Assembly: GCA_903970165.1 (NCBI GenBank)
Contig: CAJCHZ010000054.1
Coordinates: forward strand, 124,001 to 188,000
Origin: Betaproteobacteria bacterium
Lineage (GTDB): Bacteria > Acidobacteriota > Terriglobia > Acidiferrales > UBA7541
Length of the DNA: 64,000 nucleotides
Reading direction: 5' to 3'
Under the pieces are notes generated by a model, which made no database searches, was not told the origin of the DNA, and worked only from the letters and a program-made list of their open reading frames with translations. Both the position numbers and the translations under genes were made by a program. Positions within the stretch are counted from its first letter, which is position 1. Each line of letters starts with the position of its first letter. Below, one piece after another: positions 1 to 64,000 of this stretch.

Positions 1-315
1 GGCCTGCTGATTCAGTGGTGCACTCTTGGGCGGTGTATAAACTGCGCTAAAACTAGGAGAACCCTGTGGTGCCAATGTGCCACAGGCGGGGGAACAAGCG
101 ATATTCGCGTTTGTAAGGGCCCATTTGACCCCTTGTTTTGAGCTGTCGAATTGTACCGTCGCCTTCAGCGTAGTGGCGGATTGGCCGATCTGGACGTAGG
201 GGAAAGGATTTGCAATATCAACCAGAACGTCGTGCCCAGAAGAATTGACATTCGCGCAGCTCGCGAGCCCTAAGGCTAGTGACAGACTGAAAAGAAAGAT
301 TAGAAAACGGAACAT
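1..315 (-). CDS. Lipoprotein with Ig-like domain (3' part cut by window edge)
   Basis: A frame open from ATG at 315 to the left edge gives 105 codons with no stop. The protein starts with a hydrophobic signal sequence ending in a lipobox (L-A-S-C near residues 17-20), so the mature protein is probably a lipid-anchored envelope protein. The following residues (V-K-W-A-L-T then C-G-T-L-A-P and A-V-Y-T-P-P) match the pattern of bacterial Ig-like (Big-type) repeats common in Acidobacteriota surface lipoproteins. An AAGG stretch precedes the ATG. It diverges from the TonB receptor gene. The C-terminus lies outside the window, so total length and function are unknown. Confidence 0.72.
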   Translation of the reverse strand, partial: MFRFLIFLFSLSLALGLASCANVNSSGHDVLVDIANPFPYVQIGQSATTLKATVQFDSSKQGVKWALTNANIACSPACGTLAPQGSPSFSAVYTPPKSAPLNQQA

Positions 316-890
316 GGAACCTTCGATCGATACCGACAATTTTAGAAACCAAACGCTGATGTATCAGAATTTGGGAAGAACCGCGATGTCGCGTGAGCCC
401 TAAGCTAATCAAGGAATATGAATGGAATGAGACGCATGTGCGAATGTTTGACGACTCTCTTTCTCTCTCACGCGTGTTCGCGCACAAATTGCACGAAAGA
501 GCCTACGGACTCCGTACGGCCGAATAAGGAATAGCACTTAAATCGAAACCATGATGACGCCCAGACTTTTTTCAAAGAACTCCAGATGACAACCTTCTTG
601 AAGCTGACACTGCTTTGCGCGCCGGAATGGATGACGACCACACAAAGGAAAGCCTGATGAAAAGTAATCCGCGAACAATATAAACGGATGATTACGCTGG
701 AGTTCTAAAACAGAAACAAGCTCGTCCTTGCCGCACATTTTTCAAAACAGCAATCGAACGGCCCACGGCATTTCCACAGAAAGTCTTTTTTTGATGCGCC
801 TGCTTGCTTTATTGATTTCACAGAAACTCTTAACTCATCGAAACGTAACACTCGCGATGAGAAACTCTGGCCCATCGATTTTCAGATGAG
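316..890. other. Divergent intergenic region, no gene seen
   Basis: This 575-bp stretch separates the leftward lipoprotein gene from the rightward TonB receptor. Open frames exist (for example 538-738 on the minus strand), but they have no convincing ribosome binding site or family resemblance. It presumably holds the promoters of both flanking genes. I could not pick out a convincing -35/-10 pair or operator. Confidence 0.5.
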
Positions 891-3800
891 GTGATCCCTG
901 TGAGGTGGACAGCGGTTGTGTTGATGGTGCTATCGGTGTTGGTGGGCGACGTGTTTCGAACACAAGCGCAGACACCGGAGAAACCTGCGGCGCAAACGGG
1001 AAGCATAGCCGGCACTGCGGTGGATACGAGTGGCGCGGCAATCGCAGGGGCAGTGATTACGGCGCTAGACAGTACTGGCCAAACGTATAACGCGGCAGCG
1101 GACGAGAAAGGCGAATACCGGATCAGTGAACTGCCCCCGGGAATCTATAAAGTGCTTGCTGCAGCACCCGGGTTCAAAGACTGGGCGCAAGAAGGCGTAA
1201 CGGTAAAAGCAGGCGAAGACTCGCGTGTCGACATTAAGCTGACGCCGGCCTCCGTGAAAGAGCAAGTTGAGGTCTCCGCAGGTGGAGCTGCACAGGTGGA
1301 GCAGGAAACCTCACAACTCTCGGGCCTAATCACCAACAAGGAAGTAACCACCTTTGCACTGAACGGTCGGAATTTCACCCAACTTATCGCACTCGCGCCT
1401 GGCGTCAGCAATCAGACCGGGCAAGATGAAGCGTTGGTTGGAGTCAAGGGGAGCGTGAACTACAGCGTGAACGGCGGACGCGTGGAATACAACACGTACG
1501 ACGTGGATGGGGGTGACATCCTCAATGCCAGTATTAACCGAAGCTCGAGCACATTGATTGTGTATCCCAGTATTGACGCCATCAACGATCTGCAGGTTCT
1601 GACCTCTAATTATGGCGCCATGTATGGACGAAGCGCTTCCGGGACGATTCTGGCTACCACAAAGTCTGGAGGAGCCTCCTTTCACGGTGATCTGTATTTC
1701 TTTGCACGCAATAACATTTTCAATGCTCGCAATTTCTTCGACCAGACGAAAAGCGCACCTCTCTACCAGAAATACGAGCCGGGAGGAACGATTGGCGGCC
1801 CTCTCTACGTTCCGGGCTTCTACAATGAGAAAAAGGATAAGACCTTCTTTTTTTTCTCCGAAGAATATCGCCACGACAAGGAGCCGGTGGAGTTCAACCA
1901 GGCCGTACCTTCTCTCAGTGAACGGAATTGCGCGAATAGTACGCATAATTGGATAGGCGGAGCAAGCATTGCCAACAGCCTGCAATGCCAAAATCCTGCA
2001 TCCGCCGGCATACAAGCCGGAAGTGTCAGATATGCTGATTTTAGCGATCTGTGTCCACCAACGGCGCCTCCGGGGGAACCTGGCAGTACCGGGTATTTCG
2101 CCCTGGTGTCCGGAATTCCTAATCCTTTCGGTTCAGGAAATCTTCCGGTCTATCCGGATTGCCCCTCAATCGGTCAAGTGAACGCCGGGAGCCCTAACTC
2201 TCCCTATCAGACGTACAACGGCAACTTGGTTCCAATCACTGCACAATCTGCAACCCTATTGGACACCAATCTGATTTCGCTCCCGAATTCAACGACCGGA
2301 TGTAATTCCACGGAAGGCTCCTGCTACGACGCGGCTATCTCACCTCTCACAACCTGGAGACAAGAGCTGTTCCGCATCGATCAGAATTTTTCCCCCACAC
2401 AAAAGCTCTCTTTTCGATATATCCATGATGCCTGGAGCACGCAAGTACCCTACGTGCAGTGGGGTTACGTACACAACAGCCTTCCAAGCGTAGAGAATGA
2501 CTTCGTCGGACCGGGTTTAAGCCTTGTTGCTCATTACACCAGCACCATCAAAAGCCGGTTGGTGAACGATGTGGTTATGGCCTACACCTCCGACCATATC
2601 AGTTTGACGGACTTTGCTGGCCCCGGCGTCACAAATGGCAGCCTCGCGCGGCCAGCCATTTTAGACAATGCCCCATGCAACAATTCCTCGACTTGTGGAA
2701 TGGGCTATATTTTCAATAATACGGCAACCAATTTTGGGAACAAACTTCCTGGCATTGTCATTGGTGGAAACAATGCTGCCTATGGGGGAAACGGATTCAG
2801 CATAGACCCCGGCTTTTTACCGTGGCATCACTCTAATCCCACCTACAGTCCCAGGGATGATGCCAGTTTGGCTCTCGGAAAGCATACATTGCAATTTGGA
2901 GCGTTGTTCATCATCGCCCAGCGAAATGAAGTCAACCCTCCCGTCGGCGCTAACACTGGCGACATTCAGGGGTTGGCGACCTTCAGTAACGTGAACAATC
3001 GCGGCTCATCGGGGAACGCCTACGCCGACTTTCTAACCGGGACGATCCAGAGTTTCACGCAGGACAGCAGCCAGGGCCTATATCACAACAATTACAGGAT
3101 TGCCGAACCTTATGTGCAGGACAACTGGAAAGTTCTGCCGAATCTGACCCTGAATGTCGGCGTTCGCCTCAGCATATTTGGTTTGTACGCGGAAAAATTC
3201 AAACAGTCCTTCAATTGGGTGCCAAGCCAGTTTAGTACCAGCGTGGCTTCCGGCGTAGTTGTAGACCCCTATTCAGGTCGTCTGCTCACAATCGGTGGGC
3301 AGTCCATCCCCGTCGATCCAAGTAATCCCAGCACCATCTTGCTGAACGGCATCGTGCAGTGTGGTGTGACCACGTACACCAATGGGCAGAAAGTGCCGCC
3401 CGGCTGCATGACCAATCATCCTGTGAATACTGCCCCGCGCATCGGCATTGCGTGGGATCCGTTTAAGGATGGCAAGACCTCGGTGCGCGCCGGATACGGA
3501 ATTTTTTACGAGCACGGTACAGGGAACGAAGCCAACACAGGTTCTCTGGAAGGCAGTTCGGGGCCGCAAGCGGCCGGCGGCGTGTTGAGCATGACGCAGT
3601 TCTACCCGGGGGGCTGGGGTTGCATCGGTGACTTGATAGCTGGTTGTGGGATTAACCCGACTACCTTGAGCTGTTACTTGGGGAACTGTTCACAAAGTGC
3701 ATTCCCCTTAAACGTGACCGCCATCCCCACCAAAGCCGTCTGGCCCTACGTACAACAATGGAGCGCGAGTGTGCAGCGCCAGTTGCCTTGGGATATTCTC

Positions 3801-4994
3801 GGTTCGGTGGCTTATGTGGGCAGTAAAGGCACGCACTTGACCACCGAATTGCAAGTAAATCAGCTTCTGCCTCTGAATCCGGTCGACAACCCGTTTTTGC
3901 CAGGCCAGCCTCTTACCAGCTTCATCTGTCTGGGTGAAGGCGCAGGGGTCGGTGGGCTATTTAACATCAACGGGGTAAGTTATGGCCCCGGCAGCGCTCC
4001 CTTCCAGAACTTGCTTGCCGCTTGCGCCGGAGCGAATCCACTCGGTCCCTCGGCAAATTCGCTCCGCATTCCCGGTTATGCGATTGCACCGGGAATTGGA
4101 CAAATCTACTCGCTGCAAAACATAGCGAACTCCAACTACAATGCCATGCAATTCACGTTGCGACGTACCAAGGGACCGTTAACGTTGGGAATTTCGTATA
4201 CCTACAGTCACTCCATTGACGATTCTTCGGATCGCTTCAGCCAGGTATTCGTGAATGCTTACGACATTGCCCAGAATCGCGCCAGTTCCGATTTCGATGA
4301 GCGCCATTTGCTGAATATTAGCTACATCTATCAATTGCCTCTTGAGAATTGGTATCGGCATTTGAGCTTCGCGGATGACGATCCCTCCAACCTGGCCGCA
4401 AGCCAGGGCATGTCCGATGGATTGAAGGCCTTCCTTCGGGGCTGGGAATGGGCGGGTATCACTATCTTCTCCACCGGCACGCCGTTTAGCGTAATCAATG
4501 GGGGTAGCGACAACGGAATTTCTACCGATGATAATGCTGGAGTGCTCGCGGTCATCGGGCCGGGGAGTTACCCGGACGTAGTAAAACCGACTTCGTCCGT
4601 GAATTCCCACGATAGTTCTGCTTTTGGCCCCCTTCTAGGCAACCCAAGCGAGTTTGTGGCGCCAACCGGTCTAACTTATGGAGATGCAGGGCGCAACTTC
4701 TTCCGCAATCCCGGTCGCGCCAATTTCGACATGTCGATTACAAAGACTGTCGCTTTCCGTGAAGACCGCACGTTACAATTTCGTTTTGAGACCTTCAACG
4801 TGTTCAACCACACGCAGTTTCGTGTCTATGATCCGACAAATCCCGGTAACCCTGGCAACAACATCGTGAACTGTTACGGTGGGGCTGATTACTCTGCAGG
4901 AGACCCGAGTTGCGAGGCCTCCAGCTCTTTCCTCCACCCCGTGGATGCCCACCGGCCGCGCACTATCCAATTAGGGGTCAAGTATCTTTTCTAA
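891..4994 (+). CDS. TonB-dependent receptor, Oar-like, with carboxypeptidase regulatory-like domain
   Basis: An outer-membrane protein of 1,367 residues. It begins with a signal peptide (about residues 1-27, ending A-Q-A-Q). Next is a carboxypeptidase-regulatory-like beta-sandwich (about 36-125; motifs G-S-I-A-G-T and Y-R-I-S-E-L-P-P-G-I-Y), a plug region (about 135-260) and a long beta-barrel ending K-Y-L-F, with the terminal Phe typical of outer-membrane barrels. Receptors of this length and order are a hallmark of Acidobacteriota and resemble Myxococcus Oar. They are thought to import large or carbohydrate ligands with TonB energy, but the substrate cannot be read from sequence. The start is GTG at 891; no better in-frame start with a signal peptide is available. 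The gene stands alone. Confidence 0.93.
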   Translation: MIPVRWTAVVLMVLSVLVGDVFRTQAQTPEKPAAQTGSIAGTAVDTSGAAIAGAVITALDSTGQTYNAAADEKGEYRISELPPGIYKVLAAAPGFKDWAQEGVTVKAGEDSRVDIKLTPASVKEQVEVSAGGAAQVEQETSQLSGLITNKEVTTFALNGRNFTQLIALAPGVSNQTGQDEALVGVKGSVNYSVNGGRVEYNTYDVDGGDILNASINRSSSTLIVYPSIDAINDLQVLTSNYGAMYGRSASGTILATTKSGGASFHGDLYFFARNNIFNARNFFDQTKSAPLYQKYEPGGTIGGPLYVPGFYNEKKDKTFFFFSEEYRHDKEPVEFNQAVPSLSERNCANSTHNWIGGASIANSLQCQNPASAGIQAGSVRYADFSDLCPPTAPPGEPGSTGYFALVSGIPNPFGSGNLPVYPDCPSIGQVNAGSPNSPYQTYNGNLVPITAQSATLLDTNLISLPNSTTGCNSTEGSCYDAAISPLTTWRQELFRIDQNFSPTQKLSFRYIHDAWSTQVPYVQWGYVHNSLPSVENDFVGPGLSLVAHYTSTIKSRLVNDVVMAYTSDHISLTDFAGPGVTNGSLARPAILDNAPCNNSSTCGMGYIFNNTATNFGNKLPGIVIGGNNAAYGGNGFSIDPGFLPWHHSNPTYSPRDDASLALGKHTLQFGALFIIAQRNEVNPPVGANTGDIQGLATFSNVNNRGSSGNAYADFLTGTIQSFTQDSSQGLYHNNYRIAEPYVQDNWKVLPNLTLNVGVRLSIFGLYAEKFKQSFNWVPSQFSTSVASGVVVDPYSGRLLTIGGQSIPVDPSNPSTILLNGIVQCGVTTYTNGQKVPPGCMTNHPVNTAPRIGIAWDPFKDGKTSVRAGYGIFYEHGTGNEANTGSLEGSSGPQAAGGVLSMTQFYPGGWGCIGDLIAGCGINPTTLSCYLGNCSQSAFPLNVTAIPTKAVWPYVQQWSASVQRQLPWDILGSVAYVGSKGTHLTTELQVNQLLPLNPVDNPFLPGQPLTSFICLGEGAGVGGLFNINGVSYGPGSAPFQNLLAACAGANPLGPSANSLRIPGYAIAPGIGQIYSLQNIANSNYNAMQFTLRRTKGPLTLGISYTYSHSIDDSSDRFSQVFVNAYDIAQNRASSDFDERHLLNISYIYQLPLENWYRHLSFADDDPSNLAASQGMSDGLKAFLRGWEWAGITIFSTGTPFSVINGGSDNGISTDDNAGVLAVIGPGSYPDVVKPTSSVNSHDSSAFGPLLGNPSEFVAPTGLTYGDAGRNFFRNPGRANFDMSITKTVAFREDRTLQFRFETFNVFNHTQFRVYDPTNPGNPGNNIVNCYGGADYSAGDPSCEASSSFLHPVDAHRPRTIQLGVKYLF

Positions 4995-5173
4995 CGGGAA
5001 TGGACGAAGCTCAAAACGCCGACCCACTGGCAATCAGATCGAACGTACCTTTTCCTACCTTGAGATAAAGTGAAGGAGTCATTTGGACGAGCACATTGGA
5101 CTCACAATGCAAGTGAAAATTCACTTCGAGGATGCTGGCAGGCCGGCTCGTGTGTATGATTCAAGTCCATCGC

Positions 5174-6301
5174 TCAGTTATGGATGGCACCATACAGCTG
5201 AATGAGTCTTTCAGCTTCTGTATCCCAGTTAAAATTCTGCTGGACGGCGGCCTGGCCACGGCGCCCCATTTCTTCTGCCTCGCGGGGGTGCGCCAAAACG
5301 TATTCGATCGCCTTGGCGATTTCCTGGGGATTCCGTGGATCAACGAATATGCCGGACCCGGAATCGCCTAAAACCTTTCGCCAAAATGGGAAGTCGGAAG
5401 CGATTACGGGCAACCCCGCTCCCATATACTCAAACATTTTTTGGGGCAGCGACTCAAAGTGATTGGGCTCAGGATGAAACAAAACAAGGCCAGCGCGAAC
5501 GTTTTGCAAAATTCTGAAGGTACTTCGCTGGTCAATGAAACCGTGATGCTTGACTCGAGACCACCCTGGGTGGCGCTTGAGTTCATTTATGTTGGTTTCC
5601 CCTTTGGACTCCGGTCCCGCCAATTCCAACTGCGCGGGAAGGGACTCAGGCAGATAGGACATCGCGTAAACCATTTCGCGAATGGCCCGGACAAGAGAAA
5701 TGCCTCCAACATAGGCAACGGATTGCCGTCGTGACTCCCATGGCACGTTCTCTCCATCGCGGATGAGTTCGCCCACATAGGGATAGTTATGCACGATGAC
5801 CGTACGGCGATTGATAGGAGTAAAGCGCTTGGCAATGGAGGGTGTAACTACGACTAGCCCAGAAAATCTTCTACAGGCCGCTCTCTCCAGCACATCTACA
5901 AATCGGGACACTATAAATCTTGACCATTTTGGTAAATATGGCTTCGACATCACGTCCTTCGGTACATCCTCATGAATGTCGTAAATCACATTTTTTCCGC
6001 CAGCGCGAAGCAAAAGTCCGATGGGAATCAGCTCAGGATCATGAAAGTGGTACACGTCCGCGTTCTGCCTGCGGGCTTCTTCGTATACGCGCCACACCGT
6101 CCGCGTCATACGCCCAATTCTCGACCGATCACCAGGGACCGATTTAACCTGGATAGAGTCTCGCTCGCCCTCTTGCCAATCCCGGCCTATCACCGTGACC
6201 GAAAACCCAGCACGGGCCAAGGAACGACACTCTTTGTGAAATATCCTCGGATCAAAGGGCGTATGCACCGAGGTCATGTGTACAACTTTGAGCGATTTCA
6301 T
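5174..6301 (-). CDS. Glycosyltransferase family 4
   Basis: A 375-residue GT-B fold glycosyltransferase. The N-terminus (K-V-V-H-M-T-S-V-H, then P-F-D-P-R-I-F-H-K-E) is typical of cytoplasmic GT4 enzymes that extend glycan repeats. H-F-H-D-P-E-L and D-I-H-E-D-V are acceptor-side motifs. The C-terminal donor domain has F-E-S-L-P-Q-K-M-F-E-Y-M-G-A-G-L-P-V-I-A, the GT4 E-x7-E region. It is the last gene of the minus-strand exopolysaccharide operon, 14 nt after the 2-epimerase gene, so it probably adds one sugar of the repeat unit. Donor and acceptor are unknown. Confidence 0.9.
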   Translation of the reverse strand: MKSLKVVHMTSVHTPFDPRIFHKECRSLARAGFSVTVIGRDWQEGERDSIQVKSVPGDRSRIGRMTRTVWRVYEEARRQNADVYHFHDPELIPIGLLLRAGGKNVIYDIHEDVPKDVMSKPYLPKWSRFIVSRFVDVLERAACRRFSGLVVVTPSIAKRFTPINRRTVIVHNYPYVGELIRDGENVPWESRRQSVAYVGGISLVRAIREMVYAMSYLPESLPAQLELAGPESKGETNINELKRHPGWSRVKHHGFIDQRSTFRILQNVRAGLVLFHPEPNHFESLPQKMFEYMGAGLPVIASDFPFWRKVLGDSGSGIFVDPRNPQEIAKAIEYVLAHPREAEEMGRRGQAAVQQNFNWDTEAERLIQLYGAIHN

Positions 6302-6315
6302 GAAGATACCTAGTC

Positions 6316-7473
6316 TTAGTGCGCCCGAGCCACGAGCAGTTGGTCGACGATGCGGACTGCCGTGTTGCCATCTCCATATACGGTAAGTTTGGACCAGTCG
6401 GAATGACGCGCCCCTCGGACCGCTTCCCGGATGGAATCAGGGTCAGTACCGGCAACCTGATTAGCCCCACACGTGACAGTTTCTGGCCACTCCGTCTGAT
6501 CTCGCAAGGTGATGCAAGGTACCCCCAGGTAGAACGCTTCCTTCTGCACACCTCCCGAATCGGTCAGAATCTTGAGAGCATTTTTCTCGAGTGCGATCAT
6601 CTCCAGAAAGCCGACGGGTGGGATTGTGCGTATCTTGCTATTGAGATAGATCCCAGCCAAGGAGAGGACTTGTTTCGTCCTGGGATGAACGGGAAACAGA
6701 ACTGGAAGGTCGAGCGACATCACGGTTTTCAGAATCGCTGCGAGACGGCGACGATTGTTGGTGTTTTCAGCCCGGTGTAGCGTCAATAGGTAATACTCCT
6801 TGCTCTTCAGCTTCAATTCTTTCAGCTTGGGCTCCGTGCGTTTCTCAGCGAGTGTAAGATGTTGAAGCAAGGCATCGTACATCACGTCGCCCACCATGAG
6901 GCTGACCCGCTTTTGCGGATCGTTTTCGCCGCCAATCCCTTCCCGTCGTAGATTCTCATTCGCCGCAGTTGAGGGCGCGAGAAGCAGCTGGCTAAGGTGG
7001 TCAGCGACTATGCGGTTTTGTTCTTCTGGTTGCCCAAGATCAAAACTGCGGCAGCCGGCCTCTATATGCGCGAGTGGGATCTTCAGCCGCGCGGCAAGCA
7101 GAGCCCCCGCCAGAGTCGAGTTCGTGTCACCGTAAACAATGACCCAATTGATGCGGTCGGCCTTGAGGATAGGTTCCATGCGTTGCATCATCCGAGCGAG
7201 TTGAGAGCCGTGCGAGGAAGACCCCACCGCCAGGTTGTAGTCCGGCATCGGAATCGCCATCTGCTCGAAAAGCAGCTCCGCCATGTCACGGTCGTAATGC
7301 TGGCCAGTGTGAATGATCCGGTGATCGATGGGGATTTCGCTAAGCTGCGCGTTGTGTTTTTCGATCGCCCGGCAAATTGGAGCCAGCTTCACAAACTGCG
7401 GCCGAGCACCGACAACGCTGACCCACGTATGGCCCAACGGTTCTGTCTGGTTTTCGATAGAATGCATATTCAC
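6316..7473 (-). CDS. wbpI: Non-hydrolysing UDP-sugar 2-epimerase, WecB/WbpI family (WbpI-like)
   Basis: A 385-residue cytoplasmic epimerase of the UDP-GlcNAc 2-epimerase superfamily. Motifs include V-V-G-A-R-P-Q-F-V-K at the N-terminus, H-T-G-Q-H-Y-D, V-Y-G-D-T-N-S-T-L-A-G, H-I-E-A-G-C-R-S-F and L-T-D-S-G-G-V-Q-K-E-A. The stretch R-D-Q-T-E-W-P-E resembles WbpI, the UDP-2,3-diacetamido-2,3-dideoxyglucuronate 2-epimerase of Pseudomonas O-antigen, more than classical WecB, which has R-x-T-T-E-R-P-E. The neighbouring WbpB/WbpD fusion and a WbpE-like aminotransferase at 30 kb support that subtype. This is inference from motifs and context; a plain UDP-GlcNAc 2-epimerase remains possible. Confidence 0.85.
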   Translation of the reverse strand: MNMHSIENQTEPLGHTWVSVVGARPQFVKLAPICRAIEKHNAQLSEIPIDHRIIHTGQHYDRDMAELLFEQMAIPMPDYNLAVGSSSHGSQLARMMQRMEPILKADRINWVIVYGDTNSTLAGALLAARLKIPLAHIEAGCRSFDLGQPEEQNRIVADHLSQLLLAPSTAANENLRREGIGGENDPQKRVSLMVGDVMYDALLQHLTLAEKRTEPKLKELKLKSKEYYLLTLHRAENTNNRRRLAAILKTVMSLDLPVLFPVHPRTKQVLSLAGIYLNSKIRTIPPVGFLEMIALEKNALKILTDSGGVQKEAFYLGVPCITLRDQTEWPETVTCGANQVAGTDPDSIREAVRGARHSDWSKLTVYGDGNTAVRIVDQLLVARAH

Positions 7474-7534
7474 TTTGCTCCCGCCGCCGGGGTAGACGCG
7501 GCATCAGTTGAATTGAAGTAGATGATTGCAATCG

Positions 7535-8737
7535 TTATTGAACTTTATTTGTGCTCGAATCGGCAGCTTCACGGACCTTTCGAATGACCGCGTCGAATCG
7601 CGGCGCACTCGAAGCAGAAAAGGGGTAATAATTTCCTTCGGAATTCGCGTAGACCCAGTTATAGCGATAAGTTTTCAAGAGCAGCTCGAGGTAAGGCCCC
7701 AAATCCTCAACGGTATTTGCCTCGGAGCTATTACACGTTTTGAATTTCCGGTCGCTCCACAGTGTCAGTGTCCCACCAAGTTCAAGAACACCCGCATATT
7801 TAGCCAGATCAGCAGCAAGATCTGTCTGCCGCTTAAGAATTGCACTCTTGAGTCCGGGAACGGAATCTTCACAATAACCGAGGCTGCCTTCTCCCCCCGC
7901 AAGCACTTTCAGGGGCAATTTCTTCCTCACAATTTCATCGAGCATACCGATGGAAACGTAAGCTGGCGAAGGGTAGTAGGGGACTCCATCTATTCTCTTG
8001 TATCCCGCATGCGTGAGAGCGGTAAACAGAAGCCAGATCATTGAGTTTGGATAGGTTTCCGAGGCGATGTCCGCCATTCGGGCCCCCACTCGTTTCAGGT
8101 CTTCCGCGACCTGCGCGGGAGTCTTGCTCATCTTCGATGCAATCTCACCGATATCATATTCCTTATAGTTGTTGTAGAACTCCAAGTCGCAGACGATTCC
8201 AGGAACCTTGGAATCCCGCGCTGCGGCCAGGGAATTAGTCCAAATCTTGAGGAAATCGGAAAGCGCGCCTTTCGAATCGCCTAAATCAGCCCCCACAATG
8301 GCATTAAAATAGGGGTTATCCGCGTAATGGTTTTTTTCAGCGAGATTGCTGCCGATCATACGGTTTAGGTAAACCCACGGCCAGACGTCTTTCGAAGTGA
8401 CCTGCTTCCAGGCAGCCAGCTGCTTGTCCATCTCGGCCACCGAGGGCGGGTGTGATGTGTCGTAGGCGTGTAAAAAGGCCACGGCAATACCGTCATAAGG
8501 TGATTTGTCGAACTGTCTAAACTTGTCATCGCTCATGAACTGGGCGATCGCTGTATTTACCAAAAGCAGGTAACGATCGCCCATCTGTTTGGTTGCCTTG
8601 TCCTTGCCGAAGACATCGGCTGGTGCTTGCTTCGCGTCCGGCGCTTTTTGTGCCGCGCAGACCGTCGAGTGTCCGACCAGAAAGACAAGACAAACTACAA
8701 GTAATGTGCGGGTCAGTATTTTAAAATAAGCGGTCAT
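7535..8737 (-). CDS. Secreted protein of unknown function in the polysaccharide operon
   Basis: A 400-residue protein with a clear Sec signal peptide (about residues 1-29, ending V-C-A-A-Q). I do not recognise a family with certainty. The spacing of hydrophobic strands and charged tips (Y-D-G-I-A-V-A-F-L; W-P-W-V-Y-L-N-R; G-I-V-C-D-L-E-F-Y-N; G-T-L-T-L-W-S-D) suggests a TIM-barrel, possibly glycoside-hydrolase-like. D-L-E-F-Y is a candidate acidic active-site strand. Its ATG follows the stop codon of the upstream glycosyltransferase with no gap, so translation is probably coupled. The position implies periplasmic or extracellular processing of the polysaccharide. The hydrolase idea is inference. 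Confidence 0.8.
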   Translation of the reverse strand: MTAYFKILTRTLLVVCLVFLVGHSTVCAAQKAPDAKQAPADVFGKDKATKQMGDRYLLLVNTAIAQFMSDDKFRQFDKSPYDGIAVAFLHAYDTSHPPSVAEMDKQLAAWKQVTSKDVWPWVYLNRMIGSNLAEKNHYADNPYFNAIVGADLGDSKGALSDFLKIWTNSLAAARDSKVPGIVCDLEFYNNYKEYDIGEIASKMSKTPAQVAEDLKRVGARMADIASETYPNSMIWLLFTALTHAGYKRIDGVPYYPSPAYVSIGMLDEIVRKKLPLKVLAGGEGSLGYCEDSVPGLKSAILKRQTDLAADLAKYAGVLELGGTLTLWSDRKFKTCNSSEANTVEDLGPYLELLLKTYRYNWVYANSEGNYYPFSASSAPRFDAVIRKVREAADSSTNKVQ

Positions 8738-9688
8738 TTAATGTGAACTTACGAGATCTTCAAGATGCAACAATATGTTCCTCTTGAAATTCGCAGGGAA
8801 ATAATCCCCCGAGCGGACAAAAGCTGCTCCCTCGCAGTTGACCTTCAGTTTCTTCGCGCTGTGGAGTCGCTTCAATTCTCGAATTTGATGAATGGCCTCG
8901 CAAGCTGACCTCACGTGCGTGCAGCCGGGAAATGGATAAGACCATAAGACCTGCCGGCCATGCGCTAAGGCCTCACAAACCATCCACGAGAGGCCATCAT
9001 GCCTGGTGGGACGCCAAATCACTGTCGCTTGCTTGTAATATTCGGTCAGATCAGAAATACGCTCGTGGAAACGAATATTTTCCGGAGGGGATTTCAATGG
9101 GCCATCCCGCAGCCCGACAAGTTCGAACTGTACCCCCGGAAGAGTTCGAGCAGCTTGCAGAATTTTGTCGAGGCCGTATAAGTCAGCGCACTTCACGGAC
9201 GGCACATACACCAAAACCCTGAATTCATCTGCCAGAGCTGCCGGCGAATCCGAGACCCGGGGCGAAGGGAGGGGGATGTAATCACAAGCTATACCCATTC
9301 CCCTTACCTCATCGAATATCCAAGGCGAATCCGCCCAGTGGTGGATAGAGTTTAGAACCCAGGGCTCACATCCTCCCGAATTCACCGCGGATTGCGCTTC
9401 CAGTGTGTCGCTGCCAACCCAATGCATCACAATCGGGTCTTTCCGAAGAAGTCTTGCGGCGCTGAGAAACTTGCCAAAGGTAACGCGACCGCCAATCTGA
9501 TAGACCAGATCGCAACGGCGAAGTGCGTTTGCCATCGCCACGAGGTTGGCCGCACCTGAGTCCGGATAATAAACAAACTCCCATCCATCTCCGGACATAA
9601 ACTCAGAGAAAACTTCGCCGAAGTAGGACAGTCCGTGGACAAGAACTCGCCGCCTCGTTTGCGAAATCACTTTTCTTCCAAGCATCAA
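8738..9688 (-). CDS. Short GT-B-type glycosyltransferase (tandem paralog 2)
   Basis: A 316-residue protein related over its length to the next upstream gene (9704-10672). Shared blocks are V-L-V-H-G-L-S-Y-F at the N-terminus, G-S-D-T-L-E-A, and a C-terminal signature W-R-P-T-R-H-D-G-L followed by E-A-L-A-H-G-R and Y-P-F-P-G-C. The E-A-L-A-H-G-R stretch corresponds to the donor-binding E-A-x-A-x-G block of GT4-like enzymes. No signal peptide or transmembrane segment is seen, so it is cytoplasmic. It is shorter than usual GT4 enzymes (about 370). It lies in the operon, 15 nt after its paralog and touching the next gene. Donor sugar unknown. Confidence 0.82.
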   Translation of the reverse strand: MMLGRKVISQTRRRVLVHGLSYFGEVFSEFMSGDGWEFVYYPDSGAANLVAMANALRRCDLVYQIGGRVTFGKFLSAARLLRKDPIVMHWVGSDTLEAQSAVNSGGCEPWVLNSIHHWADSPWIFDEVRGMGIACDYIPLPSPRVSDSPAALADEFRVLVYVPSVKCADLYGLDKILQAARTLPGVQFELVGLRDGPLKSPPENIRFHERISDLTEYYKQATVIWRPTRHDGLSWMVCEALAHGRQVLWSYPFPGCTHVRSACEAIHQIRELKRLHSAKKLKVNCEGAAFVRSGDYFPANFKRNILLHLEDLVSSH

Positions 9689-9703
9689 TCGGCCTGGCTC
9701 AGT

Positions 9704-10672
9704 TCATGGCTTGCTTGTCGCAACATCGGCGGCGGGATCGCCTGAAGGACATTCAATGATTCTCTTCCAGCGTGCCAGTATCCCTTCACGAATGATGGTC
9801 GGGCCAAAATTTGCAGCTGCATATTCGGCGGCAAATCGATTGACGTCCAGCTTGCCGTCGCAGTGCAGGTCGTAGAGCCTCTGAATTTCTTCATAACCGC
9901 GGATTGCGTCGGGGGCTACCGTGCAGCCCGGAAACGGATATGTCCACAAAACGTGGCGCCCATGTGCCATCGCCTCAAGCGAAACAAATGCCAGCCCATC
10001 GTGCCGGGCGGGGCGCCAGAACACCGATGTCTCGCGGTAAAAAGGGTACAGGGAAGGAACGCGGCCATGCACCGTCACGTTTGCAGGCGCCTCTAGACTT
10101 TCTCCGGGCAGAATACCCACAACGTTAAACTTGATCTGGGGAAGCCTGCGCGCCACTTCAAAGAGATGATCTATGCCATAAAGTTCTACTTTCTTCGAGC
10201 TCGGCAGGTGGGCCAGCACGGAAAATTCCTTTGGCATGGGAGGTATCGAGCTAGGGATTTCAACCCATGTCGACGGAACGTATTCGCACTTCAGGCCCAT
10301 CGCCCGCACTTCATCGGCAAGCCAGGGCGACCCGGCCCAATGAATCCTTTCCACCACCCAGGGGTCAACGCGGCCCGCGTCATATTCCTTGCGAGCATTC
10401 AGAGTGTCGCTGCCGCACCAGAACATCACGACATTTTTCTTTTGAAGGAGACGGGCCATACCGAGAAACTTTCCCCGTGACACACGTCCGCCCCAGGAGT
10501 ACGCCAGATCGCAGCGCTGCAGATAAAACGTGGCGGGGATCTGCGCAGATAGCTCGTGAGGGCTAAAATGGCGGAACTCCCAACCAGGGGTGGCAAGGAA
10601 GCCGGGAAACCGCCGGCAGAAATAGACCAAGCCATGTAGGAGAATGCGGTAAGAAATCTCTTTTCTATGCAT
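9704..10672 (-). CDS. Short GT-B-type glycosyltransferase (tandem paralog 1)
   Basis: The paralog of 8738-9688: I-L-L-H-G-L-V-Y-F, G-S-D-T-L-N-A, W-R-P-A-R-H-D-G-L, E-A-M-A-H-G-R and Y-P-F-P-G-C align in the same order. I start it at the ATG at 10672 (M-H-R-K-E-I-S). The paralog's conserved block begins just after that point, and the 21 extra residues from 10735 look non-coding. This gives 322 residues, cytoplasmic. Gene duplication followed by divergence would give two transferases adding related sugars, or consecutive linkages, in one repeat unit. No strong Shine-Dalgarno is visible at the chosen start. Confidence 0.82.
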   Translation of the reverse strand: MHRKEISYRILLHGLVYFCRRFPGFLATPGWEFRHFSPHELSAQIPATFYLQRCDLAYSWGGRVSRGKFLGMARLLQKKNVVMFWCGSDTLNARKEYDAGRVDPWVVERIHWAGSPWLADEVRAMGLKCEYVPSTWVEIPSSIPPMPKEFSVLAHLPSSKKVELYGIDHLFEVARRLPQIKFNVVGILPGESLEAPANVTVHGRVPSLYPFYRETSVFWRPARHDGLAFVSLEAMAHGRHVLWTYPFPGCTVAPDAIRGYEEIQRLYDLHCDGKLDVNRFAAEYAAANFGPTIIREGILARWKRIIECPSGDPAADVATSKP

Positions 10673-10747
10673 CGACCGGGAAATACTGGAAAAGTTAGCG
10701 CCTAATCCAGACGCGACGCCCCAATGTGCTGCCAAATGGCAGCGGCA

Positions 10748-12442
10748 TTAATCGCCATAGGCTATGTGTGTCCTGGGTTTCGCTGGCGAAGCAGATTTCG
10801 ACAGTGCCGAAGCAGCATCCAAAGATAGAATCTCCCCCACATCTACAACTTCAAGAGGTTGCATTTCGGGCTGAAGTACGATGCCGCCGCTACTCTGCTG
10901 CAAGTAGCACTTGCCACAATCGGTGCAGTGCAGCCCCGCTCCGGAATCCTCGAGACGCGTTCCGCATTCGCAAACCCAGCCCGTTTGCCGAGCGGGCACG
11001 CCAACGACCATCGCGTGGGCGGGGACGTCTTTCGTAACCACGGCGCCAGCCCCCACGAAAGCGTATTCTCCGATCGTGTTACCGCAGACGATGGTGGAGT
11101 TCGCTCCCAGAGAGGCCCCACGCTTTACCAGAGTGCGTTTGTATTCTGATTTACGGTTCACGTGGCTACGGGGATTGATCACGTTGGTAAAAACCATAGA
11201 AGGGCCGCAGAAGACGTCGTCCTCCAACTGCACCCCGGTGTAAAGAGAAACGTTATTCTGAATCTTTACGTTGTTACCGATACAAACGTGGGGGGCCACA
11301 TTGACGTTTTGACCCAAACTGCAATTGGCGCCGATTTTGCAGTTGGACATGACGTGAGAAAAATGCCAGATCTTTGTGCCATCGCCGATTTCACAGGGTA
11401 GGTCGACATGGGCAGACTGGTGGACAAAATATTGCGGAGCTGTAGGAGCATGGAAAGAAACGGGCTGGCCATGGTCGCGAACCGACTGGCTAGCGGCATG
11501 GAGCACCTTAAGAACGCGCAAACCGCTTTCACCGTCGGTCTTGGGTTGACGGCGTTCGCGTACGCATTCAAGAAAGTGAGCACATTCGAGGCGTAGAGGT
11601 TCATCCTTCGCAAGTTGAACGACTTGACCCTCGGCGGGCCGAGCGACAGGCACGCGATTCACCCACTCGATGCGGTGAGGAAAGAGAGTCAGCTTGTTTT
11701 CGGGCTGGGTGTCGTCGAAGACAGCCATCTTCTGGTTCCCGACGATGACCAGTTTCTGTTCTTTAAAGGGATGGAGCCAACTAACAAAAATCTGCGCTTT
11801 GACGCCGCTCTTGAAACCGAGAATGGTTAGGGTAACGTCGGAGATGGGGTGATTCAGGTAACTGGCACCCTGAGCGGCCACGCTGGTGGGAGCTTCATCG
11901 AGGAGGTGAAGGACGGCTGCAATGTCGTGAGGGGCAAAGCTCCAGAGGATGTCTTCTTCCGTGCGAAGCTTACCCAGATTCAATCGCGAAGAACTGATGT
12001 ACTCCACACGTCCGAATTCGCCCACCTCGATCATGCGACGGAGTTCAACTATCGCGGGATGATAGTGGAGAAGATGCCCAACCATGAGAATGCGCGAATG
12101 CTTGCGCGCAATTTCGACGAGTTCCGCACCATCTTCCAGTTTGAGGGCAAGAGGTTTTTCCACGAAAACATCTTTGCCATGGAGCATAGCCTGCTTTGCG
12201 ATCTCAAAGTGTGCCGCAGCCGGGGCAGCGATGACCACGGCCTGAATTTCGGGCATACCAAACAGGTCCTCGAAACGACAGGTCGAAGGTACCGGGTAGG
12301 TGCGGCGCATCTCTTCAAGCGCGCGTTCATTTGTGTCGCAAATAGCCGCCAAGGCCCCCAGTTGATGAAAGTTGCGGATAAGGTTCTTGCCCCAATAGCC
12401 GCAGCCGATCACTGCGACACGAACAGATTCGAGATGATTCAT
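10748..12442 (-). CDS. Fused Gfo/Idh/MocA oxidoreductase and left-handed beta-helix N-acetyltransferase (WbpB-WbpD type)
   Basis: A 564-residue bifunctional protein. Residues about 1-340 form a Gfo/Idh/MocA dehydrogenase, with Rossmann motif [12 protein letters not shown] and catalytic-loop E-K-P-L-A. Residues about 345-500 are a hexapeptide-repeat acyltransferase ([21 protein letters not shown]), as in WbpD/WlbB. A short Cys-rich tail (C-E-C-G then C-T-D-C-G-K-C) looks like a zinc ribbon. In the WbpA-B-E-D-I pathway, WbpB oxidises C3 of UDP-GlcNAc-uronate and WbpD acetylates the new 3-amine. I use the ATG at 12442 because AAGGAGAT lies 4 nt upstream; the longer frame to 12466 has no such site. 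The 3-step logic is inferred. Confidence 0.9.
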
Positions 12443-12593
12443 GACGATCTCCTTGGGCCGAAACACCGATGCGGCAACCTATTAACAGCAAGATGACTCT
12501 CGCCAGTTAATAGATCGTTTCATTTAGATAATGATTTGAGATTCTTTTGGCACTCGGGGTTTATGCCGTTAAATCCCGGAATTGCGGCAACCA

Positions 12594-13664
12594 CTAAAAA
12601 AGATTCCCTGTGCCTACCCTATAGCCTAGACCGTAGATGGCCAAACCATTGACGGTAGCCATAGCGACATCGCCCAGGACCTTTAGCGTCTTCTTCGTGC
12701 CACTTTGCGGAACGAAGAGAATGTCATTCGGCGCTAGCAGGACATCAGTCTCCTTGCCAGCCATGATGCGATCGAGATCAACGAGGATTTCCCGACGGCC
12801 TTCCTGGCTGGTGGACTGGCGGACGATCAACCCCTTATGACCGGCGGCGAGGGGCAGTAACCCTTCGGCCAGAGCCACGGCTTGTACCGCCGAAACACCC
12901 GCGGAGGGATTGCTCATGACAAAACCTCCGGGCTTTGTGACCGCACCAACTACGTAAACGACTTCAGCAGGGGAAACGTTGACTACGTCACCGTTGCGGA
13001 CCTCAATGTTTGCGTCCGGTTTATCGCCCCGGGTGAGACTCGCCATGTTAATGATCTGCACGGAACCGACCGGCAAGCCAGTAGCTTCTGCGCTGGCTGA
13101 ACCGCGAACGACGGTCACGGTGCTGCCACCATTCGGAAGAGTTCCTCCTGCTAGCGAGATGGCTTCGAGGACGGAGGTGTGATGGTTCAGGCTATACACA
13201 GCGGGCTTGGTAACGAAACCGAGAACCGTGATGGTGCTCCCGTGGTATTCCTCGACAAACACGCTCACCCTGGGATCGCGGAGCTGATTGGAATCAATAA
13301 GCGTTTTCCGAATGGCTGACGATAGCTCGATTGAGGTAAGCCCTTCTGCCTGAATAGAACTGCTGGCCCCAACAATCTGAATCGCCCCGGTATCGCTGAC
13401 GCGGACCTTACCGCCGAATTCAGGCGCGTCGACAACGGTAACGCTGAGGATATCGCCTGGCCCAATTTTGTACTCCTCTATGGCGGGAATGGCAGGCTTG
13501 CTGGGTGAAGCCTGGGAGAATGAAGAGGTCGGGCAGATTGTCAGTGCAACGAGTGTCAGAAATGCGGGCATCAGGAAGTTGCAGAGTTTCGAATTCGATT
13601 TGCGAGGAAAGTTCAAGGTCGTTACCCCGTAGGCCAGAATTTCAGAAGATCGTGGATCATGCAT
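12594..13664 (-). CDS. Polysaccharide export outer-membrane protein (Wza-like, SLBB domains)
   Basis: A secreted or outer-membrane export subunit of about 356 residues. After a signal region (hydrophobic L-M-P-A-F-L-T-L-V-A-L, then A-Q/A-S-P near residue 50) comes the Poly_export domain (Y-K-I-G-P-G-D-I-L-S-V-T-V). Two SLBB-type beta-grasp domains follow (V-T-V-L-G-F-V-T-K-P-A-V-Y and V-Y-V-V-G-A-V-T-K-P-G-G-F). Proteins of this kind form the outer-membrane channel for capsule and exopolysaccharide. The start at 13664 overlaps the kinase stop by 8 nt, which suggests translational coupling. A longer frame from 13769 would overlap the kinase gene by 113 bp and is less likely. Context with Wzc supports the role. 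Confidence 0.88.
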   Translation of the reverse strand: MHDPRSSEILAYGVTTLNFPRKSNSKLCNFLMPAFLTLVALTICPTSSFSQASPSKPAIPAIEEYKIGPGDILSVTVVDAPEFGGKVRVSDTGAIQIVGASSSIQAEGLTSIELSSAIRKTLIDSNQLRDPRVSVFVEEYHGSTITVLGFVTKPAVYSLNHHTSVLEAISLAGGTLPNGGSTVTVVRGSASAEATGLPVGSVQIINMASLTRGDKPDANIEVRNGDVVNVSPAEVVYVVGAVTKPGGFVMSNPSAGVSAVQAVALAEGLLPLAAGHKGLIVRQSTSQEGRREILVDLDRIMAGKETDVLLAPNDILFVPQSGTKKTLKVLGDVAMATVNGLAIYGLGYRVGTGNLF

Positions 13665-16035
13665 GGGCACTGAACGCTCCGGGCTGGCTATTCTTGCCAG
13701 GAGGAGGTCCTCCGGGTGAACTCGGATAATGCCGTCCCCCGTACTTATTTTTTCCATGAGAGTAGCCATAAATGTAGTAATCGTAATCTGGAGACGAAAG
13801 GTCTATTCCGTTGAGGACGACGCCGGCAACCGAAGCACGCATTTCGCCAAGGATTTCCGTCGTTCTTTGTATCGCCCTTCGCGTAGTAATGCCATAGCGG
13901 CCAACGAGCACCACTTCGTCAGCGATAGAAGACAGGAAGCGAGCGTCCGAGAAGCGAATAACGGGAGGTGAATCGATCACCACAAACCTAAAATCCAACT
14001 TGATCCGATCCAGCAGAGCTTTCATCCACGGAGAGGAAAGCACGTCAGCAGGACTGCCGGGAACCACGCCGCAAGGGAGTACCGAAAGATTCTGGAGATC
14101 CGCAACACTGACAAGGGCTGATTCCAAGTCAATCCGGCCCTCTAAAACATCCGTAAGTGGCGCGCGCGCCTCAATCTTAAAGGCGCGGGCGGCACAGGGA
14201 TGGCGCAGATCGCCTTCAATCAGGCAAGTTCGACCAAGCTGTGCAAGGGCAACTGCAAGATTCACAGCTACGGTGGTCTTTCCTTCCCCCTCCGTCGACG
14301 AAGTGACCAGAATTACCTGTGGGGACTTCAACGCTCTGACATTGAGCAGTGCCGTGCGTAGATCGCGCATAGCCTCGGATTCCGCAGTAGGCGACTTCAT
14401 TATTTCTACTGCCCGATCATCTGAGTCCTTGGAAGACCACCAACTGGGCGATTTCCAAGAATCCCGGGAACCTGCTTCTTCCGTGAAGCTCGCCGCCGAC
14501 ATGGCCGGAAGAAGCGCCAGCGACGGCAACCCAGTCCATGACCGCACATCGTCGGGGGTGAGTACTGTGTTACGGAAACTCTCTCGCGCAAACGAAAGAA
14601 CCACGGCCAATAGGCAGCCCGCTAAAGCCCCCAGACCGATGATAAAGGACCGATGAGGTCCAGATGGCTTATGGAGATTCGTAGCCATGTCTACGACACG
14701 AATGTTGCTGGATCGCAATCCAGCGTAAATGCCCGCTTCCTGAAGGCGGCCCTGGAGTGTGTTGTAGAGGGCCGCGCTGGCATTGGCTTCTTCCTTCAGC
14801 ATGTGAAACGAGGTGAGCTGGGAGCTCTGGCTGGACATCTGGGAGAGCAGGCGTTCGCGTTCGACGCCCATCAGCTGTTCTCGATGGAGGGCCGCGGTGT
14901 AGGCGGCGCGAGTCCTCCCGATCGCGCGCATACGCTCTGCATCGATTTGCGTGGATACTTCTACCAGTTGGTCCTGGATTTTCTTGACGTTTACGTTGGC
15001 ATCGCCGTACACAGTCCTGGCTTGGGCCAGCTGCGTACGCAAATCCGTATAGTGCGCCATCAGATCTTGATAAAGCTTGTCGTCGTGCAGGGCGGGTATG
15101 GAGTCACTGTGGCCATCATCAACCATGCGGACAAAAGCCTCACTCTCAATACGGCTGGCTTGAGCTTCGCTTAGTTGGCGGTTGACTTCGTTCATCAGCT
15201 GAGACGTGGGCATGTCGCGATCGTCTACTTCCAGCAGCCCATGTTTTTTCTGATATTCGGCGACGGCTTGACCTGACTCTTGCACCTTCTTGCGCAGATC
15301 CTCAAGCTGTGATGAGAGCCATTCGGAGGCCTGCATGGTACTGGTGTAGCGCTGCCTGTAATTCTGGTCGATAAATTTCGTGACCAATGTGTTTGTAATC
15401 ATCTGTGCCGTGGCAGGGTCATTTGCCGAAAAGCTAAGCTCCACGAGGCGGGTATTGTGTACGGAACTTACGGACAGTTTCCTGCGAAACTGTTCTAAAG
15501 CGGCAAATTCGGCGGCAGTCAACGTGGCCAGGTCGATTTGCTCCTGCAATATCGAGAGTTGGCCAGGAGCAGAATGGAAACTTGGGCCGTTTGTATCTGC
15601 CCGGAACTCTTTGATGAGCCGCTCGTTGACGAATTCTGGGTTCCGGTCCAGATGCATTTCCCGGATTACGCTCACGGCCAAAGCGTCGCTACCCAGAATT
15701 TGCACCTGGGTTTCTACGTACTCTTGATTCATATTGTCGGCAGGGATAGTCGAATCGATTTCGTGCAGCGTATTGATTCCGCTGCTGGGAGGAGCGACTT
15801 CGAGAAGTGCCGCCGGCCGGTAAAAATCCTTCAGCCCAAGAGCGTATACAAGACCAGCGCCTGTGACGATGCTAGCCACAAGCAGGGCAAAGCGAGCATG
15901 CTTGCGGAGAATCCTTAAGACCTGCTCCCAGGTGTAGTTGTGCTCCTGATAGGCAAACGCATCCGGTCGCGGGGTAAGGCTGAGCTGCCCCGCCGCGCGG
16001 AACGGTGTCAGTTCATCGTGGCCATTAGTAGACAT
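13657..16035 (-). CDS. Wzc-type polysaccharide co-polymerase/BY-kinase
   Basis: A 792-residue inner-membrane protein. The N-terminal Wzz domain has transmembrane segments near residues 45-65 and 450-470, with a long periplasmic coiled-coil between them. The cytoplasmic CpsD/CapB tyrosine-kinase domain carries Walker A S-S-T-E-G-E-G-K-T-T (about 578-590), Walker A' L-I-E-G-D-L-R-H-P and Walker B V-V-I-D-S-P-P. The tail has a tyrosine cluster (Y-D-Y-Y-I-Y-G-Y) that is normally autophosphorylated. Such proteins set polysaccharide chain length and couple polymerisation to export through Wza. Walker A' has E-G-D where many kinases have D-A-D or D-x-D, a mild deviation. It is the second gene of the operon, 26 nt after the NusG-like gene. 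Confidence 0.92.
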   Translation of the reverse strand: MSTNGHDELTPFRAAGQLSLTPRPDAFAYQEHNYTWEQVLRILRKHARFALLVASIVTGAGLVYALGLKDFYRPAALLEVAPPSSGINTLHEIDSTIPADNMNQEYVETQVQILGSDALAVSVIREMHLDRNPEFVNERLIKEFRADTNGPSFHSAPGQLSILQEQIDLATLTAAEFAALEQFRRKLSVSSVHNTRLVELSFSANDPATAQMITNTLVTKFIDQNYRQRYTSTMQASEWLSSQLEDLRKKVQESGQAVAEYQKKHGLLEVDDRDMPTSQLMNEVNRQLSEAQASRIESEAFVRMVDDGHSDSIPALHDDKLYQDLMAHYTDLRTQLAQARTVYGDANVNVKKIQDQLVEVSTQIDAERMRAIGRTRAAYTAALHREQLMGVERERLLSQMSSQSSQLTSFHMLKEEANASAALYNTLQGRLQEAGIYAGLRSSNIRVVDMATNLHKPSGPHRSFIIGLGALAGCLLAVVLSFARESFRNTVLTPDDVRSWTGLPSLALLPAMSAASFTEEAGSRDSWKSPSWWSSKDSDDRAVEIMKSPTAESEAMRDLRTALLNVRALKSPQVILVTSSTEGEGKTTVAVNLAVALAQLGRTCLIEGDLRHPCAARAFKIEARAPLTDVLEGRIDLESALVSVADLQNLSVLPCGVVPGSPADVLSSPWMKALLDRIKLDFRFVVIDSPPVIRFSDARFLSSIADEVVLVGRYGITTRRAIQRTTEILGEMRASVAGVVLNGIDLSSPDYDYYIYGYSHGKNKYGGRHYPSSPGGPPPGKNSQPGAFSAHA

Positions 16036-16061
16036 ACATTACGTACCATTTCATCTTCCAC

Positions 16062-16682
16062 TCACTTATTTGGGGAAACCCCTGCAGCAAGGCCGGCACG
16101 GGAGGAATTTACGCGCATAGATGTATCGATGGCCGGCTTACCGGGCAGATGCACACGCTTCAGATTGCAGAGTTCCACTTCAATCGAAACCGATTTCTGT
16201 AAAAGCTCAACGTTTATGACCACTCGATACTGATTCTTGAAGCGATCCAATATTCCAGTCACGTGCTGAAGTGGCCCCGCGCATATTTGAACTCTATCCC
16301 CAGAAGTCAAGTACGGATGAGCTTGCACCGGAAGGCCCGAAGCGACCAGCCTACGAACGGACTCCATTTCCTCGGGAGGAATCGTATTGGCTTTTCCCTG
16401 GCTTTCCACAAGAAAGAAAATACCGGGTGTATTCAAAATCTTCCATTTGTCCTCCAGATTGGACTGGATGAACAAGTAGCCGGGGAAAATCGGCTCCGAA
16501 AGTGTTTTATAACGATCCTTCCAGCGATGAACTACCTTTTGCAATGGAAGCAATACTTCGACCCCCTTGCGCTGGAGGAGTTCGGCAGCTTTTCTTTCAT
16601 GCTGGTGCTTTACATAAGCGGCATACCAGCCGAACGTGCCTAACCCCGCTGAGGAGTGGGGCAAATCAGCAATGCTTTGCAT
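16062..16682 (-). CDS. NusG-like transcription antiterminator (RfaH/UpxY/LoaP type)
   Basis: A 206-residue NusG paralog. The NGN domain is at about residues 17-115 (W-Y-A-A-Y-V-K-H-Q-H-E-R-K-A; F-P-G-Y-L-F-I-Q). A KOW region follows, with S-G-D-R-V-Q-I-C-A-G-P-L-Q-H-V-T-G-I. Specialised NusG paralogs at the head of long polysaccharide operons travel with RNA polymerase and suppress termination and polarity. It is the first gene of the minus-strand exopolysaccharide operon. GGAGG lies about 10 nt before the ATG. The C-terminal 40 residues beyond KOW are an unusual extension. I found no ops-like recruitment sequence upstream. Confidence 0.88.
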   Translation of the reverse strand: MQSIADLPHSSAGLGTFGWYAAYVKHQHERKAAELLQRKGVEVLLPLQKVVHRWKDRYKTLSEPIFPGYLFIQSNLEDKWKILNTPGIFFLVESQGKANTIPPEEMESVRRLVASGLPVQAHPYLTSGDRVQICAGPLQHVTGILDRFKNQYRVVINVELLQKSVSIEVELCNLKRVHLPGKPAIDTSMRVNSSRAGLAAGVSPNK

Positions 16683-17054
16683 GCAGCTTCGCCCTCCGGC
16701 TTACAGGCGTATTTCCCTGGCCTATAAATTTGAAAATTGGGTTGGGACCAGCTTCCGATTTTGCCTCGATAGAACTGCGAAATCAGAGTGGGTGAGCGCG
16801 ACACTAAGCCTCACTTGTTAGAGGAAAATAACAACGGGATGAATACTGTTGTTCACAATTGGATCATCCCTGTGGGGCAGCTGGGCTAAAAGAAAAGATC
16901 TCTCACGCTGCAGGGTCACTGAACAATGCTAACGCCAGCCTATCCGACTCCCCAACTCTATCGTAAGATTGCAACGAAGAAGGCGAGCCTTGCGCCTTGG
17001 AGCATACCTGGGAAGAAAAGGGGAAGTTTAACGCGGGAAGGAAGTCAATGTTGC
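16683..17054. other. Leader/promoter region of the NusG-led operon, no gene seen
   Basis: This 372-bp non-coding stretch lies between the GNAT-like gene and the NusG-like gene, both on the minus strand. A small inverted repeat (AAGGCG/CGCCTT around 16980-17000) has no U-tract and is not a convincing terminator. I searched by eye for an ops/JUMPStart core and did not find one. A long leader here would fit antiterminator control, but nothing specific is visible. Confidence 0.4.
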
Positions 17055-18110
17055 TCAAGGGTCGAAACAAAAGTGCGTATCGCTCATCCTCCAAACACAC
17101 GGTTCCAGGTAAGTTGGAAATTCCTTGTGAACCATAACGATGCGAGTTCGGCGCGCGCACAAAAAGCCTAGGCCGCGCAGTTCCGCCACGAGTTCCTCGG
17201 CCAATCTGCCTGAATCATATACCGCCCATCGGATACCAATCGCTTGGTCTGTCCGGACTTGCTCCAGCAATCCATGGATAACTGGTTGGACCGATTTCAC
17301 GGAGCTCAGGTGATATTGGCAAACTCGAAGGTAGCGGTCCGCGCGGCCGCGCTTAACTATTAGATAGTCCAGGGGTGCTTGCTCCAGCACGTATAAGATG
17401 TACTGCTCCGGTATGAATCGCCAACAGATGGATTCCTTCTCCTCATAAAAAGAGAGCTGCGCAGGATCGAAGCAAAGTGCTTTAGAGCCTATTGCAACTG
17501 CGCGTAGGCCATGATTCGAACGCGTAAAGGGCCGCCGAACCGCCCATAATGCCTTTTGTGCGATGCCAACTCCTAACAAGGCAGCTCGCTGCTTGAGCTC
17601 GAGATTTGGCGTATGCCTCGCCGCGGCTATGGGGTTGCGCACCAGGAGGCACTCACGGAGTGGAAACTCGGCCGGCCGGAGGCCCACTTTGCGGGTGAAA
17701 ATCTGATTTTTCTCGTTTGTGGACGCAAATATCGGCTCAAATCCTTGCTTAATACAATGCTGAAACAGGAGATCGAGCAAAATAATGAACGTGGGCCGGT
17801 TCACATCTTCCATGCCCTTAATCTTGACCTTCCGGAAATCTTCGTGAACAAAAGAGTATTCGGACATTCCCGACATCAAATATCTGTCACGAAAGCCAGC
17901 GCGAATCGGCAATACGGAAGTGTGCCCGACAATCCTGGCATCATCTGTCTCAAGAATGGCATGCCAGGCTGGACCTTCCGGGCTATCCTGCACCCAGCGC
18001 AGAAATTCCTTCCTTGGAATACCGGCCCCCGTAAGGCGGTTATACTCGGAAAGAATGACGGAGTACTCCTGTTCCCCAAGAGGTCCACGAACGATACGCA
18101 TATTCAACAT
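17055..18110 (-). CDS. GNAT-like acyltransferase
   Basis: A cytoplasmic protein of 351 residues. The N-terminal half resembles a GNAT fold: L-R-W-V-Q-D-S-P, then H-T-S-V-L-P-I-R, M-S-E-Y-S-F-V-H-E-D-F-R-K and G-F-E-P-I-F-A-S-T-N. V-H-E-D-F-R matches the beta4-alpha3 region, where acetyl-CoA binds. The C-terminal half is not recognised. I use the ATG at 18110; the longer frame begins with TTG. It could acylate an amino sugar or an aminoacyl precursor for the polysaccharide, consistent with its place between the two arms of the cluster, but the substrate is inferred. It may share the operon promoter or be transcribed alone. Confidence 0.7.
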   Translation of the reverse strand: MLNMRIVRGPLGEQEYSVILSEYNRLTGAGIPRKEFLRWVQDSPEGPAWHAILETDDARIVGHTSVLPIRAGFRDRYLMSGMSEYSFVHEDFRKVKIKGMEDVNRPTFIILLDLLFQHCIKQGFEPIFASTNEKNQIFTRKVGLRPAEFPLRECLLVRNPIAAARHTPNLELKQRAALLGVGIAQKALWAVRRPFTRSNHGLRAVAIGSKALCFDPAQLSFYEEKESICWRFIPEQYILYVLEQAPLDYLIVKRGRADRYLRVCQYHLSSVKSVQPVIHGLLEQVRTDQAIGIRWAVYDSGRLAEELVAELRGLGFLCARRTRIVMVHKEFPTYLEPCVWRMSDTHFCFDP

Positions 18111-18503
18111 CTGAAAAGAGAACCTTCCTAACAAAACGTTGTTACACAAAATCTCAGGCTGTCACATACATGCCGCACAGCGCGCATCCGGGACCGACAA
18201 GCCGCTTAAGCTCGTCCGTACGATAGGCGGTCCACATTAAGCGCGGGTTACTTGCTGATGAAACCGGTGGAATGGCCATCTCGGTTTGTCCCTGCGTTCG
18301 AAGGTTGTCAGAACGTTCATTCGCATGTCACCCCGTTTTAATGCGATGCCCGTATAGTCCCCAAATTCACGACAGGCGCAGCTTTCCTTGTCTGCTGGTT
18401 CGACAGTTTACAGACGGTAAGCTCCTGAGCTAGACAGGCAAAATGTAATTCACAGGCGTTAGCTTGCCCATTTTCGGTACCACCACCCCGGAGCCCCTAG
18501 GGA
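18111..18503. other. Divergent promoter region of the two polysaccharide arms, no gene seen
   Basis: This 393-bp gap lies between the leftward GNAT-like gene and the rightward asnB-like gene, so it must contain the promoter of the plus-strand arm. It may also hold one for the minus-strand arm. No clear palindrome, riboswitch-like structure or sigma-54 element is visible to me. Confidence 0.4.
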
Positions 18504-20423
18504 ATGTGCGGATTAGTCGGAATTCTACAGAGAAAAGGCGAGGCAGTAGACCGCCAGCTGCTGGCGAATATGGTTGCGACTCTTCAGCATCGCGGGCCCG
18601 ATGATGAGGGGTTTCTTATCGAAGACTCGATTGGATTCGGTCATAAGCGCCTGAGCATTATCGATACCCAGTCGGGACATCAGCCCATGACTGTTGACCA
18701 CGTTTCGATCGTGTTCAACGGTGAAATCTACAACTACATAGAACTCCGCGACGAACTCGTGCAACTCGGCCATTTCTTCCAAACGAAATCGGATACGGAA
18801 GTTATCCTAAGAATGTACCTCCAATATGGCGAGGAGTGCGTCGCCCGCCTGAATGGAATTTTTGCTTTTCTTATTCTGGATCGGCATCGACGCAGGGTAT
18901 TGTCTGCCCGCGATCATTTGGGCGTTAAGCCACTCTACTATCACCTGAGTTCAGAAGCCCTTCTGTTCGCTTCCGAAATTAAGGCGTTTCTCCAGTTTCC
19001 CGGCCTGCAGATCGAGCCGGATGAAAGTGCTTTGCGCGACTATCTTATTTTTCAGTTCGTGTTGGGGGAACGAACCCTGTTCAAGGGTATCCACAAGGTC
19101 TTGCCTGGCCGGTTTCAGGTCATAAATCTGGAAGATCTTAGCGTGCGAACAACTTGTTACTGGGAACCCCATTTCCGGGTGGACTTGGAACATACCGAAA
19201 AATATTTCCTGGAGAAATTGCGCCACCTAATCGAAGATGCGGCCCGCATTCAGATGCGTAGCGATGTACCCCTTGGCACTTACCTCAGCGGGGGCCTGGA
19301 TTCCAGCATCATCACAACGCTGGCTGCCCGCCATTCCCCGGCACAGATTAAGGTGTTCACAGGAGCCTTTGCGGAAGGCCCCGAATTTGACGAATCAGGC
19401 TACGCGCGAGAAGTTGCCGAAGCCTGTGGTGCCCGCTCCTTTGTCGTTTTCCCGGGAGAAGTTGAGTTTGTGGAAGTGCTGCCCAGGTTGATCTGGCATA
19501 TGGACGAACCTGCGGCAGGGCCAGGCTTATTCCCTCAGTTCATGCTGGCGGCCGCCGCACGCAAGGAGGTCAAGGTTGTACTTGGTGGCCAAGGCGGTGA
19601 TGAGATTTTTGGTGGATACGCGCGCTATGTAGTTGCCTATTTGGAACAGGCACTGAAAGGCGCGATATTTGAAACCAATGAAGAAAAAGAGCACATCGTG
19701 TCGCTGAACTCCATCCTGCCAAACCTGCCAGCCCTAAAGCAGTACACGCCAATGCTGCAGTCCTTCTTGCGAGAAGGCGCGTTTGCGCCGATGGACTTGC
19801 GCTATTTTCAGCTGATCGACCGCAGCGCCGGCGCTTTGGATTTCTACAGTGATGAATTTCGTGCGACTTTTGACCGCGAAGGAGCCTTTGAACGTTTTCA
19901 GCAGATATTTAATCATCCGGATACCAAATCCTATTACAACAAGATGACACATTTCGATATGGTCTCGAGCCTTCCTGCACTGTTACATGTGGAAGATCGC
20001 GTCAGCATGGCCGCTTCCCTGGAATCACGCGTACCGTTCCTGGATCACCGCGTCGTAGAGTTGGTCACTTCCATGCCGGCCCCGCTCAAATTTAAGGGGG
20101 CGGAAATGAAGTACGCGTTGAAACGCGCCATTGGAGACATTCTTCCCGAACGCATCTTGCGTCGTAAAGACAAGATGGGATTCCCGGTCCCCCTTCACCT
20201 CTGGGCGCGCGGCCAAGCTCAGCAATTTATAAAGGATACCTTGCTCTCCAACCATTGCCGAACCCGGGGGATTTTCGACCCATCCTCCGTGGAAAAGCTT
20301 CTACATGAAGAACCGCCGTTCGGCCGGAAGATCTGGGGACTCTTGAATTTGGAATTGTGGTACCGGCAGTTTATGGACGCTACAACTAAAATGGAAACCC
20401 ACGTTTATGCCACTCAGACTTGA
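18504..20423 (+). CDS. asnB: Asparagine synthase-like glutamine amidotransferase
   Basis: A 639-residue two-domain enzyme. The N-terminus M-C-G-L-V-G-I supplies the Cys2 nucleophile of the class-II glutaminase domain (Q-H-R-G-P-D-D-E-G and F-N-G-E-I-Y-N-Y follow). The synthetase domain has P-loop-like L-S-G-G-L-D-S-S (about residue 258) and later D-R-V-S-M-A-A-S-L-E-S-R-V-P-F-L-D. All catalytic elements seem intact. Free-asparagine synthesis is the textbook reaction. Inside polysaccharide clusters this family (for example WbpS in Pseudomonas O-antigen loci) is proposed to amidate uronic-acid carboxyls. Here the next gene is a nucleotide-sugar dehydrogenase that would make such uronates, so I favour sugar amidation. 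It opens the plus-strand arm. Confidence 0.9.
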   Translation: MCGLVGILQRKGEAVDRQLLANMVATLQHRGPDDEGFLIEDSIGFGHKRLSIIDTQSGHQPMTVDHVSIVFNGEIYNYIELRDELVQLGHFFQTKSDTEVILRMYLQYGEECVARLNGIFAFLILDRHRRRVLSARDHLGVKPLYYHLSSEALLFASEIKAFLQFPGLQIEPDESALRDYLIFQFVLGERTLFKGIHKVLPGRFQVINLEDLSVRTTCYWEPHFRVDLEHTEKYFLEKLRHLIEDAARIQMRSDVPLGTYLSGGLDSSIITTLAARHSPAQIKVFTGAFAEGPEFDESGYAREVAEACGARSFVVFPGEVEFVEVLPRLIWHMDEPAAGPGLFPQFMLAAAARKEVKVVLGGQGGDEIFGGYARYVVAYLEQALKGAIFETNEEKEHIVSLNSILPNLPALKQYTPMLQSFLREGAFAPMDLRYFQLIDRSAGALDFYSDEFRATFDREGAFERFQQIFNHPDTKSYYNKMTHFDMVSSLPALLHVEDRVSMAASLESRVPFLDHRVVELVTSMPAPLKFKGAEMKYALKRAIGDILPERILRRKDKMGFPVPLHLWARGQAQQFIKDTLLSNHCRTRGIFDPSSVEKLLHEEPPFGRKIWGLLNLELWYRQFMDATTKMETHVYATQT

Positions 20424-22137
20424 AAATCAGGAAGCCCGAAACTGGATAGTCCGCAAAATCGGTGTCATCGGCCCCGGTATTGTCGGGATGCCGATGGCCG
20501 CGATGTTGGCTAATGCGGAGATTCGCGAAGGGAGTCCGGATCCCGCCAGAATCCTTGTCGTGCAACGCGAGTCGGAGACTTCCGGATGGAAAGTGACCTC
20601 CATAAACTCCGGAGTTTCTCCAATCAAAGGCATCGAACCAGCACTGGACGAAATTGTCCGTAAAGCTGTTGACCGCGGACTGCTGAGTGCGACTCACAAC
20701 TCGGCGGAGTTGTGGGACGCTGATGTTGTTCTGGTTTGCGTCCAGACAGATAAGAAAGACCTGGAACCGGACTATGGGCCACTGTTTTCCTCCCTCGAAG
20801 CCCTTGCTCAGGCGTTGCAGAACAAGCCTTCAGAAAACATTCCCTTGATTGTCGTCGAATCGACCTTGGCGCCCTCAACTCTTGGGACGCTCATTCGGGA
20901 CCATTTTGCATCGTACGGTTTGCTGGATGGACGCGATGTTTTGTTGGGCTTCAGTCCCAACCGTGTAATGCCGGGCCGGCTCGTCGAACGGGTTCGCAGT
21001 TCCGACAAACTGGTTTCCGGCCTTCTGCCGGTCACTCCGAGGCTCATCAAGTCAATCTATTCGCGGATCGTGACAGAGGGAACTCTGCACGAAACGAATA
21101 CTTTGACCGCGGAAATCGTGAAGACAACCGAGAACGCCTATCGTGACGTTCGAATTGCCTTTAGCACGGAAATCAGCCGTTACTGCGACCAGCTCGACAT
21201 CGATTTTTTCCAGCTAAGAGAAGCGGTCAACCAGGACTTGAATCAAGTCGATCGCGCCTCGAAAGACCCCAATGCCGTTCCTTTTGGCGGACTCCTCGTC
21301 CCAACCGTTGGAGTTGGCGGGCATTGCCTCCCCAAAGATGGAATTCTCCTGCTCTGGAGGCGCATCGAGAAGGGCGCTTGCCCTCCGGACAGCCTGATTA
21401 CACAAGCGCGCCGAATCAACGATGCTTCACCTGCCTGGACTCTTCGCCTTACTGAGGCTGTTGCCGGTGATCTCAGAAACAAGAGGGTCACTGTACTTGG
21501 CGCAGCCTATCGCTTTAATTCGGAAGATACCCGCAATTCCCCGTCTCTGGTGCTGGCCAAACAGCTCTTGGAAAAAGAAGCGCATGTCTGGATTCATGAC
21601 CCCTACGTAAATAGGGAGGATCAGAACCTCAGACGGCTCGGCTTGACCGGATTTTTCACCAACGATTTGGCACAAGCCACATGCGAAGCGGAAGTTTTGA
21701 TTGCCTGCACTGGCCATATAGATTACGTAAGAGAGCTCCAAACAATCCGGCAGTCTTCCCCAAAGCTCTTTGCAGTTGTGGATGCTTGTAATCTTTGGTC
21801 TCGCTCGGATTTCGAACCATTGCGTTACACGGGAATTGGCAGGGGGACGCGCGCACCCGACAAAGATCTCGTCGAATTCGTGACCCAAGGCTTCCGAATT
21901 ATGGAATATGGGTTTGCCCGTGAATTGAATGATGCCGTGCAGTTTCTCAACGACCACCATGCCCGGGACAGCTTCAATCGGGTGAGCTATCTGCGGGTGC
22001 AACAACTGGCCGGCACATGTTCCACCGGCTGCCGTTTGGCCGAGCCGATTCCGACGGAGCCCCTGAAACCGTTGCGCGGTTTTCTCCCTACCCTGGTGGA
22101 GTATGCTTCCCCGAAGACCTTGTCGGTGCAAGCCTGA
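20407..22137 (+). CDS. UDP-glucose/GDP-mannose dehydrogenase family protein
   Basis: A 576-residue protein. The Rossmann motif I-G-V-I-G-P-G-I-V-G (about residues 18-27) is followed by the dehydrogenase dimer region (T-A-E-I-V-K-T-T-E-N-A-Y-R-D). The active-site block G-V-G-G-H-C-L-P-K-D has the catalytic Cys at about residue 307. The family oxidises C6 of nucleotide sugars twice to the uronate with NAD. It overlaps the asnB-like gene by 17 nt. It is some 130 residues longer than typical members: an extra C-terminal region of no recognised family follows the third domain. A UDP-GlcNAc 6-dehydrogenase (WbpA role) would complete the diacetamido-uronate pathway here; that substrate choice is inference. 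Confidence 0.87.
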   Translation: MPLRLENQEARNWIVRKIGVIGPGIVGMPMAAMLANAEIREGSPDPARILVVQRESETSGWKVTSINSGVSPIKGIEPALDEIVRKAVDRGLLSATHNSAELWDADVVLVCVQTDKKDLEPDYGPLFSSLEALAQALQNKPSENIPLIVVESTLAPSTLGTLIRDHFASYGLLDGRDVLLGFSPNRVMPGRLVERVRSSDKLVSGLLPVTPRLIKSIYSRIVTEGTLHETNTLTAEIVKTTENAYRDVRIAFSTEISRYCDQLDIDFFQLREAVNQDLNQVDRASKDPNAVPFGGLLVPTVGVGGHCLPKDGILLLWRRIEKGACPPDSLITQARRINDASPAWTLRLTEAVAGDLRNKRVTVLGAAYRFNSEDTRNSPSLVLAKQLLEKEAHVWIHDPYVNREDQNLRRLGLTGFFTNDLAQATCEAEVLIACTGHIDYVRELQTIRQSSPKLFAVVDACNLWSRSDFEPLRYTGIGRGTRAPDKDLVEFVTQGFRIMEYGFARELNDAVQFLNDHHARDSFNRVSYLRVQQLAGTCSTGCRLAEPIPTEPLKPLRGFLPTLVEYASPKTLSVQA

Positions 22138-22181
22138 CTGCAATATATTCCGGAATTCCCCCCAGGCTCTGAGGTACAAAA

Positions 22182-23450
22182 GTGAAATTCGTACTCCTAA
22201 CGCAATGCTATCCACCTGAAATTGGCGGCGCTCAAGTTCTGCTCGGCAGTCTCGCGACAGAGCTCATGCGCCAGGACCATGAAGTGAAGGTAGTTGCTGC
22301 GCTGCCCAACTATCCCACTGGGAAAATCTTCAAGGACTACCAGGGCCGGTTCGTCGTCCGTGAGGAAATAGACGGGGTCCCAGTGTTCCGAACTTGGATC
22401 TATGCCGCGCAATCCGCCCGACTTCTCCCTCGGCTTGCGAATTATTTTTCTTTTTGCCTTTCTTCCCTTCTTTCTTTTCGTTGGATCGGTAATCCGGATG
22501 TCATTTTCGTGGATTCGCCGCCACTCTTTCTTGGCCTGACGGCACTTCTTCTGGCACGTTTGAAAGGCGCGGCTTTGGTGATGAATGTCTCAGATTTGTG
22601 GCCGGACGCTGTGGCCGATAGCGGACTGGTTCGATCCGGCCTTCTTCTGAGCATCGCAGGCAAGCTCGAGAAGATCCTTTACAAAGCGGCAGATTTCGTC
22701 AGCTCTGTTACGGAAGGCATTTGCAAGATTCTGCTGGAAAAAAAAGGCGTTCCACGAAATAAGATTCTCTTCCTCCCCATCGGAGTTGATACTTCTCTCT
22801 TTCAGCCTCGTCCGCCAGACGAGTCTTTACTTGATCTCTGGAAACTGAATGGAAAGTCCGTATTCACATACGCTGGCAGGATTGGTCATTCCCAAGGCCT
22901 TTCTCTGGTGCTCAAGGTTGCTGATCGCCTGCGGCACCGGAAGGACATCGCTTTTGTGTTTCTCGGAGATGGCCCGGTAAAGGAAGACTTGCGGGCCGAA
23001 AGCGCGAAACTTGGCTTGACCAATGTTTTGTTCGTTGATCCTGTTCCGCTCTCAGAAATGCCGCGTTGGTGGTCCATCACACGCGGTGCGCTCGTGACCT
23101 TGAAGGACCAGCCCATCCACCTGAGTGCTCGGCCTTCGAAATCTCTTCCCGCCATGTCCAGCGGAGTGCCTGTCGTTTTTTCCGGCCTCGGTGAGATGCA
23201 ACGAATTATCTCTGACGCGAATGCCGGGATGGTGGTGCCACCCGAACAGGTGGAACCTCTGGTTGAACACATTGTCCGTCTGGCCGATGACCCTGTCCTG
23301 GCGCGGGAATTGGGTGAAAGCGGCCGGCGGCTTTGCGAACGGGAATTCAGCTGGGGGAAGATCGTTCAAAAGTGGCTGGGCGATATGTTGCTGCACCCAA
23401 CCGAGCGGCACATCCGTGAGGCTTCTTCAAGCGTTGGGTTGGTCAAGTAG
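22182..23450 (+). CDS. Glycosyltransferase family 4, WbuB-like
   Basis: A 422-residue GT-B glycosyltransferase. The N-terminus (L-T-Q-C-Y-P-P-E-I-G-G-A, then A-A-L-P-N-Y-P-T-G-K-I-F) is the pattern of WbuB-type transferases that add N-acetyl-fucosamine or related amino sugars to O-antigens. Y-A-G-R-I-G-H-S-Q-G and the donor block S-K-S-L-P-A-M-S-S-G-V-P-V-V are present. A hydrophobic stretch near residues 85-105 may dip into the membrane. The start is GTG at 22182 with GAGGT 6 nt upstream. The sugar donor is not determined. It lies 44 nt after the dehydrogenase, in the same transcription unit. Confidence 0.9.
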   Translation: MKFVLLTQCYPPEIGGAQVLLGSLATELMRQDHEVKVVAALPNYPTGKIFKDYQGRFVVREEIDGVPVFRTWIYAAQSARLLPRLANYFSFCLSSLLSFRWIGNPDVIFVDSPPLFLGLTALLLARLKGAALVMNVSDLWPDAVADSGLVRSGLLLSIAGKLEKILYKAADFVSSVTEGICKILLEKKGVPRNKILFLPIGVDTSLFQPRPPDESLLDLWKLNGKSVFTYAGRIGHSQGLSLVLKVADRLRHRKDIAFVFLGDGPVKEDLRAESAKLGLTNVLFVDPVPLSEMPRWWSITRGALVTLKDQPIHLSARPSKSLPAMSSGVPVVFSGLGEMQRIISDANAGMVVPPEQVEPLVEHIVRLADDPVLARELGESGRRLCEREFSWGKIVQKWLGDMLLHPTERHIREASSSVGLVK

Positions 23451-23679
23451 CACTTTTACCTGTTCGGGGCAACTGGACTCGACAGGTGCTTATTCTCTCG
23501 CAGCAGCAGTCGGCGCACAATGCTCTGTTTAGCAAAGAGCGTTTTCATTTTCGTTCATTCAATTCGTGAATCGGCATATTTAAACCGATTTTAATTCCTT
23601 ATCAATCTGGACAGCCCATTTGGAAGGCATCCTCATCGCTGATCACGACTAGCTCGACATTTCACATCTAGGAGCCGGA

Positions 23680-24585
23680 ATGCTCCGTTGTATTTTTGTT
23701 GGGTCACCGAATCGGTTTACTGAGTTCATGGTTCATTGGCTTTCCAAACACACCGATTTGGTCGGCGCCGTCTGGACTTCTTCGGCAGAATGGGCCAAGA
23801 CGTTTCCCAACACTGTCAAATTCGTCAGACGTCGTTTGGCCCGCCATGGCCTGGCCAAGGCTCTGGACGAGATTGGTTACTATTATCTTTCGAGGAAGCT
23901 CCTTAGGGATCATGCCGAACCCTTCCAGAGTCGCCTCTATAACGATTACGTCCAGGTCTATGGGGAACCCTCATGGAAAGGTGATTTCATCCACACCGAT
24001 GACATCAATTCTCGTGATGTGGTTAGGTTCGTTCGTGAACGTCGCGCTGATCTCATCATGTCCATGTGCATCAATGAATTTTTTAAGAAAGAAATTAGAG
24101 AAACTCCACGTCTCGGAGCCTTCCTTTGGCATGAAGGCATCGTTCCGGAATATAAGGGTTTGTATTCACCATTTTGGGCGATACATAATCGGGAACCCGA
24201 AATGCTGGGATACTCTGTGCTGAAAATGAACGGTCTGTATGACGGTGGCGACGTGTATTTGCAGGGACAAGCCATTGGAATCAATACCAGGACGGACAGT
24301 CCTTTATATATAGGGCATAAGGCGATCTTGGATAGCCTTCCGCAAGTCGGTCTCCTATTAGAAGAGCTGGAGCGCGGAACTGCCAAGCCTATTTCCATCC
24401 AGGGACGAACGTCCGGTACTTATACCTATCCCGGACTGACAGATTGGATTCGAATGAAAATCAGAAGTCGCGGAAAAGCTCGCCAGCTTTTGACGCCCGT
24501 TCCGATGAACCCTTCCATGCGCCTGCCAAGTTTGGCGGATGGGGGCAAGGCAGCAAACTCTAGGACAAAGGATTCGATTCAATAG
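23680..24585 (+). CDS. Formyltransferase-like protein (methionyl-tRNA/sugar formyltransferase superfamily)
   Basis: A 301-residue protein with the formyl-transferase core: V-G-S-P-N-R at the N-terminus, R-R-A-D-L-I-M-S-M-C-I-N, and W-H-E-G-I-V-P-E-Y-K-G-L-Y-S-P-F-W, the counterpart of H-P-S-L-L-P-x-Y-R-G. Y-D-G-G-D-V follows, equivalent to the D-x-G-D/D-T-G conserved Asp region. The C-terminal tRNA-binding domain of Fmt is absent, so it is unlikely to act on initiator tRNA. In polysaccharide loci relatives transfer formyl from N10-formyl-THF to an amino sugar. The canonical N-H-D triad is only partly recognisable: Asn in C-I-N, His in W-H-E, Asp in the G-G-D region. Substrate is inferred. Confidence 0.78.
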   Translation: MLRCIFVGSPNRFTEFMVHWLSKHTDLVGAVWTSSAEWAKTFPNTVKFVRRRLARHGLAKALDEIGYYYLSRKLLRDHAEPFQSRLYNDYVQVYGEPSWKGDFIHTDDINSRDVVRFVRERRADLIMSMCINEFFKKEIRETPRLGAFLWHEGIVPEYKGLYSPFWAIHNREPEMLGYSVLKMNGLYDGGDVYLQGQAIGINTRTDSPLYIGHKAILDSLPQVGLLLEELERGTAKPISIQGRTSGTYTYPGLTDWIRMKIRSRGKARQLLTPVPMNPSMRLPSLADGGKAANSRTKDSIQ

Positions 24586-26203
24586 GTCCACTCGACGTAT
24601 CGTCCCAAAGTTATATCTAGCTTTTATTTCCAAATCAGGGAAACTGCGAGAAGTGCTTCGAGCTACTACAATCCGTTTGCAATTTGCTGCGGACGTTACC
24701 CCATCAGTGCGCGCGCGGATGGATTATGCGTTTCGGGTCTACGCTGCGATTTATGGCCACCGGGTTCTCTCTACTAATTCCAGTGAGAAGGTCCGTACCA
24801 TTTTTTACGGTGGCCATCTGGCCAACAGCTCGCAAGAATCTCTGCACATCCCCGCTCTATACCAGCCTGCCGCCGCTGCCCAAACTCGAAAGGTGATACG
24901 TCATCCGTACGCTAGCGAGGAAATCATTCTATTCCACGGATTGGATCCACAAACCTTACGGCCAGATTGGCTCGGCGAAATCTTTGAGTGGCTCTCCAGC
25001 GGACATGAAAAAGACATTCTGAACCGCGACAGCGTCGGGCGCATCCCCGATGCGAAAATGATTTTCGAGCAACAAGGAATTCCTGCTTGGAAGCCGCACG
25101 CCTCCCTTCTAATGGCGTGGCTGGAGAATTGTCTGCAGGGCGGGGAGTCCGAACCTGCCCTCCCCAAAGCTCCCTCCCCCGTATCCGGCGTCGATCATTT
25201 AGTCGTCTGTTCCCACGACATAGACTTTTACTTTACGAATCGCTTCAACACCCTTCACAGACTAATCAAGAACCTCGCCATAGCCGTCCTTCACTATAGG
25301 AGCTGGGATTATTTTTCGGCGAACTTCGCGATGATCAAAGGATTGCTCAAGGGTGAGCGAATCGGCGATTACCTGCCAACATTGATTTCACGCCTTACGG
25401 AATACGACGTAACGAGTACCCTTTTCGTCGTTCCGCGGAAGGCACATCGCAGGGATCCAAACTATTTACTCCAGGACATTTCGGAACCTCTGCAGGATGC
25501 CGCAAAGCATGGCTTTCCCGTCGAAATTCATGGTTCATACGAGAGTTCCCTCGATGCTCGCACCCTTTTGCCCGAAGCGGCTGAACTCGGCAAAATTCTA
25601 CAGAATCCGCCATCCGGAAACCGCCAACATTGGCTGCGCTTCGGCCATACCGCTGATTTATTTCGTATTGTGGAGGAGGCCGGACTTCAATTTGACTCTT
25701 CTGTCGGTTTCACTGATCTCGTCGGCTTCCGGAGCGGCGCGAGCTTCGCGTTTCCCCCGTACAATTTCAAGGAAGAGCGGGCCTGCAATTTTCTCGAAAT
25801 ACCCTTGGCCATCATGGACGGCAGCCTGGTTGAACAGTCTCGCACCACCAATGAGTCGCCCCAATTTCTGGCCGATCGAGTCCTTGCTGAAAGCAGGAAT
25901 CGGGGGTGGGGCGGGATCTCCATCCTCTGGCATAACCCCGTTGAAGCTCTCGCGGTTCCAGAGGCTGTCAACCAGGTCTTTTGGAATTGCGCTGCAAACA
26001 AACAGTCTTTTCGGGAAAAATGGATTAGCACCGACGCCTTCTTCTCCCTTTGTCTTCGCCGCTACCAGGACGCAGGCCTCTTAACCAGAATCCAGATTCC
26101 CGCATCCGCGGAGAGTGAATTCGTTGCTGTTGGCGTAGCCTGCTGCGGCAAGAAGTCTGCCGTTGTTCCACAACAGCGTTACGCTGCGGAACCGATTAGT
26201 TAG
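24539..26203 (+). CDS. Polysaccharide-deacetylase-like protein (paralog 1)
   Basis: A 554-residue protein whose C-terminal half (about 220-520) resembles the NodB-type deacetylase barrel. V-C-S-H-D-I-D may supply the metal-binding Asp. V-E-I-H-G-S-Y-E, L-R-F-G-H-T-A-D, D-S-S-V-G-F and I-L-W-H-N-P correspond in order to later family motifs. The N-terminal half is unrecognised. No signal peptide is seen, so action would be cytoplasmic unless the start is wrong. The start ATG overlaps the formyltransferase gene by 47 nt; an internal start near 24720 is possible. It shares its C-terminal pattern with 28357-29835. It probably removes an acetyl group from a sugar intermediate; this is inference. 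Confidence 0.72.
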   Translation: MGARQQTLGQRIRFNRSTRRIVPKLYLAFISKSGKLREVLRATTIRLQFAADVTPSVRARMDYAFRVYAAIYGHRVLSTNSSEKVRTIFYGGHLANSSQESLHIPALYQPAAAAQTRKVIRHPYASEEIILFHGLDPQTLRPDWLGEIFEWLSSGHEKDILNRDSVGRIPDAKMIFEQQGIPAWKPHASLLMAWLENCLQGGESEPALPKAPSPVSGVDHLVVCSHDIDFYFTNRFNTLHRLIKNLAIAVLHYRSWDYFSANFAMIKGLLKGERIGDYLPTLISRLTEYDVTSTLFVVPRKAHRRDPNYLLQDISEPLQDAAKHGFPVEIHGSYESSLDARTLLPEAAELGKILQNPPSGNRQHWLRFGHTADLFRIVEEAGLQFDSSVGFTDLVGFRSGASFAFPPYNFKEERACNFLEIPLAIMDGSLVEQSRTTNESPQFLADRVLAESRNRGWGGISILWHNPVEALAVPEAVNQVFWNCAANKQSFREKWISTDAFFSLCLRRYQDAGLLTRIQIPASAESEFVAVGVACCGKKSAVVPQQRYAAEPIS

Positions 26204-26406
26204 CCCGTCCATATTCCAGCCTGCTGCTCGCATTGTGCGAACCTACGACTTCGCCTATGGCCCGTCGACAGCTAACATTTGCTGCTGTCGCCAAGGCAAC
26301 TTCTGGAAGTCCAAGTGGAGCGGCTCGTAATGTTCCCGTAAAACCCGAGGAATACTCTAGATATGTTTCACGCGCATGATTTAGCACAAGAAGAGTCTTC
26401 CGCAGT

Positions 26407-27642
26407 TTGGACCAAGCTAATTTGACGACCAGCGCACAACTCCAAGGGTTTGCAGAGACTGCTATTGGCAGCAGTCTGGCGGGATCTAAAAGCATCGCGG
26501 GAACTCACGCGTTAGTTACCGACGAGCACTACAAGCACACCTTGGGAATCGTCCGCCAATTGGGCAGGCAGGGCGTGCTCGTCAGTGTCGTCGCGGGCTC
26601 AAAGGAATCTTTGGCTTGCCGATCCCGATACTGCCACCAGGTAATCCTGGCGGAGAATGGCTCTGCCGAAAGTCTGGTCAAAACTACCCTGCGTGCGGTA
26701 CAGGAAAAGCATTTTGACGTTGTAATTCCTGTCAGCTATTCCATGACCATGGCTCTTGCCCAAAGAAAAGACCAGCTTCTGCCCTTCACCCGGCTCGAAC
26801 TTCCACACTATCAAACGATTGGCCAAGCGGCAGATAAATTGGAGATGGCTCGGCTGGCGCAGAGAGTGGGGGTTCCAACACCTCGGACGATCCGGGCGTC
26901 AGAACGAGATCGACTCAACCCTGAATTACCTTTCCCCCTGGTGATCAAGCCCCAACGCGAATTTCCCCGCCGGCCCCCCATACACTATGTCCACAACAAG
27001 GAAGAGTTGAGCACTGCTCTCCTCGAGTTATCTGATCCTCGCGACGGTAGCGCTGGCTCTGACTTAATTGTCCAGGAGTATATTCCTGGGCGTGGTTGCG
27101 GCTTATTTGCCACCTATCAGAATGGCGTTTGCAAGCGAGTCTTTATGCACCGTCGTGTGAGGGAGTACCCGGCGACGGGTGGCGTCAGTTCCTGCGCAGA
27201 GAGTTTTTGGGATTCCACGCTGGAATCCCATGGTCGGCGGATGCTGGATGCTTTGAATTGGCATGGTGTCGCCATGGTCGAATTCCGGCAGGATGATCGC
27301 GATTCTGAGTATAAATTGATGGAGATAAATCCAAAATTCTGGGGCTCTCTTGATCTCGCCATGGCTGCGGGAGCAGACTTCCCCGGTGACCTGTGTCGCA
27401 TGGCGCTCGGCCAGACATTACTTTTCACTGATCAATATCGTCGGGATCTGCGCTTTCACTGGCCGCTCTCCGGTCAGGGTGATCTCTATCATGTATGGAC
27501 CCGGCCCCAGTCCCTCTTCGCAGTTGTTCTCGACTTATTAAATCCGAGGGTAAGGTCGAATGTCTGGTGGGGAGATCTCGGGCCAAACTTGTCCGAAATG
27601 GGTAGCCTCGCCGCGAGAGCGTTTCGTCCCAGAAAGGCCTAG
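26407..27642 (+). CDS. ATP-grasp carboxylate-amine ligase
   Basis: A 411-residue cytoplasmic enzyme with an ATP-grasp fold. The central lid region has P-F-P-L-V-I-K-P-Q-R-E (ATP-binding Lys) and D-L-I-V-Q-E-Y-I-P-G-R-G. The metal-binding end has K-L-M-E-I-N-P-K-F-W-G-S. The family joins a carboxylate, via acyl-phosphate, to an amine or thiol. In this cluster the obvious carboxylate is a uronic acid or an amino acid destined for the glycan, but neither is proven. The start is TTG at 26407. The gene is 3 nt from the PHP-domain gene, strongly suggesting joint function. Relatives occur in polysaccharide clusters next to deacetylase-like genes. Confidence 0.85.
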   Translation: MDQANLTTSAQLQGFAETAIGSSLAGSKSIAGTHALVTDEHYKHTLGIVRQLGRQGVLVSVVAGSKESLACRSRYCHQVILAENGSAESLVKTTLRAVQEKHFDVVIPVSYSMTMALAQRKDQLLPFTRLELPHYQTIGQAADKLEMARLAQRVGVPTPRTIRASERDRLNPELPFPLVIKPQREFPRRPPIHYVHNKEELSTALLELSDPRDGSAGSDLIVQEYIPGRGCGLFATYQNGVCKRVFMHRRVREYPATGGVSSCAESFWDSTLESHGRRMLDALNWHGVAMVEFRQDDRDSEYKLMEINPKFWGSLDLAMAAGADFPGDLCRMALGQTLLFTDQYRRDLRFHWPLSGQGDLYHVWTRPQSLFAVVLDLLNPRVRSNVWWGDLGPNLSEMGSLAARAFRPRKA

Positions 27643-27645
27643 GCT

Positions 27646-28350
27646 ATGCCATTTCGCTGCCTTTTCCACCTTCACACTCGGCATTCCTTCGATTCGCTTT
27701 TGCCGCCCCACAAGATTGTTGCGAGGGCGCGTGAATTGAAAATAGACGCCCTGATTGTCACTGACCACAATACGATTAAGGGATCGCTGGAAACCAAACG
27801 AAATTCCCAGGGCAATCCTCCTTTCGTGATTGTCGCTGCCGAGTACCAGAGCGAAAAAGGTGACATCATCGGACTGTTCCTCCAGGAAGAGATCGTCTCG
27901 CGCGAATCAAGCGTGATCGTTCGCCAAATTCATGAACAGGGCGGTCTCGTCGTTTTGCCTCACCCATACAAAGGTCATAAGCTCGACGACGGGTTGCTTT
28001 CAGCTGTTGACATGATCGAAACCTATAACTCTCGATGTTCCGCCGAAGAGAACGACCGGGCCCGGCAGCTTGCTCAAGAATGGAAGCTGCCCGAGATTGC
28101 CGGCGCGGATGCACATTGTTTCCAGGAGTTGGGAACGGCGCTTAACGAGTATTCGGAAACTCACGCGGGCAATGAAACGGAGCTGCGAACCTTGCTGTTG
28201 AACGCTCCGAGCAAGGTTCTAATTCACAAGGCATCTTCCCTATGCCGTCCTTACAGTCAGTTGATCAAAGCGGTCAAGACGAGAAATCCGCACCTCTTCT
28301 TGTATCAGGCAAAGCGGCTGGTTCTGACTTTGGCACGCGGCGAAAGGTAA
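27646..28350 (+). CDS. PHP-domain metal-dependent hydrolase
   Basis: A 234-residue protein with the four PHP motifs: H-L-H-T-R-H-S-F-D (residues 8-16), T-D-H-N-T (about 41), L-P-H-P-Y-K-G-H (about 105) and G-A-D-A-H (about 152). These bind a di- or trinuclear metal centre used to hydrolyse phosphoesters. The downstream neighbour begins 6 nt after its stop and the ATP-grasp gene ends 3 nt before its ATG, so the three are one unit. It may remove a phosphate from a sugar or aminoacyl intermediate, or recycle a ligase by-product. The substrate is unknown. Confidence 0.88.
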   Translation: MPFRCLFHLHTRHSFDSLLPPHKIVARARELKIDALIVTDHNTIKGSLETKRNSQGNPPFVIVAAEYQSEKGDIIGLFLQEEIVSRESSVIVRQIHEQGGLVVLPHPYKGHKLDDGLLSAVDMIETYNSRCSAEENDRARQLAQEWKLPEIAGADAHCFQELGTALNEYSETHAGNETELRTLLLNAPSKVLIHKASSLCRPYSQLIKAVKTRNPHLFLYQAKRLVLTLARGER

Positions 28351-28356
28351 CGGTCC

Positions 28357-29835
28357 TTGAGCCCCTCAACTGCGCACAATTCTCAACGTTCCTCCCCAGC
28401 TCCTCTCCATGGCCGCATTCCTACCACTCCCTTGTGCATCGATGCACCACAACAGTTGCCTCGGATCACGCCTGAGGCTCGCCGCTATGCTGTAAAGGAA
28501 CTAGCTCGGCGCGCCGGCGTCTCCCAGGAATTTTTCAGGAGGTGGGATATCCAGGTCTCCGGGATTGAAACGACGATATCTCTCGGCCTGGAGACAAAGA
28601 GACAGATTTATTTTTGTCACGGTCCAGACGCGGGCTTGACCCATAATCTGGCTGGCGAGATTCCGGTGGCCCGGGCACAATGGCTCGCCACTCCCCCGAC
28701 CGACGTTGCTCCACCTGATTTGATCCTGCCTTTTTGTCGGTCACGGCAAAATCACGCTCCGCTATACCAAACATCCGCTGACGGTAGCGTGGTTTGTGAG
28801 TTGGATCTCCTCGCATCTTTCCTTCTTACACTCTCGCGAGTCGAGGAATCTCTTCGGCCTGAAGTGGACGAGCACGGGCGCTTCCCCTCGACAAGCTCCC
28901 TGGCGTCTCGAGAGCGCTTCCTGGAGCGTCCCATCCTGGACGATCACGGACTTGCCTTTAGTCAGGTCCTGACTTTTCTTGTACCGGGCTGGCAGCCGCA
29001 GAAGCCGCTTTTTCGAGCGAAACTAACTCATGACATAGACGATGTCGGTTTGCCGTTTGATCTCCGCTCTGCAATCGCTCACACCCTCAAGCGACACGCT
29101 CCTTCGGCCACCGTCCGGGATCTGCTTGGCCCAATTTTATCTAGCGATCCGATGAACCTTTTTCTAGTCCGCAAGTTAGCCAAAATCTCAAAGGAGCGCG
29201 GGCTGCACTCTGCCTTTTTCTGGAAGTGCTCTCCGCGTGCCGCATACGATTCCGGTTATTCCCTCACGGACCAAAGAATTCAGCGCTTGATTGGAGATCT
29301 TCGCGAGATCAATTTTGAAGTAGGGGTGCATCCCGGTTACGACACGTTCCATCACCGCGAAAATCTCGCGCGGGAAATCGCTGAACTCAAAGCCGCCATA
29401 CAGGAAGATTTTCCCGGGGGGCGACAACATTATCTGCGTTGGACTCCTGAGTCTTGGCTCGATTGGGAATCCTGCGGGCTGCGCTACGACTCTTCCGTGG
29501 GTTTTGCTGATCATATTGGTTTTCGGGCCGGCACCTCGTTTCCCTTCCGTCCATGGTGTTGGGCAGAAAACCGCGAGCTAAACTTGATCGAGGTACCGTT
29601 GATTTTAATGGATTGCACTCCCGTGAAATACATGCGGTTGGACCTCCAGGAAGGTTTGGAGCGCGTCCGCGCCCTGATAAGAAGAGTCGAGCAAACGGGC
29701 GGGGTCTTCACGCTGCTTTGGCACAACACGCCACTTATGGATCCAGACTACGACGGTTGGTATGAGAGCGTATTGGATTTGTTGAGTGGCGCAAAAGCTT
29801 ATGAGGTTCCCTGGCTCGCGGCGAACCTCTGGTAA
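28357..29835 (+). CDS. Polysaccharide-deacetylase-like protein (paralog 2)
   Basis: A 492-residue relative of 24539-26203. Shared blocks are L-T-H-D-I-D-D (motif-1 Asp), V-G-V-H-P-G-Y-D, R-W-T-P-E-S-W, Y-D-S-S-V-G-F-A-D-H-I-G-F-R-A-G-T and L-L-W-H-N. The N-terminal half (about 1-210), with an H-T-H-like R-R-A-G-V-S-Q-E-F-F segment near residue 50, is not a recognised domain. The start is TTG at 28357, 6 nt after the PHP gene; the first 35 residues are low-complexity and the true start may be further in. No signal peptide is seen. Two diverged copies around the ligase/PHP pair suggest two different sugar substrates. Confidence 0.75.
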   Translation: MSPSTAHNSQRSSPAPLHGRIPTTPLCIDAPQQLPRITPEARRYAVKELARRAGVSQEFFRRWDIQVSGIETTISLGLETKRQIYFCHGPDAGLTHNLAGEIPVARAQWLATPPTDVAPPDLILPFCRSRQNHAPLYQTSADGSVVCELDLLASFLLTLSRVEESLRPEVDEHGRFPSTSSLASRERFLERPILDDHGLAFSQVLTFLVPGWQPQKPLFRAKLTHDIDDVGLPFDLRSAIAHTLKRHAPSATVRDLLGPILSSDPMNLFLVRKLAKISKERGLHSAFFWKCSPRAAYDSGYSLTDQRIQRLIGDLREINFEVGVHPGYDTFHHRENLAREIAELKAAIQEDFPGGRQHYLRWTPESWLDWESCGLRYDSSVGFADHIGFRAGTSFPFRPWCWAENRELNLIEVPLILMDCTPVKYMRLDLQEGLERVRALIRRVEQTGGVFTLLWHNTPLMDPDYDGWYESVLDLLSGAKAYEVPWLAANLW

Positions 29836-30054
29836 TATACAGCCACTTAGTCAAGATTTACGTTTTGCTTCGTCGCCGTCATGCTTTTATTGAGTTTTAA
29901 CGATGTATTGATTCTGCGCTGCAGAAAGATTTAGATACTCCCCCAGGTAAGCTCGTCCTTTGTTGTTGGTTCATGCCTTTCTATCGAGGGTCTCGTTCGA
30001 TTCCTACCAGCAATAAGGTCTTATATATTTCTTCTCTAGCGAAAAGGATCCTAC

Positions 30055-31242
30055 ATGTCTCAAGTCGCGCAAGCGCGTGAAGCTAATCCGGCGGTGGCAC
30101 CTCTCCCGCCATTGGACTATCTGGATCTCAAGGCGCAATTCGCCACCATCCGCGAAGAAGTCTTTGCCGCAATCGCTCGCGTGATGGAATCCCAGCATTT
30201 CATTCTTGGCCCTGAAGTGCAGCTTTTTGAAGAAGAAATCGCCGCCAAATTAGGCGTGGATCACGCAATATCGTGTGCATCGGGTACGGACGCATTGATC
30301 TTGTCGCTCTTGGCCGCCGGGATCGGGTCTGGCGATGAAGTGATTACGACGCCTTTCAGTTTCATCGCGACCGCCGGGTCCATCGCTCACGTCGGCGCCA
30401 AGCCCGTTTTTGTTGACATTGACCCTGTCACGTACAATCTCGACTCCTCTTTACTCGAATCCGTCATCACCGAAAAGACGCGCGCTATCATTCCAGTTCA
30501 TCTTTTTGGGTTGCCCGCCGACCTCGTTCCGATTCTGCGGATCGCGCGGGAGCGAGGCCTTTCCGTCATTGAGGATGCAGCTCAGGCGATCGGCTCGCGT
30601 TACGAGCAGCAGAATGTAGGAAAATTAGCCGATTTCGGTTGCTTTAGTTTTTTTCCGTCCAAAAATCTCGGCGGTGCGGGAGACGGTGGTTTAATTACCA
30701 CCAACAATGATGCGATGGCCGAGCGCCTCCGGATGTTGCGCGTCCACGGCAGCAAGAAGAAATATCATCACGAAATCCTAGGCACCAACAGCCGACTAGA
30801 TGCTTTGCAGGCCGCCATCTTGCGCGTCAAACTTCGCCATCTGGATCAATGGGCCAGCGGCCGGCAGGATCGCGCCGCGCGCTATTGCCAGGCATTCGAG
30901 GACATGCAACTCACACCCTTCATCACACCTCCGCAGGCATCCGACGACAGATTTCTGCATGTCTACAATCAGTTCACGATCCGGTGCGCTTTCCGCGATG
31001 AACTCAAGAATTTTCTGAAGCAGCATGGGATACCGACCGAGGTTTATTACCCTCTGTGTCTGCATCTGCAGCCCGCATTCGCTTCACTTGGATACAAAAA
31101 GGGTGATTTTCCAATTTCTGAAAACGCCAGCCACGAAGTGCTATCCCTGCCCGTCTACCCCGAACTCTCAAACGAACAGCAGGATCGAGTCATTCACGCG
31201 ATCGCGGAGTTTGCTGCTCGGAGAGCGATTCCCAGGAATTAA
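30055..31242 (+). CDS. DegT/DnrJ/EryC1/StrS sugar aminotransferase (WbpE-like)
   Basis: A 395-residue PLP enzyme. P-L-D-Y-L-D-L-K-A-Q-F at the N-terminus, S-C-A-S-G-T-D-A-L, I-E-D-A-A-Q-A-I-G and the Schiff-base region F-S-F-F-P-S-K-N-L-G-G (Lys about residue 203) are all present. The family transfers an amino group from glutamate to a 3- or 4-keto nucleotide sugar. The opening block and spacing match WbpE/WlbC, which aminates UDP-2-acetamido-3-keto-glucuronate. That fits the WbpB-WbpD fusion and WbpI-like epimerase on the other arm. It stands 219 nt after the deacetylase gene and ends the plus-strand arm. Confidence 0.9.
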   Translation: MSQVAQAREANPAVAPLPPLDYLDLKAQFATIREEVFAAIARVMESQHFILGPEVQLFEEEIAAKLGVDHAISCASGTDALILSLLAAGIGSGDEVITTPFSFIATAGSIAHVGAKPVFVDIDPVTYNLDSSLLESVITEKTRAIIPVHLFGLPADLVPILRIARERGLSVIEDAAQAIGSRYEQQNVGKLADFGCFSFFPSKNLGGAGDGGLITTNNDAMAERLRMLRVHGSKKKYHHEILGTNSRLDALQAAILRVKLRHLDQWASGRQDRAARYCQAFEDMQLTPFITPPQASDDRFLHVYNQFTIRCAFRDELKNFLKQHGIPTEVYYPLCLHLQPAFASLGYKKGDFPISENASHEVLSLPVYPELSNEQQDRVIHAIAEFAARRAIPRN

Positions 31243-31359
31243 TGAAGAAATGTATTTTCGGGAATCCGCCCGTTAATCACAAAATGCTTGGGTTTTACGA
31301 TCCGTACTTCTCCGGTTGCTCAGACAGAATCCCCTTCTCCGCAGGCCACCTCGCTACTT

Positions 31360-32034
31360 TTATTTCGTATCCCAACACAGAAAACTGTTGAGGGCAGGCT
31401 TGTGTTTCCGTTCGATGTACCGCCGCAGATAGCGTCTGGCGTGGAAAGTCCGCGCCTTAACGGCGGACACTGTCAGGCCCAGTCGACGGGCGGTTTCAGC
31501 ACTCGTCAGGCCCTGGAACTCGCGAAGGAAGATAACCACACGTAAGTTTTTTCGAAGGCGCGAAATCGCATGCATTACGACCGCACGCAGCTCGTTTTCG
31601 GCAAGAGCCTCTTCCGGCGATGGCCCTCTATCCGCCAAAGCAATTTCGGAAACATCTTCGGTGTCGCCGTTGTCGTTTCCCGGGAGAAGTGTATTTCCCC
31701 GCCTCTGGCGGAGCAGCATTAGCGCTTCATTGATGGCTATGCGTGTGACCCACGTTGAAAAAGTCGAATCCTCCCGAAATCTGGAAAGATTTATTAAAGC
31801 ACGTTGAAAAGCACGCTGAACTGCATCCTCAGCATCTTGTTCATTGCGAAGGACGCGGAAGACAGTGCGGTAAACCCTTCGGTGATGCCGTTCGTACAGT
31901 TCTCCCAAAGCGACCGACGACCCGGATTTTGCTTCTGCCACGAGAACCGCGTCGCAATCCGATGCGAGCGCCGGAAAATCCATCGGCGAGCAGTTTACCG
32001 GCGCGCTGCTTTTTGAATTTTCTTGGATGTTCAT
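31360..32034 (-). CDS. ECF-type RNA polymerase sigma factor
   Basis: A 224-residue sigma-70-family protein. Sigma-2 region (about 40-105): L-Y-E-R-H-H-R-R-V-Y-R, the Q-D-A-E-D-A-V-Q promoter-melting helix and F-S-T-W-V-T-R-I-A-I-N-E-A. Sigma-4 region (about 150-210): L-T-S-A-E-T-A-R-R-L-G-L-T-V-S-A-V-K-A-R recognises the -35 element. No anti-sigma gene lies next to it, so its control is not evident. It resembles the ECF gene at 49888-50490 in the F-S-T-W-x-x-R-I-A-I-N-E-A block but is clearly divergent. It is transcribed away from the enoyl-CoA hydratase gene. Confidence 0.92.
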   Translation of the reverse strand: MNIQENSKSSAPVNCSPMDFPALASDCDAVLVAEAKSGSSVALGELYERHHRRVYRTVFRVLRNEQDAEDAVQRAFQRALINLSRFREDSTFSTWVTRIAINEALMLLRQRRGNTLLPGNDNGDTEDVSEIALADRGPSPEEALAENELRAVVMHAISRLRKNLRVVIFLREFQGLTSAETARRLGLTVSAVKARTFHARRYLRRYIERKHKPALNSFLCWDTK

Positions 32035-32418
32035 ATTTTGTCCTCTTCTTCTCGCAATCTTTAGATTTGTTTGTTAGCGAGATTTCATGGTGGAGAATGC
32101 GCCACATCGCGAGTGCTCGTAAATTGTGCTTTGGTATGGGTCCGGCGACATTCGCGGTGGCCCGGAGCTGTAGCCCTGTTTCTCGTGGGACTTGCTCAGT
32201 GTGCCGATGGATGTGAACAAAATTGGAATGCTTTTGCTGCGCGACTGATACCAAGGTATTGCCAATACCTTCGTCCAATTGTTTTGCTACGGCACTGCAG
32301 GCTTAATCGCGACTGGGCGAAACGCGAGCCAAACGTATCGCAAGAAGCAGTCCAGATCTCTAGAACGCGCAGGGCCATCACCCGGTTTAGAAGAATCGCA
32401 AATACGAAGGAGAATTCC
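32035..32418. other. Divergent intergenic region with palindromic element
   Basis: This 384-bp region separates the leftward ECF gene from the rightward enoyl-CoA hydratase gene. The hydratase frame is open back to 32071, but codon content and the strong ribosome site at 32419 argue that this part is untranslated leader. It contains the palindrome at 32247-32273 described separately. Confidence 0.5.
32247..32273 (+). promoter_or_regulatory. Operator-like palindrome shared with 40909-40936
   Basis: The core is a perfect 9+1+9 palindrome (AAGGTATTG, one C, CAATACCTT) at 32253-32271, preceded by GATACC, which adds a second, overlapping ATACC/GGTAT repeat. It ends 145 nt before the hydratase ATG. 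Nearly the same 27-28 bases occur, in the same orientation relative to the gene, upstream of the VOC gene at 40234-40719. Probably a repressor or activator binding site; the regulator is unknown and no matching regulator gene is adjacent. Confidence 0.6.
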
Positions 32419-33276
32419 ATGACCACTGCAAACGCACCCTCGAAATCCGCACAGCTCCGCGTGACCCGGCGATCACCCGCCTACTGGCGCGTCACCTTCG
32501 ACAATCCACCGATCAACGTCATGGGCCCGGAAATGGTTCGGCAGTTCCAGGAAGTCATTAACGCAATTGAGGCCGACGAACAGCTCAGGGTCGTGGTCTT
32601 CGACAGCGCGGTCGACGGCTTCTTCCTGAATCACTCCGATTTCGAGGCCAAGCTCGAAGATCTGACTGCACTGCCGGCCGGCCCAACAGGTCTGCCGCCG
32701 TGGCCGGACTTTCTTGTGCGACTGCCCCGCGTCCCTGTCGCTTCCATCGCCCTCATCCGCGGTCGGGCCACGGGCAACGGGAGCGAGATCACGCTTGCCT
32801 GCGACATGAGTTTCGCCAGCCGCGAAAAAGCGATCCTCTCGCAATGGGAGGTGGGTGTGGGGATGGTCCCCGGAGGCGGCCCCATGGCTCGGCTGCCCCA
32901 ACTCATCGGCCGAAACCGAGCTCTCGAAGTGCTCCTGAGCTCAGAAGACATCACGGCGGAGCAGGCCGAGGACTACGGCTATGTAAATCGCGCTCTGCCC
33001 GACACCGAGCTGGACCCATTCGTCGAATCCCTTGCGACCCGCATCGCCAAGTTCGACAAATGGGCGATCGCGAACGCCAAGCGCCTCGTCAACACCAGCC
33101 TGCCGCCGGATGTCGAGATCGGCGCCGGGTGGGATGCATGCATTGCTTCGCTCGGGCGACCCGCCGCGCAGGATAGGATCAAGGCGTTGATCGCGAAGGG
33201 CTTCCACAAGCCGGGGGATGTCGAAAATCGGCTCGGATACTACATCGGCCAAATCGCGCGCCAGGCCGGCGCTTGA
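32419..33276 (+). CDS. Enoyl-CoA hydratase/isomerase family protein
   Basis: A 285-residue crotonase-fold protein. The oxyanion/active-site helix has G-R-A-T-G-N-G-S-E-I-T-L-A-C-D, whose Glu matches the first catalytic Glu. S-Q-W-E-V-G-V-G-M-V-P-G-G-G supplies the second. The first oxyanion-hole segment is altered (F-F-L-N-H-S-D-F in place of F-x-A-G-A-D), so a true hydratase activity on fatty acyl-CoA is uncertain. The family includes hydratases, isomerases, dehalogenases and hydrolases. The start ATG at 32419 has AAGGAG 6 nt upstream; the longer frame from 32071 is rejected. The upstream palindrome points to induced expression. Confidence 0.86.
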   Translation: MTTANAPSKSAQLRVTRRSPAYWRVTFDNPPINVMGPEMVRQFQEVINAIEADEQLRVVVFDSAVDGFFLNHSDFEAKLEDLTALPAGPTGLPPWPDFLVRLPRVPVASIALIRGRATGNGSEITLACDMSFASREKAILSQWEVGVGMVPGGGPMARLPQLIGRNRALEVLLSSEDITAEQAEDYGYVNRALPDTELDPFVESLATRIAKFDKWAIANAKRLVNTSLPPDVEIGAGWDACIASLGRPAAQDRIKALIAKGFHKPGDVENRLGYYIGQIARQAGA

Positions 33277-33698
33277 CTCGTTTTTCATGCCCTTCTGATT
33301 GGACGAACCGGACGAAATTCGAGAATCTAGTCAACGATAGGCGTCGTTCCGAATTCAGGGCACGGCCATGTCTTCATGACCAGCGGCGGCGCTATATATA
33401 TAATGTCCGATGTCCGTGGCAGGCCTCGTCGCTATCAGGTGCAGCCACCCTGGTTCAGACATAGCCGTCCTCTCTTCGATCTATGATAAGTTATTTAGAA
33501 TCAACACTTGCGAGCCTATCCCCGTAAATGCTTCGTTATTAAGGCTTTAGGTTGTCTGCGGGCCCGCAATTTTTGTAAGTGCTGTATTTAAAAGAGTTAG
33601 TTGAGCGGTAAGCTTGGCAAAACTACGGGCTCTGGGGGCACGACGGCAGCACCGGGGCGGAACCCTTGCCGCTGTGAGTGCCAATGGAAAAACTAAAG
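33277..33698. other. Intergenic region, no gene seen
   Basis: This 422-bp stretch lies between the convergent hydratase and FixJ-like genes. A 12-bp GC-rich palindrome (TGCGGGCCCGCA at 33557-33568) is followed by ATTTTT, but its stem has almost no loop, so I do not call it a terminator. A short TA-rich run (TATATATATA near 33395) is also present. Confidence 0.35.
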
Positions 33699-34466
33699 CT
33701 AATGAGTCCGAGACGGGAACACACTGAAAACAACGGGCGAAACAGTATTCTTCCTTGGTCGCGGATGTGCGACACCGAGTCTCGCGGCCATTTGCACCAA
33801 GTCAGGGAGGGAGTCCGCTTTCATTTTTACCATCACCTGGCCGCGGTGCGCCTTCACCGTGATCTCGCTAATGCCGAGTTCCCCACCAACCTGTTTATTT
33901 AACAAGCCGGCGACCACCAGGGCCATAACCTCGCGTTCGCGGCGGGTGAGCGACGCGAAGCAATCGCGGAGTTCCTGCATCTCGGTCTCACGAGCAAGAG
34001 TAACGCGGCTGCGTTCCAGGGCCTCCTGCATCGCATTCAACAGCACCTCATCATCGAATGGTTTCATCAAGAACTCCAGAGCGCCAGCCTTCATCGCCTG
34101 CACGGTCGTTGGCACGTCGCCCCGACTCGTGATGCAGATAATCGGCATATCGGTGCGTTCAACGGCAATCCGCTTTTGCAATTCGAGGCTATCGAAGCCT
34201 GGAATAGAAACGTCGAGCACGAGGCAGCAGGGAACAACGGTTCGTGGACGCTTCAGGAATTCTTGCGAGGTCGCGAATGTCTCCGGTTTCCAGCCCTGGC
34301 ATCGAATCAGCAACTCCAGCGACGCGCGCACCGCGGCGTCCTCGTCAACCACAAACACGATTGGAGTGACGAGCGGCCCGGGTGAAAATTTCAATTCGTG
34401 GCTGAATACATGCGCTAAACTCATGGTGCGTGCTCCCGAAATCTCTGCTTTTGCGGTCGAATGCAT
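33699..34466 (-). CDS. FixJ-like response regulator (receiver + LuxR HTH)
   Basis: A 255-residue regulator. The receiver domain (about 34-150) has V-D-E-D-A acidic residues, phospho-acceptor Asp in C-L-V-L-D-V-S-I-P-G, Thr/Ser in C-I-T-S-R-G-D and Lys in M-K-P-F-D. The LuxR-type helix-turn-helix (about 175-235) has L-T-R-R-E-R-E-V-M, N-K-Q-V-G-G-E-L-G-I-S-E-I-T-V-K-A-H-R-G. Usually the first acidic pair is D-D; here it is D-E, which is tolerated. AAGGAGTGAGCT precedes the ATG. The HTH is almost identical to that of 41296-41970, so both may bind the same sites. No kinase gene is adjacent. Confidence 0.9.
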   Translation of the reverse strand: MHSTAKAEISGARTMSLAHVFSHELKFSPGPLVTPIVFVVDEDAAVRASLELLIRCQGWKPETFATSQEFLKRPRTVVPCCLVLDVSIPGFDSLELQKRIAVERTDMPIICITSRGDVPTTVQAMKAGALEFLMKPFDDEVLLNAMQEALERSRVTLARETEMQELRDCFASLTRREREVMALVVAGLLNKQVGGELGISEITVKAHRGQVMVKMKADSLPDLVQMAARLGVAHPRPRKNTVSPVVFSVFPSRTH

Positions 34467-34531
34467 AGCTCACTCCTTAAGCTGCCCTCTTTGAAAGTTG
34501 CGCTCCCTGATGGTGCTTCTAGTCCCGGAAT

Positions 34532-34735
34532 TTAGCGTCCGAGCCACAGCGCATATCGAATCGCCTGGAACAACGGCCACGGATAATGCGCTCGCAAGAT
34601 GCGATACCAGCCGAGGATGGACGGCAGTTTCACGTTTGTGGCTTCCACGCCATTGTTTGCAATGACGAGTGTGCCTGCGCTTTGTGGATGCGAAAATGAC
34701 TGAACTGCGCTGAGATTTTCCATAACAACCCCCAT
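34532..34735 (-). CDS. Small conserved-looking protein (67 residues), function unknown
   Basis: A short frame that ends G-W-Y-R-I-L-R-A-H-Y-P-W and A-I-R-Y-A-L-W-L-G-R. The aromatic/basic amphipathic C-terminus has the look of small acidobacterial proteins of unknown function. It could start at 34735 (M-G-V-V) or 34723 (M-E-N-L, preceded by GGGGGT). A longer frame to 34834 has poor composition upstream. It sits just before the FixJ-like gene on the same strand. I cannot name a function. Confidence 0.45.
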   Translation of the reverse strand: MGVVMENLSAVQSFSHPQSAGTLVIANNGVEATNVKLPSILGWYRILRAHYPWPLFQAIRYALWLGR

Positions 34736-34938
34736 ATAACCTGCTGCAACAACATGAGGCGCTCGGTAAAATGAAGCGCTTACTGATTCTCGGGCTGATG
34801 AGTGGCACTCACGCTTTCTCGAGAACGCGCTCATTGTGAAATGTACGACGTCGCCGGCACAACCCCAATTGGTTGGCTTTTGAGGTAGATGGATAGTGAG
34901 AAGCGACGCTAACGCTTTGGGGGGATAGAACAGGTCTA

Positions 34939-35310
34939 CTAATCGCCGACGGCGATGTGCTTCCGGCCAAAAAGCCGTGCATCAATCGACCACGCACCGG
35001 GACCGATCATCGCCAAAGTGATGCCGAGCGCCGCCAAGATAATGGAAATCCATGGATCACCAGAGTGCGCGAACGCGATCCACAACTCGATGAGGGCAAG
35101 AAACATTCCCGCCAGCGGCGTCCACAGACCGATGAGCAACAGCAGCCCCGCGCCCGCTCCAATCATTTGGGGCAAAGCTGTCGCAAACTCAGTCGAGGCT
35201 CTTACAGACACGATCGCGTAATGAAAGAGCGCGATAGCGACCAGAGTCCGTTGTAGCAAAAGACCGAGGCCGGGCCAGCCATCGGCGAAGGTTGAGAATA
35301 AGCGCTGCAA
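34939..35310 (-). CDS. DoxX family membrane protein
   Basis: A 123-residue integral membrane protein with about four hydrophobic segments (near residues 15-35, 45-65, 68-85 and 90-110). It has the DoxX pattern of an early Arg/Thr (L-L-Q-R-T-L-V-A), a small-residue-rich second helix (G-A-G-A-G-L-L-L-L-I-G-L-W-T-P) and an F-A-H-S-G-D-P loop. DoxX-like proteins in bacteria are linked to quinone, thiosulfate or redox stress roles, but the function here is not defined. It lies upstream of the small 34532 gene and downstream of the NarL-like gene, all minus strand. Confidence 0.82.
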   Translation of the reverse strand: MQRLFSTFADGWPGLGLLLQRTLVAIALFHYAIVSVRASTEFATALPQMIGAGAGLLLLIGLWTPLAGMFLALIELWIAFAHSGDPWISIILAALGITLAMIGPGAWSIDARLFGRKHIAVGD

Positions 35311-35416
35311 AAGTCCCTTTCTTTATGCTTCATGATAGGGAATGTGCCACACGAGCCGAAACACCTGAAAGAGGGATTATGTGGTCCATCGAAAGTAGGG
35401 TGGCATGCTCCTCCTT

Positions 35417-36058
35417 TTAGGAGGCATGCAGGTCTATAATTCCGCGCTTTAGCCCAATCGTGACAGCATGGGCCCGGTCATTAGCCCCCAGCTTGGAAAG
35501 GATGTTGGTGACGTGGCTCTTGACGGTCGCTTCGCCAATCGAAAGTTGATCGGCTATCTGTTTGTTCGCATTCCCGCTGGCAATGAGCCGAAGTACTTCG
35601 ATTTCCCGTGTTGTCAGAGCGTCATCCATGGTGTGCTCGGCTAACTCCGTCGCGACATCCGCGGGTATGCGCTTTTGTCCGGCGTGCACGGCGCGGATAG
35701 TCTCCAGCAGCTCTCTATGTACGTGTCCCTTCAACACGTAACCTTGGGCGCCAGTTTTAAGGGCCCGCAAGACTTGAACGTCGCCCGTATACGTCGTCAG
35801 CACAATAATTCGCGCATTGGGGAACTCGCTACGGATGCTGGTGATCGCTTCCGTACCACCTAAATCTGGCATTTGAAGATCCATCAAGGTGACATCCGGT
35901 CGATGCAATCGGAACATTGCGATGGCTTCGCGTCCATTGGACGCTTCCGCAACCAACTTCATGTCTGGTTCCGCATTAACGAGCGCCGCGATTCCCCTGC
36001 GAAGCAGTGGATGGTCGTCGACGGTGAGGATGCGGATCAGGCCGGGATCGTTTGTCAT
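35417..36058 (-). CDS. NarL-like response regulator
   Basis: A 213-residue regulator. The receiver has V-D-D-H-P-L-L-R-R-G, Asp in T-L-M-D-L-Q-M-P, Thr in V-L-T-T-Y-T and Lys in V-L-K-G. The LuxR HTH has L-T-x-R-E-I-E-V-L-R-L-I-A-S-G-N-A-N-K-Q-I-A, with E-A-T-V-K-S-H-V. It starts 6 nt after the stop of the propeller-type sensor kinase (36065-39088), so they form a cognate pair in one operon. It presumably acts as a transcription activator when phosphorylated; targets unknown. Confidence 0.93.
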   Translation of the reverse strand: MTNDPGLIRILTVDDHPLLRRGIAALVNAEPDMKLVAEASNGREAIAMFRLHRPDVTLMDLQMPDLGGTEAITSIRSEFPNARIIVLTTYTGDVQVLRALKTGAQGYVLKGHVHRELLETIRAVHAGQKRIPADVATELAEHTMDDALTTREIEVLRLIASGNANKQIADQLSIGEATVKSHVTNILSKLGANDRAHAVTIGLKRGIIDLHAS

Positions 36059-36064
36059 AGCTTT

Positions 36065-39000
36065 TCACCGCCAGAACAGTTTGAACCGGGAGCCTCTCGG
36101 CGAAGTCTTGTACGCAACGGCAGCAGGAACGGCTACCTGAATTTCGGTGCCGGCTCCCATTTCGCTCCAGAGATCCAATCGCGCTCCAATTTGCTGGGCT
36201 CTTTCCCGGACACCGCGCAACCCCCAGTGTCCGGCGCTGCCGCCTTCCTCCAGGACCTTTGGATCCAAGCCCTTTCCATCATCGCGGATCCGCAACCGAA
36301 GCGCCTGATCATCGTAGCGGATCTCAGCCTCGATCCGATGTGCCTGCGCGTGGCGAAAAGCGTTTCTTAAGATTTCTTGCGCTATCCGGCAAATCTCGCT
36401 CTGGAGAACCGGAGTCAGAGTTCGCCGTTCACCCTCTACGATCACGCGGAATACCGGCGAATCACCTTTTGCATTCTGAGCATTCGTCAGCTCCTGTCCC
36501 ATGGCCGTCAGCAATTCTGCCAGATCGCTTTGAGCAATGTTTTCCGAACGTAGGTCTTGAATAGCACCCCTGCTCTCGGTGATTGCTTGCTCGGTTGCAT
36601 TGATGGCCCCATCGAGAGCCTGCATGGCTTCCTCCGGCCGGCGTGGAAGCATGTTGCGGGCCGCCTGAAATTGAAACATTAGTCCGTGAAAGCTTTGCAG
36701 CAGCGTATCGTGCAGTTCTCGCGCGATGCGCGTGCGCTCGTTGACGCGCGCTTCCAGGCCCACGTTGAACTGACGATGGAGTTGCTGCAGGCGAGTTCGA
36801 TACAAGCCCACAACGATCAGCAAGAGCGCCACAATGCTGACAATCTGGAACCACCGAGTCTGCCAGTATGCAGGCTCGACCTGGAAAGCCATTGTGGTTT
36901 CGTCTGTGCTCCAGACACCGTCCGGATTACGCGCCACTACGTGGAATTGCAATTTTCCAGGCGGAACATTTGTGTAGTCAATTTCGCGCAACGCCGTTGG
37001 CTCGCTCCATGCCGAATCGACAGTGTCCAACCGATAGCGATATCTCACACCATCGGGATTCGACACATTCACGCCGGCGTAGCGGAACGTTAAGCGGTGC
37101 CGGCCTGGGGGAATCCGAATCCCGTCGGCCGACGCGACGAATGTTCCATCGACGACAATGCCGTCGACACGAGTCGTTACCGGAAAGGCCGGGGCAGCAA
37201 ACGCTGATGGCTGCAAAACCGAGATGCCACGATTCAGCGAGAACCACAGCTGGCCGCGACTGTCTTCAACCAACGAAGGACTCCTCTTCACGCCTTCGGT
37301 GCTCGGTAACCCCTCACTGGCTCCAAACTCACGGTAATCTTCTTCCTTATACGCTTGCTTTAGCAGGGCGGCAGCCTTGGTCCGTAAAACGTGATCGCGA
37401 GTGGTGATCCACAGCCAACCATTGCTCTCGCCAATGCCCAAAATCTCTCCGTAAAGCGCGTTCGGTGCGCCGATGGGAACGTGCACAGCGCCAGACTGGA
37501 GAAACGCGATGCCCTTTGATGTTCCAATCCACAACGTATTTGCCTGATCCAGAAAAAGGCTTTGCACTGGGCCCGGCGGCAAGCCGTCGCGAGCGGTGTA
37601 AGCAAGCCACTGGTTATTCTTGAATATGGCAAGACCGTTCGGTGTGCCCAAAAAAATATTTCCGGCAGCATCCCCGGTAATCACGGAAATCCTGTCCGAA
37701 GGCAAACCGTCGCGAGCCGTGTAGGTGCGCCATTTTGTGCCATCGAAGCGGCTGAGTCCTGCGTCAAGCGTTCCGGCCCAAACGCTCCCGTCCGCTGCCC
37801 GGTAGATGGAATCAACGGCGTCTTGTGCGAGCCCATTTCGTCGGGTATATGTAGTGGCTTGCATAGAATCGTTTTGTAAAAAGAGGCGAGTCACGCCACC
37901 GTACTTTCGAGCCACCCACACTTCATTACGTGCGCCTCCCGCAATGGAATAAGCCGTGTCGTTCATCAGGCCCGCGGCTTCAATCCGCTCCAGCTTGCCC
38001 TGCGAAAGCCGATACAATCCTCCGTCCCACGGGGCAAACCAAACGCGCTGCTGCGGATCCACGTAAATCGCTCCGCTATTATTGGAAGGCAGACCATCGG
38101 AACTCAAATAGGTCGTAAACCCACTATCGCGGTAGCGTTCAATGCTCTCTGTTCCGCCAATCCACAGATTTGCGTCGCGGTCTTCGAACAATGCGGTTAC
38201 CGTAGTGTTCAGATTCAGGTGATCGAGAGAATCGATTCGTCCATCCTGTTGTATGTCTTTCGCGTGTGCCTTGAAGAGATGACCGCCAGTGGCAATCCAC
38301 ACGTCTCCATGCTGACCGTTAGCGAGCGCCAGGATTTCGGCATCTCCGAGTTGGGAAGCCGAACTCGGCGCCAGTTTACCGTCATGGAGACTGAATAGAC
38401 CCTTCTCTGTCCCAATCAAGAGCGTTGAAGGCCCAAGCGGGAGCAGACAGTTGATCTTCAAATTTCCAAGATCGGGCACATGCTCAATTTTTCCGACGCC
38501 GCGCGTCACGTTGACGCGAAATAAACCTGTTTCCAGGGTGCCGATCCAGAAGGTGCCGTCGCCCGTTTGCGCTACAGCCATGGGCCAGTTCGGAAGCGGC
38601 CCCGGATCCAGAAGGGTCCGGAGCTGCCCTCGCTCATACTCCACTAGTCCCTGCACCTTAGAAACGAAGAGAAGCCAACCATCGCGGGTTCGATTGACGG
38701 AAGCTTTCAGATACTGGTGTCTGCCATTGTCGGATATGGGCCCGACAAGCCCGCCATTCGCGAAACGAAAGAGATGCGTGTGGTCATCGACAGCCCATAA
38801 CTGGTCGCTGGAGTCCGTGATTACGGCCAGAACGGGAAACCCTGCATTCGTATCGTTCCAGCGAACGGGGACGAAATTGAGACCGTCGTACCTGAGCAAG
38901 CCCTTGCTTGTGCCAATCCACAGATAGCCATCCGATGTTTGCGCCATGGAATATGCATATCCGATTGGAAAACCGGCTGCGGCCTTCCAACTTTCGTGGC

Positions 39001-39088
39001 TGTGGCTGGGCATGATCTGATTCTGCGGCGCACCCAGGACCGAATTGGATGACAGGAGCAGCATTACGATCAGGAAACGGCGCGACAT
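36065..39088 (-). CDS. Two-component sensor: Reg_prop beta-propeller, Y_Y_Y domain, HisKA_3 kinase
   Basis: A membrane sensor of 1,007 residues. After a signal sequence (M-S-R-R-F-L-I-V-M-L-L-L) come about 14 repeats of the type D-G-L-P-S-D-R-I / G-x-x-W-I-G-T, forming a periplasmic beta-propeller (about 25-640). A Y_Y_Y domain (F-R-Y-A-G-V-N-V-S-N-P) is next, then one transmembrane helix near residue 745-770. The cytoplasmic kinase has phospho-acceptor His in I-A-R-E-L-H-D-T-L-L-Q-S, and an HATPase with D-D-G-K-G-L-D and G-L-R-G-V-R-E-R-A. I start at 39088, since the longer frame overlaps the upstream gene. Its partner is the NarL-like regulator just downstream. The ligand is unknown, perhaps a carbohydrate. 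Confidence 0.92.
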   Translation of the reverse strand: MSRRFLIVMLLLSSNSVLGAPQNQIMPSHSHESWKAAAGFPIGYAYSMAQTSDGYLWIGTSKGLLRYDGLNFVPVRWNDTNAGFPVLAVITDSSDQLWAVDDHTHLFRFANGGLVGPISDNGRHQYLKASVNRTRDGWLLFVSKVQGLVEYERGQLRTLLDPGPLPNWPMAVAQTGDGTFWIGTLETGLFRVNVTRGVGKIEHVPDLGNLKINCLLPLGPSTLLIGTEKGLFSLHDGKLAPSSASQLGDAEILALANGQHGDVWIATGGHLFKAHAKDIQQDGRIDSLDHLNLNTTVTALFEDRDANLWIGGTESIERYRDSGFTTYLSSDGLPSNNSGAIYVDPQQRVWFAPWDGGLYRLSQGKLERIEAAGLMNDTAYSIAGGARNEVWVARKYGGVTRLFLQNDSMQATTYTRRNGLAQDAVDSIYRAADGSVWAGTLDAGLSRFDGTKWRTYTARDGLPSDRISVITGDAAGNIFLGTPNGLAIFKNNQWLAYTARDGLPPGPVQSLFLDQANTLWIGTSKGIAFLQSGAVHVPIGAPNALYGEILGIGESNGWLWITTRDHVLRTKAAALLKQAYKEEDYREFGASEGLPSTEGVKRSPSLVEDSRGQLWFSLNRGISVLQPSAFAAPAFPVTTRVDGIVVDGTFVASADGIRIPPGRHRLTFRYAGVNVSNPDGVRYRYRLDTVDSAWSEPTALREIDYTNVPPGKLQFHVVARNPDGVWSTDETTMAFQVEPAYWQTRWFQIVSIVALLLIVVGLYRTRLQQLHRQFNVGLEARVNERTRIARELHDTLLQSFHGLMFQFQAARNMLPRRPEEAMQALDGAINATEQAITESRGAIQDLRSENIAQSDLAELLTAMGQELTNAQNAKGDSPVFRVIVEGERRTLTPVLQSEICRIAQEILRNAFRHAQAHRIEAEIRYDDQALRLRIRDDGKGLDPKVLEEGGSAGHWGLRGVRERAQQIGARLDLWSEMGAGTEIQVAVPAAVAYKTSPRGSRFKLFWR

Positions 39089-39110
39089 TGGACGGCAAAA
39101 CCTCCGGAAT

Positions 39111-40175
39111 CTAGGGCAAGAATTCAAACCGATCCACGACAACTTCGGCGGGACGTTGAAGACCGGAAGACGCAAGGTTTGGAATCCGGTAGACATACAG
39201 CGTCAGGCGAAGTGACTCAAATCCGGGTGTAGGAACATCAGACGTAAATGCGTGTCTGGCTACGAACGAGGCGTTTGGCGATTCAGACGGGCGCGATGCA
39301 CTCATGGTTAGCCGGCCGGGTTCCCAGGCAATGGTGTACTTCAGTTTGCCGCGCGGCGCCATAAAGCGTGTGACGTTGGCCGCAACGAAAGGCGGCTGCA
39401 AAACAAACTCGGCGTTCTGATTCTCCGGGTCACCCCAGCGGCCGATGTCAATGTCAAATTCGCGGTGGTTCTCGCTATCCGTTGAATAGTCCCAGGTGAA
39501 AATGCCGAACGTCACGGACGGATCCAGCTTGGAAGTGTCTTCGACTGTAAACGTGTAAGTGCCATAGCCGAGGCTGCGCGTCAGGTTTATCTCTGAACAG
39601 GTCCACTGCTGGTCGCGGTTGATGATGCGCAGATGAAGGGCACCCGCTTGGTCTGTATATACATTGTCGGGATCGTAGCGATTGTTCGTCCCACCTCGAT
39701 CGCTGGGTTTCTTCCGTACGCGCCACGTGTACCCACTAAAGTCGACGAAGAACGATGAGGATTTTTCCTGGCCCGGGCTGACGGCGACGGCTGAAACCGC
39801 CGATCCTGGTTTCGGCAGTCGATCCAGGACGGCCGCCGGTTGGTAGGAGGGGTCCACGAGCAAGACGGCGTAATCGGTACCGAGGTGCGTTTCATTCCGC
39901 CAGACCTGGTCGGGCAAAATGGGCGTGTATGGCGCAGTGAGCAAAGGTTGCACCCACCACAATCCTCCGGATTTGGAATAGATGACCATGCGCTGCCCAG
40001 GTCGCGCGCCGCTTACCGTTCCTTCCATTACGTCTTGCAAGTTTCTATCTCCCGGGTTCGACTGAGGCACTTGAGTGAATGAGATTTTGGCTTCGACGTC
40101 CTGCTTCGTTCCACGGTGGCAACCAACCAGCGATGCGAAAAGGGCGATCAGGATCAGGATGGCGGAAGGAGCCAT
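39111..40175 (-). CDS. Lipoprotein with GH16-like beta-sandwich domain
   Basis: A lipoprotein of about 354 residues. Its signal sequence ends in lipobox S-L-V-G-C (start at 40175; a longer frame to 40232 lacks a signal). The C-terminal half (about 170-345) resembles a concanavalin-like GH16 fold: L-G-Y-G-T-Y-T-F-T-V, F-G-I-F-T-W-D, then E-F-D-I-D-I-G-R-W-G. In active GH16 enzymes that strand reads E-x-D-x-E. Here the third acid is Asp, so catalysis may be altered or lost and a binding role is possible. It sits 22 nt upstream of the propeller sensor, suggesting it helps present or sense a polysaccharide. Confidence 0.75.
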   Translation of the reverse strand: MAPSAILILIALFASLVGCHRGTKQDVEAKISFTQVPQSNPGDRNLQDVMEGTVSGARPGQRMVIYSKSGGLWWVQPLLTAPYTPILPDQVWRNETHLGTDYAVLLVDPSYQPAAVLDRLPKPGSAVSAVAVSPGQEKSSSFFVDFSGYTWRVRKKPSDRGGTNNRYDPDNVYTDQAGALHLRIINRDQQWTCSEINLTRSLGYGTYTFTVEDTSKLDPSVTFGIFTWDYSTDSENHREFDIDIGRWGDPENQNAEFVLQPPFVAANVTRFMAPRGKLKYTIAWEPGRLTMSASRPSESPNASFVARHAFTSDVPTPGFESLRLTLYVYRIPNLASSGLQRPAEVVVDRFEFLP

Positions 40176-40233
40176 CCCGTCCTTCCGCGGCTGATATCGC
40201 TCCGCTCCCGGGGGCGACTGGCACCTCGACATA

Positions 40234-40719
40234 CTAAGCTTTCATCTCTTTCCCGGAAATTTGCAGATCAAATCCGTTTGGATCTTCGACGTGGAAACTA
40301 TTTTCGGTATCCGGTTTTGGGTTCAGGCCGCGGCGCTTCAGCTCAACTTCGACAGCGTGTTTGTCCCAGTTTGCAATGGTGTAGGCGATGTGATCGACGC
40401 GAGGCGTGTTCCCGGATTTGTTTCGCGGAATAAGAAAGGTATCTCCAAACGCAAGGAAACATTGACTTCCGTCGTCCTGTGAAACTTTCATTCCAAAAAG
40501 ATCTGCGTAGAAGTCACGCGTTTTGGCGTAGTCTGCAACCTGATAAGAAATGTGATTGACGGCAATCGCTTTGAACCCTGTGTTCGAGGCTGCAGTAGCT
40601 GGGGCCGGGCCGGCAACAGACGCCGCCGTTGCGGTTACCGCCAGACTCTTGATGAGCTGTCTCCGGCTCAGCTTTCCCTTTTCAAAATCCTGTAGAAGCC
40701 TTGCGATGATCCGTTCCAT
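40234..40719 (-). CDS. VOC (glyoxalase/bleomycin-resistance) family protein with Tat-type signal
   Basis: A 161-residue protein. The N-terminus has a twin-arginine motif (S-R-R-Q-L-I-K-S-L-A) followed by a hydrophobic A-V-T-A-T-A-A-S-V-A, which predicts Tat export. The rest is a VOC domain: N-H-I-S-Y-Q-V-A-D-Y-A-K-T-R-D-F-Y, then R-V-D-H-I-A-Y-T-I and F-H-V-E-D-P-N-G-F-D-L-Q. His, His and Glu positions could bind a metal. The substrate is unknown. Its promoter region holds the palindrome at 40909-40936, also found before the enoyl-CoA hydratase gene, so the two may be co-regulated. It is followed 58 nt later by the GH16-like lipoprotein gene. Confidence 0.85.
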   Translation of the reverse strand: MERIIARLLQDFEKGKLSRRQLIKSLAVTATAASVAGPAPATAASNTGFKAIAVNHISYQVADYAKTRDFYADLFGMKVSQDDGSQCFLAFGDTFLIPRNKSGNTPRVDHIAYTIANWDKHAVEVELKRRGLNPKPDTENSFHVEDPNGFDLQISGKEMKA

Positions 40720-41043
40720 TTTAGAATCCCCTCTCGATCAAAGTTACGATTGGCGATACATGGCGAAGCGAGAGTTTATCTTGCGCAACGATTCTGGCGT
40801 GATTTTTTGTGCTGGCGGCTCGGCGACCAAACAACCCTGATATGTCACTCCCGGACTCCGGCACATCTTGCGCGATTTAGCCAGCATGGCGGGCGAAAAA
40901 CAATTGAACTAAGGTATTGGTCGATACCTTAGTATCGGGGCGCAAATTCGATCACAAAGACGGCATCGTTTTACTCTTCGCGTTTATCTAATTGACGGGG
41001 AAATAGGCGTTGGGCACACCGTAAGCGATTAAGGAGCGGAGTC
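40720..41043. other. Divergent intergenic region with palindromic element
   Basis: This 324-bp gap lies between the leftward VOC gene and the rightward 75-residue protein gene. The only distinct signal is the palindrome at 40909-40936. A possible promoter for 41044 must lie to its right. Confidence 0.45.
40909..40936 (-). promoter_or_regulatory. Operator-like palindrome shared with 32247-32273
   Basis: The arms CTAAGGTAT and ATACCTTAG are separated by 6 nt (40909-40932). Read on the minus strand the element continues to GATAC at its 5' end and then aligns with the 32247-32273 site, with 3 substitutions and one extra base. It lies 189 nt upstream of the VOC gene start (minus) and 107 nt before the ATG of the 41044 gene (plus). 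Confidence 0.6.
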
Positions 41044-41271
41044 ATGATTAGCGCTGAAACAGCCGGAAGAAACGGTACTTCGGCTGCGTGGACCAACACC
41101 GGCTTGGCAAATCCCAAAACACGGACGTTCAACACCGGATCAGTTCGCAATGCGGCTCTACGCGGACTCAATATCAGGGGCTCCCAATTGCTCGTTGGAT
41201 GTATTGGTCTCGTTTGCGCAACCGGGTTAGTCTTATGGGCAGTCCTAAGGCTGTGGCTCTTCGAACCATAG
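41044..41271 (+). CDS. Small single-pass membrane protein, unknown function
   Basis: A 75-residue protein. The N-terminal 45 residues are polar and Thr/Asn-rich. Residues about 47-70 (L-L-V-G-C-I-G-L-V-C-A-T-G-L-V-L-W-A-V-L) form one transmembrane helix close to the C-terminus, so it may be tail-anchored. An AAGGAG site 8 nt before the ATG supports translation. No family recognised. It converges with the FixJ-like gene. Confidence 0.5.
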   Translation: MISAETAGRNGTSAAWTNTGLANPKTRTFNTGSVRNAALRGLNIRGSQLLVGCIGLVCATGLVLWAVLRLWLFEP

Positions 41272-41295
41272 CGATTAAGCCGTTAACTATTCCTG

Positions 41296-41970
41296 TCAAG
41301 CTCTCGGAGGGGAATGCATCCCGAGCTTGGCCGCCATCTTTACCAGATCCGCCAAGGAATCGGCCTTCATTTTCTGCATTACCTTGCCGCGGTGGGCTTT
41401 AACGGTGATCTCGCTGATCTCTAATTCTCCGCCGACCTGCTTGTTCAAGAGACCTGAGACTACTAACTTCATGACCTGCTGTTCGCGAGGAGTGAGTGAC
41501 GCGTAACGGTCTCGTAAGAACTGCGTCTCGGCCGTTTGGCTGAGAGAACTGCGGCTCCGTTCAAGCGCATTGCGGATAGCGTCCAGCAGCACGTCATCAG
41601 GGAAGGGCTTGGTCAGAAATTCGACGGCTCCGGCTTTCATCGCTTGGACTGACTTGCGTATGTCTCCGTGTCCGGTGATGAAAATGATAGGCATTTCAGG
41701 ACGTTTACCGACGATGCGCTCCTGCAGTTCGAGACCGTTTAGCCCTGGGAGAGAAATGTCCAAAACAAGGCAACTGGGGACGGCAATGGGCGGATGCTCG
41801 AGGAATACATTCGCTGAAGCGAACAACTCAGGATGCCAGCCCGCTGATTGAATCAGCAGTTCCAATGATTCGCGGACAGAGATGTCGTCATCAACGACGA
41901 ACACGATGGACTTTGGGGGCAGCATGGTTGGGGGCCCCATCTTACGCTCCACGACATTGGCTAGCGTCAT
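41296..41970 (-). CDS. FixJ-like response regulator
   Basis: A 224-residue regulator. The receiver has F-V-V-D-D-D-I-S-V-R-E, Asp in C-L-V-L-D-I-S-L-P-G, Thr in F-I-T-G-H-G-D-I and Lys in L-T-K-P-F. The LuxR HTH has L-T-P-R-E-Q-Q-V-M, N-K-Q-V-G-G-E-L-E-I-S-E-I-T-V-K-A-H-R. It is the last gene of the MEDS-kinase-receiver-FixJ cassette on the minus strand, 30 nt after the stand-alone receiver, and is the likely transcription output of that cassette. It is closely related to 33699-34466. Confidence 0.92.
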   Translation of the reverse strand: MTLANVVERKMGPPTMLPPKSIVFVVDDDISVRESLELLIQSAGWHPELFASANVFLEHPPIAVPSCLVLDISLPGLNGLELQERIVGKRPEMPIIFITGHGDIRKSVQAMKAGAVEFLTKPFPDDVLLDAIRNALERSRSSLSQTAETQFLRDRYASLTPREQQVMKLVVSGLLNKQVGGELEISEITVKAHRGKVMQKMKADSLADLVKMAAKLGMHSPPRA

Positions 41971-42000
41971 AGTACACCTCCCGATTGCGGTGCGCTGTCG

Positions 42001-42369
42001 TCAGTCGCTTCCCATTGCCTTGTGCAGCGCCTGGCGGAGCGCCGTGTCGCTGAATGGCTTGAAAAGTATATCCACCGCTCCCTGTTCGAGCACCCGCTTA
42101 CGGATGGACTCATCTCTTTTGCCGGTAATAAAGATGATCGGAATCTTGTCTCCTCGACCCTTAAGTTCCTTTTGTAAGTCGAGTCCATTCATGCCCGGCA
42201 TGGCGATGTCGAGAACCAGGCAGCTGGTTCGTGCCGTGCTACCAGATGCGAGGAACTCCTCCGCCGAAGAGAATGTGAGGACCGCAAAACCAAATTCCTT
42301 CAGTAGGTCAGGAAGCGATTCGCGCACCGATTCATCGTCATCCACGACGACTACGACAAGCTTATCCAT
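42001..42369 (-). CDS. Stand-alone receiver-domain protein
   Basis: 122 residues: one complete receiver domain and nothing else. V-V-D-D-D-E-S-V-R-E, Asp in C-L-V-L-D-I-A-M-P-G, Thr in I-F-I-T-G-K-R and Lys in L-F-K-P-F are all present, so phosphorylation is expected. Single-domain receivers relay phosphate, act as a phosphate sink or allosterically adjust the kinase. It lies between the PAS kinase and the FixJ-like regulator. Confidence 0.9.
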   Translation of the reverse strand: MDKLVVVVVDDDESVRESLPDLLKEFGFAVLTFSSAEEFLASGSTARTSCLVLDIAMPGMNGLDLQKELKGRGDKIPIIFITGKRDESIRKRVLEQGAVDILFKPFSDTALRQALHKAMGSD

Positions 42370-42438
42370 GGGCTACCGCTCCGCCTCGTTCTTCATTGCC
42401 AGCAGAATGACGGCCAGCAGCGGAGGCGTCTATTAGAC

Positions 42439-44598
42439 TTAGGTATTAGTACTGGAAGGAAGGACAAATGAAAATGTCGCTCCCGGGCCCTCGTTCCGAG
42501 CCGCCCAGAGGCGACCTTGATGGCTTTCCATGATGGACCGGCTGACGGAAAGGCCAATTCCCATGCCGTCACCCTTTGTCGTATGGAAGGGTTCGAAAAG
42601 CTTCTCCTCAATCTGAGGGTCTATCCCCACTCCCGAATCTGTCACGCTCAGGCGAGCTCCGCCGCCTTCGTCGCGTTCTGTCATAACCAGCAATTCCCGT
42701 TGGCGATCCTCAACCGTGCTCATGGCATCTAAACCGTTCCGTATCAGATTCAGAATGACTTGTTGAACCTGAATCCGATCACCCAGGACGGAAGGCAAAT
42801 CGGTCGCAAGGTTTGACTGTAAGGTGACCCTATTCCGCTGCAGCTCACTCACCGAGAGCGCAATCACTTCCTGGGCCGCCTCATTCAAATCGAATAATTC
42901 GAATGGCGTACTCTTTTTGCCGAATAGGGCGCGCAGCCGTGTGATCACGTCAGAGGCACGATTGCCGTCGCGAATCGTACGTCTCGCAGTTTCGCGCGCG
43001 CCTTCCACGTTAGGAGGATCGGCATCCAGCATCCGAAGGCATGTACTTGCATTAGTGACGATGCCGGACAGCGGCTGGTTGACCTCGTGGGCAATCGAAG
43101 CCGTTAAAGCACTCAAGGCCGTTACTCGCGCGACATGCGCGAGTTCCGAGCGAGCCTTATCGAGCGCCGCCTCGGCCAAGTGACGCCTGGTCACATCTTC
43201 GGAGAGCGCCAAAAGGAATCGCGGCACTCGGTCGGAGCCGGACACCACGGAAACACTGTTACGCACCGATACCAGGCTGCCGTTCTTCCGTCGATACTGC
43301 TTCTCAATCTCGAATTCACGGCGCTTTCCGTCCAAAAGGTCCGCGACGAGCGCGCTATTGAGATCGCGATCTTCTTCAACGGTGATGTCGAGAAAATGAA
43401 GCTGTTCGAATTCCTGTTCTGTGTATCCCAGCATTTTCTGGAACACGGGGTTTGTGGCAATAAATCGGCCTTCCAAGTCGGCCAGCGCAACGCCGATTGC
43501 TGAGCTCTCGAACACCGACCGCCACCGTTCTTCGCTCTGCGCCAGTCTTGTGTGGGCCTCAAGTAATGCATCTTCGTTTTGCTTGCGTGCCGTGATGTCA
43601 CGCAGATAGCCAGTGAAGGAAGGAGGCCCGTCCTGCTGGATACGCGCGATCGCTATTTCCACGGGAATTTCTCTTCCGTCAGCACAGAGGGCAGTCATCT
43701 CAAGGCGCTTGCCCAGCACTCGCGATTCGCCGGTGGCCAGGTGATGGGCGAATCCCAAATGGTGCTGCTGACGGAGCGACGGCGGTATGAGAACGTGAGC
43801 TAAGGGCTTGCCCAGGACGTTCTCCCTCTTGTATCCGAAGACGCGTTCCGCTGCTGGGTTAAATTCAGTGATGCAACCCTGGTGGTCCATGGCTACGATA
43901 CAGTCAAGTGAAGAGTCTAGAATCGCTGCCTTATGTGCCTGGCTTCGTTTGAGTTCGGTTTCTTCTCGTAGGAACTTTTCTTCTGCAGATTTGCGTTCGG
44001 CAATTTCTCTTTGTAATTCGTCATTGATCGCAGCGAGATCCGCGGTTCGCTGTGCGACTCGCCGATCCAGTTCGCTCGAGACGCGTCGCTCCTCACTCAG
44101 GAGGCTTGCTTCTCTCAGCCAAACGGCAGCCTCGTTTGCCGCCACGTTCAAAAGGAGTCTTTCGGTTTGTTGAGGAAAATCCGATCTCCGGGAACCTGCA
44201 ATGATGATCCCCAGGTCGTCATGCAATCCAAGTCGCAAGGGCACTAACGTAATGTCGCCCTCCACAAAAAAATTACTTAGCAGCAGCGGCGATTCTTGAA
44301 AGTCATCATCCACCGATGTCCTGAGTCTTTCCCCCATCTCTTGCGGTCCGGGTTTGACGGCCCACGTCGGGCTTATTCGGACCATTTCTCCGGTCGCTGC
44401 GTCCGCCGTGTTCTTCAACCGCACATAGAGAAAATCCAGGCTGAGCATGCTCAGTAATGCGTCGAGCAGATTGCCCATAATCCGCAATGGTTCGCCACCC
44501 ATCCAAGCGGCTGGAAGGGCCAGCATGCTCACCAAATCATTGATGCAGCGCCGAAGTCCCTTGATCTCTTCGGCGGAGCCTTCGGATTGTGCTGCCAT
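42439..44598 (-). CDS. PAS-domain sensor histidine kinase (FixL/NtrB-like)
   Basis: A soluble kinase of 719 residues. Order: an N-terminal GAF-like region (about 20-190), a short coiled-coil (D-E-L-Q-R-E-I-A-E-R-K-S), PAS 1 (L-D-C-I-V-A-M-D-H-Q-G, about 240-355), PAS 2 (F-E-S-S-A-I-G-V-A-L-A, about 375-490), HisKA with His in S-I-A-H-E-V-N-Q-P-L, and HATPase (N-L-I-R-N-G-L-D-A, D-S-G-V-G-I-D, G-M-G-I-G-L-S). No heme-binding His pattern is evident in the PAS domains, so oxygen sensing is unproven. ATG at 44598 is 1 nt after the MEDS gene stop; the longer frame starts with TTG at 44709 and overlaps that gene. Confidence 0.9.
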   Translation of the reverse strand: MAAQSEGSAEEIKGLRRCINDLVSMLALPAAWMGGEPLRIMGNLLDALLSMLSLDFLYVRLKNTADAATGEMVRISPTWAVKPGPQEMGERLRTSVDDDFQESPLLLSNFFVEGDITLVPLRLGLHDDLGIIIAGSRRSDFPQQTERLLLNVAANEAAVWLREASLLSEERRVSSELDRRVAQRTADLAAINDELQREIAERKSAEEKFLREETELKRSQAHKAAILDSSLDCIVAMDHQGCITEFNPAAERVFGYKRENVLGKPLAHVLIPPSLRQQHHLGFAHHLATGESRVLGKRLEMTALCADGREIPVEIAIARIQQDGPPSFTGYLRDITARKQNEDALLEAHTRLAQSEERWRSVFESSAIGVALADLEGRFIATNPVFQKMLGYTEQEFEQLHFLDITVEEDRDLNSALVADLLDGKRREFEIEKQYRRKNGSLVSVRNSVSVVSGSDRVPRFLLALSEDVTRRHLAEAALDKARSELAHVARVTALSALTASIAHEVNQPLSGIVTNASTCLRMLDADPPNVEGARETARRTIRDGNRASDVITRLRALFGKKSTPFELFDLNEAAQEVIALSVSELQRNRVTLQSNLATDLPSVLGDRIQVQQVILNLIRNGLDAMSTVEDRQRELLVMTERDEGGGARLSVTDSGVGIDPQIEEKLFEPFHTTKGDGMGIGLSVSRSIMESHQGRLWAARNEGPGATFSFVLPSSTNT

Positions 44599-44599
44599 T

Positions 44600-45253
44600 T
44601 TAGTTTCCAGCTGAGGCGGATGCGCCACGCCCGGCTTGGCGTCCGCGGAACTCTCGAAGAAATTCTCCCGGTGGGACGAAGAAGGGACTTCGTTGCAGGA
44701 TTCCGCCAATGATGATCATCGGATGCGTTCGCATAATATCGATCACCGTGTCCCCGCCAAATTTTCCGAGATAGTAGGTGCAGATCACGGCGTCATCGTG
44801 GTGCTCCCAAACGTCATTTACCCGTGACTCGAATTCAATCAGATCATGGATATGGGATTTTCCTTCCGCCGCCCAGTCCATCCGGCAAACGATTCGGCTG
44901 AGCGGAAAACCTCCGGCAGCCTTGCCGCTGGCGATCTGTTTAAACGCATGCAGCATGCGGTCCTGATCGAACGATCCATCTTGAAGGTATATTTCCCTGT
45001 TAATTCGGAGATCGAATTGGCCGTTGCGCTCCGCGGCGGCGGAGTCGATGCCCGCGGCGGCCAGCCGGCGAAGGTGTTCGCTTCGTTGGTCTGGGTTAAC
45101 GACGTGAACAGCTTTGTGGCCGCATTCGAACCCTTCCTTAATAAAGGGAAGCAATACGCGATATTCTTCCTCTTCGCTATGGAAAAATGCACAAACGTGT
45201 CGGGTTTCTGCGAGCTGGGAACCTGCAAAAGAAATAGGGGACGTGGTCTTCAT
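44600..45253 (-). CDS. MEDS (DcmR-like sensory) domain protein
   Basis: A 217-residue cytoplasmic protein consisting of one MEDS domain. R-H-V-C-A-F-F-H-S-E-E-E-E-Y opens it; L-P-F-I-K-E-G-F-E-C-G-H-K-A-V-H-V-V, L-R-R-L-A-A-A-G-I-D and F-D-Q-D-R-M-L follow. The MEDS family was defined from methanogen/methylotroph regulators such as DcmR and is thought to sense small molecules. Here it directly precedes a PAS histidine kinase, so it probably feeds a signal into that kinase. It starts at the ATG at 45253, with AAGGA 7 nt upstream; the frame to 45280 is extra. First gene of a four-gene signalling cassette. Confidence 0.88.
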   Translation of the reverse strand: MKTTSPISFAGSQLAETRHVCAFFHSEEEEYRVLLPFIKEGFECGHKAVHVVNPDQRSEHLRRLAAAGIDSAAAERNGQFDLRINREIYLQDGSFDQDRMLHAFKQIASGKAAGGFPLSRIVCRMDWAAEGKSHIHDLIEFESRVNDVWEHHDDAVICTYYLGKFGGDTVIDIMRTHPMIIIGGILQRSPFFVPPGEFLREFRGRQAGRGASASAGN

Positions 45254-45508
45254 GACGCAGTCCTTCCCAAGGAGGTCCATCTAGAAAATGGATTTCCACA
45301 CTACCTCACTATGAAGATTGGTTCAACCGCTATGAGAAGGAGACCCACCATCCCTTGCGGTCGCTGGCAGCGGTTCGGAACCCGGAGAGCCACTTGTGCG
45401 CAAGGGTTTAGCGGGGAAATACATGAGTCACCGTCCCCAATTTAGAGGAATGCCAGTATTGATGACGGTCAAGCGCGCTGGCAACCTAACCCGGATAAAG
45501 GGGGATTG

Positions 45509-45772
45509 ATGCCGACCATGAAGACGGGCAAAAACTTAATTGGTCAAGCAATTCTGGGAAGTACCTTATTTTTCTCGATCGCCGGCTTGGGCTGTGCGGC
45601 GCGCGTGACATATTACGACGCCGATCACCATGATTATCACCGCTGGGACAATCATGAAATCACGATCTATCGCTCCTATTGGGAGGGCCGTCACGAGCAT
45701 TACCGCGAGTACTCGACGCTAACGCCAGCTGAGCAGCGCGACTACTGGAATTGGCGTCACAACCGTAGCTGA
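45509..45772 (+). CDS. Small His/Tyr-rich lipoprotein
   Basis: An 87-residue protein with a signal sequence ending in lipobox A-G-L-G-C (about residues 26-30). The short mature part is rich in His, Tyr and Trp (Y-Y-D-A-D-H-H-D-Y-H-R-W and Y-W-N-W-R-H). Such composition suggests metal binding or envelope stress, but no family is recognised. GGGGG lies just before the ATG at 45509; a TTG 3 nt earlier and a third start at 45518 are possible. Typical of small acidobacterial envelope proteins. Confidence 0.68.
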   Translation: MPTMKTGKNLIGQAILGSTLFFSIAGLGCAARVTYYDADHHDYHRWDNHEITIYRSYWEGRHEHYREYSTLTPAEQRDYWNWRHNRS

Positions 45773-45941
45773 CAGACGGTTGGGCTGTCGGCTCAGCTAC
45801 GCACGCCAGAGATTTTCCGTTTGTTTTCGAGTGGACCGTTTTTCTTTGTGCAAGCGCTCGGGATCCCTGAACTGGATAAACTGAACCAGCGGATAGAGAG
45901 AATCTAACGTCGATTCTTTCCATTCTTGGGAGGAGGGTTTC

Positions 45942-46202
45942 ATGTCAACTACAGAGCAATTCGCTCATGTACTTTTATTCGCTTGTCCACTCTGTGAAAG
46001 ACCCCTTGCATCCGCATGCGCAAGCAAGCACAGGAATCTGGAAGATGCGGACGCCCATTGGTTCAATCCGCATTGCCATTGCGGATGGACAGGAGACGTT
46101 GTCGGCGCAATTGCAGCGAAGCATTGGGTTGAGCCGTGGGAGCGCAAGGCTCCGATCGGTTTTGGCGTCTCCGGCTCTTGCGATGGAAGTCCCGAAAACT
46201 AG
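45942..46202 (+). CDS. Small Cys-rich (zinc-ribbon-like) protein
   Basis: 86 residues with a C-P-L-C pair near residue 15 and a C-H-C-G-W near residue 45, a spacing that fits a zinc ribbon or other metal knuckle. The C-terminal half is unordered-looking. GGAGGAGGG lies 5 nt before the ATG, so translation is strongly supported. No known family assigned. It sits in the run of small stress-type genes. Confidence 0.7.
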   Translation: MSTTEQFAHVLLFACPLCERPLASACASKHRNLEDADAHWFNPHCHCGWTGDVVGAIAAKHWVEPWERKAPIGFGVSGSCDGSPEN

Positions 46203-46416
46203 TTGGCAACCAGCAGCGCAAAGCGCGCCATTCTCATAGGAAGAGAGTTTATCCAATGAGCCGTCTTCCGCGTTCTAGTACTAGCCAATTGAGCACAAAT
46301 TACAAAAGTGCAGCCCAAAAATGCAAAGTGCCCGGTACCCACAAGCAATTCCCAAACCGTCTTCTACTCATAACTCACTGATTTAGCGTGATGAAAACTG
46401 GATGCAAGAATGGAAA

Positions 46417-46432
46417 GGGACGTGCCCTATCC
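46417..46432. promoter_or_regulatory. Operator-like half-palindrome before the 62-residue gene
   Basis: GGGACGTGCCCTATCC lies 44 nt before the ATG at 46477. It matches 12 of 16 bases with 58029-58044, upstream of the ferritin-like gene. The AGGGA/CCCT arms give it weak dyad symmetry. A shared regulator is possible but only suggested. Confidence 0.35.
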
Positions 46433-46476
46433 AGGGGCGAACATAAGAACCGATAACATTTCTGCAAGGAGTCGAC

Positions 46477-46665
46477 ATGAGTCTGAAATTCGACATCTTC
46501 AAGAAATTGCCTGACGGGCATCCTCTGTGGGTAAAGGCAGTGGCAGGGCTGGAAGAGGCTAGAGTCCAGATGGCTCGGCTGGTCGAAATCGCGCCAGCCG
46601 AATACTTCGTCTATTGCCAGAGCAGCGGAACCGTCGTCCAGACCGCAGGACCTTCCCGTTCATAA
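46477..46665 (+). CDS. Small acidobacterial-type protein, unknown function
   Basis: 62 residues; L-P-D-G-H-P-L-W-V-K-A-V and L-E-E-A-R, then A-E-Y-F-V-Y-C-Q-S, resemble short conserved proteins seen repeatedly in Acidobacteriota, with no known role. AAGGAG lies 5 nt before the ATG. Cytoplasmic, no signal. Its 3' end overlaps the convergent DUF2934 gene by 6 nt. Confidence 0.7.
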   Translation: MSLKFDIFKKLPDGHPLWVKAVAGLEEARVQMARLVEIAPAEYFVYCQSSGTVVQTAGPSRS

Positions 46666-47130
46666 TTTCTTTTTGACTTCCAGAGTTAGAGTTCCGTTTT
46701 TCAAATAGGCGCTCGCCGTCGCTGGATCAATCTTGGCCGGCCACTCGGCTATGTAGCAACTTTCCATGATTGCATCGGGTGGCTTCTGCTTGATTATGGG
46801 CTCCTCGAGCGAGATAACTGCACTATTCTGGTCCACAAATACTTTGACGTCTTCTGGAACGACATTGCTCAATTGAAGATTCGCAACGATCCACGCGCCG
46901 GATTCGCGGAAGCTTGAAACATAGTTCAGGATCTCCTTCTCCGCCTGGAGCCAATGGGATAAGGCGTTTCCAGAAACGGAACCACTCTCCTGGAACAAAT
47001 CGTAGGCTCTGTCCGCGATACTTCGCTGCAGCGTCTCGCGAAATGCAACCCGATCTACCCCGCGAATGACTTCAATCGGAAGCGGATTCGCGTTGAGATC
47101 TGCGGCCATTGCTGAAGCTGTGGTTTTCAT
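46660..47130 (-). CDS. DUF2934 plus Hsp20-like domain protein
   Basis: 156 residues from the ATG at 47130. Residues about 35-75 contain the DUF2934 signature (R-A-Y-D-L-F-Q-E-S-G, H-W-L-Q-A-E-K-E-I). The C-terminal part (about 80-156) looks like an alpha-crystallin/CS beta-sandwich: V-P-E-D-V-K-V-F-V-D, then A-E-W-P-A-K-I-D-P and L-K-N-G-T-L-T-L-E-V-K-K. DUF2934 often occurs in small acidobacterial stress proteins, and the Hsp20-like end suggests a chaperone role. A longer frame starting GTG at 47244 has no good site. Confidence 0.78.
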   Translation of the reverse strand: MKTTASAMAADLNANPLPIEVIRGVDRVAFRETLQRSIADRAYDLFQESGSVSGNALSHWLQAEKEILNYVSSFRESGAWIVANLQLSNVVPEDVKVFVDQNSAVISLEEPIIKQKPPDAIMESCYIAEWPAKIDPATASAYLKNGTLTLEVKKKL

Positions 47131-47697
47131 AAATTGTCCCGAGTCGCGAGTAGCGACTTGATGAAGAGTCAACCCTAAGTTGTCCTGACGGAGCGCACAA
47201 TACAGCTGATGCTGTAACGGCACTGTAGACGCCGCGAACTTCACTACCCATACTTGCTGGTTGTGATGGCTCTTAGATTTGGGTGAGCGTTGAGTTTGGT
47301 GAATCTGGGGGGGAAAGAGCAGGTGCCTGTGTTCGGTGTGGATCAGGCACCTGCTCTGTGCAGGGGTTTTGCGAAGGGTACTTTCATTAATTAAGTTACC
47401 TGCGAGTTGAAACCATCACAATCAGGTGTTCAGTGTAAATAGAAGAGGCACATCCCTCTAATGAGCGTCCGCGATGTCCACAATCCGATAAGCGGCCTTC
47501 TGCGGATTTCCGGCGAAGGTACTCACGGTGGACACAAACACGCCCAAGACGGTAACAAAACTGGCTTTGGATCAACTTGGGACCAGGGTGAAAATACAGG
47601 AAAAATGGTATGTAATTGGGTTTGCGCCCGGTATATCAATGGCTGCTAGCCTAAGCTGAAGGCTCTAATACTGCGTAAGCTGAAGGAGGCAGAATTT
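47131..47697. other. Divergent intergenic region with a long inverted repeat
   Basis: This 567-bp region lies between the leftward DUF2934 gene and the rightward NarL-like gene. It contains the 14-bp perfect inverted repeat at 47316-47357 and an 11-bp direct repeat (TAAGCTGAAGG at 47652 and 47676) just before the response-regulator gene. No supported gene. Confidence 0.45.
47316..47357. repeat. 14-bp perfect inverted repeat with 14-nt loop
   Basis: Arms AGAGCAGGTGCCTG (47316-47329) and CAGGCACCTGCTCT (47344-47357) are exactly complementary. No U-tract follows on either strand, so it is not a standard terminator. It may be an operator, a REP-like mobile hairpin or a remnant of a mobile element. 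Confidence 0.6.
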
Positions 47698-48408
47698 ATG
47701 CTAGCTGAGCGCGCTGTTCAGCCACAACACAAGATGGATATGAGAACAAGCACAAAAGCATTGCAGATTCTGGTCGCGGATGACCACGATATAATCCGGC
47801 GCGGACTGAAGCAGCTCCTGACTTCGCGTCCCGGCTGGGAAGTTTGCGCCGAGGCAAAAACAGGCCGCGAGGCCGTTAAACTAGCCGAGCAGCTTAAACC
47901 CGATGTCGTGGTGATGGACATCAGCATGCCGGAGCTGAATGGCTTGGAAGCATCACGCCAAATTCACAAGCTGCTTCCAAAGGCGGGAATCCTTATTTTG
48001 ACGCTTCATTTTTCAGACCAGTTGGTACGCGACATTGTGGAAGTCGGCGCCAGGGCTTACATCATGAAGTCGGACGCAGACCGCGATCTCGTTAGTGCGG
48101 TCGAGGCCCTTGCAAACCGGCGTACGTTTTTCACAGCACGTGCCGCGGATATGCTCTTAAATGGCTTTTCCAGGCCGGTCGTGGGTGCTCAACCGCAGGC
48201 GATTTCACGAAACCGGATTACGCCGCGGGAGCGCGAAATTGTCCAGCTCCTGGCCGAAGGCAAAAGCAGCAAGGAAGTCGCCGTCGCACTTGGAATAAGC
48301 GTGAAGACCGCCGAAACCCACCGGGCCAACATAATGAAAAAACTTGAGTTACATTCGGTCAGCGAGCTCGTCCGATATGCTGTTAAAAATCAAATCATTG
48401 AGGCATGA
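47698..48408 (+). CDS. NarL-like response regulator
   Basis: 236 residues. The receiver (about 22-140) has V-A-D-D-H-D-I-I-R-R-G, Asp in V-V-M-D-I-S-M-P and Lys in I-M-K-S-D-A-D. The LuxR HTH has T-P-R-E-R-E-I-V-Q-L-L-A-E-G-K-S-S-K-E-V-A and S-V-K-T-A-E-T-H-R-A-N. AAGGAGG lies 8 nt before the ATG at 47698. It is followed by a receiver-only relative. No kinase is adjacent, so an orphan kinase or cross-talk from 42439 or 36065 is likely. Confidence 0.92.
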   Translation: MLAERAVQPQHKMDMRTSTKALQILVADDHDIIRRGLKQLLTSRPGWEVCAEAKTGREAVKLAEQLKPDVVVMDISMPELNGLEASRQIHKLLPKAGILILTLHFSDQLVRDIVEVGARAYIMKSDADRDLVSAVEALANRRTFFTARAADMLLNGFSRPVVGAQPQAISRNRITPREREIVQLLAEGKSSKEVAVALGISVKTAETHRANIMKKLELHSVSELVRYAVKNQIIEA

Positions 48409-48551
48409 TAAAAAGAGCTGCGGCCCCAAGAAATTAACTGCTCCGATTCGGACGATTTGGACTTGTCATTTCGATGCCCTTTCTCGGAACTTTATCTTGT
48501 AAAGGAGCTGAGTCCGTAACTCCCATCGAAGACCCGGAGCGAGGGAGTACT

Positions 48552-49004
48552 ATGCACCGAGTGCTTATCGTTGACGACCACGCCTTCATTCGCCGAGGAG
48601 TACAAGCCATTTTGCAATCATTTCCAGAGTGGGAGGTCTGTGGCGAAGCAGACAACGGGACCGATGCCATTCGGTTGACGGAAACGCTGAAACCCGAAGC
48701 AATCATCATGGATATTTCCATGCCCGGGCTCAACGGTATTGAGACAACTCGAGAGATTCGCAAGAAGCATCCCGAAGTAAAGATTGTTTTGTTGACCCTG
48801 CATGAGACTGCAGAACTTGTCCGAAGCGCGTTCCGCGCCGGCGCCCAGGGATATCTTTTGAAGGTAGACGCGGAACAAGAATTGGTCAGAGCCCTCAACA
48901 TCGTGATAGCGGATGGATCCTACATCAGCCCAAAAATAGATGGCGAAGTCGCGAAAAGCGTCGTAACGGAAGTGACAGAATTCAAGCCGGTTCATAAGAA
49001 TTAA
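48552..49004 (+). CDS. NarL-type receiver protein without DNA-binding domain
   Basis: 150 residues from the ATG at 48552 (GGGAG upstream). The receiver matches the preceding regulator: V-D-D-H-A-F-I-R-R-G-V, Asp in I-I-M-D-I-S-M-P-G, Thr in L-L-T-L-H-E and Lys in L-L-K-V-D. After I-A-D-G-S-Y-I-S, where a NarL protein would continue into a LuxR HTH, it ends within about 25 residues. It is either a natural receiver-only protein or the result of loss of the output domain; no HTH remnant is visible downstream. Confidence 0.87.
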   Translation: MHRVLIVDDHAFIRRGVQAILQSFPEWEVCGEADNGTDAIRLTETLKPEAIIMDISMPGLNGIETTREIRKKHPEVKIVLLTLHETAELVRSAFRAGAQGYLLKVDAEQELVRALNIVIADGSYISPKIDGEVAKSVVTEVTEFKPVHKN

Positions 49005-49318
49005 AAACTGGTTCCTTGCTTTCTGGAATTTACTTCCCAAAAGGATCTTGCTCAACCTTCTTTTTCAATCGCAGCGGTGCGCTGCCTCATACAATTTATT
49101 TCCTTCCGGCATACCGCTGATACCTGATAGCTCAAATTTGAGGCGCTTTATATCCTCAGACGGATGAACATTTAGGGCAAAGAATCCCCAGCAGACCCAA
49201 AAGCCGGCAGCATTTTACCGAACGCCGCTTTTCGGCATGGGGTCTCGGGTTCCCAGCGTTGTCATTGAGTTTCGTCAAAGCGCCAGGACTGTTTGCCAAA
49301 ACGAGGGGGATTAAATAG
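49005..49318. other. Intergenic region, nothing recognised
   Basis: This 314-bp stretch lies between the receiver gene and the YtxH gene. No convincing gene, hairpin or repeat seen. Confidence 0.35.
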
Positions 49319-49585
49319 ATGATCTCAGGACACAAGGCAATCGCATTTCTAACTGGGCTGGGAGTAGGAGTGGGCCTGGCGTTGCTGTTTGCTCCACAAT
49401 CTGGCGCGGAGACTCGCGAGTGGATCGAGGATACGACCGAGGACGGAATCAAACAGCTTCGAAAAACAGGACGGAAAGCCCTTAGGAATTTGCAGGCAGC
49501 GGTCTCTAAAGGCGAAGAGACCATGGCCACAGCGATCAAGACCGGGAAAGACGCTTTGGAGACCCTTTCGGCAAAGCTGGATTAA
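49319..49585 (+). CDS. YtxH domain protein
   Basis: 88 residues. A single N-terminal transmembrane helix (F-L-T-G-L-G-V-G-V-G-L-A-L-L-F-A-P, about residues 10-27) with the classic A-P-Q-S-G end is followed by a charged amphipathic helix. This is the YtxH pattern of small membrane-anchored general-stress proteins. GAGGGGG lies upstream of the ATG. Function in the envelope or stress response is known only in outline. Confidence 0.82.
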   Translation: MISGHKAIAFLTGLGVGVGLALLFAPQSGAETREWIEDTTEDGIKQLRKTGRKALRNLQAAVSKGEETMATAIKTGKDALETLSAKLD

Positions 49586-49887
49586 TTTCCAGCAGCGAAG
49601 CGACTGCCGGAGCGCCGCCACACACTCGATCAATCTCCCAGAACCCTCAGAAAGCTTAAACCCTTTAGATTCAACACTTAGCATCCATCTCGTACGTGTT
49701 GCCTCGAAAGGACTTGTGGTATAGCTAAGTCCTTTATCAGCAACACTTACAAAAAACGCCGGGGGCATCTTCGACGTTCGGCCCCATTCGCAAGATCGCT
49801 GGATTGCAGTGGCCGATGGAACTGCCTGTGTTGGGCGCTCGCGGTATCCCGAAACTCAAGACAGATCGCTGGTCGAAACTGCCATCC
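49586..49887. other. Intergenic region, nothing recognised
   Basis: This 302-bp gap lies between the convergent YtxH and ECF genes. No gene or clear terminator seen. Confidence 0.35.
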
Positions 49888-50490
49888 TTATGCCTGTAGG
49901 GCTACCGATTTTGTCTTCGTGATGGCATGGATTTGCTGACGCAAGCGCACGCGCGCCCGAAAAACTCGAGATTTCACGGTTTCCGCCCTAATGCCCAGCG
50001 CGCTAGCCAATTCGCGGTTGGTCCACCCTTCTCCTTTGTGGAGGATAAACGTGTACCTCAGCGTGGGATGCAACCCATCCAGAGCTTTTGCCGCCAATTC
50101 CTTGGTGATGTACTGCCGTTCTGGATCCGCGTGCCAATCCCTGACATCTTCGCGAGCCTCCGGGCTGCTGTGCGGCTCTACTCCTTCAGGACGCCGCGTC
50201 TTATCTTCGGAGCGATGCTTGCGCAGCATCATCAAGGCTTCATTAATCGCAATGCGCACCAGCCAGGTTGAGAATTGCGACTTTCCTTGAAATTGGCTGA
50301 TTCTGTTAAACGCCCTGCACAATACGTTTTGCAAATTGTCTTCGGCATCCTCGCGGTTCTTAAGAATCCGGAAAGAGACTCCGTAAATTCGGCTGGAATG
50401 CCGGCCGGCGAGTTCTCCGAAGGCATGTTGATTCCCGGCGCGTGCCTGTTCGATCAGAGTAGCGTCGCAAACTAGTGGTTGCCATTCCAT
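49888..50490 (-). CDS. ECF-type RNA polymerase sigma factor
   Basis: 200 residues. Sigma-2: L-A-G-R-H-S-S-R-I-Y, then N-R-E-D-A-E-D-N-L-Q-N-V and F-S-T-W-L-V-R-I-A-I-N-E-A. Sigma-4: W-T-N-R-E-L-A-S-A-L-G-I-R-A-E-T-V-K-S-R. GAGGA precedes the ATG. The surrounding small stress genes make a stress-response role plausible. No anti-sigma factor is adjacent. Confidence 0.92.
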   Translation of the reverse strand: MEWQPLVCDATLIEQARAGNQHAFGELAGRHSSRIYGVSFRILKNREDAEDNLQNVLCRAFNRISQFQGKSQFSTWLVRIAINEALMMLRKHRSEDKTRRPEGVEPHSSPEAREDVRDWHADPERQYITKELAAKALDGLHPTLRYTFILHKGEGWTNRELASALGIRAETVKSRVFRARVRLRQQIHAITKTKSVALQA

Positions 50491-50675
50491 CGGGAAAGTC
50501 CTCTTTTCCTTGGAAACTATGAGCTAATTTGTGCCGTTATGAGATATAAGGCGTGACGCTTTGGCGGACAATACAGAGGTCCCTGTATTGATTGGCTCGG
50601 AATGTTGTACCGGCCGGCGGGACAATGACGGGAGAGTGAACCGTTGCGTCTTGCACTGGCGAAAACGGATCGCAC

Positions 50676-50700
50676 AAAAAAAAGCGGGCGGATGGCCCGC
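50676..50700 (-). terminator. Rho-independent terminator
   Basis: On the minus strand GCGGGC, loop of 5, GCCCGC is followed directly by eight U residues (A-run 50676-50683 on the plus strand). It lies 38 nt beyond the stop of the 50739-50972 gene. Confidence 0.8.
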
Positions 50701-50738
50701 CTTCCGTTTTCATCTGAATTTCAGTTACTACGGCCTCG

Positions 50739-50972
50739 CTAATTACCCCGCCGGCCAAACGCAATAACCGCTATTCCGCCGACCAACGCCACGACGCCAA
50801 GGACAGGTGGAAGAGGGATGGTGTGATGCTCTTCCTTGGTCGCCTGAATGGGACCGATATCGAGCACTTTTTTCTGAGTAGTGTACGTAAAACCCTGATA
50901 GACCAGGGCTATGACCCCGATCGCCATCAGGACTACGCCGAGCATAGTTTTTCCGCTCAATGGATCCTCCAT
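50739..50972 (-). CDS. Small two-helix membrane protein (DUF3185-like)
   Basis: 77 residues with two transmembrane helices: M-L-G-V-V-L-M-A-I-G-V-I-A-L and V-L-G-V-V-A-L-V-G-G-I-A-V-I-A. A conserved-looking loop (T-T-Q-K-K-V-L-D-I-G-P-I-Q-A) and I-P-L-P-P-V before helix 2 match a widespread small membrane protein group. Role unknown. An internal start at M-L-G is possible. A strong terminator follows. Confidence 0.72.
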   Translation of the reverse strand: MEDPLSGKTMLGVVLMAIGVIALVYQGFTYTTQKKVLDIGPIQATKEEHHTIPLPPVLGVVALVGGIAVIAFGRRGN

Positions 50973-51034
50973 GTTGCGCCAAAGCTAGTGCAGACCGGTC
51001 CTGCCTTGCTTGAATGGCAGCCCCCGCGATGGGG

Positions 51035-51199
51035 TTAAACCCGTCGGAGAAGGTGCCCAACCAGGCTGACCAGAAAAAGAACAAGAAAAATGAAGAAAAT
51101 TATCTTGGCGATTCCTGCCGCGGCCACAGCGATACCCGCGAAACCGAATAGTGCAGCCACCAATGCGATTACAAAAAAAGCCAGCGCCCAACGTAGCAT
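51035..51199 (-). CDS. DUF1328 small membrane protein
   Basis: 54 residues. [16 protein letters not shown] and [10 protein letters not shown] are the DUF1328 (YtjA-like) pattern, two short transmembrane helices. AGGAGG lies 6 nt before the ATG at 51199; the longer frame to 51241 is rejected. It precedes the DUF3185-like gene on the same strand and probably shares its transcript. Confidence 0.85.
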
Positions 51200-51538
51200 G
51201 ACGAACCTCCTGTGTTTCGGGCTCCAAGTTTTTTGGTACACGAAATCGCGTGTTTTGATTTGTCGTTGCGGGAACCCGTTCGCGATTCCGTTTATTTGTA
51301 ACGCTGGATCACAACAGGCTCCATACCGCGTAAACCCTAATGCTTTGCAATGATCATGGTAGGCGCGCGCGAGTGCGTTGTTCTAGGGTACTCAACTCGT
51401 GCTGTTCGGTAGTTCGCGGTATATACCCTCTTCACCAGAGGTGTTTCCATTGAGATGTGACGCGCCGCACACCCAGCCATCATTTCCATGGCGGCTGGGA
51501 CGGCTAGTCCGAAAAGTTTCAGACCAAGGGAGGCTGCA
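51200..51538. other. Divergent intergenic region of DUF1328 and CsbD genes
   Basis: This 339-bp region has no supported gene. GGGACGGCTAGTCC (51497-51510), just before csbD, is a GGAC/GTCC dyad of the kind also seen upstream of the ferritin-like gene. Evidence for function is weak. Confidence 0.35.
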
Positions 51539-51841
51539 ATGAACTGGGATCAGATCGAAGGAAAATGGAAACAAAACACCGGCAAGATAAAGGAAAAGTG
51601 GGGAAAGCTGACCGACGACGATTTGACGGTGATTCACGGGAAGCGAGACCAGTTGGTTGGAAAGGTTCAAGAGCGTTACGGAATCGCAAAAGAAGAAGCA
51701 GAAAAGCAGGTGAATGAATTCGTGAAGGCCTTTCGCGAGGAACATCAGCAAGAGGTCGGGTCCGACACAGAGACTGAAGAGATGGAACGCGATGCCCACT
51801 CCGGCTCAAAGAACAAAGCGCGCCGGGCCGGCCAGTCCTAA
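51539..51841 (+). CDS. csbD: CsbD family stress protein
   Basis: 100 residues. M-N-W-D-Q-I-E-G-K-W-K-Q, then K-L-T-D-D-D-L and Y-G-I-A-K-E-E-A-E-K-Q-V, is the CsbD signature. The C-terminal 35 residues are a charged extension. GGGAGG lies 6 nt before the ATG at 51539, so the longer frame from 51488 is not used. CsbD proteins are induced in general stress in many bacteria but lack a defined molecular function. Confidence 0.9.
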   Translation: MNWDQIEGKWKQNTGKIKEKWGKLTDDDLTVIHGKRDQLVGKVQERYGIAKEEAEKQVNEFVKAFREEHQQEVGSDTETEEMERDAHSGSKNKARRAGQS

Positions 51842-51908
51842 CCTCTGTGCAAGATACAATCCCTGGGTACGACGTCCCTCACGTCACGCCCTTGCTTAGG
51901 AAACCATC

Positions 51909-53219
51909 GTGCGAATCGAACGCAAACGGCGAGAGGCAATGGTTGTCTGTGCCATTGTCCTCTCGCTTTTTTGCGCCAATCCTTCCAAAGCCTATTCCGT
52001 GCTGACCCACGAGGCCATCATAGACGCCGCTTGGGACACGCATATACGGTCCGCCCTTCTCAAACGCTTCCCTGAATCAACCCCAGAACAGCTGCGCGAG
52101 GCGCACGCATACGCTTACGGCGGCGCAATTATTCAAGATATGGGGTATTACCCGCACGGGAACAAGTTCTTCAGCGATCTTACACACTACGTGCGCAGCG
52201 GCGATTTCGTGGAAGCGCTGCTCCGGGATTCCCGAGACCTGGACGAGTATGCATTCGCAGTCGGCGCTTTGTCTCACTATGCCGCGGACAATGCAGGCCA
52301 TCGGCTGGCCATCAACGTAGCCGTGCCGCTTCTGTATCCGGAGCTAAGGAAGAAATACGGAAATGTTGTCACCTACGAAGATGATCCTCTCGCTCATGTC
52401 AAAACGGAATTCGGCTTTGACGTCCTCGAAGTCGCAAAAGAGCGCTATGCCCCACAGAGCTATCATGATTTTATCGGCTTCGCCGTCGCGCAACCCCTCT
52501 TGGAGCGCGCGTTTCAGGAGACCTATGGGCTCGAGCTCCGTTTTATTTTTCACGACGAGGACCGCGCGATCGAGTCCTATCGGCACAGTGTCAGCTCGCT
52601 CATTCCGAAGGTGGCGAAGGTCGCCTGGCAATTGAAACAGAACGATATCAGACAAGACATCCCCGGAATGACGCGGCAGAAATTTCTGTATAACTTGTCA
52701 CAAGCAAGCTACGAAAAAGAGTGGGGAAAGAATTATCAGAAGCCCAGTTTTGGAGACAGGTTTCTGGTCATCTTATACAGGTTGGTTCCCAAAGTAGGAC
52801 CCTTGCGAGTCCTGGGGTTTCGTGCACCCACACCGCAAACCGAGAAACTTTTCGAAAACAGCTTTAACATCACGCTAAATCAATACCAGACTTATTTGGC
52901 CAGTTTGAGGCAGGACAAGCTGGATCTCCCCAACGACAATATAGACGTTGGCGAACGGACCGTGCGCGGCGAGTATCGACTGAATGACGCCGCTTACGCG
53001 CAGCTTCTGGAGAAGCTTGCGCAAGAGCAATTTGTTCGCGCTTCCTCGCCTTTGCGCGCCGATCTTTTGCGATTCTTCGAGACGCAGCCCGATTCTCCCA
53101 AATCAAGGCGGAACGAAAAGGCACGGATCAGATTGCAAGAAGATGTAGAGAAGCTGAGGAACGCGATGGCAATTTCCAGCGTCTCGAATCCTGCAGAGGG
53201 CCAGATCAGCTCGCACTGA
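51909..53219 (+). CDS. Secreted zinc-dependent phospholipase C-like protein
   Basis: 436 residues with a Sec signal ending P-S-K-A-Y (about residues 1-28). The alpha-helical phospholipase C/S1-P1 nuclease pattern follows: L-T-H-E-A-I-I-D-A-A-W, D-L-T-H-Y-V-R, and G-A-L-S-H-Y-A-A-D-N-A-G-H with several His and Asp that could bind three Zn ions. The C-terminal 200 residues are not recognised. It starts GTG at 51909. Such proteins act on phospholipids or related phosphodiesters outside the cell. It is 27 nt upstream of the choice-of-anchor-D gene, so the two may be expressed together. Confidence 0.82.
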   Translation: MRIERKRREAMVVCAIVLSLFCANPSKAYSVLTHEAIIDAAWDTHIRSALLKRFPESTPEQLREAHAYAYGGAIIQDMGYYPHGNKFFSDLTHYVRSGDFVEALLRDSRDLDEYAFAVGALSHYAADNAGHRLAINVAVPLLYPELRKKYGNVVTYEDDPLAHVKTEFGFDVLEVAKERYAPQSYHDFIGFAVAQPLLERAFQETYGLELRFIFHDEDRAIESYRHSVSSLIPKVAKVAWQLKQNDIRQDIPGMTRQKFLYNLSQASYEKEWGKNYQKPSFGDRFLVILYRLVPKVGPLRVLGFRAPTPQTEKLFENSFNITLNQYQTYLASLRQDKLDLPNDNIDVGERTVRGEYRLNDAAYAQLLEKLAQEQFVRASSPLRADLLRFFETQPDSPKSRRNEKARIRLQEDVEKLRNAMAISSVSNPAEGQISSH

Positions 53220-53246
53220 TGAACTTTGTCGTAAGTGGAGGAACTT

Positions 53247-54047
53247 ATGGAAATGGAACACGCCTTCGAATCTCAGGGAGCAAGAGACATGTGCCGGCGG
53301 CTAGTTCGCCGGATAGTGCTGTTTTCCGTCGCAAACCTTTTGCTGGCAAGTTGCATTCTCGCAAACGAGCCCATGGTTTTGCTCTCTTCGAACGAACTCA
53401 AGTTCCAGGCTCAACCGCAAGGAACAGGAAGCACTCCGCAAGAGGTTCTTCTCACCAATAACGGTGGGGCCGAATTGGTTATCACCTCCATTATGATCGG
53501 TGGAGAGAATGCCGCCGAGTTCACGGAAACGCATACTTGTCCTGCCGCTCCCGCCACTCTGGCTGCGGGTGCCCATTGTGGCATCCTGGTGGTTTTCAAG
53601 CCCAAAGCGGACGGGGATTTGTCCGCGACCTTGACCATTTCCGATAATGCCTCCGGAAGTCCGCATAGCGTCAGCCTCACAGGACATTCCGGCGCGCCCG
53701 CGCCGACGGTAGCGCTTTCTCCCGCCACGCTCGCGTTCGGGAGTCATGCCGTTGGATCTTCCAGTCAGGTCCAGTTGATCGTACTCAGCAACACGGGAAG
53801 CGCAACGCTAAACATAAACTCCGCTATCAATATTACTGGGCCAGGAGCGGCTGAATTCCACCTACAGAAAATCAGCTCCGCATGTCCCGAGGGCACCGGT
53901 CAACTGGCGCCCAATGCGAGCTGTTCCATCGGAGTTATGTTCGTTCCAGTCAGCACGGGGCCCAAGACCGCGCAAATCATTATCGTAGACGATGCAGCAG
54001 GAAGTCCCCAGACGGTGGCCCTCAGCGGCGCGGGAACCGGTACCTAA
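53247..54047 (+). CDS. Secreted choice-of-anchor D (ASH-like) repeat protein
   Basis: 266 residues. A signal segment near residues 20-40 (L-L-L-A-S-C-I-L-A-N) may be a lipobox. Two beta-sandwich repeats follow: L-L-T-N-N-G-G-A-E-L-V-I-T-S-I-M-I, with D-N-A-S-G-S-P-H-S-V-S-L-T-G ending the first, and a second ending V-A-L-S-G-A-G. This is the abnormal-spindle-like/choice-of-anchor-D type common in Acidobacteriota surface proteins. GGAGG lies 5 nt before the ATG at 53247; the GTG at 53235 is less likely. Probably an adhesion or scaffold protein. Confidence 0.84.
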   Translation: MEMEHAFESQGARDMCRRLVRRIVLFSVANLLLASCILANEPMVLLSSNELKFQAQPQGTGSTPQEVLLTNNGGAELVITSIMIGGENAAEFTETHTCPAAPATLAAGAHCGILVVFKPKADGDLSATLTISDNASGSPHSVSLTGHSGAPAPTVALSPATLAFGSHAVGSSSQVQLIVLSNTGSATLNINSAINITGPGAAEFHLQKISSACPEGTGQLAPNASCSIGVMFVPVSTGPKTAQIIIVDDAAGSPQTVALSGAGTGT

Positions 54048-54272
54048 GTCCAATATCCCGCGTTCGAATGATATTGAGCCGATGCATTCGTCACCGCAAC
54101 TTCGCCGCTTATCTTTTGCTTCCCAAAGTTTCTAAAGCAAATTGGCAGACACTCTACACCGATTACCGGATGGCTCCGCAAACGACCTCCCCCTATGCTC
54201 TCCATCGTCCAAGTCGTTGTCTGATTTAGTCCAAGTACTGGTCGGATGACTTGAGAAAACAAGGAGGAGAGT

Positions 54273-54431
54273 ATGGATTTGCTTTGGACCGTCGCCGTGA
54301 TTCTTTTGATTTTGTGGCTCTTGGGCCTGGTGACTTCCTACACCGTGGGAGGGTTCATCCATATTCTTTTGGTCCTGGCGATCATCGTCATCTTGATCCG
54401 CGTCATCCAGGGACGCAGGCCGATTGTATAG
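54273..54431 (+). CDS. lmo0937-type small membrane protein
   Basis: 52 residues: M-D-L-L-W-T-V-A-V-I-L-L, W-L-L-G-L-V-T-S-Y-T-V-G-G-F-I-H, and ends I-Q-G-R-R-P. This matches the lmo0937 family of two-helix membrane proteins (G-G-x-I-H-x-L-L is diagnostic). AAGGAGGAG lies 3 nt before the ATG. Too short to be obvious from length alone but well supported. Confidence 0.85.
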   Translation: MDLLWTVAVILLILWLLGLVTSYTVGGFIHILLVLAIIVILIRVIQGRRPIV

Positions 54432-54538
54432 ACAAGACAAACAAAGACCGAGCAAGGGCGCGTATGTCTCGGCGCTCGGGTTGCTTCGAGCTTATGGGTT
54501 AGCGAACGGTTGTATATCTGAGATCGGTAGGAGAAAAA

Positions 54539-54739
54539 ATGAAAAAAGCCAAAATAGCGACCAGACGGAATACTCTACGGATCCGAGCGAGACGCCGGCC
54601 AGCAAGAAAAGAAGAAACACTCCTGGCAAGCGTAGCTGAATCCATCGGCTCAACCCTAGGCGTAATTGCTGCCAAGGCCGGAGCTGCGAGAAATGCTCTG
54701 CGAACTCGTAAACCGCGCCAAAAGAGCCGCCGAAAATAG
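54539..54739 (+). CDS. Small very basic protein, unknown function
   Basis: 66 residues, about a third Arg/Lys. A central hydrophobic-amphipathic helix (S-V-A-E-S-I-G-S-T-L-G-V-I-A-A-K-A-G) lies between basic ends (R-I-R-A-R-R-R-P-A-R-K and K-P-R-Q-K-S-R-R-K). TAGGAG lies 5 nt before the ATG. It could bind nucleic acid or membranes. No family recognised. Confidence 0.55.
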   Translation: MKKAKIATRRNTLRIRARRRPARKEETLLASVAESIGSTLGVIAAKAGAARNALRTRKPRQKSRRK

Positions 54740-54791
54740 CCAGCGTTTTGCCAAGAATCGCCGCGTCCGATTCGCTCGAACGTTCGAGAAG

Positions 54792-55446
54792 TCAGATCAC
54801 GAGCGTGGCGAGACCCGTGGCCACGAGCGCGGCTGCCCATACCAAGTCAAAGTTGACCCACGCCTTACGAAGAAGCGCGAGGCCGACCTTACGATACACC
54901 ACCCAAGCTATCACCGCTGTGACCGCAAGATAAGAAGCCGTATGGACCCCGGTCGCAAGGCATCCCGGCCAGGGGACTGTTGGTCGAGACCATATGATTA
55001 CGACCCGCCATGCGTCCCTCCGCTTGGGCGGTGTTGCTGCCGAGCAGCACGGGCACTACCATCAGACCGGCGCCGTGCGCAGAAGCCATCAAAAACGACC
55101 AGACGGTCAGGTCTCGGAAACCTACCTGCATACGAACCCATCGCGGGTGCCGATGCTGCACCAAGCAGTAAATTCCGAGGCTTATTAAGAGCGCAGCCAC
55201 GCAGTAGCGGATAGCTATGAGCGGCAGCGTCACGCCGAGAAGCGCGGCGATCAGCACCACGCTGCCGATGGCCAGCGCGTGGCCAAGCGCAATGGGAACG
55301 AGCGATCTCGCCACTGCCGTCCCATTTTGCTCTTGTATCCCCAGCGCCACCGCGAAAAGCCGCCCCGTCCCGGGATTAAGTCCGTGGTAGGCGCCGAGGA
55401 CCGGCATCAACCACAGCACGGTCCAGGTCATGCCCGCAGGTGTCAT
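54792..55446 (-). pseudogene. Frameshifted membrane protein gene coupled to SBP56
   Basis: The ATG at 55446 overlaps the SBP56 stop (ATGA). The frame encodes several hydrophobic helices (M-T-P-A-G-M-T-W-T-V-L-W-L-M-P, H-G-L-N-P-G-T-G-R-L-F-A, G-H-A-L-A-I-G-S-V-V-L). Near 54950-54990 the reading shifts by one base: the original frame runs on to a meaningless tail ending at 54889. A second frame continues A-T-G-V-H-T-A-S-Y-L-A-V-T-A and ends V-A-T-G-L-A-T-L-V-I with a stop at 54792. The intact protein would have about 218 residues. A partner of SBP56 of unknown function. The single-base shift may be real decay or a sequencing error. Confidence 0.75.
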
Positions 55447-56640
55447 TGCGCGTCCGAGTAGCAATACGAGTCCGAGGAAGCATCGCCCCCTTCTAGCCGC
55501 ACCTGATGCGCGCAAGCCGTCAAACTCGACGAAGAACTTCTCATCAAGCTTCATCCCGGCCTCGGGATTGGTGTCGATCTTCACCATCCAACTCTTCACC
55601 CCGTCAGGGTAGAACTGTTCGTCCCACGGAGAATAAAGCGAGTTAGTGAAGTAGACCCGCTTGCCGTCGCGGCTGATCTCGACCATCTGCGGACCGCCGT
55701 TGAGAGCCAGCTGGGGTTTCTTGGGGTGAGGCGCTCGGCGCACGATGCCACCGAGGTGGATCGATCCCGTCTTCTTCGGGTTGGTGGGATCCGAGACGTC
55801 ATACTGAATGAACTCACCAGTCCCCCAGCACGAGACATAGAGGAAGCGGTCGTCGAGCGAGAGATTGATGTCAGACACCAAAGGCCGCACTGCCTTCAGG
55901 CCTCTCAGCAGCGGCGGCAGCTTTTCCGGATCGGCCGGCTCGGCGGGAATTTCGATCACCTTGCGGACTGCCATTTGCCGTTCTTGCCGCTATCGTCGCG
56001 GTGCCACATCCAAACCGACGACGACAGGTCTTTCAGGGAGACGACCACGCCGGCGAATCCGAACGTCTTTTTTGGGATCGTGCGCGGGCCGAAGCTCCAG
56101 CACCATTTGTTGCTCCGCGCCCAAGTCAATTTCCTGCAAGTGACGCCGCTTGTCCAGGTCCCAGATGTGCAGCGTGTGGCCATATTTTCCGCCGAGTAGC
56201 AACTCCGGGTTGAGGCCGTCCTTGACCATATTCGGTGTGCCCCATTCGGAGCTGATCAATGTGTCGTGCCCAAGGTGCCGCCAGAAATCGTGCGCCAAAT
56301 TTTGTGGGCCGCGCTCCTTCTCCCATTGGCTCTTGAGCTCAAACGTGTCAGCATCCATCAGGGAGATGCCGCCTGGACCATCGCCATTGGCCGACCCAAG
56401 TGCGCTGCCATAAATGCCGTCAGGGCCACAGTGGATAGTGTGCGGCGATGTGTACCCAGTCTTCTTGATGAACTCTTCCGGCTCGATCACTTTCACGATC
56501 CTGGGATGCTTAGGATTCGCTTTCGTATCCAGGATGTGAATTCGAGATGACCCGATGCCCGGAACGATCAGGTAACGACGTTCCATATGCGGATGCGGAT
56601 TCGGCGGGCACAAGCACGCACTGCACGCGTTCCAGCCGCT
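55443..56640 (-). pseudogene. Selenium-binding protein SBP56/methanethiol oxidase-like, 5'-truncated and frameshifted
   Basis: Homology starts mid-protein at G-W-N-A-C-S-A-C-L-C and H-P-H-M-E-R-R-Y-L-I-V-P-G; about 70-80 N-terminal residues and any start codon are missing. The reading then changes frame three times. (1) In an A6 run near 56068, where five would keep frame (D-P-K-K then F-G-F-A-G-V-V-V). (2) At G-K-W-Q / V-R-K-V-I-E-I-P near 55970, one base missing. (3) Near 55508, before H-Q-V-R-L-E-G-G-D-A-S-S-D-S-Y-C-Y. S-C-W-G-T-G-E, G-G-P-Q-M-V-E-I and F-Y-P-D-G-V are family motifs. The intact enzyme oxidises methanethiol in several bacteria. Not functional as read. Confidence 0.85.
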
Positions 56641-56675
56641 CGAACGCGTTCTGCCAATTTTCTGGTTTCCCAGAT

Positions 56676-56716
56676 AAAAAAATCGCGCCGTGAAAGCTAG
56701 AAGCCTTCACGGCGCG
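56676..56716 (-). terminator. Strong rho-independent terminator
   Basis: On the minus strand an 11-bp perfect stem (CGCGCCGTGAA with TTCACGGCGCG), an 11-nt loop, one A, and then seven U residues. It lies 23 nt past the stop of the YXWGXW gene (56740) and about 36 nt upstream of the first SBP56-like codon, so the SBP56 remnant is not in the same transcript. Confidence 0.9.
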
Positions 56717-56739
56717 AACGTGCTGATCTGTTACGTCCT

Positions 56740-57877
56740 TCAATGTGGCCGTGCAGGCGCAGCAGGGCGCGGTGCTGCCGCCGGCGGAGCCTGCCTTTGT
56801 TGTAGTTGCTGTTGTTGCTGCGTGTGTTTTTGTTGCAGCTGCTGAGTTTGTTGCTGGTGTTTCTGCTCCAGCTGCTGTTGTGCTTTATCATCGGCGTTTT
56901 TTGCTTGCCGGGCGTGGTCCCGGTCCTGTTTCTGCTGGAGCTTCTGCCGTTCCTGGTCCTGCTTCTGCTGAAGCTTGTCCTGCTGTTTTTGGTATTTCTT
57001 GTCCAAATCAGGATTCCCGGTATTCGGAGCTGCAGGGCGTTCCGCTGGTGGAAGATCCTTGGGATGAATTGGAGTGGCTGGCCGGGCCGCGCCGTTGTCT
57101 GCGGTACGCGCTGCGCCGTTACCATTGCCATTGGCTTCGCGATTGGCGGTAGCGTTATACGGAGTGCCCTCTTTTGCGGCTACGGCCGCGTGATCGGTGA
57201 ACGCGCCCGGTTTTGGAGTTGCGGCGATAGGCGGCTTACCGTGGTTTACGGAAGCGCGCAGCTGCTGGTTGGAGCGAGCAGCCTGAATGTGTTCGGTCTG
57301 AGCGGCGACTGGTGGAATATGTCTCTCATTGGCAGCAGCCTGTTCTTGAGCGGTCGGGCGAGCGTTGATCCCGCCGTTGCCTCCGTTGAAGCTGACGCGG
57401 GTCTCGGTAACGTTCTCCACCTTGGTGTCGTACACGTTGTGAATGATATTGACGTTGATGTTGGCTACGGCGCGATTATAAAAAAAGTGTCCGTGGTCCC
57501 AACGTCCGCCGTCAAAACCATGGCCGAAGTAGCCGAATCCGTAGTTGATACCGCCGTAGAATCCGATTGTCGGACCCCAATATCCGTCATAGAAAACGAA
57601 GGACGAGCCTTCCCAGCCCCAATAAGCGGGAGTCCAGAAAAAGCCAACTTCCGGCGCCTCCACCCATGTTCCCGGAACCCAATAATAATCATCATCCCAG
57701 GCCCAATATCCAGGGGTCCAAATGTAACCATCCCCGGGACAAATAGGCTGTTCGTAAACGGGCAGTTCTGGGGGGGGCAATCGTGACGGATATACGTACT
57801 TGTGCGAAGGATGCCGCCGAAAAAGCCAGCATCATCAAAGCGAGTAAGAACGAACGAACGCTGATCATCGTGCGCAT
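56740..57877 (-). CDS. Secreted YXWGXW-type repeat protein with Gln-rich tail, frameshifted at a C8 tract
   Basis: The ATG at 57877 (AGAGGA upstream) starts a signal peptide M-R-T-M-I-S-V-R-S, ending S-F-A-Q. After V-R-I-S-V-T-I-A-P-P the frame is lost in a run of eight C (plus-strand G at 57770-57777). In the next frame the sequence goes on E-L-P-V-Y-E-Q-P with several tandem G-Y-W/W-G repeats (Y-I-W-T-P-G-Y-W-A-W; A-Y-W-G-W-E; G-Y-W-G-P), then a long Q/K/A-rich tail (K-Q-Q-D-K-L-Q-Q-K-Q). With six or nine C the gene is one intact protein of about 379 residues. Likely a secreted structural envelope protein. The tract is either a phase-variable switch or a sequencing error. Confidence 0.8.
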
Positions 57878-58346
57878 TGTGGTTCCTCTTGCCGGATCAT
57901 CCTTTGCTTAGCCCGTCCCGGTTGCTGCGGGTTGCGCGGGATGTAAAGGCATTATTTTGATCCAACCTAGCCGAAAGATACGGCACCCCTGTTTTTTAGC
58001 CCATACGAGGCCTGCTGTATTACCACGCGGGAAATGTCCTATCCTGCGGATGCTGCAGTTGCGATTGGATTTTAGGACGTCACGTCCTATTCCTTGTTAG
58101 CCCTTGCCGAAGAGAATAGAGAGATTCAATCGGGTTCCTACTGGTTTGACCGGATAGCTTAGTTAGCGCACGTCAATATATTTTCGATTGGGGAATACAT
58201 CCGCCAGGTCGACGTGGCGTCACGAATTCATACTTAAGATGATCCCATCGGAGTTTGTTTCTGAAGCGCGTGGCTTCTAGTTGCAAGCCGGCGTTCCGGT
58301 TCACTGAGGAGCACCGAAGCGAAGAGCACAAACAAGGAGGACTCAA
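57878..58346. other. Divergent intergenic region with palindromes
   Basis: This 469-bp region lies between the leftward YXWGXW gene and the rightward ferritin-like gene. No gene is supported. It contains a perfect 17-bp palindrome (58073-58089) and a related half-site (58029-58044), both listed separately or in the findings. Confidence 0.45.
58073..58089. promoter_or_regulatory. Perfect 17-bp palindrome (operator-like)
   Basis: TAGGACGT, one C, ACGTCCTA: perfect dyad symmetry, with GTCCTAT repeated 40 bp upstream in GGGAAATGTCCTATCC (58029-58044). It lies 257 nt before the ferritin-like ATG and about 196 nt upstream of the YXWGXW ATG. Resembles GGGAC-n4-GTCCC-type sites bound by NarL/DosR-like regulators, but the match is partial and the regulator is not known. 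Confidence 0.5.
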
Positions 58347-58832
58347 ATGAAGGCTGTCGCAGAGGCGAAGGATTCGAAAAGCGTATCAAGAGAAGAGCTG
58401 GTGGGTCTGTTGAACGAAGATTTGTCGCGCGAATATCAGGCGATCATTTCTTACGTTGTTTATTCGCAAGTCCTCAAAGGCGCAGAGTATATGAACATCG
58501 CTGGCGAACTGGAGAAACACGCCGCAGAAGAACTCAGTCACGCGCTCATTATCTCCAATCAAATCGACTACCTCGGGGGCATGCCGGCCGTTGCGCCTAA
58601 AAACGTCCGCACTTCCGAGAAGGCGAAAGAGATGCTGAAGTTCGACCTCGAAAACGAGACGGAAACCATTCGAAATTACCGTGAACGCGTGAAACAGTGC
58701 GAAGAATTAGGCGAATACGCGATGGCCGAGCACATTCGAGAGATTCTCAAGGACGAACAGGACCATCTGATTGCGCTGGCGACGGCGCTTGGAGAAGACG
58801 CTCCAGCGATTAAAGGTAGCGGGACGAAATGA
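58347..58832 (+). CDS. Ferritin-like (bacterioferritin/DPS superfamily) protein
   Basis: 161 residues forming a four-helix bundle. L-S-R-E-Y-Q-A-I-I-S-Y-V, then H-A-A-E-E-L-S-H-A, and later L-E-N-E-T-E-T-I-R-N-Y and D-E-Q-D-H-L contain the Glu/His pattern of a di-iron site (E-Y, E-x-x-H and E-x-x-H/D-x-x-H-like pairs). It probably stores or oxidises iron in stress. AAGGAGG lies 6 nt before the ATG. Heme-binding Met is not identified, so it is not certain to be a heme bacterioferritin. Confidence 0.85.
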   Translation: MKAVAEAKDSKSVSREELVGLLNEDLSREYQAIISYVVYSQVLKGAEYMNIAGELEKHAAEELSHALIISNQIDYLGGMPAVAPKNVRTSEKAKEMLKFDLENETETIRNYRERVKQCEELGEYAMAEHIREILKDEQDHLIALATALGEDAPAIKGSGTK

Positions 58833-58905
58833 ATCTCCCCAGCCCACCAAGCTGAATGATTTCGTTTGGTAGTTAAGACGGATTGCGTAACCGGGTGCCG
58901 CAAAC

Positions 58906-60822
58906 TTGCCACGCAACGATGCATCGCGAGGTCTCTCTCAGCTTGCCACTCTCATCGCCGCCATAATTGTCGTCGCTACATTGTATTTTGCGCGGATAGT
59001 TTTCGTACCCTTTGCCCTGGCTGTTTTGTTTGCATTTCTCCTGACTCCGATCGTGCGCTTGCTGGATCGAATTCATCTACCGAGAGCTGTCTCATCGGTC
59101 GTGGTCGTTACCTGTTCGGTGTTTGCTTTGGGTTTGCTCGGGTGGGTTGTGGCGGGCCAGTTGATCGAGGTTGCAGATCAGCTTCCGGGTAATCGGACTA
59201 ACATTAAGCTGAAGATTGAATCCCTGCACGGTTCAAAAAATCAAAGCATCAACAAAGCCGCCGCCGCCGTTAAAGAGATTGGCAACGAATTGGCGGAGTC
59301 AAATCCTTCTTCGGGAGCCCCAGCGAGCCCGATCACACCCAAAGGACTCGCGGCCGGAACCTCCGCAAAGCCAATAGCGGTTGAAATGGTTCCGCCAGCA
59401 AGTAACCCACTCGAATCATTGAACAGTCTGGTTGGCCCCGTCAGCATCTTCGGAATCGTCACAGTCTTTACACTTTTCATGCTCATTCGTAGAGAAGATC
59501 TGCGCAATCGATTCATCCGCCTTTTCGGCCATGCACACCTTAATTTGATGACCCAGGCTCTGGATGATGCCAGCAGCCGCGTGAGCCGCTACTTATTCCT
59601 GCAATTGAGCGTAAACGTTGGTTTTGGCGTTATCGTTGGCATGGGCTTGTACTGTATCGGAGTGCCTCAAGCCCTGTTGTGGGGCGTCGTTGCCGCGCTG
59701 TTGCGATTCCTGCCCTATGTGGGTTCTCTGCTGGCCGCGGTGTTGCCGATTCTTCTTTCGCTGGCAATGTTCGACGGTTGGACCCACACTCTTTTGACGC
59801 TGGCGCTTTATGCCACAACCGAATTGCTCGTGGCTAATCTGGTGGAACCTCTTCTATTTGGAGCGCAGGTCGGATTGTCGTCACTTGCCATTCTGGTCGC
59901 CGCAGTTTTTTGGGCGGTGTTGTGGGGCCCAATCGGCCTGGTTCTCTCCACGCCCCTGACGGTATGCCTCGTCGTAATCGGCCGATATGTCCCGAACCTT
60001 GGTTTTCTCAACATTCTGCTCGGCGATGAACCGGTCTTAGCTCCTGAGTCGCATTTCTATCAGCGGTTGCTCGCGTCAGACCAGCACGAAGCGAAATGGG
60101 TTCTTGAATCCTATTTGCAGGACCATTCCTTGCAACAATTGTACGATTCCGTGGTTATACCTGCGCTGGCGCTTGCGGAACAAGACCGTCACCGCAATAA
60201 TCTGGACGAGACAACCCAGCAGTTTATAACTCTCAGCACCAGGGAACTCATCGAAGAACTGGGCGACAGGGCGATCGAAGGAAATGCCCGGGAATCGCAG
60301 AAGTTAGAGAAAAAGAACGGCGCTGATGAAACTCCAGGGGCCGCCCGGGAGAGTTCACGAGACGTCCCTTCCCCAAGGAGAGTCATTTGCCTTCCCGCCA
60401 GGGACGACGCCGATGAAATCGTGGGAACGATGCTTGCCCAACTTCTGGAACACGCCGGGCATCGGGCGCAATGTCTGCCTACGGGAACAGCTGCGGAGAT
60501 AATTGCCGCTGTCGAACGTGCAGGACCTGAGATCGTTTGCATCTCCGCGCTGCCTCCTTTTGTCATCTCACATGCACGTAACCTCTACAAAAGGTTGCGG
60601 GAGCGTTCTCCGACGTTTAAAATTCTGATCGGGTTTTGGGGCTTTTCGGTGGACACCGCAAGCATAGCGAAGCGCATGCATCTCGCGGAAGATGATCGAA
60701 TCCTGAACAGCCTTGCTGAGGTGATTGCGGAAATGAAAGAAGAAGTGGAAGCACCGGAAAGTCCAGACGGCGGGGATCAAGAATCGCCCACCGTCATCCA
60801 CGACTCCATCGCTAATGCTTAG
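58906..60822 (+). CDS. AI-2E family transporter with extra C-terminal domain
   Basis: 638 residues. The N-terminal 400 residues hold about seven to eight transmembrane helices with the family pattern: V-P-F-A-L-A-V-L-F-A-F-L-L-T-P, later G-V-P-Q-A-L-L-W-G, and L-R-F-L-P-Y-V-G and L-F-G-A-Q-V-G-L-S. The family (YdiK/TqsA-like) exports small molecules or ions. After about residue 490 an extra soluble domain resembles a B12-binding/Rossmann fold: I-V-G-T-M-L-A-Q-L-L-E-H-A-G-H, then I-V-C-I-S-A-L-P-P and I-L-I-G-F-W-G-F. No cobalamin His motif is apparent. The start is TTG at 58906; no better in-frame start. Confidence 0.85.
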   Translation: MPRNDASRGLSQLATLIAAIIVVATLYFARIVFVPFALAVLFAFLLTPIVRLLDRIHLPRAVSSVVVVTCSVFALGLLGWVVAGQLIEVADQLPGNRTNIKLKIESLHGSKNQSINKAAAAVKEIGNELAESNPSSGAPASPITPKGLAAGTSAKPIAVEMVPPASNPLESLNSLVGPVSIFGIVTVFTLFMLIRREDLRNRFIRLFGHAHLNLMTQALDDASSRVSRYLFLQLSVNVGFGVIVGMGLYCIGVPQALLWGVVAALLRFLPYVGSLLAAVLPILLSLAMFDGWTHTLLTLALYATTELLVANLVEPLLFGAQVGLSSLAILVAAVFWAVLWGPIGLVLSTPLTVCLVVIGRYVPNLGFLNILLGDEPVLAPESHFYQRLLASDQHEAKWVLESYLQDHSLQQLYDSVVIPALALAEQDRHRNNLDETTQQFITLSTRELIEELGDRAIEGNARESQKLEKKNGADETPGAARESSRDVPSPRRVICLPARDDADEIVGTMLAQLLEHAGHRAQCLPTGTAAEIIAAVERAGPEIVCISALPPFVISHARNLYKRLRERSPTFKILIGFWGFSVDTASIAKRMHLAEDDRILNSLAEVIAEMKEEVEAPESPDGGDQESPTVIHDSIANA

Positions 60823-60901
60823 TTCTTCGTTATAGAAGCCCAACCAGTAGTAACTTCTTGTCGCTTTGAGGCTGGAACAAATGGAACACACGTGGGCATG
60901 A

Positions 60902-61063
60902 TCAGGCCGTTCTCGGCCCGGTAAACAAGTGTGCCAGCAGCGAAATGACGGCGAGTATCAGCAAGACGTGAATCAAAAAACCGGCCACGTGGAAGAAAAT
61001 AAATCCACCGGCCCACAAAATGAACAAGAGTATTGCAATTCCGAGAAATGGCCCAAATCTCAT
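60902..61063 (-). CDS. lmo0937/DUF5670-like small membrane protein
   Basis: 53 residues: M-R-F-G-P-F-L-G-I-A-I-L-L-F-I-L-W, then G-F-L-I-H-V-L-L-I-L-A-V, ending H-L-F-T-G. Two short helices with the same G-x-x-I-H-x-L-L motif as 54273-54431. AAGGGAGG lies 4 nt before the ATG at 61063. No other family signal. It follows the terminator at 61140-61174. Confidence 0.78.
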   Translation of the reverse strand: MRFGPFLGIAILLFILWAGGFIFFHVAGFLIHVLLILAVISLLAHLFTGPRTA

Positions 61064-61139
61064 AAATCCTCCCTTGAAGCTAGATTTGAAATGACTCGAA
61101 ACCTTGAACTTTTTTGATTAGTCTCTTACTGTGATTTAC

Positions 61140-61174
61140 AAAAGGAGACCTGCCGTGTCAGCAAGTCTCCTTTT
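61140..61174 (-). terminator. Bidirectional-looking rho-independent terminator
   Basis: Arms AAAAGGAGAC (61140-61149) and GTCTCCTTTT (61165-61174), 10 bp, with a 15-nt loop. On the minus strand the U-rich end lies just past the stop of the 61187 gene; the sequence is nearly symmetrical and could act on the plus strand too. Confidence 0.7.
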
Positions 61175-61186
61175 GCGTCGGCTCGT

Positions 61187-61753
61187 CTAACTATTTGCAC
61201 CGGCCCGTGACGCCTTTGCAGAAGAATCCACAGAGGATTCGGATGTCGAAGAAATATCTTCGGCTCCTGTTCCGCTCAGCAGGTCCTTGGCATGCTTGAT
61301 CTCATCCGATGTATCGCAGTGAACGGACAGAAGAATCCCACCCTTCTGAAGACGGCCTTCATAACGCTTGGCTTCGTACTCGGGAATTCCCAAGCCCACC
61401 AAAGCGCCAGTCACGCCTCCCACCGCGCCACCGACTCCCATTCCCGCCAGTGCCGCCATGATCGGACCGGCAGCGATGAAGGGACCGAGGCCAGGGATAG
61501 CGAGAGCCCCAATTCCTACAAGCAGCCCGAGCCCGCCGCCGAGAACGGCGCCGGAAGTTGCACCAGCTGCGGCGCCTTCGGGAGCCTTTGTGGCCTTCTC
61601 TGTTCCGATAGACTTCGGACCGAGATTCTCAGGAAGCAGAACGGAAACATCGGAAGCGGAAAATCCCGACTTAATCAATGTGTCCACGGCGTTCTCAACT
61701 GTCGTACGGTTGCTGTAAATTCCAAATACCGACGTCTTCTTGTTGTCGCTCAT
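61187..61753 (-). CDS. General stress protein with glycine-zipper region (YflT-like)
   Basis: 188 residues from the ATG at 61753 (AAGGAG upstream). The N-terminus S-V-F-G-I-Y-S-N-R-T-T-V-E-N-A-V and S-D-V-S-V-L-L-P-E resembles the YflT heat-induced general-stress domain. The middle is a Gly/Ala-rich hydrophobic region with glycine-zipper repeats (G-A-V-L-G-G-G-L-G-L-L-V-G, G-M-G-V-G-G-A-V-G-G). A Ser-rich tail follows I-P-E-Y-E-A-K-R-Y-E. Likely membrane-associated. The frame to 61882 is an extra upstream stretch. Confidence 0.8.
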   Translation of the reverse strand: MSDNKKTSVFGIYSNRTTVENAVDTLIKSGFSASDVSVLLPENLGPKSIGTEKATKAPEGAAAGATSGAVLGGGLGLLVGIGALAIPGLGPFIAAGPIMAALAGMGVGGAVGGVTGALVGLGIPEYEAKRYEGRLQKGGILLSVHCDTSDEIKHAKDLLSGTGAEDISSTSESSVDSSAKASRAGANS

Positions 61754-61790
61754 TTGTTTCTCCTTTTGATTTGAGGGCTGGAATTTTGAG

Positions 61791-62204
61791 TTATTGTTTC
61801 GGTGGCACGACATCAAGCTGGTTGTCCACGTTGCCGTCGCCCGCCACTGCGATAGCTTTTGCGCCGATGTTGGCTTTTTCATCCTCGGAACGCACAGGCC
61901 CCTTCAACGTGACCTTTCCGTTTTGAGTGATGATTTTGACGTTGTGTGCGTAAGTGGAAAGCGAATTGTCGCCGTGGATCGCCATCCGAATCTTTTTGGT
62001 GATGTCGCGATCGGCGGGGTTCATTTTCTGTTGGTCGGCCGTGGGTGAAGTTTGGTTGTTGTCCCGCTGGTTCGTTTTCGTGTTGTCTGCGGGCGGCGCG
62101 GGTGGTGGATTCTGCTGGAAAGCTCTTGCTCCCACGATCGGTCCAGCGAGCAAAGAGAGTCCCAGCAGGGATAACGCTGCGACAGAGTGCTTTCTGAATT
62201 TCAT
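61791..62204 (-). CDS. Secreted BON-domain protein
   Basis: 137 residues. A Sec signal (L-S-L-L-G-L-S-L-L-A-G-P-I-V-G) is followed by a Pro/Asn/Gln-rich linker, then a BON domain (about 65-137): D-I-T-K-K-I-R-M-A-I, V-K-I-I-T-Q-N-G-K-V-T-L-K-G-P-V and A-V-A-G-D-G-N-V-D-N. BON domains bind phospholipid or peptidoglycan in osmotic-stress proteins such as OsmY. AGGAAG lies upstream of the ATG. It is 37 nt from the stress gene on the same strand. Confidence 0.88.
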   Translation of the reverse strand: MKFRKHSVAALSLLGLSLLAGPIVGARAFQQNPPPAPPADNTKTNQRDNNQTSPTADQQKMNPADRDITKKIRMAIHGDNSLSTYAHNVKIITQNGKVTLKGPVRSEDEKANIGAKAIAVAGDGNVDNQLDVVPPKQ

Positions 62205-62274
62205 TGTTTCTTCCTTTCTACGTGATGCCGACCTTGGAGGATCGGGCCGTTCTGCTCGTTCAAAAAAGTCGTTT

Positions 62275-62835
62275 CTATGCTGTAGCGGTCTTCTTCAACA
62301 TCTTCGTTTTGCGCGCATTGCTTTCGGGCGCCTCCTGGCCTCCTTCTTCTTTCATGGCCTCGGCGTTGACCGTTTCGGCGAGCTTTGTCAGTTTTGCGTC
62401 GGTTTCTTTCTCTTCGTTAAATGTTTTATCCAGAAGCTCAGCCGCTTCGTTCTCGCCGAGAAGCCGCGCGTAGTTGCGAACGCATCCGTAGGCAGCCATC
62501 TCATAGTGCTCAACGCGCTGCGCCGCAGCGATTAGTCCTGCGTTTAATTCCGCCGGTTCAGGATCTTCAGAGATCATTTCGCTTCCTTCTTCGATAAGGC
62601 CTACCATCCCTTTGCATGGCTTGCCCTTTGGACTTTCCTGCAGCGCCTCGAAAATCTTCTCCAGGCGAGCGACATGCTCTTGCGTCTGTTTAAGGTGACC
62701 TTCGAATCCTGCTCGCAGGTCGGGAGATGTGGCGGCCTTCGCCATTTTCGGCAACGCCTTGACCAATTGGTTTTCGGCGCTGTACAGGTCCTTCAATTCG
62801 TCAACATACAGCTTTTTCAAATGGTTCTTTTTCAT
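62275..62835 (-). CDS. DUF892 (YciE/YciF-like) ferritin-like protein
   Basis: 186 residues. D-E-L-K-D-L-Y-S-A-E-N-Q-L-V-K-A-L at the N-terminus, H-L-K-Q-T-Q-E-H-V-A-R-L-E and A-A-Q-R-V-E-H-Y-E-M-A-A-Y match the DUF892 pattern of ferritin-superfamily stress proteins, with a possible di-iron E-x-x-H site. The C-terminal 20 residues are basic. AGGGG lies 8 nt before the ATG. It heads a minus-strand run with BON and the general-stress gene. Confidence 0.88.
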   Translation of the reverse strand: MKKNHLKKLYVDELKDLYSAENQLVKALPKMAKAATSPDLRAGFEGHLKQTQEHVARLEKIFEALQESPKGKPCKGMVGLIEEGSEMISEDPEPAELNAGLIAAAQRVEHYEMAAYGCVRNYARLLGENEAAELLDKTFNEEKETDAKLTKLAETVNAEAMKEEGGQEAPESNARKTKMLKKTATA

Positions 62836-63244
62836 TGGATGGCCCCTATCATGACTTTTCCCACCGGGAGTCCAACGATTCAGCTGCGATGGTTGGCTCT
62901 CGTTGGGTTTCAGCAGGATGGAGCGTAAGCCCTAAACGATTTGGGGCCAATACACCGTAACGAGTAGGAATAAGGGGATCATCGTGTAGCGCAACCGGTC
63001 CAAGCCTTTACTGGAAGCTGCGATATCGTTCCAGCCACGGCCTGGTGATCATTTCAAGAGCATTCATGATCGCGAAAAGTTGAAGAGAGTGCGCAGTCTG
63101 CGACGCTCGACCTGGCTAACTGCGCTGGCGCCACATCGTTCCCGCTCAATGAATTACAGTGTTTCCCCGATGTCGAATGAAGGTCTAGCGGATCGACAAT
63201 GCGTATGGACGTTGCAGCGTCAATTTGCCATCAAGGACTTAACC
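62836..63244. other. Divergent intergenic region, nothing recognised
   Basis: This 409-bp region lies between the leftward DUF892 gene and the rightward GH13 gene. It must hold both promoters. No clear operator, hairpin or gene. Confidence 0.4.
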
Positions 63245-64000
63245 ATGAGCGTGTCAACAGCCAGACAAGCCATTGGAATGGGCTCGACCCCTCACGAAAC
63301 CGAAGTTTCTTTCCGACTTTGGGCTCCTCATGCAGAATTTGTTTCGGTCATCGGAAGTTTTAACAATTGGGACAAGAAGGCCAATCCAATGAGCAAACAG
63401 GAAGAGGGCTATTGGGTCGCCGAAATAGCCGAAGCCAAGGCCGGCAATGAGTATCGCTACTTCCTGAAAAACGGTTCGTTCGAAGTGACGCGCATTGACC
63501 CGTACGCCCGCGAAGTCACTAATTCCGTCGGCAACGCAATCATTCGCGACTCCGGTTTTGACTGGGAAGATATGGGCTTCGAACTGCCACCTATCAACGA
63601 ACTCGTTATTTATGAAATGCATGTCGGAACCTTTGGTGAAGGGAAGGGCAATACGGTTCGAACGTTCCAGGCGGCCACTGAGAAGCTCGATTATCTGAAG
63701 CGGCTGGGGATAAATGTTATCGAAATCATGCCTGTCTCCCAATTCGCCGGCGATCGAAGCTGGGGTTACAACCCTTCTAATTTATTTGCCGTCGAGACAA
63801 ACTACGGCGGTCCCACTGCTCTCAAGGAATTCATTAAAGCGGCGCACAAGCAAGGCATCGGTGTGCTCATCGATGTTGTCTATAACCATTTCGGCCCCAG
63901 CGACCTCGATCTTTGGCAGTTTGATGGCTGGTCGGAAAACGGCAAAGGCGGCATATATTTCTACAATGATTGGCGTGCCGAAACTCCGTGGGGAGAAACG
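63245..64000 (+). CDS. glgB: Glycogen branching-enzyme-like GH13 protein (3' part cut by window edge)
   Basis: 252 codons from the ATG at 63245, open to the right edge, with AAGGA 6 nt before the start. A CBM48-like domain (F-R-L-W-A-P-H-A-E-F-V-S-V-I-G-S-F-N-N-W-D, about 23-43) is followed by the GH13 catalytic barrel. E-L-V-I-Y-E-M-H-V-G-T-F, then I-M-P-V-S-Q-F-A-G, G-Y-N-P-S-N-L-F-A-V, G-I-G-V-L-I-D-V-V-Y-N-H and F-G-P. D-V-V-Y-N-H is the first conserved GH13 region. Family members include GlgB and related trehalohydrolases; the missing C-terminus decides. Functional residues downstream are outside the window. Confidence 0.83.
   Translation, partial: MSVSTARQAIGMGSTPHETEVSFRLWAPHAEFVSVIGSFNNWDKKANPMSKQEEGYWVAEIAEAKAGNEYRYFLKNGSFEVTRIDPYAREVTNSVGNAIIRDSGFDWEDMGFELPPINELVIYEMHVGTFGEGKGNTVRTFQAATEKLDYLKRLGINVIEIMPVSQFAGDRSWGYNPSNLFAVETNYGGPTALKEFIKAAHKQGIGVLIDVVYNHFGPSDLDLWQFDGWSENGKGGIYFYNDWRAETPWGET

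Follow-up and report, generated by a model that had tools for sequence, protein, structure and literature searches.

A putative control sequence before detoxification-type genes of soil bacteria, with a neighboring two-component regulator as its candidate reader

The locus and its two promoter-like elements

The window, that is, the whole stretch of 64,000 nucleotides of a soil acidobacterium that was analyzed, carries a block in which two copies of a conserved element precede a crotonase-type gene and a gene for a VOC/glyoxalase-fold protein (Table 1). These genes had been described as unlinked in a first-pass annotation; about 8.6 kb separate the two sites, which share one block with the genes of two closely related FixJ-type regulators. 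The same annotation had passed over the half of the element with the presumed core promoter, the likely regulators encoded in the block and the conservation across phyla. Both regulators combine a receiver with a LuxR/GerE-type DNA-binding domain, the composition that defines the FixJ/StyR-type class, and one of them belongs to a row of genes with a single receiver, a PAS sensor histidine kinase and a MEDS-domain protein. A site was also looked for upstream of this kinase row, and none was found there.

Table 1. Features of the block, in window coordinates.
Feature	Position	Strand	Basis or remark
Site 1, box 1 (ATAC-N4-GTAT)	32248..32259	+	sequence reading, site comparison
Site 1, box 2 (ATAC-N4-GTCC)	32265..32276	+	5-nt spacer to box 1
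Site 1, presumed core promoter: TTGTTT 32279-32284, 17 nt, CTTAAT 32302-32307 after AGG	32279..32307	+	putative function
Site 2, box 1 (ATAC-N4-GTAT)	40924..40935	-	sequence reading, site comparison
Site 2, box 2 (ATAC-N4-GTTC)	40906..40917	-	6-nt spacer to box 1
Site 2, presumed core promoter: TTGTTT 40903-40898, 17 nt, CTAAAT 40880-40875 after TGG	40875..40903	-	putative function
Crotonase-type enoyl-CoA hydratase/isomerase, gene after site 1	32419..33276	+	Pfam ECH_1, E 3e-27
VOC/glyoxalase-fold protein, gene after site 2	40234..40719	-	Pfam Glyoxalase, E 3e-7
FixJ/StyR-type response regulator, helix TVKAHRG, best candidate reader of the element	41296..41970	-	Response_reg + GerE
Second regulator, same subfamily, 64% identity, helix TVKAHRG	33699..34466	-	Response_reg + GerE
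Single receiver domain, between kinase and regulator genes	42001..42369	-	Pfam Response_reg
PAS sensor histidine kinase, presumed partner by gene order; ORF start uncertain	42439..44709	-	
MEDS-domain protein, head of kinase/regulator row	44600..45280	-	Pfam MEDS, E 4e-42
ECF sigma factor gene, beside site 1	31360-32034		
NarL-type regulator gene	35417-36058		

Read directly from the sequence, site 1 (32247-32273, + strand) is GATACCAAGGTATTGCCAATACCTTCG and site 2 (40936-40909, - strand) is GATACTAAGGTATCGACCAATACCTTAG. As first reported, the copies are nearly identical, differing by three bases and one insertion, and lie 145 nt (site 1, ATG at 32419) and 189 nt (site 2, ATG at 40719) from the start codon of the downstream gene. 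The 27/28-bp palindrome originally described is present, but the shared element is larger, with conservation running beyond CCTT: past the palindrome both copies read mGTyCAATTGTTTT and then, 17 nt beyond TTGTTT, nGGCTwAATCGCG. Because this extension into CAATTGTT and a -10-like box stands at fixed spacing 3' of the palindrome in both, each copy has the appearance of a complete promoter-operator, roughly 70 bp long.

Distribution, placement and architecture of the element

The assembly searched (5.6 Mb in 131 contigs, 94% complete) contains AAGGTAT-N2-10-ATACCTT at only two places, with no occurrence of the backward control, and the element profile adds a further copy at C130:975-1025 (E 1.6e-8) and, adjoining it, a weaker copy at C130:1062-1119 (E 0.005). 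The window has two occurrences of the palindrome and 100 dinucleotide shuffles had none, in keeping with the earlier view that chance is an unlikely origin. Across the family, the exact palindrome matched 4 of 89 genomes, the backward control having a match in one further genome; the match in G079 (L005) lies inside a long ORF and is read as chance. The exact palindrome proved too strict across the family, and the extended element was therefore used instead.

A profile search detected the element in 40 of the 399 genomes of the class. The 101 sites analyzed were taken from 184 profile matches and comprise all those of at least 27.9 bits except four, two of which coincide in part with a site already counted on the opposite strand (L198, L217) and two of which are short (L217, L164). 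The underlying model left out the eight non-acidobacterial stretches among 20, five of these eight having one similar context. Columns on which the search pattern set no condition do not vary among the 14 acidobacterial and window sites. They are not fixed in the eight other matches, among which the AA, AC, GTCC/GTTC and AT columns are found in 0/8 and TGG in 1/8.

The placement of these sites agrees with the expectation that copies would keep to promoters and not scatter through coding sequence: counted on mechanical ORFs, 12 of the 101 sites lie deep in an ORF, compared with a mean of 57.8 when positions are drawn at random within these loci, and a gene start stands just downstream in 72, compared with a mean of 21.7. 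The genes that follow mostly belong to recurring families, namely SDR, cytochrome P460, crotonase, epoxide hydrolase, ECF sigma, DJ-1, carbonic anhydrase and VOC proteins. These comparisons establish an element of fixed architecture placed before recurring gene families and, as far as sequence can tell, it is a control sequence that precedes detoxification-type genes in many soil bacteria.

Among the 101 sites, 53 have a center of 5 nt between the boxes and 47 one of 6 nt, both lengths occurring within one genome, whereas the parts flanking this variable center keep their own spacing. Such variation sits poorly with a single dimer on the 19/20-bp palindrome AAGGTAT-N5/6-ATACCTT, repressing or activating, for which the outer AC and GTCC would be secondary. 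Symmetry is indeed highest in the palindrome (5.3 of 7 positions, compared with 3.6 of 6 in box 1 and 2.7 of 6 in box 2), but AC-N4-GT is retained in box 1 of 70 and in box 2 of 84 of the 86 dereplicated sites, and we consider the single-dimer arrangement unlikely. In most sites, TTGTTT, 17 nt and TGG-YNTAAT follow at a constant distance as a putative core promoter whose -10 is off consensus. We read the element as paired regulator boxes that resemble the StyR/TodT box and would activate a sigma-70-type promoter.

Association with a regulator subfamily and its recognition helix

Gene neighborhood, one of the routes suggested in the first-pass annotation for finding the protein, leads to one FixJ/StyR-type regulator subfamily, beside which the sites recur across genomes. 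Counting raw genomes and genes irrespective of kinship, a site is present in 22 of the 23 genomes of the class with this subfamily and in 18 of the 376 others. By the same way of counting, 28 of 31 subfamily genes have a site no farther than 15 kb away, compared with 4 of 86 other homologues. The same pattern is found for the recognition helix: 23 of 25 regulators with KAHRG or KTHRG (20 of 22 with KAHRG alone) are within 15 kb of a site, as opposed to 1 of 36 with other helices, the subfamily cut-off and the pooling of KTHRG with KAHRG having been set after the lists were inspected. Several observations run counter to this association. Six of 14 re-examined site-bearing genomes have no homologue at E<=1e-30, including G155, G193 and G365, which are all 98-100% complete; G025 encodes a KAHRG regulator but lacks a site; the closest site in G267 is 267 kb from the regulator; and just 65 of 133 distinct sites have a subfamily gene no more than 15 kb away.

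In the second phylum, 7 of 14 sampled plasmid loci of rhizobia and Burkholderiaceae have a site at E<=1e-3, all seven with KAHRG, compared with 0 of 4 control stretches; 3 of 10 KAHRG plasmid loci gave no match at this threshold. The association with the regulator subfamily and its recognition residues is thereby established in two phyla, and in the genomes compared the FixJ-type recognition helix predicts whether a site is present. The neighboring two-component regulator is very probably the reader of the element. Promoter placement and recurrence beside one regulator subfamily support the earlier interpretation of one regulator controlling a small regulon, with this candidate as the presumed binding protein.

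Another regulator of the neighborhood, the ECF sigma factor or the NarL-type protein, might instead read the element, with the FixJ-type gene merely adjoining. An ECF sigma gene does adjoin site 1, and 6 of the 97 genes after sites encode ECF sigma factors. However, site presence is predicted by the FixJ-type helix, and no sigma factor is listed within 12-15 kb on either side of the site-bearing plasmid loci of S. fredii, M. ciceri and R. leguminosarum, whose annotation is incomplete; on these annotated plasmid loci, such a reader is thought quite improbable. That the palindrome acts as a terminator or hairpin of a transcript is very improbable: the copies fold as RNA (z -1.7 and -3.5) and some 360 nt separate site 2 from the end of the candidate regulator gene on the same strand, but no Rfam family matched, site 1 has no same-strand gene ending just upstream, and the conservation extends well beyond the hairpin at sites placed before genes. 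A mobile or chance repeat, to which the mere two exact copies in the genome might point, is just as hard to credit, being contradicted by its absence from shuffles and by its fixed place before recurring gene families in many genomes and a second phylum.

Proposed mechanism and relation to known systems

Returning to the FixJ/StyR-type candidate, the copies are probably the operator and core promoter of members of a two-component regulon of this type. The PAS kinase and receiver encoded alongside would presumably phosphorylate the regulator (and its paralogue), whose helix TVK-A-HR-G would bind two boxes with an AC-N4-GT core, of consensus NNACGAWGGTAT and inverted partner ATACCWTCGTCC, spaced by 5 or 6 nt. 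The boxes would be centered near -60 and -43 relative to a presumed transcription start, the latter figure depending on the -10-like box being real, and the bound regulator would aid RNA polymerase at a weak sigma-70-like promoter. The number of dimers and activation in preference to repression are presumed in this model. The targets look like protection from reactive small molecules, which would be the physiological role.

The closest solved structure to the regulator is StyR (1yio, E 1e-57). The published StyR/TodT box is ATAAACN4GTTTAT (PMC5874301), and StyR-P activates from about -40 (PMC2442086), comparable to the predicted position of box 2 here. StyR, TodT and TmoT, which serve styrene and toluene catabolism, likewise use a box with an AC-N4-GT core and more than one box per promoter. 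The present boxes, ATAC-N4-GTAT and ATAC-N4-GTCC, share only that core with the StyR/TodT box, and the StyR contact residues, Lys175, Val176 and His179 (PMC5874301), read Lys, Ala and Gly here, unlike the StyR/TodT group proper. The kinase lacks the long TodS-type layout, and the targets are many small enzymes in place of one catabolic operon.

A partial parallel is EcfQ of Bradyrhizobium japonicum, where a peroxide-induced ECF sigma gene adjoins a response-regulator gene, conserved upstream motifs are credited to an unknown factor, and the peroxide-induced genes include an epoxide hydrolase and hydroperoxide-resistance genes (PMC3420878). The inverted repeat given there, TGTTTC-N17-GAAACA, is unrelated in sequence to the element, and the ecfQ repeat was rejected as a precedent on that ground.

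Among the matches listed in the open-licence full-text literature, judged by titles and abstract openings, no account of the element or regulon was found. A broader proposition, which we hold to be evenly balanced, is that a regulator-operator-target set recurs as a working unit, in which one KAHRG-type regulator with its paired-box promoter controls detoxification genes that can replace one another, be it in Acidobacteriota, rhizobia or Burkholderiaceae, and one helix residue (Ala or Thr in place of the Val, Ile or Leu of relatives, at StyR position 176) sets the box. If true, the DNA sequence would be enough to enumerate the regulon of any genome, and one defined stress response would account for many clusters, so far unexplained, in which soil bacteria carry genes for epoxide hydrolase, SDR, P460, DJ-1 and carbonic anhydrase. 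The element would offer a readable address for a candidate regulon common to Acidobacteriota and symbiotic rhizobia, would tie loosely annotated enzymes together as one response, and yields a sharp prediction as to which helix residue picks which box in FixJ/StyR-type regulators.

The FixL/FixJ system, which places nitrogen fixation genes under oxygen control, resembles the present one in its regulator fold (FixJ, 5xso, E 3e-49) and in one kinase PAS domain that is closest to FixL, and differs in its targets. Aligned to FixL, the PAS domain of the window kinase has a histidine in the region of the heme ligand and a leucine at the position of the FixL heme arginine.

Anatomy and conservation of the element

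The first-pass annotation described two near-identical copies of a palindromic element, distinguished by three bases and one insertion, at 145 nt from the crotonase gene and 189 nt from the VOC gene. Direct reading of the sequence bears out both the likeness and the distances. The palindrome AAGGTAT-N2-10-ATACCTT occurs twice in the window (0 in 100 shuffles) and at two places in the whole 5.6 Mb assembly. The likeness of both copies runs past it, through ATACCTT-mGTyCAATTGTTTT and then, at equal distance, nGGCTwAATCGCG. Similarly, CGTCCAATTGTTTT follows the palindrome in two relatives (G012 and G077), both of which were found by the palindrome alone.

Coordinates of the features (window positions unless a contig or locus is named)
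Feature	Position	Strand
Site 1, before crotonase gene	32247-32273	+
Site 2, before VOC gene	40936-40909	-
Crotonase gene, start	32419	
VOC gene, start	40719	
ECF sigma gene beside site 1	31360-32034	
FixJ-type regulator	33699-34466	
Beta-propeller (Reg_prop) kinase with NarL-type regulator	35417-39196	
FixJ-type regulator, end of the row	41296-41970	
PAS kinase	42439-44709	
MEDS-domain gene, head of the row	44600-45280	
Further copy in this genome, contig C130	975-1025	
Adjoining match, contig C130	1062-1119	
Gene after a site, locus L097 (G034)	5801-6925	
Gene after a site, locus L186 (G261)	1104-2483	

A scan of genome contigs with the pattern GGTAT-N4-6-ATACCTT-NNTNCAATTG returned 20 stretches, 12 of which are Acidobacteriota by title. 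In columns free of the pattern, these 12 and the two window copies share AA (14/14), AC (13/14), GTCC or GTTC (14/14), TGG (9/14) and AT (11/14), versus 0/8 for AA, AC, GTCC/GTTC and AT and 1/8 for TGG in the eight non-acidobacterial stretches. The 14 sites, aligned over 73 columns, were used to build a sequence model of 72 positions, R1.

Placement, targets and consensus were derived from 101 sites in 34 genomes. The consensus (100 of the 101) reads GATACGAAGGTAT, 5 or 6 nt, ATACCWTCGTCCAATTGTTTC, about 10 nt, TTCTGGYNTAATCGC; picking the sites with R1 biases them towards it. The centre measures 5 nt in 53 sites and 6 nt in 47, with a single site at 4 nt; lengths of 4 and 7 were penalised in the measurement. 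Centres of 5 and 6 nt are found within one genome while the flanking parts hold their spacing, and it is on this basis that we read two putative units, box 1 and box 2, with an AC-N4-GT core, inverted relative to each other. Among 86 dereplicated sites the core is kept in 70 for box 1 and 84 for box 2; over 12 positions, box 1 agrees with box 2 at 7.9 when the latter is reverse-complemented and at 6.4 when it is not. The symmetry, however, counts against two units, as it is greater for the 19/20-bp palindrome (5.3/7) than for box 1 (3.6/6) or box 2 (2.7/6).

The element is associated with a FixJ-type regulator subfamily

R1 recovered the window sites at E 2e-18 and 4e-18 and the same palindromes on the opposite strand at about 1e-5, with no further window match below E 2. 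Another copy in this genome (E 1.6e-8), adjoined by a weaker match (E 0.005), is flanked on one side by a transketolase-like ORF and on the other by one that was named crotonase-like by eye. Within the family, 39 of 89 genomes have a match at E<=1, and nine (G000, G012, G019, G026, G034, G067, G073, G077 and G079) hold copies below 1e-6. In 399 genomes drawn from the class, with the 12 best candidates per genome scored, R1 matches 40 at E<=0.001; four of them reach ten matches or more, opposite-strand ones counted.

The candidate reader is a subfamily of FixJ-type response regulators that includes both window regulators (64% identity), one of which is the last of a row of genes for, in order, a MEDS protein, a PAS kinase, a receiver and the regulator itself. 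The kinase ORF overlaps at its start with the MEDS-domain gene. A beta-propeller kinase lies between the two sites, and in G067 (locus L102) a similar propeller ORF was seen by eye close to a subfamily regulator.

Homologues at E<=1e-55 were found in 72 of the 399 class genomes (seven candidates per genome scored), and the subfamily was set at bits>=245, a cut-off chosen once the list had been seen. A site is present in 22 of 23 subfamily-bearing genomes versus 18 of 376 others (Fisher p 3e-24, only a guide because the genomes are related and the cut-off is post hoc). At the level of genes, a site lies within 15 kb of 28/31 subfamily members versus 4/86 other homologues; from the site side, 65 of 133 distinct sites have a subfamily gene within that distance.

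The recognition helix offers a reading independent of the bits cut-off, covering 61 of the 117 homologues, mostly the best of each genome. A site lies within 15 kb of 23/25 regulators with KAHRG (20/22) or KTHRG (3/3, pooled after the fact), versus 1/36 others, four of them without a readable helix. A homologue in G269, only 57% identical and below the subfamily cut-off, carries the KAHRG helix and lies within 15 kb of a site. In the three KTHRG loci (L138, L139 and L142, from G285, G246 and G281) the site is about 3.2 kb away and its outer letters differ somewhat; helix and box may possibly co-vary.

Other observations weigh against the link. Of the 18 site-bearing genomes that lack a subfamily gene, 14 were re-searched with (nearly) all candidates scored, and six (G073, G077, G079, G155, G193 and G365) gave no homologue at E<=1e-30. 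Three of these, G155, G193 and G365, are 98-100% complete, and their sites (loci L170, L174 and L205) would be either orphans or served by another reader. The regulator of G267 is 267 kb away from its nearest site, and G025 has the regulator with no site found in the R1 search of the class genomes.

Plasmid loci and likeness to known systems

Homologues of the FixJ-type regulator, our candidate reader, were also found by tblastn on 421 plasmid records. We sampled 14 loci with 12-15 kb on each side, and four of the plasmids sampled also provided the four 40-kb control stretches. R1 matched at E<=1e-3 in seven loci (Cupriavidus KK10, Sinorhizobium fredii, S. meliloti, Mesorhizobium ciceri, Paraburkholderia PREW-6R, Rhizobium leguminosarum WSM1689 and Rhizobium T136), all with a KAHRG regulator, and at E<=0.1 in none of the control stretches. 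The Paraburkholderia match comprises box 2 and the presumed promoter, leaving box 1 uncovered. Three further KAHRG loci gave weak matches in L223 (E 0.007) and L158 (E 0.013) and none in L221; the four loci without a KAHRG reading (in L224 no helix was read) had no match at E<=0.1. By annotation, sites precede epoxide hydrolase genes in three species, S. fredii, M. ciceri and R. leguminosarum (E 0.0015 for the last), as well as a VOC gene in S. fredii. Inspection by eye added targets resembling OsmC, SDR and DJ-1. The row of kinase, receiver and regulator recurs in S. fredii, M. ciceri and Caballeronia.

Of the PAS domains in the window kinase, one comes nearest to the heme PAS domains of FixL (E 5e-19). 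It has a histidine in the ligand region but a leucine where FixL has its heme arginine, and the kinase is a possible heme sensor. According to PMC5874301, StyR-like regulators have the box ATAAACN4GTTTAT, whose core, AC-N4-GT, is found in both boxes of the element; their contacts Lys175, Val176 and His179 align with Lys, Ala and Gly in the window regulator. In PMC2442086, StyR-P activates transcription from about -40. For the element, its anatomy, conservation and association are shown by the sequences, whereas binding and its stoichiometry, activation and a start site are inferred. If transcription began 7 nt downstream of the -10-like box, the centres of box 2 and box 1 would fall about 43 and 60 nt upstream of the start. 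Among the literature matches listed, mostly non-subscription full text judged by title and the start of the abstract, there was no description of the element or regulon. We read it as a probable StyR/FixJ-type regulon with an unusual reach across phyla.

Placement and downstream genes

A same-strand ORF starts within 450 nt downstream of 97 of the 101 sites, at a median of 61 nt from the match end. Only 12 sites lie deep inside an ORF; random positions, drawn 200 times from the same loci, do so in 57.8 cases on average (minimum 47). A start follows closely on 72 sites, versus 21.7 on average for the random positions (maximum 33). These counts are rough because ORFs were called mechanically.

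The 97 downstream proteins were grouped by BLAST, and clusters were named from Pfam on representatives (30 proteins, 27 with a family, plus the window crotonase). They comprise SDR and cytochrome P460 (12 each); crotonase, ECF sigma and epoxide hydrolase (6 each); DJ-1/PfpI and carbonic anhydrase (5 each); VOC and flavin disulphide reductase (4 each); FGE-sulfatase domain and outer-membrane efflux proteins (3 each); four pairs (alpha/beta hydrolase, one with OsmC; transketolase; RidA; metallo-beta-lactamase fold); and 23 singletons, including the window's VOC protein, some of which may be wrong ORFs. Some of these families are tied to reactive aldehydes, epoxides, hydroperoxides and nitrogen compounds. 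The likeliest task of the regulon is to respond to reactive small molecules.

ECF sigma genes recur beside or after sites, in the window and in L102, L163, L176, L200, L213 and L214, a recurrence suggestive of a regulator-to-sigma cascade in some genomes. The genes that follow sites in L097 and L186 encode a histidine-specific methyltransferase and an FGE-sulfatase-domain protein, both reminiscent of ergothioneine synthesis.
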